Origin: a candidate division Zixibacteria bacterium CG_4_9_14_3_um_filter_46_8
GTDB taxonomy: Bacteria > Zixibacteria > MSB-5A5 > UM-FILTER-46-8
NCBI GenBank assembly: GCA_002791595.1
Contig: PFXJ01000128.1
Location: 26,365 to 69,871 of the forward strand
Reading direction: 5' to 3'
DNA: 43,507 bases
Positions 1 through 43,507 of the stretch are shown one piece after another. Numbering within the stretch: position 1 is the first letter of the stretch; each line of letters begins with the position of its first letter. The translations under genes and the position numbers were made by a program. Below the pieces are notes generated by a model. It was not told the origin of the DNA. It was given only the letters and a program-made list of their open reading frames with translations, and did no database searches.

Positions 1-173
1 TCGACTAAGGCGTGGTCAAAAAATGGATTCTTCGCAGGATTGAAAAATTGTTTCCGCTCAATCAACAGGGGGGGCACCCAGTTTGGATTTCCTTTATACA
101 CACTCCATGGGAATTTGAGAAACCTGTTGAGCTGTTTCCCCCCGATGACTTTTTCAATCCTGATATCGGGCAT
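1..173 (-). CDS. GNAT-like N-acyltransferase, N-terminal fragment (gene runs off the left edge); candidate bacterial ceramide synthase (bCerS-like)
   Basis: Minus-strand translation from ATG at 173: MPDIRIEKVIGGKQLNRFLKFPWSVYKGNPNWVPPLLIERKQFFNPAKNPFFDHALV, open to the window edge. The FPW.vY...PNWVPPL...k...P.KNPFF.HA pattern is characteristic of a widespread GNAT-like acyltransferase family. It starts 4 nt after the spt-like stop codon. Confidence 0.75.
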   Translation of the reverse strand, partial: MPDIRIEKVIGGKQLNRFLKFPWSVYKGNPNWVPPLLIERKQFFNPAKNPFFDHALV

Positions 174-177
174 AAGT

Positions 178-1359
178 TCAAATTATCCCGAACTTCTTGC
201 CTACTTTTCGGAAGGTCTCCAAGACTCTATCTATTTGCCCATCAGTATGAGTTGCGGTATAGCTGGTGCGAATGAGGCCCTGACCCGGTGGAACCGCCGG
301 CGGGATTATTGGGTTGGTGAAAAGGCCGGCATCCGAGAGTGCTCTGCAGATTTGAAATGTCTGCATCTCATCACCAACGTAAATCGGCACAATCGGCGTC
401 TGAGTAAGGCCAATATTAAAACCCATCCCCTTGAATTCTGTATGCACCCTTTCCGTAATATCCCAGAGCCTCTTGCGCCGTTGCGGTTCTTTCTGGATTA
501 TTTCCAATGCTTTCAGACATGCCGCCACCGATGCCGGTGGTATGGAGGCCGAAAAAATCAGGGCCCGTGAAAAATGCCTGATATAATCTATGACTTCCGT
601 TGAGGAAGCTATCACCCCGCCCAGCGAAGCAAATGATTTCGAGAATGTCCCCATTACCATATCGGTTTCGTCACCGAGGCCAAAATGCTCGGTCGTCCCG
701 CGCCCGTTCTCACCCAGAACCCCAAGGGAATGGGCATCATCTACCAAAATCCTGGCGCCATATTTCCGGGCGAGGCGAACAATTTGGGGCAAATCACAAA
801 TATCGCCTTCCATCGAGAAAACGCCATCAGTAACAATCAGTTTGCCGCAATCATTGTCATTAACCTTTAATAGCCGTTCCAGATCCTCCATATCATTATG
901 CTTAAATTTTATGGTCCTGCCAAATGATAATCGACAACCATCCACTATTGAAGCGTGGTCTGATCTATCGGCAAAAATCAGATCATTCTTCCCTACCAAA
1001 CAGGAAATCGCTCCCAAATTCGTCTGAAAACCAGTGGAAAATACTTGTGCCTTCTCTTTCTTGAGGAATTTGGCAAGCTCATATTCCAACTCCTCGTGAA
1101 GATCCAGGGTGCCATTTAGGAACCTCGATCCTGTGCAACCTGACCCATACTTCAATGCGGCATTGGCGGCGGCCTCTTTTACACGAGGATCTGAAACCAA
1201 TCCAAGGTAATTATTCGAGCCAATCATCAGCATTTTTTGGCCATTAATAACTACCTCTGTCCCCAACGATGAACTTATCGGCCTGAAATAAGGATAAAAC
1301 CCTGCATCCTGAATTTCCTTATGTCGAACGAACTGTTTACACTTTGCTAAAAGATCCAT
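178..1359 (-). CDS. spt: Alpha-oxoamine synthase family PLP enzyme, probably serine palmitoyltransferase (alternatively AONS/KBL-like)
   Basis: 393 aa; [38 protein letters not shown] and [11 protein letters not shown] (PLP lysine) motifs. Spt assigned over BioF/Kbl from neighbours (GNAT-like acyltransferase, divergent SDR). Confidence 0.8.
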
Positions 1360-1462
1360 TTAATATTTCTCTGCAAGCCTAATTCCTTGCGCTTGAGTAA
1401 CTCAACATATATTTTGGGCTTTATCTCAAATCCATCCGAATAAGCATTTTCGGAGCAAAACT

Positions 1463-1494
1463 ACTATTAATTGAATTTCAATCACATTGTCAAG
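1463..1494 (-). promoter_or_regulatory. Putative sigma70-like promoter for the spt operon
   Basis: Minus strand TTGACA (1489-1494) - 17 nt - TTAATA, in the gap between divergent genes. Confidence 0.4.
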
Positions 1495-1501
1495 AAATAA
1501 A

Positions 1502-2509
1502 ATGCATACCGATATTGAGCCTGCCGGAGCCAGATGCCTTGTAACTGGAGCCAATGGTTTCATCGGGAGCCACCTTTGTGACCGCCTAATCGATATGGGT
1601 TGCAAGGTATTTGCTTTGGTAAGAAGATCCTCAAATCTTAAATACATTAGCTCCCCGAAAATTGAATTTCGTTTCGGAGAACTTCGAGATTACCAATCTC
1701 TTCAAAAGGCAGTAGGCGACATTGATTTCATCTTTCATTCTGCCGGCTTGACAAAAGCAAGAAACAAATCTGAATTTTTCCAGGTTAATCATCTTGGTAC
1801 CCAGACATTATTGAAGGCAATTCCTGAAAACAGAAAGGATTTGAATAGATTAATCTATATTTCTTCGCAGGCGGCAACAGGGCCAGGCGTATCGGATGAG
1901 CCCTCTAACGAAAATCAAACTCCCGATCCCGTATCTGCTTATGGTCGATCCAAATTGCTGGGAGAGGAGGAAGTGAAGCAGTTTGCAGAAAAAGTCCCTT
2001 ACGTAATCATCAGGCCAACTTCAGTCTATGGTCCCCGCGATACTGAAATCCTTTCATTTTTCCGGGCCGCCTCTTGGGGAATAAAACCTCACTTCGGAAA
2101 TCGAAAATCAATCCTATCTTTGGTCTTTGTGGACGATTTGGTGGACGGCATCATAATGGGCGCTTTCAGCAACAAATCCAGAAACCAAACATATTTTATT
2201 TCTGATGGCATGGTTTATGAGTGGAGTGAAATTGTGGATTGTCTTCTGGCGGCATTTGGCAAAAAAGGAGTGAAAATCACTATTCCCGTCAGGCTTTTTC
2301 ACCTTATTGGATGGCTGACCGAGAACGCTTTTAATTTGGTGGGCAAGACACCAATGTTGACTAAGGAAAAAGCATTTGAGATAACCTGTGACAATTGGGG
2401 TTGCAGCGCTGAAAAGGCAATGCGCGATTTCGGTTATTCACCAAGGATATTATTCAAAGAAGGAGCAGTGATGACTGCAAAATGGTATAAGGATAACAGA
2501 TGGCTTTAG
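1502..2509 (+). CDS. NAD-dependent epimerase/dehydratase (extended SDR); candidate CerR-like ceramide reductase
   Basis: VTGANGFIGSHLCDRL Rossmann glycine motif, YGRSKLLGEE (YxxxK), RPTSVYGPRD. ATG at 1502 preferred over the TTG at 1487, which overlaps the opposing promoter. Confidence 0.85.
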   Translation: MHTDIEPAGARCLVTGANGFIGSHLCDRLIDMGCKVFALVRRSSNLKYISSPKIEFRFGELRDYQSLQKAVGDIDFIFHSAGLTKARNKSEFFQVNHLGTQTLLKAIPENRKDLNRLIYISSQAATGPGVSDEPSNENQTPDPVSAYGRSKLLGEEEVKQFAEKVPYVIIRPTSVYGPRDTEILSFFRAASWGIKPHFGNRKSILSLVFVDDLVDGIIMGAFSNKSRNQTYFISDGMVYEWSEIVDCLLAAFGKKGVKITIPVRLFHLIGWLTENAFNLVGKTPMLTKEKAFEITCDNWGCSAEKAMRDFGYSPRILFKEGAVMTAKWYKDNRWL

Positions 2510-3678
2510 ACGATAAGCAGATCGAATCGAAATTGAAAGATGCCAGAGGATTATTCCCGCTTCTTTCTGAATATACATTTCTAAATTGCGCTTCACGTCC
2601 GCCATTGGGGATTCCCATCCGGAAACGGCTGGATGAATTCTATGACAATATGATGCATATAGCTGTTGATGACATAGAAGCATTATTCGCACCGATAGAA
2701 TCTTCACGGCAGAAGCTGGCCCTGCTATTCGGCTGCCAACCGGCAGAGATTGCCATCACGACCAACACTTCCTACGGCATCAACCTTGCGGCCTGGGGAT
2801 TAGGATTGAAGCCGGGAGATACGGTTTTACTGATAGATATCGAATTCCCTGCTAACATATATCCATTTCTTAAACTAAAAGAAACAGGGGTCAATATAAA
2901 ATTTGTCAAAAGCCACAATGGCCAATTCGATGTATCCGATATCGAATTGGCATTGACACCCGATGTAAAATTGTTTTCCACATCTTGGGTGCAATTTTTT
3001 AATGGCGCCCGAAATGACCTTGAGGCATTAGGTCAACTTTGTTCTGAAAGAGAGGTATTCTTTTCGGTCGATGGAATCCAGGGGGCCGGAGCAATCGCGC
3101 TGAATCTATCCCAGACAGGGGTCGATCTCTTTTCGGCAGGCGCTGAGAAATGGCTTCTTGCTCCCTGCGGAGTTGGCTTTACTTACCTCGCCAACCGTTC
3201 CGATCATTTAATAAAAAACCATTATGCCGGGTGGCTGGGGGTCGATTGGGGGGGTGTATTCACTTCGCTCCTCGATTATACCAGGAAATTCAAAAATGGC
3301 GCGGCACGTTTTGAGATTGGCACTTATCCATATCAGGAAATTTGGGGATTCGAAGCCGCTCTGGATATTATTCTTGAAATTGGAATTGATAATATTTCCC
3401 ACCATAATATAAAGCTCCTGGATTTATTAATAGGATATCTGAAAGATTCCGGTTCTTATCGAATCGTCTCACCATTGGAGATGGCAAGAAGATCCTCGAT
3501 ATTGAGTTTTACTTGCGATAATCCTGAGCATGTTTATAAACAGTTGAATGACAATCGAATAGTAACTTCTTATCGCGAGGGTGCCATCAGAGTTTCGCCT
3601 CATTTTTATAACAACCTGGATGACATAGAATTGTTGATTGAAGTGCTAAGAAAGATTGAGAATGAAGGCTTTCGCTAA
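2500..3678 (+). CDS. Class V aminotransferase (cysteine desulfurase / isopenicillin-N-epimerase-like fold)
   Basis: 392 aa; TTNTSYGIN, SVDGIQGAGA, SAGAEKWLLAPCGVGF (PLP lysine region). Overlaps the upstream SDR gene by 10 nt. Confidence 0.8.
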   Translation: MALDDKQIESKLKDARGLFPLLSEYTFLNCASRPPLGIPIRKRLDEFYDNMMHIAVDDIEALFAPIESSRQKLALLFGCQPAEIAITTNTSYGINLAAWGLGLKPGDTVLLIDIEFPANIYPFLKLKETGVNIKFVKSHNGQFDVSDIELALTPDVKLFSTSWVQFFNGARNDLEALGQLCSEREVFFSVDGIQGAGAIALNLSQTGVDLFSAGAEKWLLAPCGVGFTYLANRSDHLIKNHYAGWLGVDWGGVFTSLLDYTRKFKNGAARFEIGTYPYQEIWGFEAALDIILEIGIDNISHHNIKLLDLLIGYLKDSGSYRIVSPLEMARRSSILSFTCDNPEHVYKQLNDNRIVTSYREGAIRVSPHFYNNLDDIELLIEVLRKIENEGFR

Positions 3679-4441
3679 GAGTTGGAAGGCTATCTGCATC
3701 ATACCGGCGCGCTATGGTTCCACCCGATTCCCAGGAAAACCACTATGTGAAATTGCCGGCCAGACCCTTATCGAGCGGGTTTATCGCCAGGTTATGAAAG
3801 CCAAGCGCGTATCAAGCATTTATGTGGCCACAGATGACCAGAGGATAGCCGACGAAGTGGATCGCTTTGGGGGTCAAGCCATTATGACTTCTCCTCATCA
3901 CCAATCCGGGACTGACCGTATTGCAGAGGCGTCAGAGAATCTCGATTTTGACATCGTGGTCAATATTCAAGGCGATGAACCCCTAATTCCACCTTCTCTG
4001 GTAGATAGCCTGATAGGGCTATTCGATCATGCTTATGATTTCAAAGTTGCTACCGCCGCTTATGTCACCAATAATCTGAACCTTGTTTCAACCCCAGATT
4101 CAGTTAAAGTCGTTGTTGATAATAACCTCAATGCCCTGTATTTCTCAAGGGCAATGATACCGGCTCTGCCAACAAATTTTGATTTAGTGGTCAGCCGGAA
4201 ATCCTTCGGATGGAAAGGATATTTTAAGCATATCGGGATTTATGTCTTCACTCGTGAAGCTCTTGATGAATTTGTAGGATTAAAACAAAGTATGCTGGAA
4301 CAAATAGAGAGACTGGAACAGCTGAGAATGATTGAAAATGGAATGAAGATAAGGGTGATGCTCACCGACTACGCCCCGGTCTCTGTGGATGTGCCTGCAG
4401 ATATTGAACGGGTGATAAAGGCTTTGAAGGTTAAAATTTGA
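3662..4441 (+). CDS. kdsB: 3-deoxy-manno-octulosonate cytidylyltransferase (CMP-KDO synthetase)
   Basis: IIPARYGSTRFPGKPL, YVATDD, SGTDRIAEA, VVNIQGDEPLI, FKHIGIYVF motifs; overlaps the upstream aminotransferase gene by 17 nt. Confidence 0.95.
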   Translation: MKAFAKSWKAICIIPARYGSTRFPGKPLCEIAGQTLIERVYRQVMKAKRVSSIYVATDDQRIADEVDRFGGQAIMTSPHHQSGTDRIAEASENLDFDIVVNIQGDEPLIPPSLVDSLIGLFDHAYDFKVATAAYVTNNLNLVSTPDSVKVVVDNNLNALYFSRAMIPALPTNFDLVVSRKSFGWKGYFKHIGIYVFTREALDEFVGLKQSMLEQIERLEQLRMIENGMKIRVMLTDYAPVSVDVPADIERVIKALKVKI

Positions 4442-4564
4442 CTGTTAATTCTCTTTGGAAGAATCAATTCTGAACATAGTATTTACAAAAATTACAGTTG
4501 AATAGGACAAGAATTAATTACGAGGAAACCTACTGGATTTTATCGCAAAATGAGAGGGTTTTGC

Positions 4565-4592
4565 TTGACTAATTGCAAAAAAATATTATATT
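4565..4592 (+). promoter_or_regulatory. Putative sigma70-like promoter
   Basis: TTGACT (4565-4570) - 16 nt - TATATT (4587-4592), upstream of the propeller/CTD gene. Confidence 0.5.
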
Positions 4593-4744
4593 ATGCTATT
4601 ATATTTTTTAATCTTGATGGCGATACCAGAGGTTTGATTTTCAGCAGAATGCCCATAAATTAATAGGATTGAGATTGCCGGGGAATATAATATACTGCTG
4701 GAAACTAAGTTAGCTAATACATAGGTTTTTTGGAAGGAGTTTGG

Positions 4745-6592
4745 ATGAAAGGGAAGAGCATATTCTTACTGATAGTTATTTTCTTGATTTCCACCCATGC
4801 CATGGGGCAAAATCTGCTTTGGCAGAACTCGTATGGGGGTAGCTTCATTGACCAATCATTTGGGCTATGCGAGACGTATGATGGCGGTTATGTGATGACC
4901 GGATTCACTCTTTCATTTAGTAATAATCCTGGAGTGGAGTCAGATTTATGGTTAGTCAAAACCGATTCCAATGGCAATGTTGTTTGGAGTCGCACTTACG
5001 GTGGGTCAAATCATGATTTGGGGTATTATGTTGAGGAAACCTCTGACCGTGGCCTTATAGTGACGGGAAGGACATTATCATTTGGTTCTGGAACTCAGCT
5101 TTATGTAATCAAGACCGATTCTCTCGGGAATATAGTTTGGGAACGCACCTATGGCGGACCGCTTAATGAGCAGGGGCGGCACATAAAACAAATTTCCGAT
5201 GGCGGTTATATTATTTCGGGCTTCACGACTTCATTCGGGCCGGGCGATTTTGACGCTTATTTCATCAGGATCGATCGCTATGGGAATATTATGTGGGAGA
5301 GGGCTTATGATAGAAGCCAGCTACCATATCCTTATGGTGATTTCGGCCAATGTGCGGTGGAAACTCCGGATGGCGGTTTCATGATGGCGGCGGTAACCTC
5401 AGGCGCCACATCAGATCGAGATTATTGGCTGATTCGAACCGATGGCAATGGTGATACTCTTTGGACAAAGGTCTATGGGGGAATCGGTGAGGAAGAATGC
5501 AAAACGGTGGAAATGACTTCAGATGGCAATTATATAATAGCCGGAAGGTCACAGAGTTTTGGATTCGGAAGGGAGGATTTCTGGTTATTGAAAACCGACC
5601 CCAATGGCGACACCCTATGGTCAGCTTCATACGGCGGTTTTCACAATGATTTCGGCTATTGGGGCGAACAGACTTCCGATGACGGCTACATATTAGGCGG
5701 TCGTTCCCTGTCTTTTGGCAACGGGGATAATGACTATTGGGTGGTTAAGGCCGATGATCAGGGCGCTCTTAAGTGGAGCCAGCGATATGGCGGGCCGGGA
5801 GAAGACTTTGCTTTCAAGGTGCGGGAAACAACAGATGGAGGTTACATAATCGGTGGTTATTCAAATTCTTTCGGCGCCGGAGAAGATGATTTTTATCTAG
5901 TCAAGATAGGCCATCAGATAATCCGCATTGGTGTCATCCCCCAGAATCCGCCGGTCGTTGTGCCGCGCGGATGCAGTGTTGTGTATAGTGGCACCTTGCT
6001 TAATAATACCCAGAATAATCAGCAATATTATGTTTGGGCAAAGATGCGCAGGCCTAATGGCACTTACTTCAATTTCGGTAATAAATCCAGGATCACTAAT
6101 GGCCCGAATCAGCTCCTGCAATATTCTCCTTTAACATTTCAGATTCCTGGCGATGCCCCATTGGGCACCTATACATTCATTGCCTATTGTGGATTCACCT
6201 ACCCAAATATAATTGATTCCGCCACTTTCGATTTCAGTATCGTGGATATGCTATGCAGTCCCACTGGAGCCGAGGACTGGCGTTTTCAGGCTTGGGATGA
6301 ATGTCCGGCATCTGACGAGCAAATCCCTGGCGCTACGGCTATGGCAGAGAATTATCCAAATCCTTTCAATGTTTCTACGGAAATCAGATATCTGGTGCCT
6401 GCGGCCGCTCAGGCGACAATCGATATCTACAACATCCTCGGTCAGCGAGTTGAGACTTTAATTAATAGCTTCCAGGAAGCAGGCTGGCATTCTACACAAT
6501 GGGATGCATCAGCAAGATCCTCAGGCTTATATTATTTCGTTCTAAAAACTCAGGATCAATCCGTTGTCAGGAAAATGGTAGTTTTAAAATGA
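4745..6592 (+). CDS. Secreted beta-propeller-repeat protein with T9SS type A C-terminal sorting domain
   Basis: Signal peptide MKGKSIFLLIVIFLISTHAMGQ; about seven repeats of the form LWxxxYGGxxxDxGxxxxxTSDGGYIIxGxSxSFGxGxxDxWLxKTDxxGD; C-terminus AENYPNPFN...IYNILGQRV...SGLYYFVL...RKMVVLK. ATG 4745 follows GGAAGGAG. Confidence 0.88.
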   Translation: MKGKSIFLLIVIFLISTHAMGQNLLWQNSYGGSFIDQSFGLCETYDGGYVMTGFTLSFSNNPGVESDLWLVKTDSNGNVVWSRTYGGSNHDLGYYVEETSDRGLIVTGRTLSFGSGTQLYVIKTDSLGNIVWERTYGGPLNEQGRHIKQISDGGYIISGFTTSFGPGDFDAYFIRIDRYGNIMWERAYDRSQLPYPYGDFGQCAVETPDGGFMMAAVTSGATSDRDYWLIRTDGNGDTLWTKVYGGIGEEECKTVEMTSDGNYIIAGRSQSFGFGREDFWLLKTDPNGDTLWSASYGGFHNDFGYWGEQTSDDGYILGGRSLSFGNGDNDYWVVKADDQGALKWSQRYGGPGEDFAFKVRETTDGGYIIGGYSNSFGAGEDDFYLVKIGHQIIRIGVIPQNPPVVVPRGCSVVYSGTLLNNTQNNQQYYVWAKMRRPNGTYFNFGNKSRITNGPNQLLQYSPLTFQIPGDAPLGTYTFIAYCGFTYPNIIDSATFDFSIVDMLCSPTGAEDWRFQAWDECPASDEQIPGATAMAENYPNPFNVSTEIRYLVPAAAQATIDIYNILGQRVETLINSFQEAGWHSTQWDASARSSGLYYFVLKTQDQSVVRKMVVLK

Positions 6593-6711
6593 TAATGGAT
6601 AGGTCCTTATCAACAGCATAGCCAATCAATTTCGGCTCCGAAGTTAAATATTATTTATCCCGACAATCAATTCAATCAGCCTCAAATGTTGATCGCTATT
6701 GGTCATTGGGT

Positions 6712-6740
6712 TTGACTTCTTATCTGCCTTAAGCTATTTT
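6712..6740 (+). promoter_or_regulatory. Putative sigma70-like promoter
   Basis: TTGACT - 17 nt - TATTTT upstream of the MBL gene at 6824. Confidence 0.3.
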
Positions 6741-6823
6741 GTCCCCGAATGAATCAATGGTCCCCTTTGCCGTAGGATATCAGAAACTTTGGTTCATCTT
6801 AATCCTTATAACCAAGAGTAATT

Positions 6824-8215
6824 ATGGTTACCATCACATTTTATGGCGCAACCAAAACCGTTACCGGTTCAAGATCTCTTCTCAAATTTCATAATACCAA
6901 TATACTGGTTGATTGCGGTTTATTTCAAGGCGCAAAGGAAAACCGATTGAGGAATTGGGAGCCATTCCCGGTTCCGCCCGCGGATATTGACCGGGTTCTT
7001 CTGACTCATGCTCATATTGATCATTCGGGATACTTGCCGCGTCTTTTCCGAGATGGGTTCGCAGGCCCTATTCACTGCACCCATTCCACATCGGACCTCT
7101 GCGAGATTATGCTTAAAGACAGCGCTCATCTACAGGAAGAAGATGCCTACTGGGCCAATAAGAAAGGATTTTCAAAACATACTCCTGCTCTGCCATTATA
7201 TACGCTTGCCGATGCAGAAGCGGTGTTGAGGTTCTTTTCTCCACTGTATTATGGAGAGGATTATAATTTAGGCGGTATCAGAATAAAATTCAAAGATGCC
7301 GGACATATCCTTGGCTCATCCTTCATAGATATCAAAGCCTCCAAAGGCAACCGAGCCAAGAAAATCCTTTTCAGCGGAGATATGGGGAGGCCGTCAAAAC
7401 CAATCCTAAGAGAACCGGCTCAGGTATATGACGTCGATTACTTAATCCTCGAATCGACCTACGGGGATCGTTTGCACGATGATGCCCCTCCTGAAGAACA
7501 ATTCGCCCGGGTGATCTCTGAGAGCATAAGAAGAGGCGGAGTATTGGTCATCCCTTCCTTTGCAGTAGGACGAACACAGACCCTGCTTTATATTATTCGG
7601 GAATTAGAAGAGCAGGGCAGGATTCCATCATTGCCGGTTTATGTCGATTCTCCGATGGCAATTGATGCCACCGATATATTTCAGAGACGAATATCCGACC
7701 AGAATCTGACCAGCAGGGTCCTAACTATCAAAGGCATAAGGATCTTCTGCCCGAAGCAACTTCATCTCTGCAGGACCAGAGAGCAGTCAAAAACCATAAA
7801 TAGAGTTAAAAGCCATGCTATCATCATTGCTTCAAGCGGAATGGCCACCGGCGGCAGAATCCTTCACCATCTTGAGCTACGTTTGCCTCACCCCGAAAAT
7901 ACAATCCTATTCAGTGGTTATCAAGCCCCGGGAACAAGGGGTAGAACTATTCTGGATGGTAATCCTTCGGTCAGGTTACATGGCTTTGATATTGCGATTA
8001 AAGCAAAAATCGAAGATATCTCTGGGTTTTCGGGCCATGCTGATTATAATGAGATATTGGCATGGCTTATGGGTTTCAACAAAGCGCCAGAGAGAATATT
8101 CATCATCCACGGAGAACCGGAAGCATCAGCCTCTCTGGCAGATAAAATCAGAGATAGATTCAGATGGGATGTTGTAATTCCGGAATTTGGGGAGACTTTC
8201 GAATTGGGCATTTAA
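6824..8215 (+). CDS. Metallo-beta-lactamase-fold beta-CASP RNA exonuclease (CPSF/YSH1-like)
   Basis: LLTHAHIDHSGYLPRL, FSGDMGRP, ILESTYGDR, PSFAVGRTQ, SSGMATGGRILHHLE, FSGYQAPGTRGRTILDG, SGFSGHADYNEIL. Confidence 0.92.
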   Translation: MVTITFYGATKTVTGSRSLLKFHNTNILVDCGLFQGAKENRLRNWEPFPVPPADIDRVLLTHAHIDHSGYLPRLFRDGFAGPIHCTHSTSDLCEIMLKDSAHLQEEDAYWANKKGFSKHTPALPLYTLADAEAVLRFFSPLYYGEDYNLGGIRIKFKDAGHILGSSFIDIKASKGNRAKKILFSGDMGRPSKPILREPAQVYDVDYLILESTYGDRLHDDAPPEEQFARVISESIRRGGVLVIPSFAVGRTQTLLYIIRELEEQGRIPSLPVYVDSPMAIDATDIFQRRISDQNLTSRVLTIKGIRIFCPKQLHLCRTREQSKTINRVKSHAIIIASSGMATGGRILHHLELRLPHPENTILFSGYQAPGTRGRTILDGNPSVRLHGFDIAIKAKIEDISGFSGHADYNEILAWLMGFNKAPERIFIIHGEPEASASLADKIRDRFRWDVVIPEFGETFELGI

Positions 8216-8360
8216 TCAGGGCCAGCCTTTCATTAGAGGGCGACAAACTTGCTCTTTGAGTTTTTGATAGTATTAATGGCGTAAAAGGCATATAATTGGT
8301 CGAATAGACTTCTATCGATATCTATTCACTTCGGATTCTTGAATTGAGAGAGTTAGACCT

Positions 8361-11300
8361 ATGACTAAGCGGTCGCTTGATTTGATCCTTCATAAATATT
8401 TCCAATTTGGGTTTCATCTCTCCCGTAGTACCTGGGATTGGCTTGAAATTAGCACATTGATAAGCTCGCCAGATAAGGCTGGTGCATCCTCTGAAGCTTA
8501 TTCTATCCGGCAATTGGCTGACCGGTTTAATGAGAGGTGTTCCGGCAATTCGCGCTGGATGGAACATATTAAGGCCGGACAGTTTATTTCGGTGGGCGTG
8601 ATCATTGATGTCCTCCGCTATCTAATCATTTTATATAGCCGCGATGAGAATCCCGGAGTCATTCCGAGAGGACTGGATTGGGTTATCTCACAGCGAGGCC
8701 AGACGATTGCTAAACAACCACCGATCTCGTTTGTTAATCTCTTTCCCCCCCTGCCAGTTATGAGGGGTGAATTGACTGAGAAGGAATTTCTGCAAAATTT
8801 TTCGGGAACACCCGATAATCAGGAAACCGTCGTTGATGAGATTATCTTGCTTTATATCTCGATGCTGAACCCGGCCTTCAAACCATTCCAGATTCTTTTT
8901 GATGACAATGACCTGAAAAGACAATCGCCTTACATACCTCTCGTTATCAATCTTGAAAGCTTTTTCAGCGGGCAACCCGCTTTCAGACCATTAGGAATGA
9001 CTTTATTCCAATGCCTGCGAGCACCCATTCTGGCATCTCCGGATTCCCTCGAAGGACAGTTGAATTACATAAAAAAACACTGGAGCAAATTCCTTCCCGA
9101 CGACTTACTTGACCGGCTATTATTGGCGGCGGACATAATCAAAGAGGAACAGCGGCAACGCGGTTTAGGCCCCGGACCGAATTTGGCCCTGCAATTTGCC
9201 ACGCATTCTCTTCCCGATGATTACAATTATTCCGAATCTGCCCGCTTCAGCCGAGATGCAGACTGGATGTCAAATGTAGTTCTGATTGCAAAATCAGTTT
9301 ATGTCTGGCTGGATCAGTTATCAAAAAAATACCGGCGCCATATCAAATTCTTAAGCGAGATACCGGACGAGGAACTCGACTTGCTGGCACGATGGGGTTT
9401 CACCGGCTTATGGCTGATCGGCATTTGGGAGCGCTCCCCAGCATCACAAAAGATTAAGCAGATTATGGGGAATCCTGAGGCGGCGCCTTCCGCTTATTCT
9501 CTCTATGATTATGTTATCGCCGAAGACCTTGGCGGCGAGACCGGATTTCAAAATCTTCGAGAAAGGGCATGGCATCGAGGCATCAGGCTGGCCAGCGATA
9601 TGGTTCCTAACCACATGGGCATTTATTCCAAATGGGTTATTGAACATCCAAATTGGTTTATCCAGTTGAATTATCCTCCATATCCAAGCTACCAATTCAA
9701 CGGGGTTGACCTCTCGTGGGACTCGCGCATCACTCTTCAAATCGAAGATGGTTACTGGGACAGACGTGATGCGGCAGTGGTCTTCAAGCGCATCGACAAA
9801 TGGACAGGCGACGTGAGATATATATATCATGGAAATGATGGCACGAGTATGCCTTGGAATGATACCGCCCAGCTTAATTTCACCATGCCGGAGGTTCGAG
9901 AGGCAGTGATTCAAACCATCCTCCATGTGGCGCGCCAGACGCCGATAATCCGATTCGATGCCGCTATGACTCTGGCAAAAAAGCATTATCAGCGTTTATG
10001 GTTCCCTCCGCATGGGCATGGAGGGGCGATTCCTTCGCGTGCCGAACACGGCTTGAGCCGCACTGATTTTGATGCGATTTTCCCCGTTGAATTCTGGCGG
10101 GAGGTTGTTGATCGTGTCGCCGCGGAAGCGCCGGACACCTTACTTTTGGCGGAAGCCTTCTGGTTGATGGAAGGTTATTTCGTCCGGACCCTGGGGATGC
10201 ATAGGGTCTATAATAGCGCTTTTATGAATATGCTTAAAATGGAGGACAATGGCAAATATCGCACAACCGTAAGGAATGTCCTTGAATTCAGCCCGGAGGT
10301 CCTCAAAAGATTTGTTAATTTTATGAACAATCCTGATGAATTGACTGCCCTTGAGCAATTTGGCAAGGGCGACAAGTATTTCGGGGCTGCTATAATGATG
10401 GTGACGATGCCCGGATTGCCTATGTTTGGTCACGGGCAGATCGAAGGCTTTGCGGAGAAATATGGGATGGAATACCGCAAAGCATATTGGGATGAGCCGG
10501 TGGATCAGGATTTGGTGCGGCGCCATGAATCGGAAATTTTCCCGCTGATGCGACGACGCCGTCTATTCAGCGGCGCCCAAAATTTCGCCTTTTATGATTT
10601 TATCACCCCGGAAGGCTGGGTGGATGAGAATGTCTTTGCCTACTCCAACCGTGCCGATGACGAACGCGCCATCATTATCTACAACAACGCTTACAACACT
10701 ACTCGCGGACGGATTCATACTTCCACTCCGATCAATATCGGAAGCGATGCCAATGACTTTCTGGTTCGTAGAACCCTTGCCGATGCTTTAGGACTTAACA
10801 CCGAAGAGCGTTATTTCTACACATTTCGGGATTACAGGACCCGCCTTGAGTACGTCAGAGCCGGCAAACAAATCGCTGATGAAGGCCTCTATGCCGTGAT
10901 GAATGCTTATCAATATCATGCCTTCCTCGACTTCAGAGAGATTTTCGACTCGGATGGATCCTGGGGAAAATTATCCGGGATGCTGAATGGCCGCGGGGTC
11001 GAAAACCTCGAGGAAACCTATCAAAAGATGCAACTTGACCCCATTCTCATTCCATTCCGCGAAGTGTTGAATGCCGATTTGCTCCGTTCCTTGACAGCAA
11101 ATAAACAGGAGGCACAAGCAAGCTTCAATGAAAAGACACTGCGCTTTTTTGTCGCAGTCAGAGGATTTGCAGGAAAAGGTGCAGATCCTGAGATGGCTCT
11201 TAGGAATATTATCGATGAAATGGATGCTCTTCCGATTGAAATTAAGACCAATAAATATCATGCTAATGAGAGGCTGACTGCCGAATTCCTTTCACAGATC

Positions 11301-11846
11301 AGCCGGGGACAATATTCATCTCTGATTCCCGTAGCATACTCCTGGATTATTGTTCACCAATTGGGTCAATTTCTGTCAACGGTGGATACTGCCAGCCCTG
11401 AAGTCCTATGTGGTTTTCATCTCGAAAATTGGATGTTAAGAAAAACTATCTCCGAATTTCTCGCGGGCTATTATGGCGATAATGGTTTAGCACATTTCGA
11501 TGCACTTCTTGTCTCAATTTTGGCTTCGCATCGCAATTTACTCCTGCCTTCTCCCGATTCAACTCTGTCTAAAGACTTCAAGGCACTTTCCGAGAACTCC
11601 TACGCTATAGAATTTCTCCAAATAAACCGACACCAAGAAACTCTGTGGCTGAATAGGGAACAGCTTGAGAAGCTAATCAATGCTCTTCTTCTTGTCACTT
11701 ATATACAACTCCGAGTACGGGGAAATCTCAATGATGCCGCTTTGAAAGCTCCGGTGCAGGCGGCCCGGAAGATAATCGCCGCCGCCAAAGATGCTTCATA
11801 CCAAGTCGGGAGAACTATCGAGTTGCTGTCGCTATCAAGGAAATGA
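8361..11846 (+). CDS. Large alpha-amylase-family (GH13-like) protein, 1161 aa
   Basis: TIM-barrel motifs: SDMVPNHMG (region I), IIRFDAAMTL (region II), LLAEAFWLMEG (region III), FMNNPDE (region IV-like). Long extra N- and C-terminal regions. Confidence 0.85.
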   Translation: MTKRSLDLILHKYFQFGFHLSRSTWDWLEISTLISSPDKAGASSEAYSIRQLADRFNERCSGNSRWMEHIKAGQFISVGVIIDVLRYLIILYSRDENPGVIPRGLDWVISQRGQTIAKQPPISFVNLFPPLPVMRGELTEKEFLQNFSGTPDNQETVVDEIILLYISMLNPAFKPFQILFDDNDLKRQSPYIPLVINLESFFSGQPAFRPLGMTLFQCLRAPILASPDSLEGQLNYIKKHWSKFLPDDLLDRLLLAADIIKEEQRQRGLGPGPNLALQFATHSLPDDYNYSESARFSRDADWMSNVVLIAKSVYVWLDQLSKKYRRHIKFLSEIPDEELDLLARWGFTGLWLIGIWERSPASQKIKQIMGNPEAAPSAYSLYDYVIAEDLGGETGFQNLRERAWHRGIRLASDMVPNHMGIYSKWVIEHPNWFIQLNYPPYPSYQFNGVDLSWDSRITLQIEDGYWDRRDAAVVFKRIDKWTGDVRYIYHGNDGTSMPWNDTAQLNFTMPEVREAVIQTILHVARQTPIIRFDAAMTLAKKHYQRLWFPPHGHGGAIPSRAEHGLSRTDFDAIFPVEFWREVVDRVAAEAPDTLLLAEAFWLMEGYFVRTLGMHRVYNSAFMNMLKMEDNGKYRTTVRNVLEFSPEVLKRFVNFMNNPDELTALEQFGKGDKYFGAAIMMVTMPGLPMFGHGQIEGFAEKYGMEYRKAYWDEPVDQDLVRRHESEIFPLMRRRRLFSGAQNFAFYDFITPEGWVDENVFAYSNRADDERAIIIYNNAYNTTRGRIHTSTPINIGSDANDFLVRRTLADALGLNTEERYFYTFRDYRTRLEYVRAGKQIADEGLYAVMNAYQYHAFLDFREIFDSDGSWGKLSGMLNGRGVENLEETYQKMQLDPILIPFREVLNADLLRSLTANKQEAQASFNEKTLRFFVAVRGFAGKGADPEMALRNIIDEMDALPIEIKTNKYHANERLTAEFLSQISRGQYSSLIPVAYSWIIVHQLGQFLSTVDTASPEVLCGFHLENWMLRKTISEFLAGYYGDNGLAHFDALLVSILASHRNLLLPSPDSTLSKDFKALSENSYAIEFLQINRHQETLWLNREQLEKLINALLLVTYIQLRVRGNLNDAALKAPVQAARKIIAAAKDASYQVGRTIELLSLSRK

Positions 11847-11884
11847 CTGTTGCATTTTCACTGCAATTCAACGTATCCGATAAT

Positions 11885-13663
11885 TTACTTAAGTATTATC
11901 ATTCGATGGCAGGCGATGCTTCTTTTGGTTTCCATGCGAAGGAAATAAAATCCCGAGGAAACCTCATTCCCTCCATCATCGGCGCCATTCCATATAATCT
12001 GATGTCTGCCTGATTCCAATCTACCCTCGAAGAGATTAGCAATCCTTGCGCCAAGGATGTTATAAATTGAGACGCCTATCCAGCAATCCCTTTCAAGCTG
12101 GAAATTTATGGACGTGAAGGCATTAAACGGGTTAGGAGAGTTGTTAAGAATTGCAATATCTTCCGGATAGTTACCTCTATCTCCCATGTCCTCTGATACC
12201 TCAGAGGTGGTGAGCAAATAATCTAAGGCGGCGGGAATATCGATTATCCCATATCCATAGTCATAATCGGGCCCGGTCAAGCCTAAATCTTGTGAGGAAG
12301 CCATCAAGGCAGTTTTTATCTCGTCAACAGTTGCTTTCGGCTTCGCCTGACGCAATATGGCAACCGCCCCGGCCACGTGCGGTGCCGCCATGGAAGTGCC
12401 GCTCATATAGACATATTCTCCATCTTTGAATGATGACCTAACGCCAACCCCGGGAGCAACCACCTGCGGCTTCAATGAAACGCCATCGCATCCTGATGGT
12501 CCCCTGCTGGAAAAATTTGCAATACAGAAGCTCTCATCACTTCCATCAATCGCTCCCACGGCAAAACTATTGGTTGGAGAATTTGCCCGATCCGCAGGAC
12601 TTCTCAACGATTGAGAAGATGGCCCCTCATTCCCTGCGGCAAATATACATACTATGCCCAGCGCCTCGCAATTGTCAATCACCTCCCAGAATGATCCATC
12701 ACATTCCGGACGGTAGCCGCGAGGAATTCCCCAAGAATTGTTGATGACATCGGGAAGGTCGCTGACCGTTTCCGGATTATCGTCAGGGTCAGCCGCCCAT
12801 TGGAACGACGATATTATATCGGACATAGTCCTGTCGATTAATCCACCGCGATCGATTGCTGCCGCCGCAATCCACTGAGCGCCCGGAGCCACTCCGACGG
12901 TATCAGAGTCGTCCGATCCCAGCATAATGCCCATAGTATGAGTACCATGCCCGGCGATGTCAGTCGGAGATGCGGTATGCGTATAAGGGTCGTACCAGCA
13001 TTGCTCCAGAGGATAGCCTTGATTCCCCCTGAATTTTGATGATAGTGCCGGATGAAAGCCATCCACGCCAGTATCAATATTGCACACAATTCTGCCAGTG
13101 CCATCAAATCCCATCGCCCAGGCATCCCTTGCACCAATTGCTTCCAGCCCCGGCTCTAAGCCATCCTCGTCGGCAGGTGCCGCTTGAATCATCTCCGGCT
13201 CTATCAGTTGGATCGGGGAATCCAAAATGACTGACTTGACCGCAGGTTGCAAGCTCAAGGCGATAATTGCATCTTTTCGAGCTTCTGCCGAAGCCATTCC
13301 CGCAATCCAAAATACCTTGTAATTGCGGAGCAAGCCCTGACCTTGCAAATGGCGAATAGTGGAGTTTATTTTTAAGTCATTGTTTATTGCCTCTTGCTGT
13401 AATTTGGATATCAGAAATCGATGTTCTTCTGTAGGTTGCATTCTCCCTAAATATGTTAATTTGGACTTCCTCAAATCTGTCTCATGGTTATTGAACTGGA
13501 GTATGACCTTTATGAAGTCATCCTCACTAACATTAGCCAATCTTTCTGTCAAGGCGGATGGGATGACAGCGCTCGATTGCCCATTGCTTGCCGCCAACAT
13601 AGCAACCAGAATGAGAACGACACGGAGGCACGAATCCTGCGATATTTTTAATATTCGATGCAT
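11885..13663 (-). CDS. S8 (subtilisin-like) serine peptidase with T9SS-type C-terminal sorting domain
   Basis: Catalytic triad motifs NIDTGVDGFHPAL, GHGTHTMGIM, GTSMAAPHVAGA; signal peptide; C-terminus NNSPNPFN...IYNILGARI...SSGFYFLRM...HRMIILK. Confidence 0.93.
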   Translation of the reverse strand: MHRILKISQDSCLRVVLILVAMLAASNGQSSAVIPSALTERLANVSEDDFIKVILQFNNHETDLRKSKLTYLGRMQPTEEHRFLISKLQQEAINNDLKINSTIRHLQGQGLLRNYKVFWIAGMASAEARKDAIIALSLQPAVKSVILDSPIQLIEPEMIQAAPADEDGLEPGLEAIGARDAWAMGFDGTGRIVCNIDTGVDGFHPALSSKFRGNQGYPLEQCWYDPYTHTASPTDIAGHGTHTMGIMLGSDDSDTVGVAPGAQWIAAAAIDRGGLIDRTMSDIISSFQWAADPDDNPETVSDLPDVINNSWGIPRGYRPECDGSFWEVIDNCEALGIVCIFAAGNEGPSSQSLRSPADRANSPTNSFAVGAIDGSDESFCIANFSSRGPSGCDGVSLKPQVVAPGVGVRSSFKDGEYVYMSGTSMAAPHVAGAVAILRQAKPKATVDEIKTALMASSQDLGLTGPDYDYGYGIIDIPAALDYLLTTSEVSEDMGDRGNYPEDIAILNNSPNPFNAFTSINFQLERDCWIGVSIYNILGARIANLFEGRLESGRHQIIWNGADDGGNEVSSGFYFLRMETKRSIACHRMIILK

Positions 13664-13779
13664 ATTTAGATATAAAGCAAGGGCAATGCCATATCACTCC
13701 GAATAATACTAACCGTATCATATTAATACATCATTAGTTACTGCAACCGGCAATTCCAATTCACCCCGATTTCCGACTA

Positions 13780-13953
13780 TTAGGCAGTCGCTTGCACAAC
13801 TAACTTCTTTCTTTGCATATCAATAGTTATATGTTTGAAATCTATAGTTCCGTCAGGTTTTGTCTCCATATCAAATAGGGAGATGTTACCTGACCATTTA
13901 GTGAATGATGCCGTCAGGTCAGCCTCGGACCCATATTGAATGGTCAAGCCCAA
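13780..13953 (-). pseudogene. Possible gene relic or 3' fragment (57 codons, no good start)
   Basis: Minus-strand open frame LGLTIQYGSEADLTASFTKWSGNISLFDMETKPDGTIDFKHITIDMQRKKLVVQATA*. Protein-like composition, in-frame TAA immediately upstream, adjacent to the palindromic repeat block. Too short for the ORF track. Confidence 0.35.
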
Positions 13954-14000
13954 TTAGACATGATCTACGAAAACTTCCGGGTTGGTTTGGCAGGTCGTTC

Positions 14001-14099
14001 TCCCGATTTTATCGGGACGTCCGGATTGTCCCGCATGTCGACCCGCAGACAGGAATGTCTGCGCTACCAATAGTGGGGATATCCCGCTCTTGACGGGAT
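14001..14099. repeat. Cluster of three short palindromes (intergenic dispersed-repeat-like block)
   Basis: TCCCGAT-ttt-ATCGGGA (14001-14017), CGCAGACA-ggaa-TGTCTGCG (14044-14063), ATCCCG-ctcttga-CGGGAT (14081-14099). Confidence 0.7.
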
Positions 14100-14141
14100 G
14101 CACCCAATCTGGGAAGACACGCAGCTCCGCCCCTACGATTT

Positions 14142-16415
14142 CTATTTCAGCAATGTCATTCGCTTCGTGAAAACTCTACCTCCCGATTCCAGTCGATAGA
14201 AATAAATCCCGCTTGAATATCGCGGAGCATTCCAACTCACCTGATGCTTGCCCGCAGGAATATTTCCATCCACTAATGTAGCTACTTTTTCTCCTCTGAG
14301 ATTAAATACCTGTAATCTCACATTTGTCCGAATTGGGAGTTCGTATTTAATAATCGTTGTGGCATTGAAAGGATTGGGATAATTGGCGCGAAGAGCAAAT
14401 GCTCGTGGGATTTCGCTATCTGAATCATCAATACCGGTCAGCCTTACATTGGCAACCTCCAAATTCGAGTAAGAGCCCCATTGATTCTGGGCGTCTTTGG
14501 CGCGCACTTGATAATAATAATCACCGGTGCTTCGGCCATCTATCAAATAGGATGTTTGTGTGATATCGGATGCCAGGGAGATACTGTTTTCGAAGGCATC
14601 GACTGGGTAGAGCTGGTCGATATACATGCCGGCTTCCAGCGACCAGTTATCGGTTGCGTATAAGAATCTCAAAATGATGTCTTCCCCCACGAAATCGGCG
14701 AGGGGAAATTTAGCCACGACCCAGGCATTATTGGAACTGCCGGTTATGCCATTCCCCATATTACCGCCATTGGGATTATCATTGGTCGTGATATTTCCCT
14801 CCAGGTTGGTGAAAGCGATGCCGCCATCGGTGCTGGCTTGGACATAAGCATAATCGTAATCCGATTCAATATTGTACCAGGTATAGAATGAAATGGTATC
14901 GCCAATAATGACATGAATGGGAGTATTGAGGATGGCGGTGTAATGGGCGCTGTTTTCATATCCCGAATATAAACTATAGGAACCTTCATATTTGCGCTGG
15001 GTGGACCGGGACCAGCCATTCAAAGTCCAGTCGGCTTGGCTGGATTCAAATCCTTCAACAACCCGTTGATAACCAGTCTTTTCCACGATTTCATAAGCGG
15101 TGGCGGGGTTATCCGGATCGCTGTGACTCCAGGAAATAGTAAAGCTATCGGTAAGGATTTCACCGATTGGATTGAGGGTGGGCGGATTTGGCGGCATAAT
15201 TTGATAGGGATTATCTGAAATCTCCGCCAATATGAGAGCCAAATCCAGATTTTCCTGGTTTATTTCCTGAATGCGGCTGAGTTGAGGCCAAAAACCATCA
15301 TCTCCCCAGCCAACTTCAATGACGAAAGCAAAGATTTTGGGCTTATAAGTCCGATCGCCATATTGCCAATCGGTAGATTCACCGTTAGTTAAATACAGCA
15401 GTTCCGGGCCGCTTCCATAAGCATACCCATTCACCGATGTCATAGTATCTCCCATAGCCCGAAACAGAGGAAGATCCTCCGCAACTATCGACATATCATA
15501 CCCATAAGGATATAGGCAATCACCGGAGTAAGAATGAAAATTCAAGGCAGTGATAAAATGGCGGCTATTGATGAAATCTCTTAATGTTTGGGTTTCCGGC
15601 TCGGAAAACGCCTCGGTCCCCCGATATGTTTCATCATCTGGGTCTGGCGATGAGCCAATATCGTCATAGCCCCACATATAACCCCAATTCCGATTCAAAT
15701 CCACGCCGTATGAACCGCCTCCATTATTCCTCCTATTCTTGCGCCACATACCGCCGCCGTTGGGATCATTGATTCGATTATATTCATAGCCATCAGGGTT
15801 AATGAGCGGTATGAAATAGAATTCACGATTATCAATCAGGTCCGTTGCCAGCGGATCAGAGCCATAATTGTCGCACAAATATCTGATGAAATAGAGATTA
15901 AACAGCAACCCACCGGGTTCGCGTGCATGTATCAAGCCATTGACCATGATTTCGGGCTCATCTTCATCATCCCAGACATTGTCGGAGAGTTTGACCATAT
16001 ATATAGGGCGTCCCTCAATTGATGCCCCAATTGAATCGCGCATGCTGACTATGTTGGGGAAGAGGGAATTATATAAATCCAGCGAATCGTAGGCCTCATC
16101 CATCGTGGGATAGCCGCCCATCGAAAGCGCTTCGCCGTACCTGCTTTGGTAAAAAGCCGTCAAATCCTCATGGATGACAGAGTACTTCAAGCCTGCGAGA
16201 TCCAGCTTCTTCAAGTCCGAGTCATTGGCGACAATGTCGATATATTTCATCTCTGGATTCGCATAGGCCACATCGAGATTAAGCTCAATGACCTTGCCAA
16301 TATCGGCTTTTTGAGAAAGCTCAATCCTAATCTGCATTACTGCGCCAACCTGTGGAGTAGAAAGGATTGCCCCATTTAACATCATAACGAATGTTATCAG
16401 AATAGCTCTTTTCAT
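14142..16415 (-). CDS. M14 zinc carboxypeptidase with T9SS-type C-terminal sorting domain
   Basis: MVNGLIHAREPGG (zinc HxxE), GVDLNRNWGYMWG, ALNFHSYSGDCLYPYGY, FVIEVGWGDDG; C-terminus RANYPNPFNATTIIKYELP...SSGIYFYRLESGGRVFTKRMTLLK. Start MKRAILITF at 16415 preferred over 16448. Confidence 0.93.
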   Translation of the reverse strand: MKRAILITFVMMLNGAILSTPQVGAVMQIRIELSQKADIGKVIELNLDVAYANPEMKYIDIVANDSDLKKLDLAGLKYSVIHEDLTAFYQSRYGEALSMGGYPTMDEAYDSLDLYNSLFPNIVSMRDSIGASIEGRPIYMVKLSDNVWDDEDEPEIMVNGLIHAREPGGLLFNLYFIRYLCDNYGSDPLATDLIDNREFYFIPLINPDGYEYNRINDPNGGGMWRKNRRNNGGGSYGVDLNRNWGYMWGYDDIGSSPDPDDETYRGTEAFSEPETQTLRDFINSRHFITALNFHSYSGDCLYPYGYDMSIVAEDLPLFRAMGDTMTSVNGYAYGSGPELLYLTNGESTDWQYGDRTYKPKIFAFVIEVGWGDDGFWPQLSRIQEINQENLDLALILAEISDNPYQIMPPNPPTLNPIGEILTDSFTISWSHSDPDNPATAYEIVEKTGYQRVVEGFESSQADWTLNGWSRSTQRKYEGSYSLYSGYENSAHYTAILNTPIHVIIGDTISFYTWYNIESDYDYAYVQASTDGGIAFTNLEGNITTNDNPNGGNMGNGITGSSNNAWVVAKFPLADFVGEDIILRFLYATDNWSLEAGMYIDQLYPVDAFENSISLASDITQTSYLIDGRSTGDYYYQVRAKDAQNQWGSYSNLEVANVRLTGIDDSDSEIPRAFALRANYPNPFNATTIIKYELPIRTNVRLQVFNLRGEKVATLVDGNIPAGKHQVSWNAPRYSSGIYFYRLESGGRVFTKRMTLLK

Positions 16416-16454
16416 AGTGAACCTCTTTATTATCGTGATAGCTACCAAAGAGCA

Positions 16455-16482
16455 AATATAAATATAAATTTGATGTTGTCAA
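16455..16482 (-). promoter_or_regulatory. Putative sigma70-like promoter of the M14 gene
   Basis: Minus strand TTGACA (16477-16482) - 16 nt - TATATT (16455-16460), about 40 nt upstream of the preferred start. Confidence 0.55.
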
Positions 16483-16505
16483 ACATTATAAGGATTGGCT
16501 GGTAA

Positions 16506-16532
16506 TAAAAAAAGCGGGGCAGGTATGCCCCG
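16506..16532 (-). terminator. Intrinsic terminator of the 16564-16947 gene
   Basis: Minus strand CGGGGCA-tacc-TGCCCCG hairpin followed by C and a run of seven T. Confidence 0.8.
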
Positions 16533-16563
16533 TTGCATTAGCGGATCTTTCTATAATCCTCCA

Positions 16564-16947
16564 TCAGTTGACTGTAATGTTGCCCAGCGCAGGATTATCT
16601 CCTTTGGAAATCCAATTCAATGTATAAGGAATTTTCTTTTTGTAGCTCAAAGCCATATTTCGGAACGGCTCCAATTCCCTGTCAGCAGAAAGCTTCATAT
16701 TAACCTGATGCACCATGGCAAAGCTGTCCGAGAATATTTCTAAATTCTTGTTTTGAAAAAGCTGAGGATTCAGATCGACAAACTCCAGCAATGCCAATAA
16801 GCTGGTATATTCGCATTCCTCAGGTTTGCCACTGAATGCGGCTTTGAAGGCAATGCCGATATCGGGTATTGTGAAGCATACATAACCGGCGCCATTCTGG
16901 TTATCTTTCTGAATCTCCCCTGGGTTACCGTAGCAAAAGCACCGCAT
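16564..16947 (-). CDS. Small RNase H-like-fold protein, probably catalytically degenerate
   Basis: MRCFCYGNPGEIQKDNQNGAGYVCF...ECEYTSLLALLEFV...NLEIFSDSFAMVHQVN...LNWISKGDNPALGNITVN resembles the RNase HI layout. ATG 16947 preferred over the annotated 16995. Confidence 0.55.
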   Translation of the reverse strand: MRCFCYGNPGEIQKDNQNGAGYVCFTIPDIGIAFKAAFSGKPEECEYTSLLALLEFVDLNPQLFQNKNLEIFSDSFAMVHQVNMKLSADRELEPFRNMALSYKKKIPYTLNWISKGDNPALGNITVN

Positions 16948-17444
16948 ATTTTGCTCCTTTATCTTTAGTTTAGATTTATTCCGAATTTGTTCCACTCTGC
17001 TAATTGAGCAATGCCTGTGCCTTTGAATGAAAAATCCTCAGAAGAAATTGCAGAAAAATCTCCCGATTTTGTTTTGCCCTAATTTTTTGATTGATAAGGG
17101 GTAATGATCCGATGATATGGGGATGTGCCAATATATATGATGAAGGGCCAATTATTCCGAGGATAACCATGATTGAGTTGATGCGCAGATTTGTGCAGGA
17201 ATATTCACACTCACCAATACCATTGGGGTAAAATGAAAATTACTTAGTCTTAGGAAATAAGTTCGGGAAATTTCGCAGAGAGCTTTTTTAAAAAACAGGG
17301 AACGCCCGCCGATCGGCCAAAGTTACTTAATGATATTACCGAAATAAATCAGCGAACAAACCATTTACTGAACCATATAATTACTAAATGCGCATATACA
17401 GGACTCTCCAGAAATCAGCCAAAAGACCGATCCGGAAATTTGAC

Positions 17445-17472
17445 TTGACAAAAATATTTTGATGTCTATATT
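17445..17472 (+). promoter_or_regulatory. Putative sigma70-like promoter of the porU-led island
   Basis: TTGACA (17445-17450) - 16 nt - TATATT (17467-17472). Confidence 0.55.
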
Positions 17473-17654
17473 TAAGCATTGCCTTAAAAGAGCAAAAAAT
17501 ATATAAAAGAGGAAACATTTATAGTCGAACAGTTAAAGGGTCTTAAGAATATTCAATAAACTACCGGAGAAGGAAGAACCGGCAAATTATGCCCTTTAAG
17601 TTTCGTCATATTTTGTTTCTTGCATTTGCCAAGCATTTGCGTAGGTGAATAACT

Positions 17655-20600
17655 ATGGTTAAGAATTTTCGTCTTTATTGCGTGGTGTTATATGTTTTCA
17701 TTGCGGCATTTCAATTCCATCCTGCGTGGGCCTATTCATCCAGAACTCCAGACACTGATGGAGTTACGATTCAAAGCAATGATTCCCGCGGAATAGCATT
17801 TACTTTCCGACCTGGAAAGATGAATTTGGATAGGATTGAAACTGCAAGGGGTGATTTCGATATTATAGGTCTTGAAGATGGTTTTTCGCTGAACAAGCCC
17901 GGTTATCCATCACTACCCGCCCGTAAATTCTATATTGCCTTGCCGCCGGGTTCGTCTCCTCAGACATCGGTCTCGGCGGTCATTGGCACAACGATTTTCG
18001 AATCTCTGAAGCCGGCGCCGTTCGAAGATGGCCAGCCAGTCATCCAGCCGCAGTCAATCTCGAAGGCTCTTTATTCCCAGAATGTGGGGAAGATTCGTGA
18101 TATGGACGTGCTGACGCTGACCGTATTAGCGGCGAACTATAACCCCGCGATTAAAACCGCGGCGGCTTATCGGGCAATAAATATAGATATTCGGTTTAAT
18201 GATAATGATGCCAAGCGGTATGAAACAGTTGGGGAGGATAGATTTGCGCGCAAGATAATGAAGAGTCTCTTGTTGAATTACGAAAACTCCAAAGGATGGC
18301 ATTATCGCTTGGATTCAGCGGCAAGTATGGCTTCAGGCTCCCCATTCGATTCCGCTTTTACCTGGCTCAAATTTAGGACGACCCAAGAAGGGATTCACAA
18401 GATAGATTACTACACTCTCTCCGCATCGGGAGTGCCGCTGGCGGAAATAGATCCCCGAACCATAAGAGTATTCGGGTCGGAGGCCAATGAGTTGCCTCCG
18501 GACAATGATGATCCTTACCCGATGCTCAGAGAATTGCCGATTTATGTTTATGGTTCAGAGGACGGCAGCTTTGACAAGACTGATTATATATTTATGTATG
18601 CGCCGGCAGTAAATAGATTCGAATATGACAGTACTTCCGGGCGCGACTTTTATCATTATAATCACTACACAGCCGAAAATTCCTTTTTCTTTACTTATGG
18701 AACCAGCCAATTTAATGAGCCGCCCCGAAGATGGAGCGAGGTGAATATTGATGTGACGGATTCCCAATTGCCCACGGCCAGCACTTTCTATGATTTTATT
18801 CGTGTCGAGCAGAACAAGATGCTCTGGAGGGATAGCGAGGGAAGCATTCAGGATTTTTACGAGTGGTACTGGGAAAGCGGAACATCATTTGATCGATTCA
18901 CTAACGAACAGCTCTTTGATGTGGTTGCCGGTGACACGGGCTGGGTTTACAGTCAGAGCCGCGCTTCTCAGGCAACCGTCAAGGTCAATGGTCAGCCGGC
19001 GACATTCATCTCTTATTCTTCATCCAGTTGGATTACCACCTCACAGACGTTTAATTTTCAGAATGGGCTGAACGAATTGGAATTCGGCTACTCTGGCAAC
19101 GTAACCTTCAATTATTTCGACTTACAATATAATCGTGGCTTATCGGTGGTCAATGATCATTTGCGCTTCCGGGCGCCCAGACAGGCGGGCACATACATAT
19201 TCAGCCTCAATAATGCCGATCCCCAGTATTTATTGTTAGACATCACCGACCCGCTGTCGCCGAGGAAGCTGGTGGGAGGCAACCTCCAGAGCAACAGTTG
19301 GAGATTTCAGTATGCATCAGAGGGACTAAAATCCAATTTCTTTTATGCGGGGCCTTCCTCCCATAAGACCGTCTCCTCTATGGAATCATATTCTCCTGCG
19401 GGTTTGAGAAGCATCTCCAATTCGGCTGATGGAATCATTATTGTATATGATAGTTTCCGAAAACAAGCGGAGCGGCTGGCATCGCATCGTTCATCATTTA
19501 GCGGATTAAATTATTATATTGCTGACTTATCGGATGTATATAACGAATTCGGATGGGGCCGGTCGGACCCTCTTGCCATCCGTTATTTCTTGAGGTATGC
19601 TTTTGAGAATTGGAACGGCACAAAACCGGTCTCATGCACGCTGATAGGCGATGGTCATTATGATTACCTTGATAACTGCAATTTGAATATCCCCAGTTAT
19701 CTGCCTCCTTTCGAGTATCCCCTGGGTTCACTAAAAGCTTGGGCTTCAGATGACAACTATGTCTTTTTCGGCGCTCACGGGGATTACGATAGCGACAATT
19801 CCGGTTTTCCAGATATGATCATCGGCAGATTGCCGGTGAAATCCGCCGATCAACTCTCGGTGGTCATAGACAAGATTATTGACTACGATGCAGGATCCGA
19901 TCTTGGTGAATGGAAGAATACCATAACGATCGTGGCTGACGACCAGTTTAGCTCTGATAGCGACACCGAATGGTTTCATACTAGTCAGGCAGAAACTCTC
20001 AGTAAATATCATACTCCGCCGTCTTATAAACTCAATAAAATATATGCCATTGATTACCCGATGGAAGAAGGCAGAACTAAACCTTTGGTAAGAAAATCAA
20101 TCATCGATTCATTTAATAATGGGTCTTTGATAATTAATTACATCGGCCATGGTAACAAAAACGTTTGGATGCACGAGCATACATTCAGGAAGACCGAAGA
20201 TCTGCCCCACCTGACCAATCGCAAAAGGCTGCCTTTGGTTTTCGCCGCATCCTGCAGTATTGGCGATTTCGATGATCCCACCGATGAAGGAATGGCTGAG
20301 GATTTGCTCCGGGCCAGCAACGGCGGCGCAATTTCGGTAGCATCGGCAACCAGGGGAGTTTATGCCGGTGAAAATGCAGCCCTTAATAACGCATTCTTCG
20401 ATTATATGCTCAGCCCGGATTCCCTCTCGATTTCAGAGGCCTTCTATGTGGCCAAACTGAGCCGGGGTTCCAAACCCAATGATTGGCGCTATACATTATT
20501 TGGAGATCCTGAACAAACTCTTGGCAAGCCCGATTTTCATGTCGCCATTAATTCAGTGGTCTCCGGAACAACGGCTGATACGCTCAGTGCGTTGGCGCTG

Positions 20601-21578
20601 GTAACCGTGACCGGCCAAGTTCAATATCAAGATGGAACGCCGGCCGGCGATTTCAACGGCGTCGTTTATCTTAATGCCTATGATGCCTTGCGAGTCATTC
20701 CTTATGGCACAGTTTATACTTACAAGCTACCTGGAAATATCTTGTTCCGCGGCCCATCTGATGTCCAGAACAGCATCTTTACTTCAAGATTTCTGATGCC
20801 CAAAGATATCGATTATGGCCAGAGTACGGCCAAAATAATCGCCTATACGATTGACGAGAACCAAAATATTGATGGCGCCGGATATCGGGATTCCTTGTAT
20901 CTGGGCAGAGCGACTGAAGCCTTGAATGATTCATTGGGACCGACTATGACCGCCTACATCGATAACAAAATCGTTAGCGGGAGTTTTATGACTGTTGGGC
21001 CCAGCTTCAACTTTATGGCGGTCCTTACTGATTCCAGCGGGATTAATATGACCGGCCAAGCTGGCCACTATATCTCATTGGTAATCGACCATGGCGAGTC
21101 CTTGAACGCCAATGTAACCGATTATTTCGAATATGATATGAATAATTACCAGACCGGGACGCTGGATTATCGAATTGAGGATTTAGCCACCGGAGATCAT
21201 CATATCGAGCTGAAAGCCTGGGATAATTTTAATAACTCTGCTCTGAAATCCTTCACGATCAATGTTGTTTCTCAAGAGCAGACCGAATTGTTGGATGTGA
21301 TGAATTATCCTAATCCGTTCAAAAACAATACGGTTATTCAATACCGTTTGAATCGCGCCGATATATCCAAAGTCGAAGTAAAAATCTACACGCTTTCTGG
21401 TCTCTGGATCAGAACTCTTAAAAACTGCCCATCAGATAATTCTTATAATTTCGTGGAATGGGATGGACGGGATGCCGACGGTGACGAAATCGCTAATGGA
21501 GTGTACATATATAGTGTCATCGCCGCAGGTCCCGGCGGGAGATCGGAGAACATTCAAAAAGCATTGAAACTTAGATAG
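17655..21578 (+). CDS. porU: Type IX secretion system sortase PorU-like (C25 gingipain-family) with its own C-terminal CTD-like domain
   Basis: 1307 aa; TLIGDGHYDY, SDDNYVFFGAHGDYDSDNSGFPDMIIGRLPVKSADQ, LIINYIGHGNKNVW (His) and LPLVFAASCSIGDFD (Cys) typical of C25/PorU; C-terminus MNYPNPFKNNTVIQYRL...NGVYIYSV. Confidence 0.88.
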   Translation: MVKNFRLYCVVLYVFIAAFQFHPAWAYSSRTPDTDGVTIQSNDSRGIAFTFRPGKMNLDRIETARGDFDIIGLEDGFSLNKPGYPSLPARKFYIALPPGSSPQTSVSAVIGTTIFESLKPAPFEDGQPVIQPQSISKALYSQNVGKIRDMDVLTLTVLAANYNPAIKTAAAYRAINIDIRFNDNDAKRYETVGEDRFARKIMKSLLLNYENSKGWHYRLDSAASMASGSPFDSAFTWLKFRTTQEGIHKIDYYTLSASGVPLAEIDPRTIRVFGSEANELPPDNDDPYPMLRELPIYVYGSEDGSFDKTDYIFMYAPAVNRFEYDSTSGRDFYHYNHYTAENSFFFTYGTSQFNEPPRRWSEVNIDVTDSQLPTASTFYDFIRVEQNKMLWRDSEGSIQDFYEWYWESGTSFDRFTNEQLFDVVAGDTGWVYSQSRASQATVKVNGQPATFISYSSSSWITTSQTFNFQNGLNELEFGYSGNVTFNYFDLQYNRGLSVVNDHLRFRAPRQAGTYIFSLNNADPQYLLLDITDPLSPRKLVGGNLQSNSWRFQYASEGLKSNFFYAGPSSHKTVSSMESYSPAGLRSISNSADGIIIVYDSFRKQAERLASHRSSFSGLNYYIADLSDVYNEFGWGRSDPLAIRYFLRYAFENWNGTKPVSCTLIGDGHYDYLDNCNLNIPSYLPPFEYPLGSLKAWASDDNYVFFGAHGDYDSDNSGFPDMIIGRLPVKSADQLSVVIDKIIDYDAGSDLGEWKNTITIVADDQFSSDSDTEWFHTSQAETLSKYHTPPSYKLNKIYAIDYPMEEGRTKPLVRKSIIDSFNNGSLIINYIGHGNKNVWMHEHTFRKTEDLPHLTNRKRLPLVFAASCSIGDFDDPTDEGMAEDLLRASNGGAISVASATRGVYAGENAALNNAFFDYMLSPDSLSISEAFYVAKLSRGSKPNDWRYTLFGDPEQTLGKPDFHVAINSVVSGTTADTLSALALVTVTGQVQYQDGTPAGDFNGVVYLNAYDALRVIPYGTVYTYKLPGNILFRGPSDVQNSIFTSRFLMPKDIDYGQSTAKIIAYTIDENQNIDGAGYRDSLYLGRATEALNDSLGPTMTAYIDNKIVSGSFMTVGPSFNFMAVLTDSSGINMTGQAGHYISLVIDHGESLNANVTDYFEYDMNNYQTGTLDYRIEDLATGDHHIELKAWDNFNNSALKSFTINVVSQEQTELLDVMNYPNPFKNNTVIQYRLNRADISKVEVKIYTLSGLWIRTLKNCPSDNSYNFVEWDGRDADGDEIANGVYIYSVIAAGPGGRSENIQKALKLR

Positions 21579-21666
21579 ATATTTATATAATATGAGATTA
21601 TTCGCAAGTCCGGAATTGTCCGATGAGAATTGAAAATAATGCGATGATATTGAGGAGAAAAAAAGA

Positions 21667-24276
21667 ATGAAAACCCTATTGACCGCCATATTGGCGATAT
21701 TATTGATCTGCGGGATAGTGGCCGACGCAAATGCTCAGGTCAGCCGTGCCGGAGTAATCTTTCTGCTCCTTCCCCCAGGAGCACGAGCATCGGGAATGGG
21801 TGACGCTTTTACATCAATCGCCGATGATGCCACCGCAACTTATTGGAATCCTGCCGGGTTAGGGCGGTATCCATTATCTCCTACCTGGTTTGATTTCCCC
21901 AATAATTCCGGACATAAGATCCGCCAGATTGCAGTTCTTAAAAATGGATTGCCCGATAACAATTATCGAAAATATGACACCTGGGCAATTCTCGACAATC
22001 AATTGGCCCGGTTTGATGGCGAAAAATGGATATTCGGAGATAAATATTATCCGGTGGCTGGAGAAAATGCTGATGATATTGCCAGAAGGTTTTCCGGGGT
22101 GGAAAATACCGATAGCCTTGCGGTTCTAAAACAGAAACTGGCTTCAGTAAATAATGTAATAGGCAAAGCCGAGTTGGTGGCCCTGATTAACAAGATTCAG
22201 GAGAATATTCCGGCCGATTATGCATATATCGAAGATGTGAAATATTCATTGGAATCGTTGCTCAATTCTTGGGCGGAACTTACCATCGATAAGGTGAAAT
22301 ATCAGAAGCTACAGACTTTGGTTAACGAATCGTTGCAGGACGGCGCCTTCAGCGCACTGGAATTTGATAAGGTTACCTTCTCAATCAATAATGCGATTGC
22401 GATACGATTACCGGAGGAACTGGATATCCCCTTTAATTTCGTGCTTCCCGATACCCTGACCATACTGGCTTCCGATGGTGAAGAGCTTTGGCTGGGGACG
22501 CCTTATGGCCTGCATAAATACAATGGCAAACGTTGGACCTCATACACAACTGAGGATTCCTTGATTTCCAATGATATTACCGCTATTGCCTTCGGGAAAA
22601 TGCAATCGGTTTGGATAGGGACCGCGGACGGCCTTTCCAGATTCGCGGGCAGAAAGTTGAGCTCTTTTACAGTCGATAATGGACTTCCCGCGAATCGAAT
22701 CGAGCAAATAGCTATAGGCAAAGGAAATGATATCTGGGTCTCGACCGATAAGGGGCTTGCCAAGTTCGATGGCAGCCAATTCAAATCTGCGCAAGACCAT
22801 CCCGTTAATGTCGGTGAAGACCTTACCAGGATTGCCGCCAAATTCGTCCATCTCAGGCCTGGGCCGGCGCTTGATGCTGTTGCGAAGGCAATAAGGGAAT
22901 ACAATGCTTTGGGCGATTCAACGCTTCAAACTGGAACAAGTATCAAACTCCCGTTCTCAGCGGCCATCAAAGGCAATATTAATGCCATCTATACAGATCC
23001 GGAGGGCATTCTGTGGGTTGGAACCACTGAAGGATTGGTTGGTTACGATGGCGATTCCTGGGATTATCAAGGATTCAAGCAATTTACTGGCAAACAGGGT
23101 GATACCGCAGAAAAAATTGCCATGGGCATTTTGGGAGCCAAGGCGGGTGGAGATAATATCTCCCATCTTGCAGGGAGAATTACCCATTTCAACAGTCTTG
23201 ACGAACAGCCGATCGACGCGGGAGATATGATTTATGTCCCATCTGCGCCGGTTGCCTCGGAAATTATTTCTCTGGGCGGTCTGGATGGCGGTGATGTTTT
23301 GGCAGGTACCAAGTATGGGCCCTTCACGAAATCCGGCGATACCTGGAAAAGGTATATGCACGCTGATCTTGACAAGGCGGAAGTGCTTAGCGTTATCCAG
23401 AAAGAAGGCGAAGTCTGGCTGGCCAGCAAGGACAAGTTGGTTATTAATGCCCATTCCAAACGTGAAATGTCATTTATGCACAGCAACTGGCTTCCTTCCT
23501 TAGCAACTGACATATATTTTGAATACCTCTCGTATGTTCAACATTACCAGGGGATAGGCACTTTGGGCGGGGCAATCACCTTCCTCTCTTATGGCGAGCA
23601 ACAGAGAACAGGAGAACAGGGCGAGGACCTGGGCACATTTTTCTCCTATGAGATGGCCTTGGCAGTGAGTTATGGCGCGAAAATCAACGAGAAATTGGCG
23701 TTGGGGTTAAGCGCGAAATATATAAATTCGCATTTATCGGATCTTGGGGCAGGGCAGGAGAAAGGATCCGGAACCGCATCTTCATTCGCAGTTGATGGCG
23801 GCATGCTATGGAGAACGCCTGTCAGAAGGCTGACCATGGGCTTGACCATAACCAATATCGGACCCGATATTTCTTACATAGATGCCGCCCAGGCTGACCC
23901 GTTGCCAAGAAATTTGACTCTTGGTCTGGCTTACGAGCTCTTCAAGAATCCCTATAATAGACTCACCATCGTAGGCGAGGCTTCAAAACAGCTCATCGAT
24001 CTAACTAAGTTCAATCGTGATTCATTCACGGGCAAGATCGGCGAGAAAATGGAGGAAGTCATCGCTCATATCGGAGCGGAATATTGGTATGGAACATTCC
24101 TGGCTCTGCGCAGCGGGTTTGTGAACGATAAAGCCGGACATCAAAGATACTATACGCTTGGAGCGGGTTTGCAATATTCCAATTATCGGTTTGATTTTTC
24201 TTACATACCATCGACCTCAGAGGAATTCAACCGGTTGGGCAATACGATGAGATTTTCAATGACCGCGAGATTCTAA
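21667..24276 (+). CDS. PorV/PorQ-family outer-membrane barrel with inserted beta-propeller and LysM-like modules
   Basis: N-terminal GARASGMGDAFTSIADDATATYWNPAGLG and C-terminal HSNWLPSLATDIYFEYLSYVQ...GTLGGAITFLSYGEQ...ending SMTARF (terminal Phe), separated by about 530 aa of propeller-like repeats (LWLGTPYGLHKYNGKRWTSY, VWIGTADGLSRF, LWVGTTEGLVGYDGDSW) and LysM-like segments. Confidence 0.85.
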   Translation: MKTLLTAILAILLICGIVADANAQVSRAGVIFLLLPPGARASGMGDAFTSIADDATATYWNPAGLGRYPLSPTWFDFPNNSGHKIRQIAVLKNGLPDNNYRKYDTWAILDNQLARFDGEKWIFGDKYYPVAGENADDIARRFSGVENTDSLAVLKQKLASVNNVIGKAELVALINKIQENIPADYAYIEDVKYSLESLLNSWAELTIDKVKYQKLQTLVNESLQDGAFSALEFDKVTFSINNAIAIRLPEELDIPFNFVLPDTLTILASDGEELWLGTPYGLHKYNGKRWTSYTTEDSLISNDITAIAFGKMQSVWIGTADGLSRFAGRKLSSFTVDNGLPANRIEQIAIGKGNDIWVSTDKGLAKFDGSQFKSAQDHPVNVGEDLTRIAAKFVHLRPGPALDAVAKAIREYNALGDSTLQTGTSIKLPFSAAIKGNINAIYTDPEGILWVGTTEGLVGYDGDSWDYQGFKQFTGKQGDTAEKIAMGILGAKAGGDNISHLAGRITHFNSLDEQPIDAGDMIYVPSAPVASEIISLGGLDGGDVLAGTKYGPFTKSGDTWKRYMHADLDKAEVLSVIQKEGEVWLASKDKLVINAHSKREMSFMHSNWLPSLATDIYFEYLSYVQHYQGIGTLGGAITFLSYGEQQRTGEQGEDLGTFFSYEMALAVSYGAKINEKLALGLSAKYINSHLSDLGAGQEKGSGTASSFAVDGGMLWRTPVRRLTMGLTITNIGPDISYIDAAQADPLPRNLTLGLAYELFKNPYNRLTIVGEASKQLIDLTKFNRDSFTGKIGEKMEEVIAHIGAEYWYGTFLALRSGFVNDKAGHQRYYTLGAGLQYSNYRFDFSYIPSTSEEFNRLGNTMRFSMTARF

Positions 24277-24284
24277 TTTGAGGA

Positions 24285-27200
24285 GTGGGAATTTTGGTTA
24301 GTTGGTTATCTTTTAAGCGATTCATAATCTCCGCCATTATTGCATTATTGACGATGTCTGCTGCTTCGGCATCGAAGGAAATCCTGAATATCGAGAAAAT
24401 CGTGAAGCCGGGCTCCAGCCCATACTCTAAGATTATGCCCGGCAACCGCCCGGAATTTGTTTCGGATGTCTCTCGAAGCAATATCCTAAAGCTTGATCGT
24501 GAGCGTCCCGGAGCTCTTCCTTTTGCTCGAAAAGGTTTGCCGCTTGACGTCTTCCAGGTCGATACCCTCACGGTGCTTGGTTTGCGGGTGCAGTTCAAAG
24601 AAGAAACCCCGAACGATCCGCTGACTACCGGCAATGGGCTGTTTGATATGAGGGACACCCTGCAGTTCAAAGAGGAAGAGGGCCATTACTTCGATACCTC
24701 TCCCCACAATAAAAACTATTTTGCCGCCCATTTGCAGGCGATGTCGCACTATTGGTGGGAGATGTCCGGGCATACTTTGGTCATTCAGTATGAAATCTGG
24801 CCTCCCGGAGTCGATTCCGTTTATCAACTCGATAAGACGAATGGGTATTATCACGAGGAATATGGTGATGACCCGCGCAATGTGCTTGGCGGATATTTCA
24901 AAGATGCCATCGAGTTGGCGGATTCGATTTCGCCGGATTTGGATTTTGCTCAAGCTGATGGCCGTATCAAGCCCATAATAATATTCCACCCCGGATCGGA
25001 TCGACAGAATGATTACAATGGCGACTCACCGCGCGACTTCTACACCGGTTTTCTGTTTCTTTTTGAGCCGGTCGTGGTCGATTCTGGCGCCAATCAGGTT
25101 TCTGAAGGCATTATTATGCCGGAGACCACGACTCAGGATAGGCCCTCGATTGAATGGCCAGTCGGTGTTCTGAACGGAGTGATGGCGCACGAATTTGGCC
25201 ATGTATTGGGGACGCGAGATTTTTATAGTACCTGCAACTTTGGGACCCGCATCGGAGATTTCTCTCTGATGGATAATAACTTCTCCACCACGGGTGCAGA
25301 CTTTGGAGCGAATATCCCTTTCGTCTATGGAGTTCTGCCGGCATCTCTTGATATCTGGACCAAAGCGTATCTCGGTTTTATCAATCCAATCACTGTCACG
25401 GATTCGACCGGAATCGGGATTGTTGCGGCAGGAATGAACAAAGAAGGAACCAAGTGCGTGAAAGTCCCCATCGATAATTATGAATATTTCGTCATCGGGA
25501 ATCATCAGAAGGAGATCGATTATGATGTTTCCAATCCAAACATAGACTATCCTAATGTTATTCTATTGGATAAGGTGACCAGCGTGGTTATGGGGCCGGG
25601 ATATGCTATAACTGATGCGGACACCTTGATCAAAGTAGTGACCGGAGAATACGACCGACTTCTCGATACACCTCCAGAGAATACCAAAGGCGGGATTCTG
25701 GTATTTCATATCGATGAGGTGGTGGCTTATAGCGATTTCTTCGGGGCGGGAATAGGCAACTGGGATCTTAATACTCTACAATGTGATACATCCCGTTGGT
25801 TCATTCGGGTCGTTGAAGCGGATGAGGAAGTTACTTTCGGAAATATCTACCATGCCGGCACCGGCTCCACCGAAGACCTATATCCGTTCGGGAGCAGAAA
25901 TATGCTCAACCCGGACACCAGGCCGTTTTCGTCGGGATCGAATTCCGGAGCCAATACCGGAATTTCCATCAGCAATATTACCGCGCCTGATTCCATTATG
26001 TATATCGATGTGAAGGTGGATAGGCATTTACCCGGATGGCCCAAGAATTCGGTTCCGGGGAATGTAGCCTCACATCCGGTTCCGGTGGATGTCAATGTCG
26101 ATGGCAAAATGGAAATTTTCCAAGCCAATCAATATATACTGACGGGATTCAATTCCGATGGCTCAGGGATTATCAATAATGACTACTCGCTGCAATTATT
26201 AGGATTTGATAATAAGCCGATATCGATTCCGCTCAAGGTTTTCGCCCTTCTGCCAGATTCCATCAGCTATGTCGGAACTCCTTCTGTAGGAGATTTGGAT
26301 GGAGATGGGACCAAAGAGGTGGTTATTGGGGCAAATGATGGCAATCTATATGTGTATAAGGCAAGTGATGGTGATGCCGATGGCTTGGCTGACTTGGCAA
26401 GCGGCTTTCCGGTAGAGCTTGGCGCCGCCGCGGCTGTCACGCCTATTTTGGGCAATTTCGATTCTACCGTTACCCTTGAAATCTGCATGGCCAATATCAA
26501 TGGGAAAGTTACTGTTCACGACCATTCCGGGAATTTGATTTCAGAGGCCGACTCCATTCCCGGCGTACCGAGGGGATTGGCGGTGGGCGGCGACCCAAAT
26601 GCAATTGCTTTCACCTGCAACCCAGCCGATTCGCTCTCCGACAGTTCTTATGTCGGAATGATTCGCCTCGGCGAACATCAGGTCTCCTGGAAGCGGGGAT
26701 ATTTCGATACTTATCTTTATGAACCGGTTATAGGAGATATTGAAGGGGATGAAGTGGAGCAGGTGGTAATAGCTTCCAAGAGCGGCTTAATAGCGGTTTA
26801 CACGGTGCAGGGTGGTGAATTGGCAAATGGCTGGCCTGCGGACGCACAAGATTCGCTTGGCGCCGGCCCGGTCATCGCGGATATCGATAGAAATGGTTTT
26901 GCGGAAATTATTGTGCCAGGTACCAACCAGATTCATTGCTATAGCTTCACCGGCTCGCCGGTGGAGAATTTTCCGGCTGAATTGAATCGGACGCATCCAA
27001 ACGGATTGGTGAATTCACCAGTTATTGTGACCGATGTGGATGCGGATGGATTTCCGGACATACTCGTGGGCGGTCCCCAAAGGGATGTATTCGGATTTAA
27101 TCACAATGGCGGATCACTTGCAATCTTCCCCCTGGCAGTAGGACTGCCGGTTAACTCGTCACCATTCGCCGGAGATATCGACGGCGATGGCGATATCGAT

Positions 27201-27638
27201 TTGGGGGCAAGAGGAGATGACGGGTTTATCAATGCCTGGGATATGGCTCAAACTTTCGTTGACTCACTTAACATTTGGCCTTCTTATGGCGGCGGACCAG
27301 AACATAAGTTCTATCACTCCAAGAACCTCCTCGGGCCGGTGCCGCCATCGGGTCAGCTCTTGTCATCGGTTTATGCCTGGCCGAACCCTTCGCATACCAG
27401 CGCTTCCAACATACATTTCAAGCTTGGTAAGGCCGGCGACGCCCAAATAAATATCAAGATATTCGATGTCGCCGGCAATTTGATGGGTGACTATAACATT
27501 ATCAAAGCAGGACCCGCTGATAACGAATATATTTGGGATAGTTCCGAATTTGCCTCGGGAGTGTATCTGGCAAGGGTCGAAGCCAGATTCGGCGGCGAAA
27601 GCGATTACAAATTCACCAAAATAGCAGTTGTTCGTTGA
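24285..27638 (+). CDS. M6-family (immune inhibitor A-like) metalloprotease with FG-GAP/VCBS-like repeats and C-terminal sorting-like domain
   Basis: MAHEFGHVLGTRDFYST (HExxHxxGxxD); repeats such as GTPSVGDLDGDGTKEVVIGANDGNLYVY and PVIADIDRNGFAEIIVPG; C-terminus YAWPNPSHTSASNIHFKL...SGVYLARV. Start is GTG (24285) or TTG (24294). Confidence 0.88.
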   Translation: MGILVSWLSFKRFIISAIIALLTMSAASASKEILNIEKIVKPGSSPYSKIMPGNRPEFVSDVSRSNILKLDRERPGALPFARKGLPLDVFQVDTLTVLGLRVQFKEETPNDPLTTGNGLFDMRDTLQFKEEEGHYFDTSPHNKNYFAAHLQAMSHYWWEMSGHTLVIQYEIWPPGVDSVYQLDKTNGYYHEEYGDDPRNVLGGYFKDAIELADSISPDLDFAQADGRIKPIIIFHPGSDRQNDYNGDSPRDFYTGFLFLFEPVVVDSGANQVSEGIIMPETTTQDRPSIEWPVGVLNGVMAHEFGHVLGTRDFYSTCNFGTRIGDFSLMDNNFSTTGADFGANIPFVYGVLPASLDIWTKAYLGFINPITVTDSTGIGIVAAGMNKEGTKCVKVPIDNYEYFVIGNHQKEIDYDVSNPNIDYPNVILLDKVTSVVMGPGYAITDADTLIKVVTGEYDRLLDTPPENTKGGILVFHIDEVVAYSDFFGAGIGNWDLNTLQCDTSRWFIRVVEADEEVTFGNIYHAGTGSTEDLYPFGSRNMLNPDTRPFSSGSNSGANTGISISNITAPDSIMYIDVKVDRHLPGWPKNSVPGNVASHPVPVDVNVDGKMEIFQANQYILTGFNSDGSGIINNDYSLQLLGFDNKPISIPLKVFALLPDSISYVGTPSVGDLDGDGTKEVVIGANDGNLYVYKASDGDADGLADLASGFPVELGAAAAVTPILGNFDSTVTLEICMANINGKVTVHDHSGNLISEADSIPGVPRGLAVGGDPNAIAFTCNPADSLSDSSYVGMIRLGEHQVSWKRGYFDTYLYEPVIGDIEGDEVEQVVIASKSGLIAVYTVQGGELANGWPADAQDSLGAGPVIADIDRNGFAEIIVPGTNQIHCYSFTGSPVENFPAELNRTHPNGLVNSPVIVTDVDADGFPDILVGGPQRDVFGFNHNGGSLAIFPLAVGLPVNSSPFAGDIDGDGDIDLGARGDDGFINAWDMAQTFVDSLNIWPSYGGGPEHKFYHSKNLLGPVPPSGQLLSSVYAWPNPSHTSASNIHFKLGKAGDAQINIKIFDVAGNLMGDYNIIKAGPADNEYIWDSSEFASGVYLARVEARFGGESDYKFTKIAVVR

Positions 27639-27690
27639 TCTTTGGAATGAAAAAAATGTCGTTATTTTATACATTGATGAGGAGGTTTCT

Positions 27691-28515
27691 ATGAAAAGCA
27701 TCCCCGCTTTGATTTTAGTGGGAGTTGCCATTATATGGATCGCAGTCTGGCCATCGATAGGCAACGCTTCGGCAGATATGGGTCCAAATGGAATTCATAA
27801 TTATTTCAATGGGCTATCATATTCGTCGGAGGGAATCGCATTCAGCAATGCGGGGGCAAACAGCTATTTTCCTCAAAATGACAAGGGAGAAAGATCAAAA
27901 TCAGGCGATAAAAAATCTCCTGTTAATGCATTTCTTTATTCGCTGGCAATTCCGGGATTGGGGGAACTCTATGCCGGGTCAAGGCATAAGCCATATATTT
28001 TCCTTTACATTGATATGGTCCTCATTACCAGTGAGATGATTTATTTCCAGGAGGGGCTGAATGGTGAAGCTGCTTATCGACGTTATGCCGACCTGCACTG
28101 GTTCCGGGATCCATTTAACATCTGGTGGAATACGCTTGATTCGGCGACACAGGCGGGCTATTCACATCGCTTGCCTCCCACCAATGATTATGAATATTAC
28201 GAAAACATCGGGAAATATGATCAATTTGTATGGGGCTGGGATGACTTCGTCGTGGACGGCCCGGTCTTGACCCCGCACCGGGAACATTACCTCGAATTGC
28301 GCAAGAAAGCGAACGATAAGTTCGACACCGCCCGAACCTTTATGGTGGTGGCGATGGTGAATCATGTGGTATCGGCATTCGATGCGGCATTTACTGCAAA
28401 ATCGTATAACAAGCGGGGCCAGTCCGATTTCTTCGGCAATGTGAAAATAAGGATGTTGCCGGTAATAGCGGATAATCAGGTTTACCCCCAATTAACATTC
28501 ATCAAAGGTTTCTAA
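27691..28515 (+). CDS. DUF5683-like membrane-associated protein, paralog 1
   Basis: ATG 27691 after GAGGAGG; NAFLYSLAIPGLGELYAGSRHKPYIFLYIDM and MVVAMVNHVVSAFDAAFTAKSYNKRG shared with the next gene. Confidence 0.65.
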   Translation: MKSIPALILVGVAIIWIAVWPSIGNASADMGPNGIHNYFNGLSYSSEGIAFSNAGANSYFPQNDKGERSKSGDKKSPVNAFLYSLAIPGLGELYAGSRHKPYIFLYIDMVLITSEMIYFQEGLNGEAAYRRYADLHWFRDPFNIWWNTLDSATQAGYSHRLPPTNDYEYYENIGKYDQFVWGWDDFVVDGPVLTPHREHYLELRKKANDKFDTARTFMVVAMVNHVVSAFDAAFTAKSYNKRGQSDFFGNVKIRMLPVIADNQVYPQLTFIKGF

Positions 28516-28516
28516 A

Positions 28517-29284
28517 ATGGCAGGCAAAACAGTTCAGATTCTAATGACCATAATTCTGTTCCTCTCCTTCTCGAAGATTGTTTATGCCGAGCAACCGCCG
28601 AAAGTTCGCCAACTGATGATTTCCGAAATCAGTTCGGGGGAAGCAGATGCAAATGGCGATAAAGATTTAAATTGGACTGAACCTGAGAAACAACACAAAG
28701 GGAAATCCGGATTCAAGGCCGGTTTGTTATCAGTAATGCTTCCAGGGGCCGGTGAGTTCTACCTCGGCAACAAATCTCGAGCGGCAGTATTTGTCGGCAC
28801 CGAGGCCGCCATTTGGGGCGGCTACCTCGCATTTCATACCTGGGGCGATTGGCTCAAGAACGATTACAAAAGCTACGCCGCCGAACATGCCGATGCGAAA
28901 GTCTATGGAAAAGATGATAAATTTTTCGACCGAATGCAATTTTACGATAGCCGGGATTGGTTTAATGAAATCGAGGGAGAGAGATACGGTTACCCTTATC
29001 CATATACCGATTATTATTACTGGCACTGGGACAGCCCGGATTCGCGCAAGGAGTTTCGTAAAATCCGCTATAACTCCAAAGCCGCTTTCAGAAATGCAAC
29101 CTTTATGATTGGGGTGGCAGTGGTCAATAGGTTGGCCAGTGTGGTCGATGCGGTATGGTTATCAAGACAGATCAAGAAGGGCGAGGGTTTGGAATTTTAT
29201 GGTGGATGGAGGTTGGATTACAACGCCAATCCGTTTGCTAATAACCCCGATGCCTCGCTGAAACTGAGCAAATCATTTAATTGA
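28517..29284 (+). CDS. DUF5683-like membrane-associated protein, paralog 2
   Basis: KAGLLSVMLPGAGEFYLGNKSRAAVFVGTEAA and MIGVAVVNRLASVVDAVWLSRQIKKGEG align with paralog 1; starts 1 nt after it ends. Confidence 0.65.
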   Translation: MAGKTVQILMTIILFLSFSKIVYAEQPPKVRQLMISEISSGEADANGDKDLNWTEPEKQHKGKSGFKAGLLSVMLPGAGEFYLGNKSRAAVFVGTEAAIWGGYLAFHTWGDWLKNDYKSYAAEHADAKVYGKDDKFFDRMQFYDSRDWFNEIEGERYGYPYPYTDYYYWHWDSPDSRKEFRKIRYNSKAAFRNATFMIGVAVVNRLASVVDAVWLSRQIKKGEGLEFYGGWRLDYNANPFANNPDASLKLSKSFN

Positions 29285-30252
29285 GCCTTGATTGTGTGAG
29301 CAGAGGTCCCAAATACTGTCTTATCCTCTTACTTGCATTCAGCCTGCCATATATTTCCTGCAGTGGCGCTGGCAGATATGAACCTGGAGTTATCACCCAA
29401 CAAAATCCCCCCAGGGGTTTCGAATTAGTTAGATATATTGGTCCGACAATCGAAGGCGGCGCTGACCTCTATTCGCCTTGCGATATCGCTTTTGATGTGG
29501 ACGGGCAGATGTTCATCTGCGACAATGGCAATCATCGAATATTGAAACTGGGCCGCCAGCTCGCTTTCATCAAGGAAATCGGAGGTTTCGGAAATGGCAA
29601 TGAACAGCTTGCAAACCCAATAGCGATAGTTTTTGATAATGGGCTGACGCTTATGGTTGCTGACACCCAAAAACGACGTATCTCGCGCTTCGATCGGAAT
29701 TTGAATTTCATCGATTTTTTCCTCGAGTATAAATCGGCGGAAGCCTTCGCCAATATCGGAAAACCCTCCGGAATTCATATTGGCCGCAATGGGGATATTT
29801 ATCTCAGCGACGACGATAACAATAGGGTGTTGGTCTTGGACAGCTTCTATAACCTCCAATCCGAAATCGGGGGATTTGGATATGGAAATGGCGAACTTTC
29901 TTCCCCTGCCGGCTTGGTCACAGATCAATCGGATAACCTCCTGGTTGCTGATTCCCGGAATGGCAGAATTGCCGTTTATAACAGCGTCGGAGGGTATTCT
30001 GGCGATTTTGGAAGAGACCGCCTTCGATACCCAATCGATATTGCCATTGACCCCGCCGGCTACATCTACGTTTCGGATCGCAATCTGAAGTCAGTGCTGG
30101 TATTCTCGCGCTCCGGAAAATATACTATTGAAAGCTCATCTTATGGAAGCTTCCTCGATGAACCAGCCGGAATTCATATTCATTCTGATGGCTACATCTA
30201 TGTTGCAGATCGGGCTTCGAACCGAATTGCGGTATTAAACATTATCAGATAA
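29281..30252 (+). CDS. NHL-repeat / six-bladed beta-propeller lipoprotein
   Basis: Lipobox SLPYISC; repeated LxxPxxIAxDxxGxxxVxDxxNxRI units (SPCDIAFDVDGQMFICDNGNHRILKL, SPAGLVTDQSDNLLVADSRNGRIAVY, YPIDIAIDPAGYIYVSDRNLKSVLVF). Confidence 0.85.
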   Translation: MSLDCVSRGPKYCLILLLAFSLPYISCSGAGRYEPGVITQQNPPRGFELVRYIGPTIEGGADLYSPCDIAFDVDGQMFICDNGNHRILKLGRQLAFIKEIGGFGNGNEQLANPIAIVFDNGLTLMVADTQKRRISRFDRNLNFIDFFLEYKSAEAFANIGKPSGIHIGRNGDIYLSDDDNNRVLVLDSFYNLQSEIGGFGYGNGELSSPAGLVTDQSDNLLVADSRNGRIAVYNSVGGYSGDFGRDRLRYPIDIAIDPAGYIYVSDRNLKSVLVFSRSGKYTIESSSYGSFLDEPAGIHIHSDGYIYVADRASNRIAVLNIIR

Positions 30253-30263
30253 CCGATGGTGGT

Positions 30264-33200
30264 TTGCTGTTGTCGGCCTCGAAAATCCCCGTTTTTCTTT
30301 TCTTACTGACTATTCTCTTAGCAAAATCCTCATCTTCAAACGCCACTCAGAGGACAGAAGTTGCCCTGAATGGAGATAATTCGACCGGGCCTTATCTCAT
30401 CTCCCATGACCCGATTGCCATGGGAAGCGATTCGATATGGGTGGATGAAGTGCTTTTCCAGAAAAGCGAAAATTATAGCATCGATTACGATAGAGGTTTC
30501 ATCATCACTTCACAACCGGTGCCAAGCTCATCGACGATCAGGGCCAGTTATATCGCCATCTATTCGCGTTTGAATAATCCCCATTATTTGTACAAACCGC
30601 TATCGATTGACCTAAAAAGCGCATTTCCACCGGATTCTTCAAGGCCCGCATTGCAATCAGAAAAACCGCCCAGCTTCTACAGTCCAGGTCTTAATATCGG
30701 CGGCAGCAAATCACTTTCAATCGAGTTTGGCAGTAGCTTGAATCCCGATATAAACCAGGCGCTCGATTTATCAATAAGGGGTCCTGTCGTTAGGGGAGTG
30801 AATGCAACCGCTTTTGTTTCCGACCGGGGTATTCCGGTTGCTTCCGGCGGCACCAGCACTATTGAAGAGCTGGACAAATTCTTTATCAATATCACTGCCA
30901 AAAATTTCAGCGCCACCCTGGGCGACTTTTATGTCGATTTCAATAGCCTGGAGTTAGCGCGATACAATAAAAAATTGAAAGGGCTGGCTCTCAATTATGA
31001 TGATCAGATTAATCAGGGTTCTATCTCAGCATCTTCATCTTCTGGGCGTTTCACCGTGAATCGTTTTAATGGCCGTGAGGGCGACCAGGGACCTTATCTT
31101 CTCTTCGATCCATCCGGTTCCCGCAGTTTAACCGTGCTGCCCGGCACCGAGACCGTTTTCATCAATGGTGAAAAATTGACTCGTGGATCCGACAACGATT
31201 ATGTCATCGATTATCAGAACGCTCATATCACCTTTACGCCAAAAAGATTAGTAACTTCCGATTCGCGCATCGAGGTTGAATTTGAATATTCGAATCGAGA
31301 ATTTTCACGAGGATTTTATGCTTCGCGATTTCACCGCAGCAACCGTGAGGGTCGATTCGCATTCGGGGCCACAGTCATTGCCGAAATCGATGATAAAAAT
31401 GGGCCACTGAGCGCGGCCTTATCCGATGAGGATCGCCAAGCTATCAAGGATTCCGGGATCGGAGAATATGCGCTCAAATCGGGTGTGGAGTATAAGGGAC
31501 CTGGCCAGGGAGAGTATAATCAGGCCGTCGATTCGACCGGATATATCTACTATCTCTATGTGGGGCCAGATTCCGGGGAGTATCATATCCAATTCTCCAA
31601 TCTTGGTTATGGCAAAGGCGATTATACATATATTGGCCGAGGCATCTATTCATTTGTCGGAGTATTGAAGGGCGATTATGCTCCAGTTGTTAAACTTCCA
31701 GTCCCCAGATCGCAATATCTTTATGGATTCGATGGTTCATTCAATCCAAATGATAATGTCAACTTTCAAATCGAAAGCGCTTATACGCGCAACAATAGAA
31801 ATCTTTTTCTGGGAGATAATGGCGTTATTGATGATCCTGCCTTAATACTGCGAGGAAAGGCCGTCACAAAACCTTCATCTTCCTTATTGCCCGATGAAGT
31901 TGTTTTGTCGGGCAACTATCGCCATACCGCCCGGAATTTTGCCCCTTTTGCGGAATTCCGCGCGGCAGATTATTATAACAAATGGAATCTTCTTCCCAAT
32001 TACAGTTCCGTTACCGAAGATGCGGGCGAGGGTGCCTTATCTACGTCATACGGCAGCCGATGCAGCTTTGACTTCGAGGGCGGGCGGTTGTCGAGGGCAT
32101 CGGAAGGTTACTCTGACCGTTGGTCGGCTGGCGCCGCAGTTGAACTTCCGCTTCAGTCTAAGCTACACGGCAATTTCCGTCAATCGGATCATCGGTCCAA
32201 GGCGGACTCTTTATCCAGCTATTTCAATTTAAAGGGAACGCTTCAGGAATTCGATTCACAGTATGAGTTCCGTCAATGGCTATTCAAACCTTCATTGGGT
32301 TATAAATTCCGCAATAATGAGAATTATGAAAACGAGATTCTTCGCGATGGCGTCAGATATAACATCTATGAAACGGGATTAGCGTTCTATGCGCACAAGA
32401 GGATCACCAATACCGTCACCTACTCCCTGCAAAGAGATGATGAATATGCTGGAAAGTGGTTAAGAAAAGATGAAGCAATTACTCTAACTGAGCAAATCGC
32501 GCTGGCGGATATCCCCGCCGGGCTTACCCTGAATTACGAATACACTTTTCGTAACAAAAGATTCAAGGAAATTGCCGGAACCAACAGTCGCCAGAACCTG
32601 TCCTACTTGACCAGCGGTTTTAATTCCGGGCCATTCTCAATCGAATATAATCATAAATATAATCGGATGCGCGCCGCCTTGAAAATACGTCGCTATATAT
32701 TGGTGGACGAAGGCACAGGCGATTATAGCTACGAAAACGGCGAATATGTGCTTGACCCGTTCGGAAATTACATCTCGGTGTTGGAGGAAGCCGGCGATTT
32801 CCGCCCGATATCGGAAGTGGAGAATGCATTTTTCTTCAAATTTGACGGCAGAAGAGCCAAAGATGATTCGTCATATCTCCGGCAATTCAAATCGGAAACC
32901 TCGTTGGATTTCAATCAGAGGTCGGAAGAGACCGGCATCAAGTTCGTCGATATGATTAATCCGTGGCGCAATATGAACCCTGCGCTTCTTGTCAGCGAGC
33001 AACTACGCTTTATCCAGGACGTTTACCTGCTCCCCGTGAACACAAAGATCAAAAGAGAGATTCGTCTAAGGTATGCTCAAACGCTCATTGTCGCCTCTGG
33101 AGGCAGTTTCGAAAGCGACTTTGACGACAAGCGGTCGGCGGCGGCCAGGCTCCGCCAATCGCTTGGGAAAGGATTTTCTCTGGAAGCCGAATATACTCGC

Positions 33201-33629
33201 GAACATCGGCTGGTGGCGGGCATTGCCGAACTACGGATGGATTCGGATCTGTTGGTGCCGGATATCACTTTCACACCAAATGCCGGCCTTGAAATAGGGA
33301 GCGGCCTCAAGTACCGTAGAGATCGCGAAGTCATCGATGAATTTACGGTCATCCTGTACTCATTGCTTCCCCACATCAGATGGAATTTTTCTCAAAAAGG
33401 CCGTTTTGATTTTAATGCTGAAATTATCAGGGTGCTATCGCCGGATGCACAATTCTTCAACTATCGAATCGCGGAAGGCAATCGGGCTGGCGAAAATTTT
33501 AGATTGACGGTCCGCGGCCTCCTGCGCTTGGGGGAAAATAGCGTGGGAGAGCTAACGTACAATTTTCGAAAACGACCCGATGAAAAGGCGATGCATCTGG
33601 CGAGAGTCGAAGTAAAATATAACTTCTGA
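30264..33629 (+). CDS. Large conserved predicted outer-membrane beta-barrel protein (1121 aa)
   Basis: Hydrophobic N-terminal signal; RGPVVRGVNATAFVSDRGIPVASGGTSTIEELDKFFINITAKNFSATLGDFYVDF; VLPGTETVFINGEKLTRGSDNDYVIDYQNAHITFTPKRLVTSDSRIEVEFEYS; alternating-polarity C-terminal region ending VEVKYNF. Confidence 0.65.
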   Translation: MLLSASKIPVFLFLLTILLAKSSSSNATQRTEVALNGDNSTGPYLISHDPIAMGSDSIWVDEVLFQKSENYSIDYDRGFIITSQPVPSSSTIRASYIAIYSRLNNPHYLYKPLSIDLKSAFPPDSSRPALQSEKPPSFYSPGLNIGGSKSLSIEFGSSLNPDINQALDLSIRGPVVRGVNATAFVSDRGIPVASGGTSTIEELDKFFINITAKNFSATLGDFYVDFNSLELARYNKKLKGLALNYDDQINQGSISASSSSGRFTVNRFNGREGDQGPYLLFDPSGSRSLTVLPGTETVFINGEKLTRGSDNDYVIDYQNAHITFTPKRLVTSDSRIEVEFEYSNREFSRGFYASRFHRSNREGRFAFGATVIAEIDDKNGPLSAALSDEDRQAIKDSGIGEYALKSGVEYKGPGQGEYNQAVDSTGYIYYLYVGPDSGEYHIQFSNLGYGKGDYTYIGRGIYSFVGVLKGDYAPVVKLPVPRSQYLYGFDGSFNPNDNVNFQIESAYTRNNRNLFLGDNGVIDDPALILRGKAVTKPSSSLLPDEVVLSGNYRHTARNFAPFAEFRAADYYNKWNLLPNYSSVTEDAGEGALSTSYGSRCSFDFEGGRLSRASEGYSDRWSAGAAVELPLQSKLHGNFRQSDHRSKADSLSSYFNLKGTLQEFDSQYEFRQWLFKPSLGYKFRNNENYENEILRDGVRYNIYETGLAFYAHKRITNTVTYSLQRDDEYAGKWLRKDEAITLTEQIALADIPAGLTLNYEYTFRNKRFKEIAGTNSRQNLSYLTSGFNSGPFSIEYNHKYNRMRAALKIRRYILVDEGTGDYSYENGEYVLDPFGNYISVLEEAGDFRPISEVENAFFFKFDGRRAKDDSSYLRQFKSETSLDFNQRSEETGIKFVDMINPWRNMNPALLVSEQLRFIQDVYLLPVNTKIKREIRLRYAQTLIVASGGSFESDFDDKRSAAARLRQSLGKGFSLEAEYTREHRLVAGIAELRMDSDLLVPDITFTPNAGLEIGSGLKYRRDREVIDEFTVILYSLLPHIRWNFSQKGRFDFNAEIIRVLSPDAQFFNYRIAEGNRAGENFRLTVRGLLRLGENSVGELTYNFRKRPDEKAMHLARVEVKYNF

Positions 33630-35368
33630 TGATAAAATCAATTTTTAGAATAAGCTTCTCATTGCTTATAGTATTAGTATCGACAGTTGCTTTTGGCCAC
33701 GCCGGAACTGGTGAAATAATATTCGCAGGCAACAAGGCCATTTCATCATCAGAATTAAGGCAGTCTCTAAAGCTGGATGACAGCCTCGATTCGTTATCAA
33801 TAATAACTAACTTATCAAGCGAAATTGCGGGAGTCTATCAGTCCCTCGGTTATTGGAATTGCTTATCCAAAATAAAGTTATCGACCGATAGCATTGGGGA
33901 GCGGGTAATCTCAATTGCCATCAGAGAGGGCGAGACTTTTACATATAATAAGATCAAATTCGATGGTTTGCGATATGTCCCGGCCGCACTTTTGTTTTCG
34001 CAGACCGGCAGCATTGACGGGAGAACCGCATCCCTGATAACATTAAACAGCTATATCGACAATCTATTGGAATTCTTTGCCGAATATGGTTACCCCTTTG
34101 CCACCATAACTGCCCGTGAGTTCAATATCGATTCCGAGAATCAGGAAGTAGCGCTTACCTTATTTGTGAATGAAGGACCAATAGTTGAAATTGATACGGT
34201 AATTGTATTGGGCAATCGAGTGACATCGGATAATGTCATCCGAAGGGAAATCCAACTGCCCCCCGGCTCCACTTTCAAACAGCATCGCTTGAATTCTTCG
34301 GTAGCGCGCATAAATCGGCTTGGATATATTACCGTTAGTGACCCTCCCCAGCTTTACTTCCGAGGCGAACCTCGCCAAGGAGTTCTGGTTTTTCAGATTG
34401 CAGAAAATAAGACGTCCCATATTGATGGAATTCTTGGCTATGTTCCTTCAACGGGATCGGGCAAAGAATATCTTACGGGTATGATGGAAATTGTTCTTGA
34501 TAATATAATGGGCACTGGGCGAAAAGCACAGATTTACTATGAGTCCACAAACCCAAAATCCAAGGAATTAAAATTCGCTTATACCGAACCTTATCTTCTA
34601 GGAACGCCGCTTGACTGGACCCTGCGATTCGATCAGGTCGATCGGGACAGCACCTTTATCAGGGTTTCCGCGCAAATGGATTTTCGCTATCGCCTGGGAC
34701 CGGGAACCGACTTAAATCTCTCGCTGATTGCCGAGAGAATTACTCCAGGTCAGTCTGGTTTTGCGCCCGAAGAACGTTACACTGGGTACTCCACTTCTGT
34801 TGGCGTGGTCGGAGAGTATTTCGATTACCCGGATAATCCGCGAAAAGGCTATGCTTTCGATGTCTCTGCCAGGTATATCAAGAGAATTTATCCAACGACC
34901 TTTAATTACGTTCCCCTCGATCCGGAAATTAACCGGACCGCCGGGGAAGTAAGAAGCTTCATTGCGCTTGGCCTTTCTCGAAATTCCATCCTATTTTTCC
35001 TGGGAGGAGTTGCTGGCATCACCGGCGGGAATCAATATCTGCCGGTCTCGGAAAGATACAATATTGGAGGCCGAAGGAGTGTCAGAGGATACCTTGAAGG
35101 TCGCCATTATGGTGCCATAGTCAGTTTCATCCGTAGCGAATACCGGATTCTGTCAGGACGTGATGGACGGATTTTCTTGTTTTCAGATAATGGTTACTAT
35201 TATTTTAGGGATCGGGATGGGCGCCAGGCAGATGACGTTCTCTCTGGCTTCGGATTTGGCGCCGCATCCAAGACACGATTAGGCATTGTTTCGGCTGAAT
35301 TCGCCTGGGGCCGCGGCGATTCCTTTGGAGAAGGTAAGTTCCATTTCGGGATTGAAAATAGATTTTGA
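33629..35368 (+). CDS. BamA/TamA-family outer-membrane protein with about three POTRA domains
   Basis: POTRA-like segments (GTGEIIFAGNKAISSSELRQSL; YNKIKFDGLRYVPAALL; EIDTVIVLGNRVTSDNVIRREIQLPPGSTF); GGRRSVRGYLEGRHYG; C-terminus FHFGIENRF. Confidence 0.88.
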   Translation: MIKSIFRISFSLLIVLVSTVAFGHAGTGEIIFAGNKAISSSELRQSLKLDDSLDSLSIITNLSSEIAGVYQSLGYWNCLSKIKLSTDSIGERVISIAIREGETFTYNKIKFDGLRYVPAALLFSQTGSIDGRTASLITLNSYIDNLLEFFAEYGYPFATITAREFNIDSENQEVALTLFVNEGPIVEIDTVIVLGNRVTSDNVIRREIQLPPGSTFKQHRLNSSVARINRLGYITVSDPPQLYFRGEPRQGVLVFQIAENKTSHIDGILGYVPSTGSGKEYLTGMMEIVLDNIMGTGRKAQIYYESTNPKSKELKFAYTEPYLLGTPLDWTLRFDQVDRDSTFIRVSAQMDFRYRLGPGTDLNLSLIAERITPGQSGFAPEERYTGYSTSVGVVGEYFDYPDNPRKGYAFDVSARYIKRIYPTTFNYVPLDPEINRTAGEVRSFIALGLSRNSILFFLGGVAGITGGNQYLPVSERYNIGGRRSVRGYLEGRHYGAIVSFIRSEYRILSGRDGRIFLFSDNGYYYFRDRDGRQADDVLSGFGFGAASKTRLGIVSAEFAWGRGDSFGEGKFHFGIENRF

Positions 35369-36198
35369 ACCTTACGGGAGTAATTAGGATAGTTCGCCCT
35401 CTCAATGGGCTGATTTCATCTTCGACCGTATGGATTTCATTCTTAATTGCCGGCGGCGATTACAGGAGTGGTGACGGAATTTTGGCGGCAATCGCCGCTT
35501 TCCTATTCACCGGTTTTGCCAATACTGTCAATGATATTGCCGATATAAAGATCGATAAGATAAATCGACCCTCAAGACCTTTACCCTCCAATTCAATTTC
35601 AATCGGGGCGGCTTATTATGAATCTTTCTTTCTGGGTATGATGGCCATAATGATAAGCGCTTTGCTTAGCCCTATGAACTTCTTGATTGGCGCTGTCGCT
35701 TTGGCATTTATGTTAATCTATAGCCTACGTTTGAAGCTTACGACGCTTTGGGGCAATCTAACGGTAAGCATAATTGCCGCATCAGCTTTCCTTTATGGGG
35801 GAGCTGCTCAGGACAGCCTTAACCCCACTCTTCTACCGGCTTTAATGGCGTTTTTGCTCCACCTTGGACGAGAGATAACTAAAGATATCGAGGATAAAAG
35901 AGGTGATCAGGAGCTTGGAGCGCGAACACTGCCGATCAGATGCGGCGACAGGTTTTCAAGATTGTTAACTGCATTTATCCTTTCCATATTTATCATCGCC
36001 ACTATATTCCCCTATATTCTGGGATATTATCATTTTGGTTATCTTGCCTTAGTTCTGATTGTTGACTTGATTTCATTCTATATCATAATCAAGTTGCTTT
36101 TCGCAGAGACCTTGGATGCAAGATTGCTGTCCCAACTACTGAAGATTTCTATGCCGATAGGAATTGGATCCGTATATCTGGGATCCCTGGGAATTTGA
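35365..36198 (+). CDS. UbiA prenyltransferase, geranylgeranylglycerol-phosphate geranylgeranyltransferase (DGGGP synthase)-like
   Basis: FANTVNDIADIKIDKINRPSRPLPSNSIS and LHLGREITKDIEDKRGDQELGARTLPI; multiple transmembrane segments. Confidence 0.8.
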   Translation: MNLTGVIRIVRPLNGLISSSTVWISFLIAGGDYRSGDGILAAIAAFLFTGFANTVNDIADIKIDKINRPSRPLPSNSISIGAAYYESFFLGMMAIMISALLSPMNFLIGAVALAFMLIYSLRLKLTTLWGNLTVSIIAASAFLYGGAAQDSLNPTLLPALMAFLLHLGREITKDIEDKRGDQELGARTLPIRCGDRFSRLLTAFILSIFIIATIFPYILGYYHFGYLALVLIVDLISFYIIIKLLFAETLDARLLSQLLKISMPIGIGSVYLGSLGI

Positions 36199-36333
36199 GC
36201 GAATCATCACCTGCGCATCTTCCTTCAGGACGAATGGCTGACCGGCAGGGGTAATTGCGCCAATTTTCTTGACATTAGCGCTATCTGATAATAAATTCGA
36301 CGAAGGACAATCGTACAATAGAAGGAGGTGAAG

Positions 36334-37422
36334 ATGAAAGGTGTTTATGCTGTAGTTCTTGCAGGCGGAAAGGGGGAACGATTTTGGCCGCTCTCAAGAA
36401 GTAATAATCCGAAGCAATTCCTTAAATTGACTTCTGATAAGTCGATGATACGGGAGACTGTTGATAGGGTAACACCTATGATACCTCTGGAAAATATTTA
36501 CATTGTGACCAGCGAAAACCTCGAAGATAAAATGACCTATCATTTACCAGGCGTCCCGGCAAAAAATATTTTGGTGGAACCGAAAGGCAAAAACACCTGT
36601 ATGGCGATCGGCTATGCCGCCGCTCATATTCATCTGGTTGATCCTGAAGGAGTAATGATTGTTTTATCATGCGATCATCTAATTCGCCCCGTCAATAAAC
36701 TCCTTCAAGTCTTCGAGGCGGCGGTCAAAGTGGCTTCCACCAGCGACTTTTTGATCACTATTGGAGTAGTCCCTACCCGCGCTGAAACCGGCTATGGATA
36801 TATTCAAGTCGCTGATTTATTCAATACGGTTGATGGGATTGATATATATCGGATCAATACTTTCAAGGAAAAACCATCGCGGGTCATAGCTCAGGAATAT
36901 TATTATGACCGCAAGTATTTATGGAATTCAGGGATGTTTATCTGGAGCGTTGGTTCCATAATGAAGGCTTTAGACACATACGCACCCGGGATTAATAACT
37001 GTTTGCAAGGATTTCGTCAATATATGGGAACCGTTCAAGAGGAGTCCCGCAGAAAAGAGATGTACGATAATGTTGAGGACATCTCAATCGACTGCGCTAT
37101 TTTAGAGCGGGCTCATAATGTCCTCACCATAAAATCGGATTTTATATGGGATGACATCGGTTCGTGGCTGGCGCTCGAACGTTTTAAGGGTCGCGATAAG
37201 CACAATAATGTTACAGTTGGCGAATCCTATCTAATTGATACTTATGAAACTACCGTGGTCAATGATGATCAAGAAGGTTTTATTACGACCCTTGGCGTTT
37301 CCGATTTGATCATCGTGAAAACCAATGGCATTGTGATGGTCGCTCATAAGGCTCGTGCCGCTGACATCAAGGATCTTGTTACCCAACTCAGCGAAGAGGA
37401 AGGTCTAAGAAAATACCTTTAG
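36334..37422 (+). CDS. manC: Mannose-1-phosphate guanylyltransferase
   Basis: VVLAGGKGERFWPLSRSNNPKQFLKL, VEPKGKNTCMAIGYAA, FKEKPSR, YLWNSGMFIW. ATG 36334 follows GAAGGAGGTG. Confidence 0.92.
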   Translation: MKGVYAVVLAGGKGERFWPLSRSNNPKQFLKLTSDKSMIRETVDRVTPMIPLENIYIVTSENLEDKMTYHLPGVPAKNILVEPKGKNTCMAIGYAAAHIHLVDPEGVMIVLSCDHLIRPVNKLLQVFEAAVKVASTSDFLITIGVVPTRAETGYGYIQVADLFNTVDGIDIYRINTFKEKPSRVIAQEYYYDRKYLWNSGMFIWSVGSIMKALDTYAPGINNCLQGFRQYMGTVQEESRRKEMYDNVEDISIDCAILERAHNVLTIKSDFIWDDIGSWLALERFKGRDKHNNVTVGESYLIDTYETTVVNDDQEGFITTLGVSDLIIVKTNGIVMVAHKARAADIKDLVTQLSEEEGLRKYL

Positions 37423-37431
37423 GACCGGATC

Positions 37432-37938
37432 ATGATGCCTCAAAGATATCGTCTATCCATATTGAATGCCTTGATTTCAATCCTTATCCTGCTTTTCATC
37501 TCCTGTTCGGGCATTTCCCCTTATTATGATGATAACAAAAAGGATCCTCGGACCGGAGCAGAAAGTAATTTCAAACCACTCGGCTTTAAAGGAGATGCTG
37601 ATGTGGTCCCGCCGCGGGCGGAACCTATCCGCAAGAATGCCAATTTCATCTTTGATCGGTATCAATTGGTGGGCAATTCATCCGACACTGCCAGGGCATC
37701 GAAGGACCATATTTATCGGGTGCAAATTTTCACGTCACGATTTTTGCAGGAGGCTCAGCAATTCAGAAATGAGCTTTTCGGAAAATTCGAACAGGCGATT
37801 TATATGGATTTTGAGGAACCATACTACAAGGTTCGAATCGGTGATTTCGAAACTGCCCCTGCGGGTGAGGCCTTCCTAAATGAGGTCCGCGAAATGGGAT
37901 ACACGGAAGCCTGGTTGGTAAAAATCAAGAAACAATAG
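37432..37938 (+). CDS. SPOR-domain lipoprotein
   Basis: LLFISCSG lipobox; C-terminal YRVQIFTSRFLQEAQQFRNEL...YYKVRIGDFETAPAGEAFLNEVREMGYTEAWLVKIKK. Confidence 0.8.
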   Translation: MMPQRYRLSILNALISILILLFISCSGISPYYDDNKKDPRTGAESNFKPLGFKGDADVVPPRAEPIRKNANFIFDRYQLVGNSSDTARASKDHIYRVQIFTSRFLQEAQQFRNELFGKFEQAIYMDFEEPYYKVRIGDFETAPAGEAFLNEVREMGYTEAWLVKIKKQ

Positions 37939-37950
37939 AGTTTTTGGACA

Positions 37951-38634
37951 ATGCACTCGGAGGCTGGTTTTCAAATAATGGAAGACTCCATTGGGTTAAG
38001 CGGCGAGCTTCTGCAAATCGCCCGATACATTCTGGCGGGAGGTGTCGCCGCAGTCCCCACCGAGACTGTATATGGGTTGCTGGCAGATGCTTCATCGCTA
38101 AATGCGCTTGACCAACTAAGAGCCCTCAAGGGGAAACCGTCCTCAAGCCCAGTTCCTATTTTTGTGCCTCCGAATTTGCCTTTAAGATCTCTGACATCAG
38201 ATCCGAACGATATCTTAATGCTGCTCGAAAAAGCATATTGGCCCGGACCATTGCTGATAGTATGCGAGCCTTCCGGGGTAGTTGCCAATTTGCCGGTCTG
38301 TCGGCAGGGCTTGGTGGGCCTAAGAAAAAGCAGTTCAAGGATAGTAAATAACTTGATTGAACTTACGGGTAAATTTATCACTGCGACCAGCGCCAATCGT
38401 TTTGGTAATAGGCCGGCATTAAATGAAGATGATGTCAAGCGGGAATTCGATGCTTCCGATTTATTCATTATGGATAAGCCTGCTGACAGTATTACCGCCG
38501 ATAGACCGTCAACAGTGATTACATCTGAAAAGGGCCAGTTATTCATCCTGCGCGAGGGCGCCATATCGGCGGATGAGATTGCCCGAAAATTGGCTGAAAG
38601 CGGTTTTACTCTTGGAATCAAAAAAGTTGGCTGA
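37951..38634 (+). CDS. tsaC: L-threonylcarbamoyladenylate synthase (Sua5/YciO/YrdC family)
   Basis: GGVAAVPTETVYGLLADA, ALKGKPSSSPVPIFV, YWPGPLLIV, TATSANRFG, STVIT. ATG 37978 is an alternative start. Confidence 0.92.
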   Translation: MHSEAGFQIMEDSIGLSGELLQIARYILAGGVAAVPTETVYGLLADASSLNALDQLRALKGKPSSSPVPIFVPPNLPLRSLTSDPNDILMLLEKAYWPGPLLIVCEPSGVVANLPVCRQGLVGLRKSSSRIVNNLIELTGKFITATSANRFGNRPALNEDDVKREFDASDLFIMDKPADSITADRPSTVITSEKGQLFILREGAISADEIARKLAESGFTLGIKKVG

Positions 38635-39124
38635 TAAATTCAAAGTCTTATTTGTCTGCACCGGCAATACTTGCCGATCCCCCATGGCGGAAGGGATATT
38701 GAGACATTTTCTGACACAGCAGGGCATTGACCATATCGAAGTCTCCTCCGCAGGAACCTTCGGCCTTGACAATCACCCCGCTTCCGAGTATGCGATTGTA
38801 GTCTGCCGGGACTGGGGGATTGATATCAGCGGGCACCGTTCCAGAAAACTTGACCGGCAAATGCTTGCCTCCAGCGACTTGATTCTGGCGATGGCCTATG
38901 AGCATTATCAGATTCTCAAGCAGCTCTATCCCTCGGGAAATGAAGTCCATCTAATTAAAAACTTTCCCAAGAAGGGTGCCGATAGTCACAGCGAAGGGAT
39001 TGAGGATCCGATCGGCGGTCCCCTAGAGCTTTATAGCCGCACTTTCCTTGAACTGGATGAAGTGATAAGAAAAATCTTGCCTGACATAATAAGATTTGCG
39101 CAAAGTGGATCAAATGAGAATTAA
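38612..39124 (+). CDS. Low-molecular-weight protein phosphatase (Tyr/Arg-type)
   Basis: VLFVCTGNTCRSPMAEGILRHF P-loop and C-terminal EDPIGGPLELY; the start codon (TTG 38612 or 38627) is uncertain and overlaps tsaC. Confidence 0.88.
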   Translation: MESKKLADKFKVLFVCTGNTCRSPMAEGILRHFLTQQGIDHIEVSSAGTFGLDNHPASEYAIVVCRDWGIDISGHRSRKLDRQMLASSDLILAMAYEHYQILKQLYPSGNEVHLIKNFPKKGADSHSEGIEDPIGGPLELYSRTFLELDEVIRKILPDIIRFAQSGSNEN

Positions 39125-40013
39125 CATCGGAAGAATCTCGGAATTTCTCTGCGGTTTGTGCGCAGGCCTGGCTATCATCATCGGGTTTGCCACCAATTTG
39201 CGGTCCGATGATGGTGCCGCTACCCCTGAAGATGATGATCTATTCCCTCAAGACTCCGTGGCGACTTACATCGACAGCTCCGGCATTAACCTCGACAGCT
39301 TAAGCGCGCTTTACAATGCTCCCGAATGGTGGCGGCGGTCACTGCAAAATGAAGCCTGGGGAGCGGGGGAGAGGTTCGAATTCATCATCCGCTATGGCCC
39401 TATCAAAGCGGGAAGTGCGGTGATGGAAGTCAAAAATACTGTGGATTGTGCAGGCCATAATGCGTACCATGTGACTTCGACAGCTCAATCAAGCGGTTTC
39501 TTTTCGATGTTTTTTAAGGTCGATGACCGCGTCGAAACCTTCATAGACACAGAAGGCATCTTTCCTCATCGATTTGAAAAACACTTGAACGAAGGCAAAT
39601 TCAAAGCAGATAAAGTTACCAATTTCGACCAGAAGAATCATCTGGCGATAACAGGTAAAGATACCATCAGAACATATCCATTTGTCCAGGATATACTTTC
39701 GGCTTTTTATTACGCCCGAACGCTGGCTTTGGAAGTTGGTAAGCCGGTCCTTATTGACAATCATACCGACCGGAAAAATTACCCCCTTGAAATAAAAGTG
39801 CATCGTCGGGAGCGCGTCAGTACCCGAGCGGGGACATTCAATTGCCTGCTTCTTGAACCAGTGCTGCGCACTTCCGCCATCTTCGAAAACAAAGGTCGTC
39901 TATTGGTGTGGATTACCGATGACAATTTTAAGATGCCGGTAATGATGAAAAGCAAGGTCTTAATTGGATCAATAACCACCGAGCTTGTCTGGTACCGTCT
40001 CGCGAAATCTTAG
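39114..40013 (+). CDS. DUF3108-domain exported protein
   Basis: ERFEFIIRYGPIKAGSAVMEV...VDDRVETFIDTEGIFPHRFEKHLNEGKFKADKVTNFD; LPLEIKVHRRERVSTRAGTFNCLLLEP. Confidence 0.75.
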   Translation: MRINIGRISEFLCGLCAGLAIIIGFATNLRSDDGAATPEDDDLFPQDSVATYIDSSGINLDSLSALYNAPEWWRRSLQNEAWGAGERFEFIIRYGPIKAGSAVMEVKNTVDCAGHNAYHVTSTAQSSGFFSMFFKVDDRVETFIDTEGIFPHRFEKHLNEGKFKADKVTNFDQKNHLAITGKDTIRTYPFVQDILSAFYYARTLALEVGKPVLIDNHTDRKNYPLEIKVHRRERVSTRAGTFNCLLLEPVLRTSAIFENKGRLLVWITDDNFKMPVMMKSKVLIGSITTELVWYRLAKS

Positions 40014-40014
40014 C

Positions 40015-40956
40015 ATGCCCAGTCACAAAAAAATAGACTTAAGCAAAATCCGCACCTATTCTTTCAACGAAAGGGCCACCAAATCCGGCGTGGAATCATT
40101 TGCTAAGGTGCCTTCATCGGATTGGCATATCGATGATTATCTAAATGGCCTTCCCAAGTCCTTGAAGGCTATCGAACTTCTTGGCCTAATTGAAGATATC
40201 AGGAAAGCGCAGGCAAACAATAAGGCCATAATTCTGATGATGGGCGCCCATTCGATAAAAGTAGGCCTTTCCCCGATAATTATTGACCTGCTAAATTGTG
40301 GATTTATTTCTCATCTGGCATTGAATGGCGCGGGCATCATTCACGATTACGAATTCGCTTTTCACGGACGAAGCTCGGAGGAAGTAGCTGAAACCATTGA
40401 ATCAGGGATGTTCGGCATGGTGAAGGAAACACCGGAATTCCTGAATTCCGCTATTGCCAAAGCTCCTCCCGAAGCAGGTCTGGGAGAGAGCGCCGGTAAT
40501 GCATTTCTAAACGGGCAGGCAATTCATATTGATTATTCAATCGCCGCCGCCGCGGTTCGAAATCAGATCCCGCTCACGGTCCATATCTCCATCGGCGCCG
40601 ATACTGTCATTCAACATCCCTCCTTCGATGCGGCTAAATGGGGTAAATTAAGCGGAAATGACTTTCTCATTCTTGCGGAATCCTGCAAAAACCTCAATGA
40701 TGGCGGCGTGGTGATAAACGTAGGCTCGGCAGTTGTCTTGCCGGAGGTTTTCCTGAAAGCATTGAATGTGGCGCGCAATATCTATGGCAATATCGCCAAT
40801 TTCTCCGCCGCAAACCTTGATATGATACAGCATTATCGCCCCCTCACCAATGTGGTGTCCCGTCCTACGCTTGCGGGGGGGAAACGCTATACCATCACCG
40901 GTCACTTCGAGATAATCATACCCTTAATCGCCTGGGCGCTTAAAGAGAAAGTATAA
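40015..40956 (+). CDS. Conserved uncharacterised protein, possibly deoxyhypusine-synthase-like fold
   Basis: NKAIILMMGAHSIKVGLSPIIIDLLNCGFISHLALNGAGIIHDYEFAFHGRSSEEV; HISIGADTVIQHPSFD; NVGSAVVLPEVFLKALNVARN. ATG 40015 preferred over TTG 39985. Confidence 0.6.
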   Translation: MPSHKKIDLSKIRTYSFNERATKSGVESFAKVPSSDWHIDDYLNGLPKSLKAIELLGLIEDIRKAQANNKAIILMMGAHSIKVGLSPIIIDLLNCGFISHLALNGAGIIHDYEFAFHGRSSEEVAETIESGMFGMVKETPEFLNSAIAKAPPEAGLGESAGNAFLNGQAIHIDYSIAAAAVRNQIPLTVHISIGADTVIQHPSFDAAKWGKLSGNDFLILAESCKNLNDGGVVINVGSAVVLPEVFLKALNVARNIYGNIANFSAANLDMIQHYRPLTNVVSRPTLAGGKRYTITGHFEIIIPLIAWALKEKV

Positions 40957-41043
40957 ATCATAGAAAAATTATTTGCCGAATCGCTCAAGTTATCATAAAC
41001 TGTTATGTTTAAAATCGAGAATCTCTCAAGGTAAACCATTTAT

Positions 41044-42576
41044 ATGGCTCAAATAGTTGAATGTGTTCCGAATTTTAGCGAAGGGCGCCGGCCCGAAATC
41101 CTGGACAAAATCATCGAGGCCGCGTTGACAATTGACGGTGTCACTCTCCTCGACCGCGAGATGGATGCCGATCACAATCGTGCGGTGGTTACATTCATCG
41201 GCGAACCGCAATCAGTAAAGAAAGCCGCATATCTGGCGATAGAAAAAGCGGCAAATCTCATCGATATGGAAAAACATAGCGGCGAACACCCTCGTATGGG
41301 CGCCACCGATGTCTGTCCCTTTGTGCCGGTTTCAGGTGTCAGCATGGCCGATTGCGTCCTGCTGGCCGAGGAGCTTGGCGCCGAGGTCGGCAGCAAATTG
41401 CAAATTCCGGTTTTCCTTTATGAGAAAGCGGCACGCCGTCCCGACCGGGAAAACCTCGCGGATGTCCGTAAGGGCGAGTATGAAGGGATTAAAGCAACCA
41501 TCGAATCCGATGACAGCCGCATTCCCGATTTCGGCCCAAGAAAGGTGCATCCGTCCGCAGGCGCCATCGCCATTGGCGCCCGTCCTTTTCTGGTCGCCTA
41601 TAACGTTTACCTCGGTTCCAACAACCTGACCATAGCCAAGAAGATAGCTGAGGCGGTAAGGTTTAAGACCGGGGGCTTCATGTTCTGCAAGGCTCTGGGA
41701 TTTGAAATCAAAGAACGTAATCAAGTTCAGGTCTCGATGAATTTGGTTGACCATACCAAAACGCCGATATTTCGAGTATTCGAAACCATCAAAAATGAAG
41801 CAGAACGCTATGGCGTTGGTGTTACTTCCAGTGAAATTGTCGGTCTAACTCCCTTAAAGGCAATGGCTGATGTCGCTGACCACTACTTGCGTTTGGAAAA
41901 TTTCGATGTCGGGCAGATTCTCGAATATAAGCTTTTGAGCCAATCCACGCCCGACAAAATTAGCCTAGATGATTTTCTCACCGAAGTGGCATCGTCGTCT
42001 CCGGCACCCGGAGGCGGCTCTGTTTCCGCTCTGGCCGCTTCGCTGGCGGGAGCATTATCATCTATGGTCTGCAGATTGACCATTGGCAAAAAGAAGTATG
42101 TCGAGGTAAAGGATGAGTTGTCGGCCCTGCTTGTCAAGACAGAGGATTTGCGCAACCGGGCTTCTGCACTCATCGTAAAAGATGCTGAGGCGTTTAACCA
42201 ATTAATGAGTGCCCGCAAACTTCCCAAAAACAGCGTTGAAGAGATCTCAAAACGCAATGACGCCATTGCGGAGGCTACCCGAAAGGCCGCCTTAGTGCCA
42301 CTTGAAACGATGAGTCTATCAGTTGAGATTTTGAAATTTGCAAAGATCGTTGCGGAAAAGGGAAATGTCAACTCCGTCTCGGATGCCGGCGTCGCCGGTC
42401 TTTTGGCCAAAGCCGCTTTGGATGGGGCCGCCTATAATGTGAAAATAAATCTAATCGGCTTTGAAGATACCAATTTTGTTTCCAAAACTAATGCGAAATT
42501 GGGCGCTTTGCATAAAGAAGCGGAGCCACTAGCAAAACACATCTCCGATATCGTGAACTTGAAGATAAATGGTTAG
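41044..42576 (+). CDS. ftcD: Glutamate formimidoyltransferase fused to formimidoyltetrahydrofolate cyclodeaminase
   Basis: N-terminal VECVPNFSEGRRPEILDKII, HSGEHPRMGATDVCPFVPV; C-terminal DDFLTEVASSSPAPGGGSVSALAASLAGAL...KDAEAFNQLM cyclodeaminase. Confidence 0.93.
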   Translation: MAQIVECVPNFSEGRRPEILDKIIEAALTIDGVTLLDREMDADHNRAVVTFIGEPQSVKKAAYLAIEKAANLIDMEKHSGEHPRMGATDVCPFVPVSGVSMADCVLLAEELGAEVGSKLQIPVFLYEKAARRPDRENLADVRKGEYEGIKATIESDDSRIPDFGPRKVHPSAGAIAIGARPFLVAYNVYLGSNNLTIAKKIAEAVRFKTGGFMFCKALGFEIKERNQVQVSMNLVDHTKTPIFRVFETIKNEAERYGVGVTSSEIVGLTPLKAMADVADHYLRLENFDVGQILEYKLLSQSTPDKISLDDFLTEVASSSPAPGGGSVSALAASLAGALSSMVCRLTIGKKKYVEVKDELSALLVKTEDLRNRASALIVKDAEAFNQLMSARKLPKNSVEEISKRNDAIAEATRKAALVPLETMSLSVEILKFAKIVAEKGNVNSVSDAGVAGLLAKAALDGAAYNVKINLIGFEDTNFVSKTNAKLGALHKEAEPLAKHISDIVNLKING

Positions 42577-42620
42577 GTATATTATCGGAGAATGAGACCA
42601 CGGATTATGGATTCCAAAGT

Positions 42621-42693
42621 CCCCTCTGGAGAGGGGATTTAGGGGTGTGTTTTAAGTTAGCAAGTGCCACACCATTCTCCGCTTACAGCGGAG
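42621..42693. repeat. Short palindromes of an intergenic repeat-like block
   Basis: CCCCTC-tgga-GAGGGG (42621-42636) and CTCCGCT-tac-AGCGGAG (42677-42693). Confidence 0.55.
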
Positions 42694-42750
42694 TCCGCCC
42701 TCTCGAGGGAGTGTTGAAAAACCATATTTGGCAAAGAAAGTTATTTAGTT

Positions 42751-42817
42751 GTCATTCCCACAAAAGTGGGAATCCGTATTAATTAAAGAGATAGATTCCC
42801 GCTTTCGCGGGAATGAT
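42751..42817. repeat. REP/BIME-like paired-hairpin repeat
   Basis: GTCATTCCCACaaaaGTGGGAATC - 19 nt - GATTCCCGCtttcGCGGGAATGAT; the two arms are imperfect inverted copies and each arm is itself a hairpin with an 8-bp stem. Confidence 0.8.
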
Positions 42818-42995
42818 ATGTGGAGGAAGTCAAGAGACCACATTTTCAACAAGCCCTCGGAACGGGATTTAATAAGGGATCGTTTGCATGAATATGGACT
42901 GTCTCAAATCGTCAAAATCCCGCTGAAGGCAAAAACCTACGGTTTGGTTTAACTGACTATCAATTGAAAAATATTATTTCTCGGAGTCATAGATA

Positions 42996-43507
42996 ATGAA
43001 ATCAAAATATCTTATAATTTCGATGTCAATGCTCTCGTTTGCCATTATCGGTCTCCTATGGATGGCCAGTAACGCTTATTCGATGGAGCTGTCCGATGAA
43101 TTCTGGCAACAGGCCGCGAATTGTCTTTCGCCGGGAATGTTTCCCGCAAAGAATATATACACCGAGCACGGCTTGCGATTTTGCGGCACGCCTTACCTTT
43201 TGCCGCTGGCCAATCGTGAAACGATAGTGCCTGATTTTATGATACCTCTGGGCGATAGGCCCATTAGGACTTCATTCTATAATTCTCCCGCCGGCCATTT
43301 CAAAATTCACTATGATGCCAGCGGCCAGAATGCTCCATTGAATCTCGGCGACACCAATCCTGCCGACGGCGTTCCCGACTATATCAATATCGTGGGTGAC
43401 ATCTGCGATTATGTCTGGTCCATTGAAATAGACTCATTGGGCTTTCCTTCACCTCCACCAGATACTGCTTCAGCTTTCGATGGAGATCCGTTTTATGATA
43501 TTTACAT
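42996..43507 (+). CDS. MXAN_6640-like putative metalloprotease, 3'-truncated by the window edge
   Basis: Open frame from ATG 42996 to the end: MKSKYLIISMSMLSFAIIGLLWMASNAYSMEL...SPAGHFKIHYDASGQNAPLNLGDTNPADGVPDYINIVGDICDYVWSIEIDSLGFPSPPP. Absent from the ORF track because no stop is in the window. Confidence 0.7.
   Translation, partial: MKSKYLIISMSMLSFAIIGLLWMASNAYSMELSDEFWQQAANCLSPGMFPAKNIYTEHGLRFCGTPYLLPLANRETIVPDFMIPLGDRPIRTSFYNSPAGHFKIHYDASGQNAPLNLGDTNPADGVPDYINIVGDICDYVWSIEIDSLGFPSPPPDTASAFDGDPFYDIY

Follow-up and report, generated by a model that had tools for sequence, protein, structure and literature searches.

What does a PorV-type barrel do when it lies beside porU and is split by a propeller carrying LysM-type units? 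The window (the whole stretch of 43,507 nucleotides that was analysed, from a Zixibacteria MAG of 2.7 Mb) encodes such a protein of 869 aa in a single uninterrupted ORF at 21667-24276 on the forward strand. An earlier note on this DNA had read it as a PorV/PorZ hybrid, in which a propeller next to PorU makes a reduced, fused attachment complex. We asked to which family the protein belongs, where its insert begins and ends, how the insert folds, on which side of the membrane it lies, and which reading of its function fits best. The features are collected in Table 1.

Table 1. Features of the inserted porV gene and its neighbours (positions in the window; residues are those of the 869-aa protein)
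Feature	Position	Strand	Basis
PorU sortase (peptidase C25 + C-terminal sorting domain), upstream neighbour	17655..21578	+	NF033707 720 bits, cut-off 420
Signal peptide, residues 1-23 (ADANA, then Q)	21667..21735	+	read from sequence
PorV/FadL-type N-terminal plug, residues 24-66 (FLLLPPGARASGMGDAFTSIADDATATYWNPAGLG)	21736..21864	+	NF033709/NF033710 first stretch
Insertion, residues 67-598 (~532 aa)	21865..23460	+	missing in plain orthologues at same site
LysM-type unit R1 (121-172) + helical bundle (to 262), between blades 1/2	22027..22452	+	hhalign
LysM unit R2 (375-429), between blades 4/5	22789..22953	+	Pfam LysM E 9e-4; models
LysM unit R3 (470-525), between blades 5/6	23074..23241	+	b-a-a-b in both models
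PorV beta-barrel, residues 596-869, strand 1 = 600-610	23452..24273	+	6h3i_F profile match
M6-type metalloprotease-like T9SS cargo with sorting domain, downstream neighbour	24285..27638	+	NF052323 284 bits, cut-off 600
Two related small membrane proteins, 27628-28515 and 28517-29284	27628..29284	+	kept in cluster

We found that NF033709 matches the protein at 255 bits (cut-off 90), the match being divided between the N-terminus and residues 595-868, in line with the split PorV signature that the earlier note had described; Pfam PorV scores 85.6 bits against a cut-off of 27. The PorV equivalog NF033710 gave 192 bits, below its cut-off of 250, and the PorQ score of the same protein was 94. Plain PorV orthologues of other phyla, which have no insert, reach 208-244 bits and likewise miss 250 bits; hence, this cut-off looks tuned to Bacteroidota. 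The nearest PDB relative is Flavobacterium johnsoniae PorV (6h3i_F, profile match, E 4e-51), residues 1-63 of which align with the plug, and the GAR and NPAGL motifs of the plug are invariant in 27 homologues. Inspection of the signal peptide sequence revealed no lipobox, its sole cysteine (Cys15) lying within the hydrophobic stretch. Many PorV-family paralogues are encoded in the genome, among them a PorQ-like protein (C85, 178 bits), and the 869-aa protein is the top PorV scorer; none of the scanned paralogues exceeds 82 bits with the PorV equivalog, and no second canonical porV was found among them. Named relatives with 65-67% identity are Candidatus Zixiibacteriota MAGs. By these profile matches, the ORF product is a PorV-family T9SS carrier of Zixibacteria; it shares the plug, the barrel, the extracellular loop positions and the porU neighbourhood with the PorV proteins of F. 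johnsoniae (6H3I) and Porphyromonas gingivalis, but has approximately 532 extra residues between the plug and strand 1.

The insert lies between the end of the plug (NPAGLG) and barrel strand 1 (EMSFMHSNWLP). Once it is collapsed, the plain orthologue L132 reads NPAGLG-FQRGF-ELTLMHSNWLP where the inserted form reads NPAGLG-(532 aa)-EMSFMHSNWLP, close to the 530 residues given by the earlier note. In other phyla, the PorV encoded at this syntenic position is plain and 335-409 aa long. Hence, the insertion is genuine, with exactly defined borders. In two relatives (L105:9483-12623 and L107:8103-11261), approximately 190 further aa are inserted where the insert starts (after NPAGLG.YPL), and PorV grows to approximately 1050 aa.

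The insert matches Pfam Reg_prop at 46 bits. AlphaFold2 of the full-length protein, run on a shallow alignment of four sequences, gave a good model of the insert but none of the barrel (pLDDT 20-30); when the insert was modelled alone (pLDDT 76, pTM 0.73), the strands for seven blades were obtained. The N-terminal strand 72-78 is read as closing blade 7 in the insert-only model. The propeller and LysM composition claimed by the earlier note is what AlphaFold2 predicts, with seven blades and two LysM units that fold as b-a-a-b. The insert is predicted to be one closed seven-bladed Reg_prop propeller that carries three LysM-type units.

Two of these units are clear, and the first (R1) is enlarged by a helical bundle (helices 135-243 in the full-length model). 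All three are homologous to one another, with hhalign probabilities of 97.2% for R1a-R2, 95.5% for R1a-R3 and 98.3% for R2-R3. Pfam LysM scores 19.7 bits in the window protein, slightly below the cut-off of 20.9, and matches 17 of 27 homologues with a best E of 1e-12; it passes the cut-off in L127, a member from outside the class (27.4 vs 20.9 bits), and in the LysM segments of L048 (40.9 bits) and L029. R2 gives E 2e-10 in L048 and R3 E 1e-4 in L029. R2 is b-a-a-b with pLDDT of approximately 76-91 in the full-length model and is poorly modelled in the insert-only run, both on shallow alignments. The Asn and Gly residues conserved across 27 diverse homologues are N413, N509 and G519, plus N162 of R1, which is near-invariant. 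Judged by sequence, the LysM units are degenerate, since R2 lies below the Pfam cut-off in the window protein and R1 and R3 are identified mostly by way of relatives. Their number seems to vary, with R2 apparently absent from L127, and the helical bundle of R1 seems to be missing from the sequences of the three inserted relatives outside the class.

In FadL-type barrels, the plug is followed by a strand 1 that rises from the periplasm, and the C-terminal Phe lies at the periplasmic end; this established layout agrees with a periplasmic insert. Full-length AlphaFold2 gave no barrel, so we argued the side of the membrane from homology. In F. johnsoniae PorV, N87 and F115 touch the cargo CTD from extracellular loops, residues 193-199 form a periplasmic loop, and the periplasmic base contacts SkpA (PMC10994853). 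These positions map to T614, Y642 and approximately 717-719, respectively, with the sides alternating as expected. Since exactly one strand (600-610) separates the end of the insert from the extracellular loop at T614, the insert would start in the periplasm. From these homologies, the insert likely lies on the periplasmic side of the barrel. The SkpA-contacting loop itself (F. johnsoniae 193-199) is largely missing at residues 717-719 (23815-23823), as it is in the aligned plain orthologue.

A mechanism can be proposed in which the PorV barrel would take cargo CTDs from SprA and present them to PorU, while in Zixibacteria the short stretch that links the plug to strand 1 would have acquired a periplasmic module. 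The closed propeller would be the scaffold for the LysM-type units, and the module probably holds PorV, together with the translocon or the attachment complex, against peptidoglycan. Peptidoglycan binding by the insert is plausible from its domain type; a tethering effect on the PorV cycle, drawn from the same domain type, is speculative. We favour, with modest confidence, a PorV carrier whose built-in periplasmic, peptidoglycan-facing module holds PorV to the wall.

A precedent is PorE, which combines a propeller and a peptidoglycan-binding domain in the periplasm and has been proposed as an anchor of the T9SS (PMC7192894). Within PorV, the module may fill the role proposed for PorE, which in Bacteroidota is a lipoprotein of its own. 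Both unite a beta-propeller with a peptidoglycan-binding-type domain in a periplasmic T9SS part, but this is analogy and not homology: P. gingivalis PorE (PG1058) is a separate lipoprotein with TPR, five-bladed WD40, CRD and OmpA_C domains, whereas the Zixibacteria insert is part of PorV itself, with a Reg_prop propeller of seven blades that bears LysM units, and a Pfam scan of the 869-aa protein found none of these PorE domains. A shuttle role of PorV is reported in P. gingivalis (PMC5562754), and a wall-tethered PorV fits awkwardly with that role.

Another reading keeps the insert in the periplasm and sees in it chiefly a platform where cargo, a chaperone, PorW/SprE-like parts or a glycan are docked or sensed, with the LysM units as non-binding structural relics. 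Reg_prop propellers are known as ligand-sensing, and the closest propellers by sequence (4a2l, BT4663, 140 bits) and by fold belong to the hybrid two-component sensors BT4663, BT4673 and BT3049; these, however, are sensor kinases in which two propellers are combined with a Y_Y_Y domain, and they have neither LysM nor a barrel. The contact between SkpA and the periplasmic base of F. johnsoniae PorV (PMC10994853) is consistent with docking. Although many members give only weak LysM matches and a unit may be lacking (L127), the conservation of the LysM Asn and Gly positions argues against relics, as do the scores of L127, above the Pfam cut-off, and of L048. We regard a docking or sensing platform as possible but doubtful.

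This PorV architecture is not confined to the source genome. With a 27-sequence profile, we found the inserted form in 97 of the 98 Zixibacteria genomes that are at least 85% complete, the exception (G104) giving a weak match only; the inserted homologues of the class share 31-67% identity. Such insertions, for which the earlier note had suggested a survey, occur outside the class in three genomes (G283, G135 and G268), and other phyla have the plain PorV, mostly within the same gene cluster. In each of the 23 loci of the class that we looked at, porU is followed by the inserted porV and then by the M6-type gene, and in nearly all of them one or two small membrane proteins come next. Hence, with this conservation and constant synteny, the architecture is not due to chance. 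The barrel tree does not require several origins of the insert and does not demonstrate a single one (AU test for one clade, p 0.09).

An assembly chimaera was ruled out, as independent genomes and named GenBank MAGs show this architecture too. Recent horizontal insertion is unsupported, given that the GC contents of insert and barrel are 0.468 and 0.472 and that the insert is spread through the phylum. A scan of viral contigs found no further relatives. In the literature searched, PorV, LysM and propeller occur together in a single paper, a study on iron deficiency in Bacteroidetes. The propeller-LysM PorV is a variant of a known component, found throughout the phylum and apparently undescribed.

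The barrel adjoins porU, as the earlier note had stated. Downstream, the M6-type product resembles an NCBIfam model for an 'inactivated' M6-like T9SS protein; with its HExxH (MAHEFGHVLG) intact, the product may nevertheless have protease activity. The two small membrane proteins, the first with a weak DUF5683 match, carry PGLGELYAG and PGAGEFYLG, adjoin porU-porV-M6 in other phyla too, and are possibly unknown T9SS parts. Further downstream, 30264-33629 encodes a protein of 1121 aa, a short part of which (54 residues) resembles SprA weakly, at 20 bits; it is kept in family-level relatives and sits upstream of a BamA-like gene. Elsewhere in the source genome (L095:1786-5286, G000:C132), a propeller/BNR-like protein with a CHU_C-type tail is followed directly by two PorV-family barrels, which makes a second propeller-barrel neighbourhood.

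A further reading takes the T9SS cargo role away from the barrel. It could be a FadL-like, OmpA-like joiner of outer membrane and cell wall that sits beside porU by history, as the LysM type and the many PorV-family paralogues that could carry cargo would allow. We consider this very unlikely, since the protein is the best PorV of its genome, its synteny with porU and the CTD-bearing M6 protein is constant, the loops corresponding to those that contact substrate are retained (T614, Y642), and SprA scores above its cut-off in 50 of 50 class genomes.

Under the hybrid reading of the earlier note, the propeller would lie on the surface and do for PorU what PorZ does, delivering a glycan, within a reduced attachment complex. 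PorZ itself consists of two propellers plus a CTD, and its place of action is the cell surface (PMC5121618, PMC8545088). The earlier note had asked whether genomes with this architecture lack a separate porZ; a PorZ-like match is present in 69 of 70 class genomes, nearly all under the Bacteroidota-tuned cut-off. In the source genome it is C126, a full-length protein of approximately 750 aa with a sorting domain, which scores 182 bits over nearly the whole PorZ profile NF052228, below the cut-off of 260. On these matches we reject a replacement of PorZ by the insert, and with the PorQ-like barrel also present, a reduced, fused attachment complex is not supported. Of the canonical genes whose presence elsewhere the earlier note had counted against itself, a porZ-like gene was found and, among the paralogues scanned, another porV was not.

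The insert itself also departs from PorZ. NF052228 matches the 869-aa protein at 27.7 bits over residues 302-376 only, and by sequence the insert scores 27.6 bits to PorZ against the 140 bits to BT4663. Foldseek returned Reg_prop sensor propellers as top matches, with PorZ only 17th and 21st, behind BT4673 and BT4663. PorZ (5M11) has in common a Reg_prop-type seven-bladed propeller and the T9SS context, but it joins two such propellers to a CTD, is a surface-exported protein and has a gene of its own in Zixibacteria, whereas the window protein has a single propeller in its models and closes with the barrel, not with a CTD. Hence, despite the adjacent porU, the shared broad propeller superfamily and the weak PorZ profile match, a PorV/PorZ hybrid is highly improbable in view of the separate PorZ-like gene, the single propeller nearer to other Reg_prop domains, the insertion point on the periplasmic side by homology, and LysM units that point to peptidoglycan.

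SprA, PorU, PorV, PorQ-like and PorZ-like parts are documented here in a phylum for which we found no paper joining the T9SS and Zixibacteria in the literature searched. PorM/GldM (TIGR03517) gave no match in Zixibacteria genomes in a search of 388 genomes, in which two genomes from outside gave full-length matches; the Zixibacteria motor may be either missing or too divergent for this Bacteroidota-built model. It is conceivable, though rather unlikely, that the Zixibacteria T9SS works without a PorM/GldM motor and that its wall-tied PorV is a fixed point of extraction and hand-over that does not shuttle. If true, a motorless, fixed-PorV design would mean different mechanics for the same secretion system. 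The finding bears on two open questions of the T9SS, how PorV is released from the translocon and how the system is fixed to the cell wall, for which the anchoring role of PorE is only proposed so far. A phylum with its own PorV module and lineages with plain PorV at the same locus offer a natural comparison, and the periplasmic function of PorV becomes testable with one purified domain.
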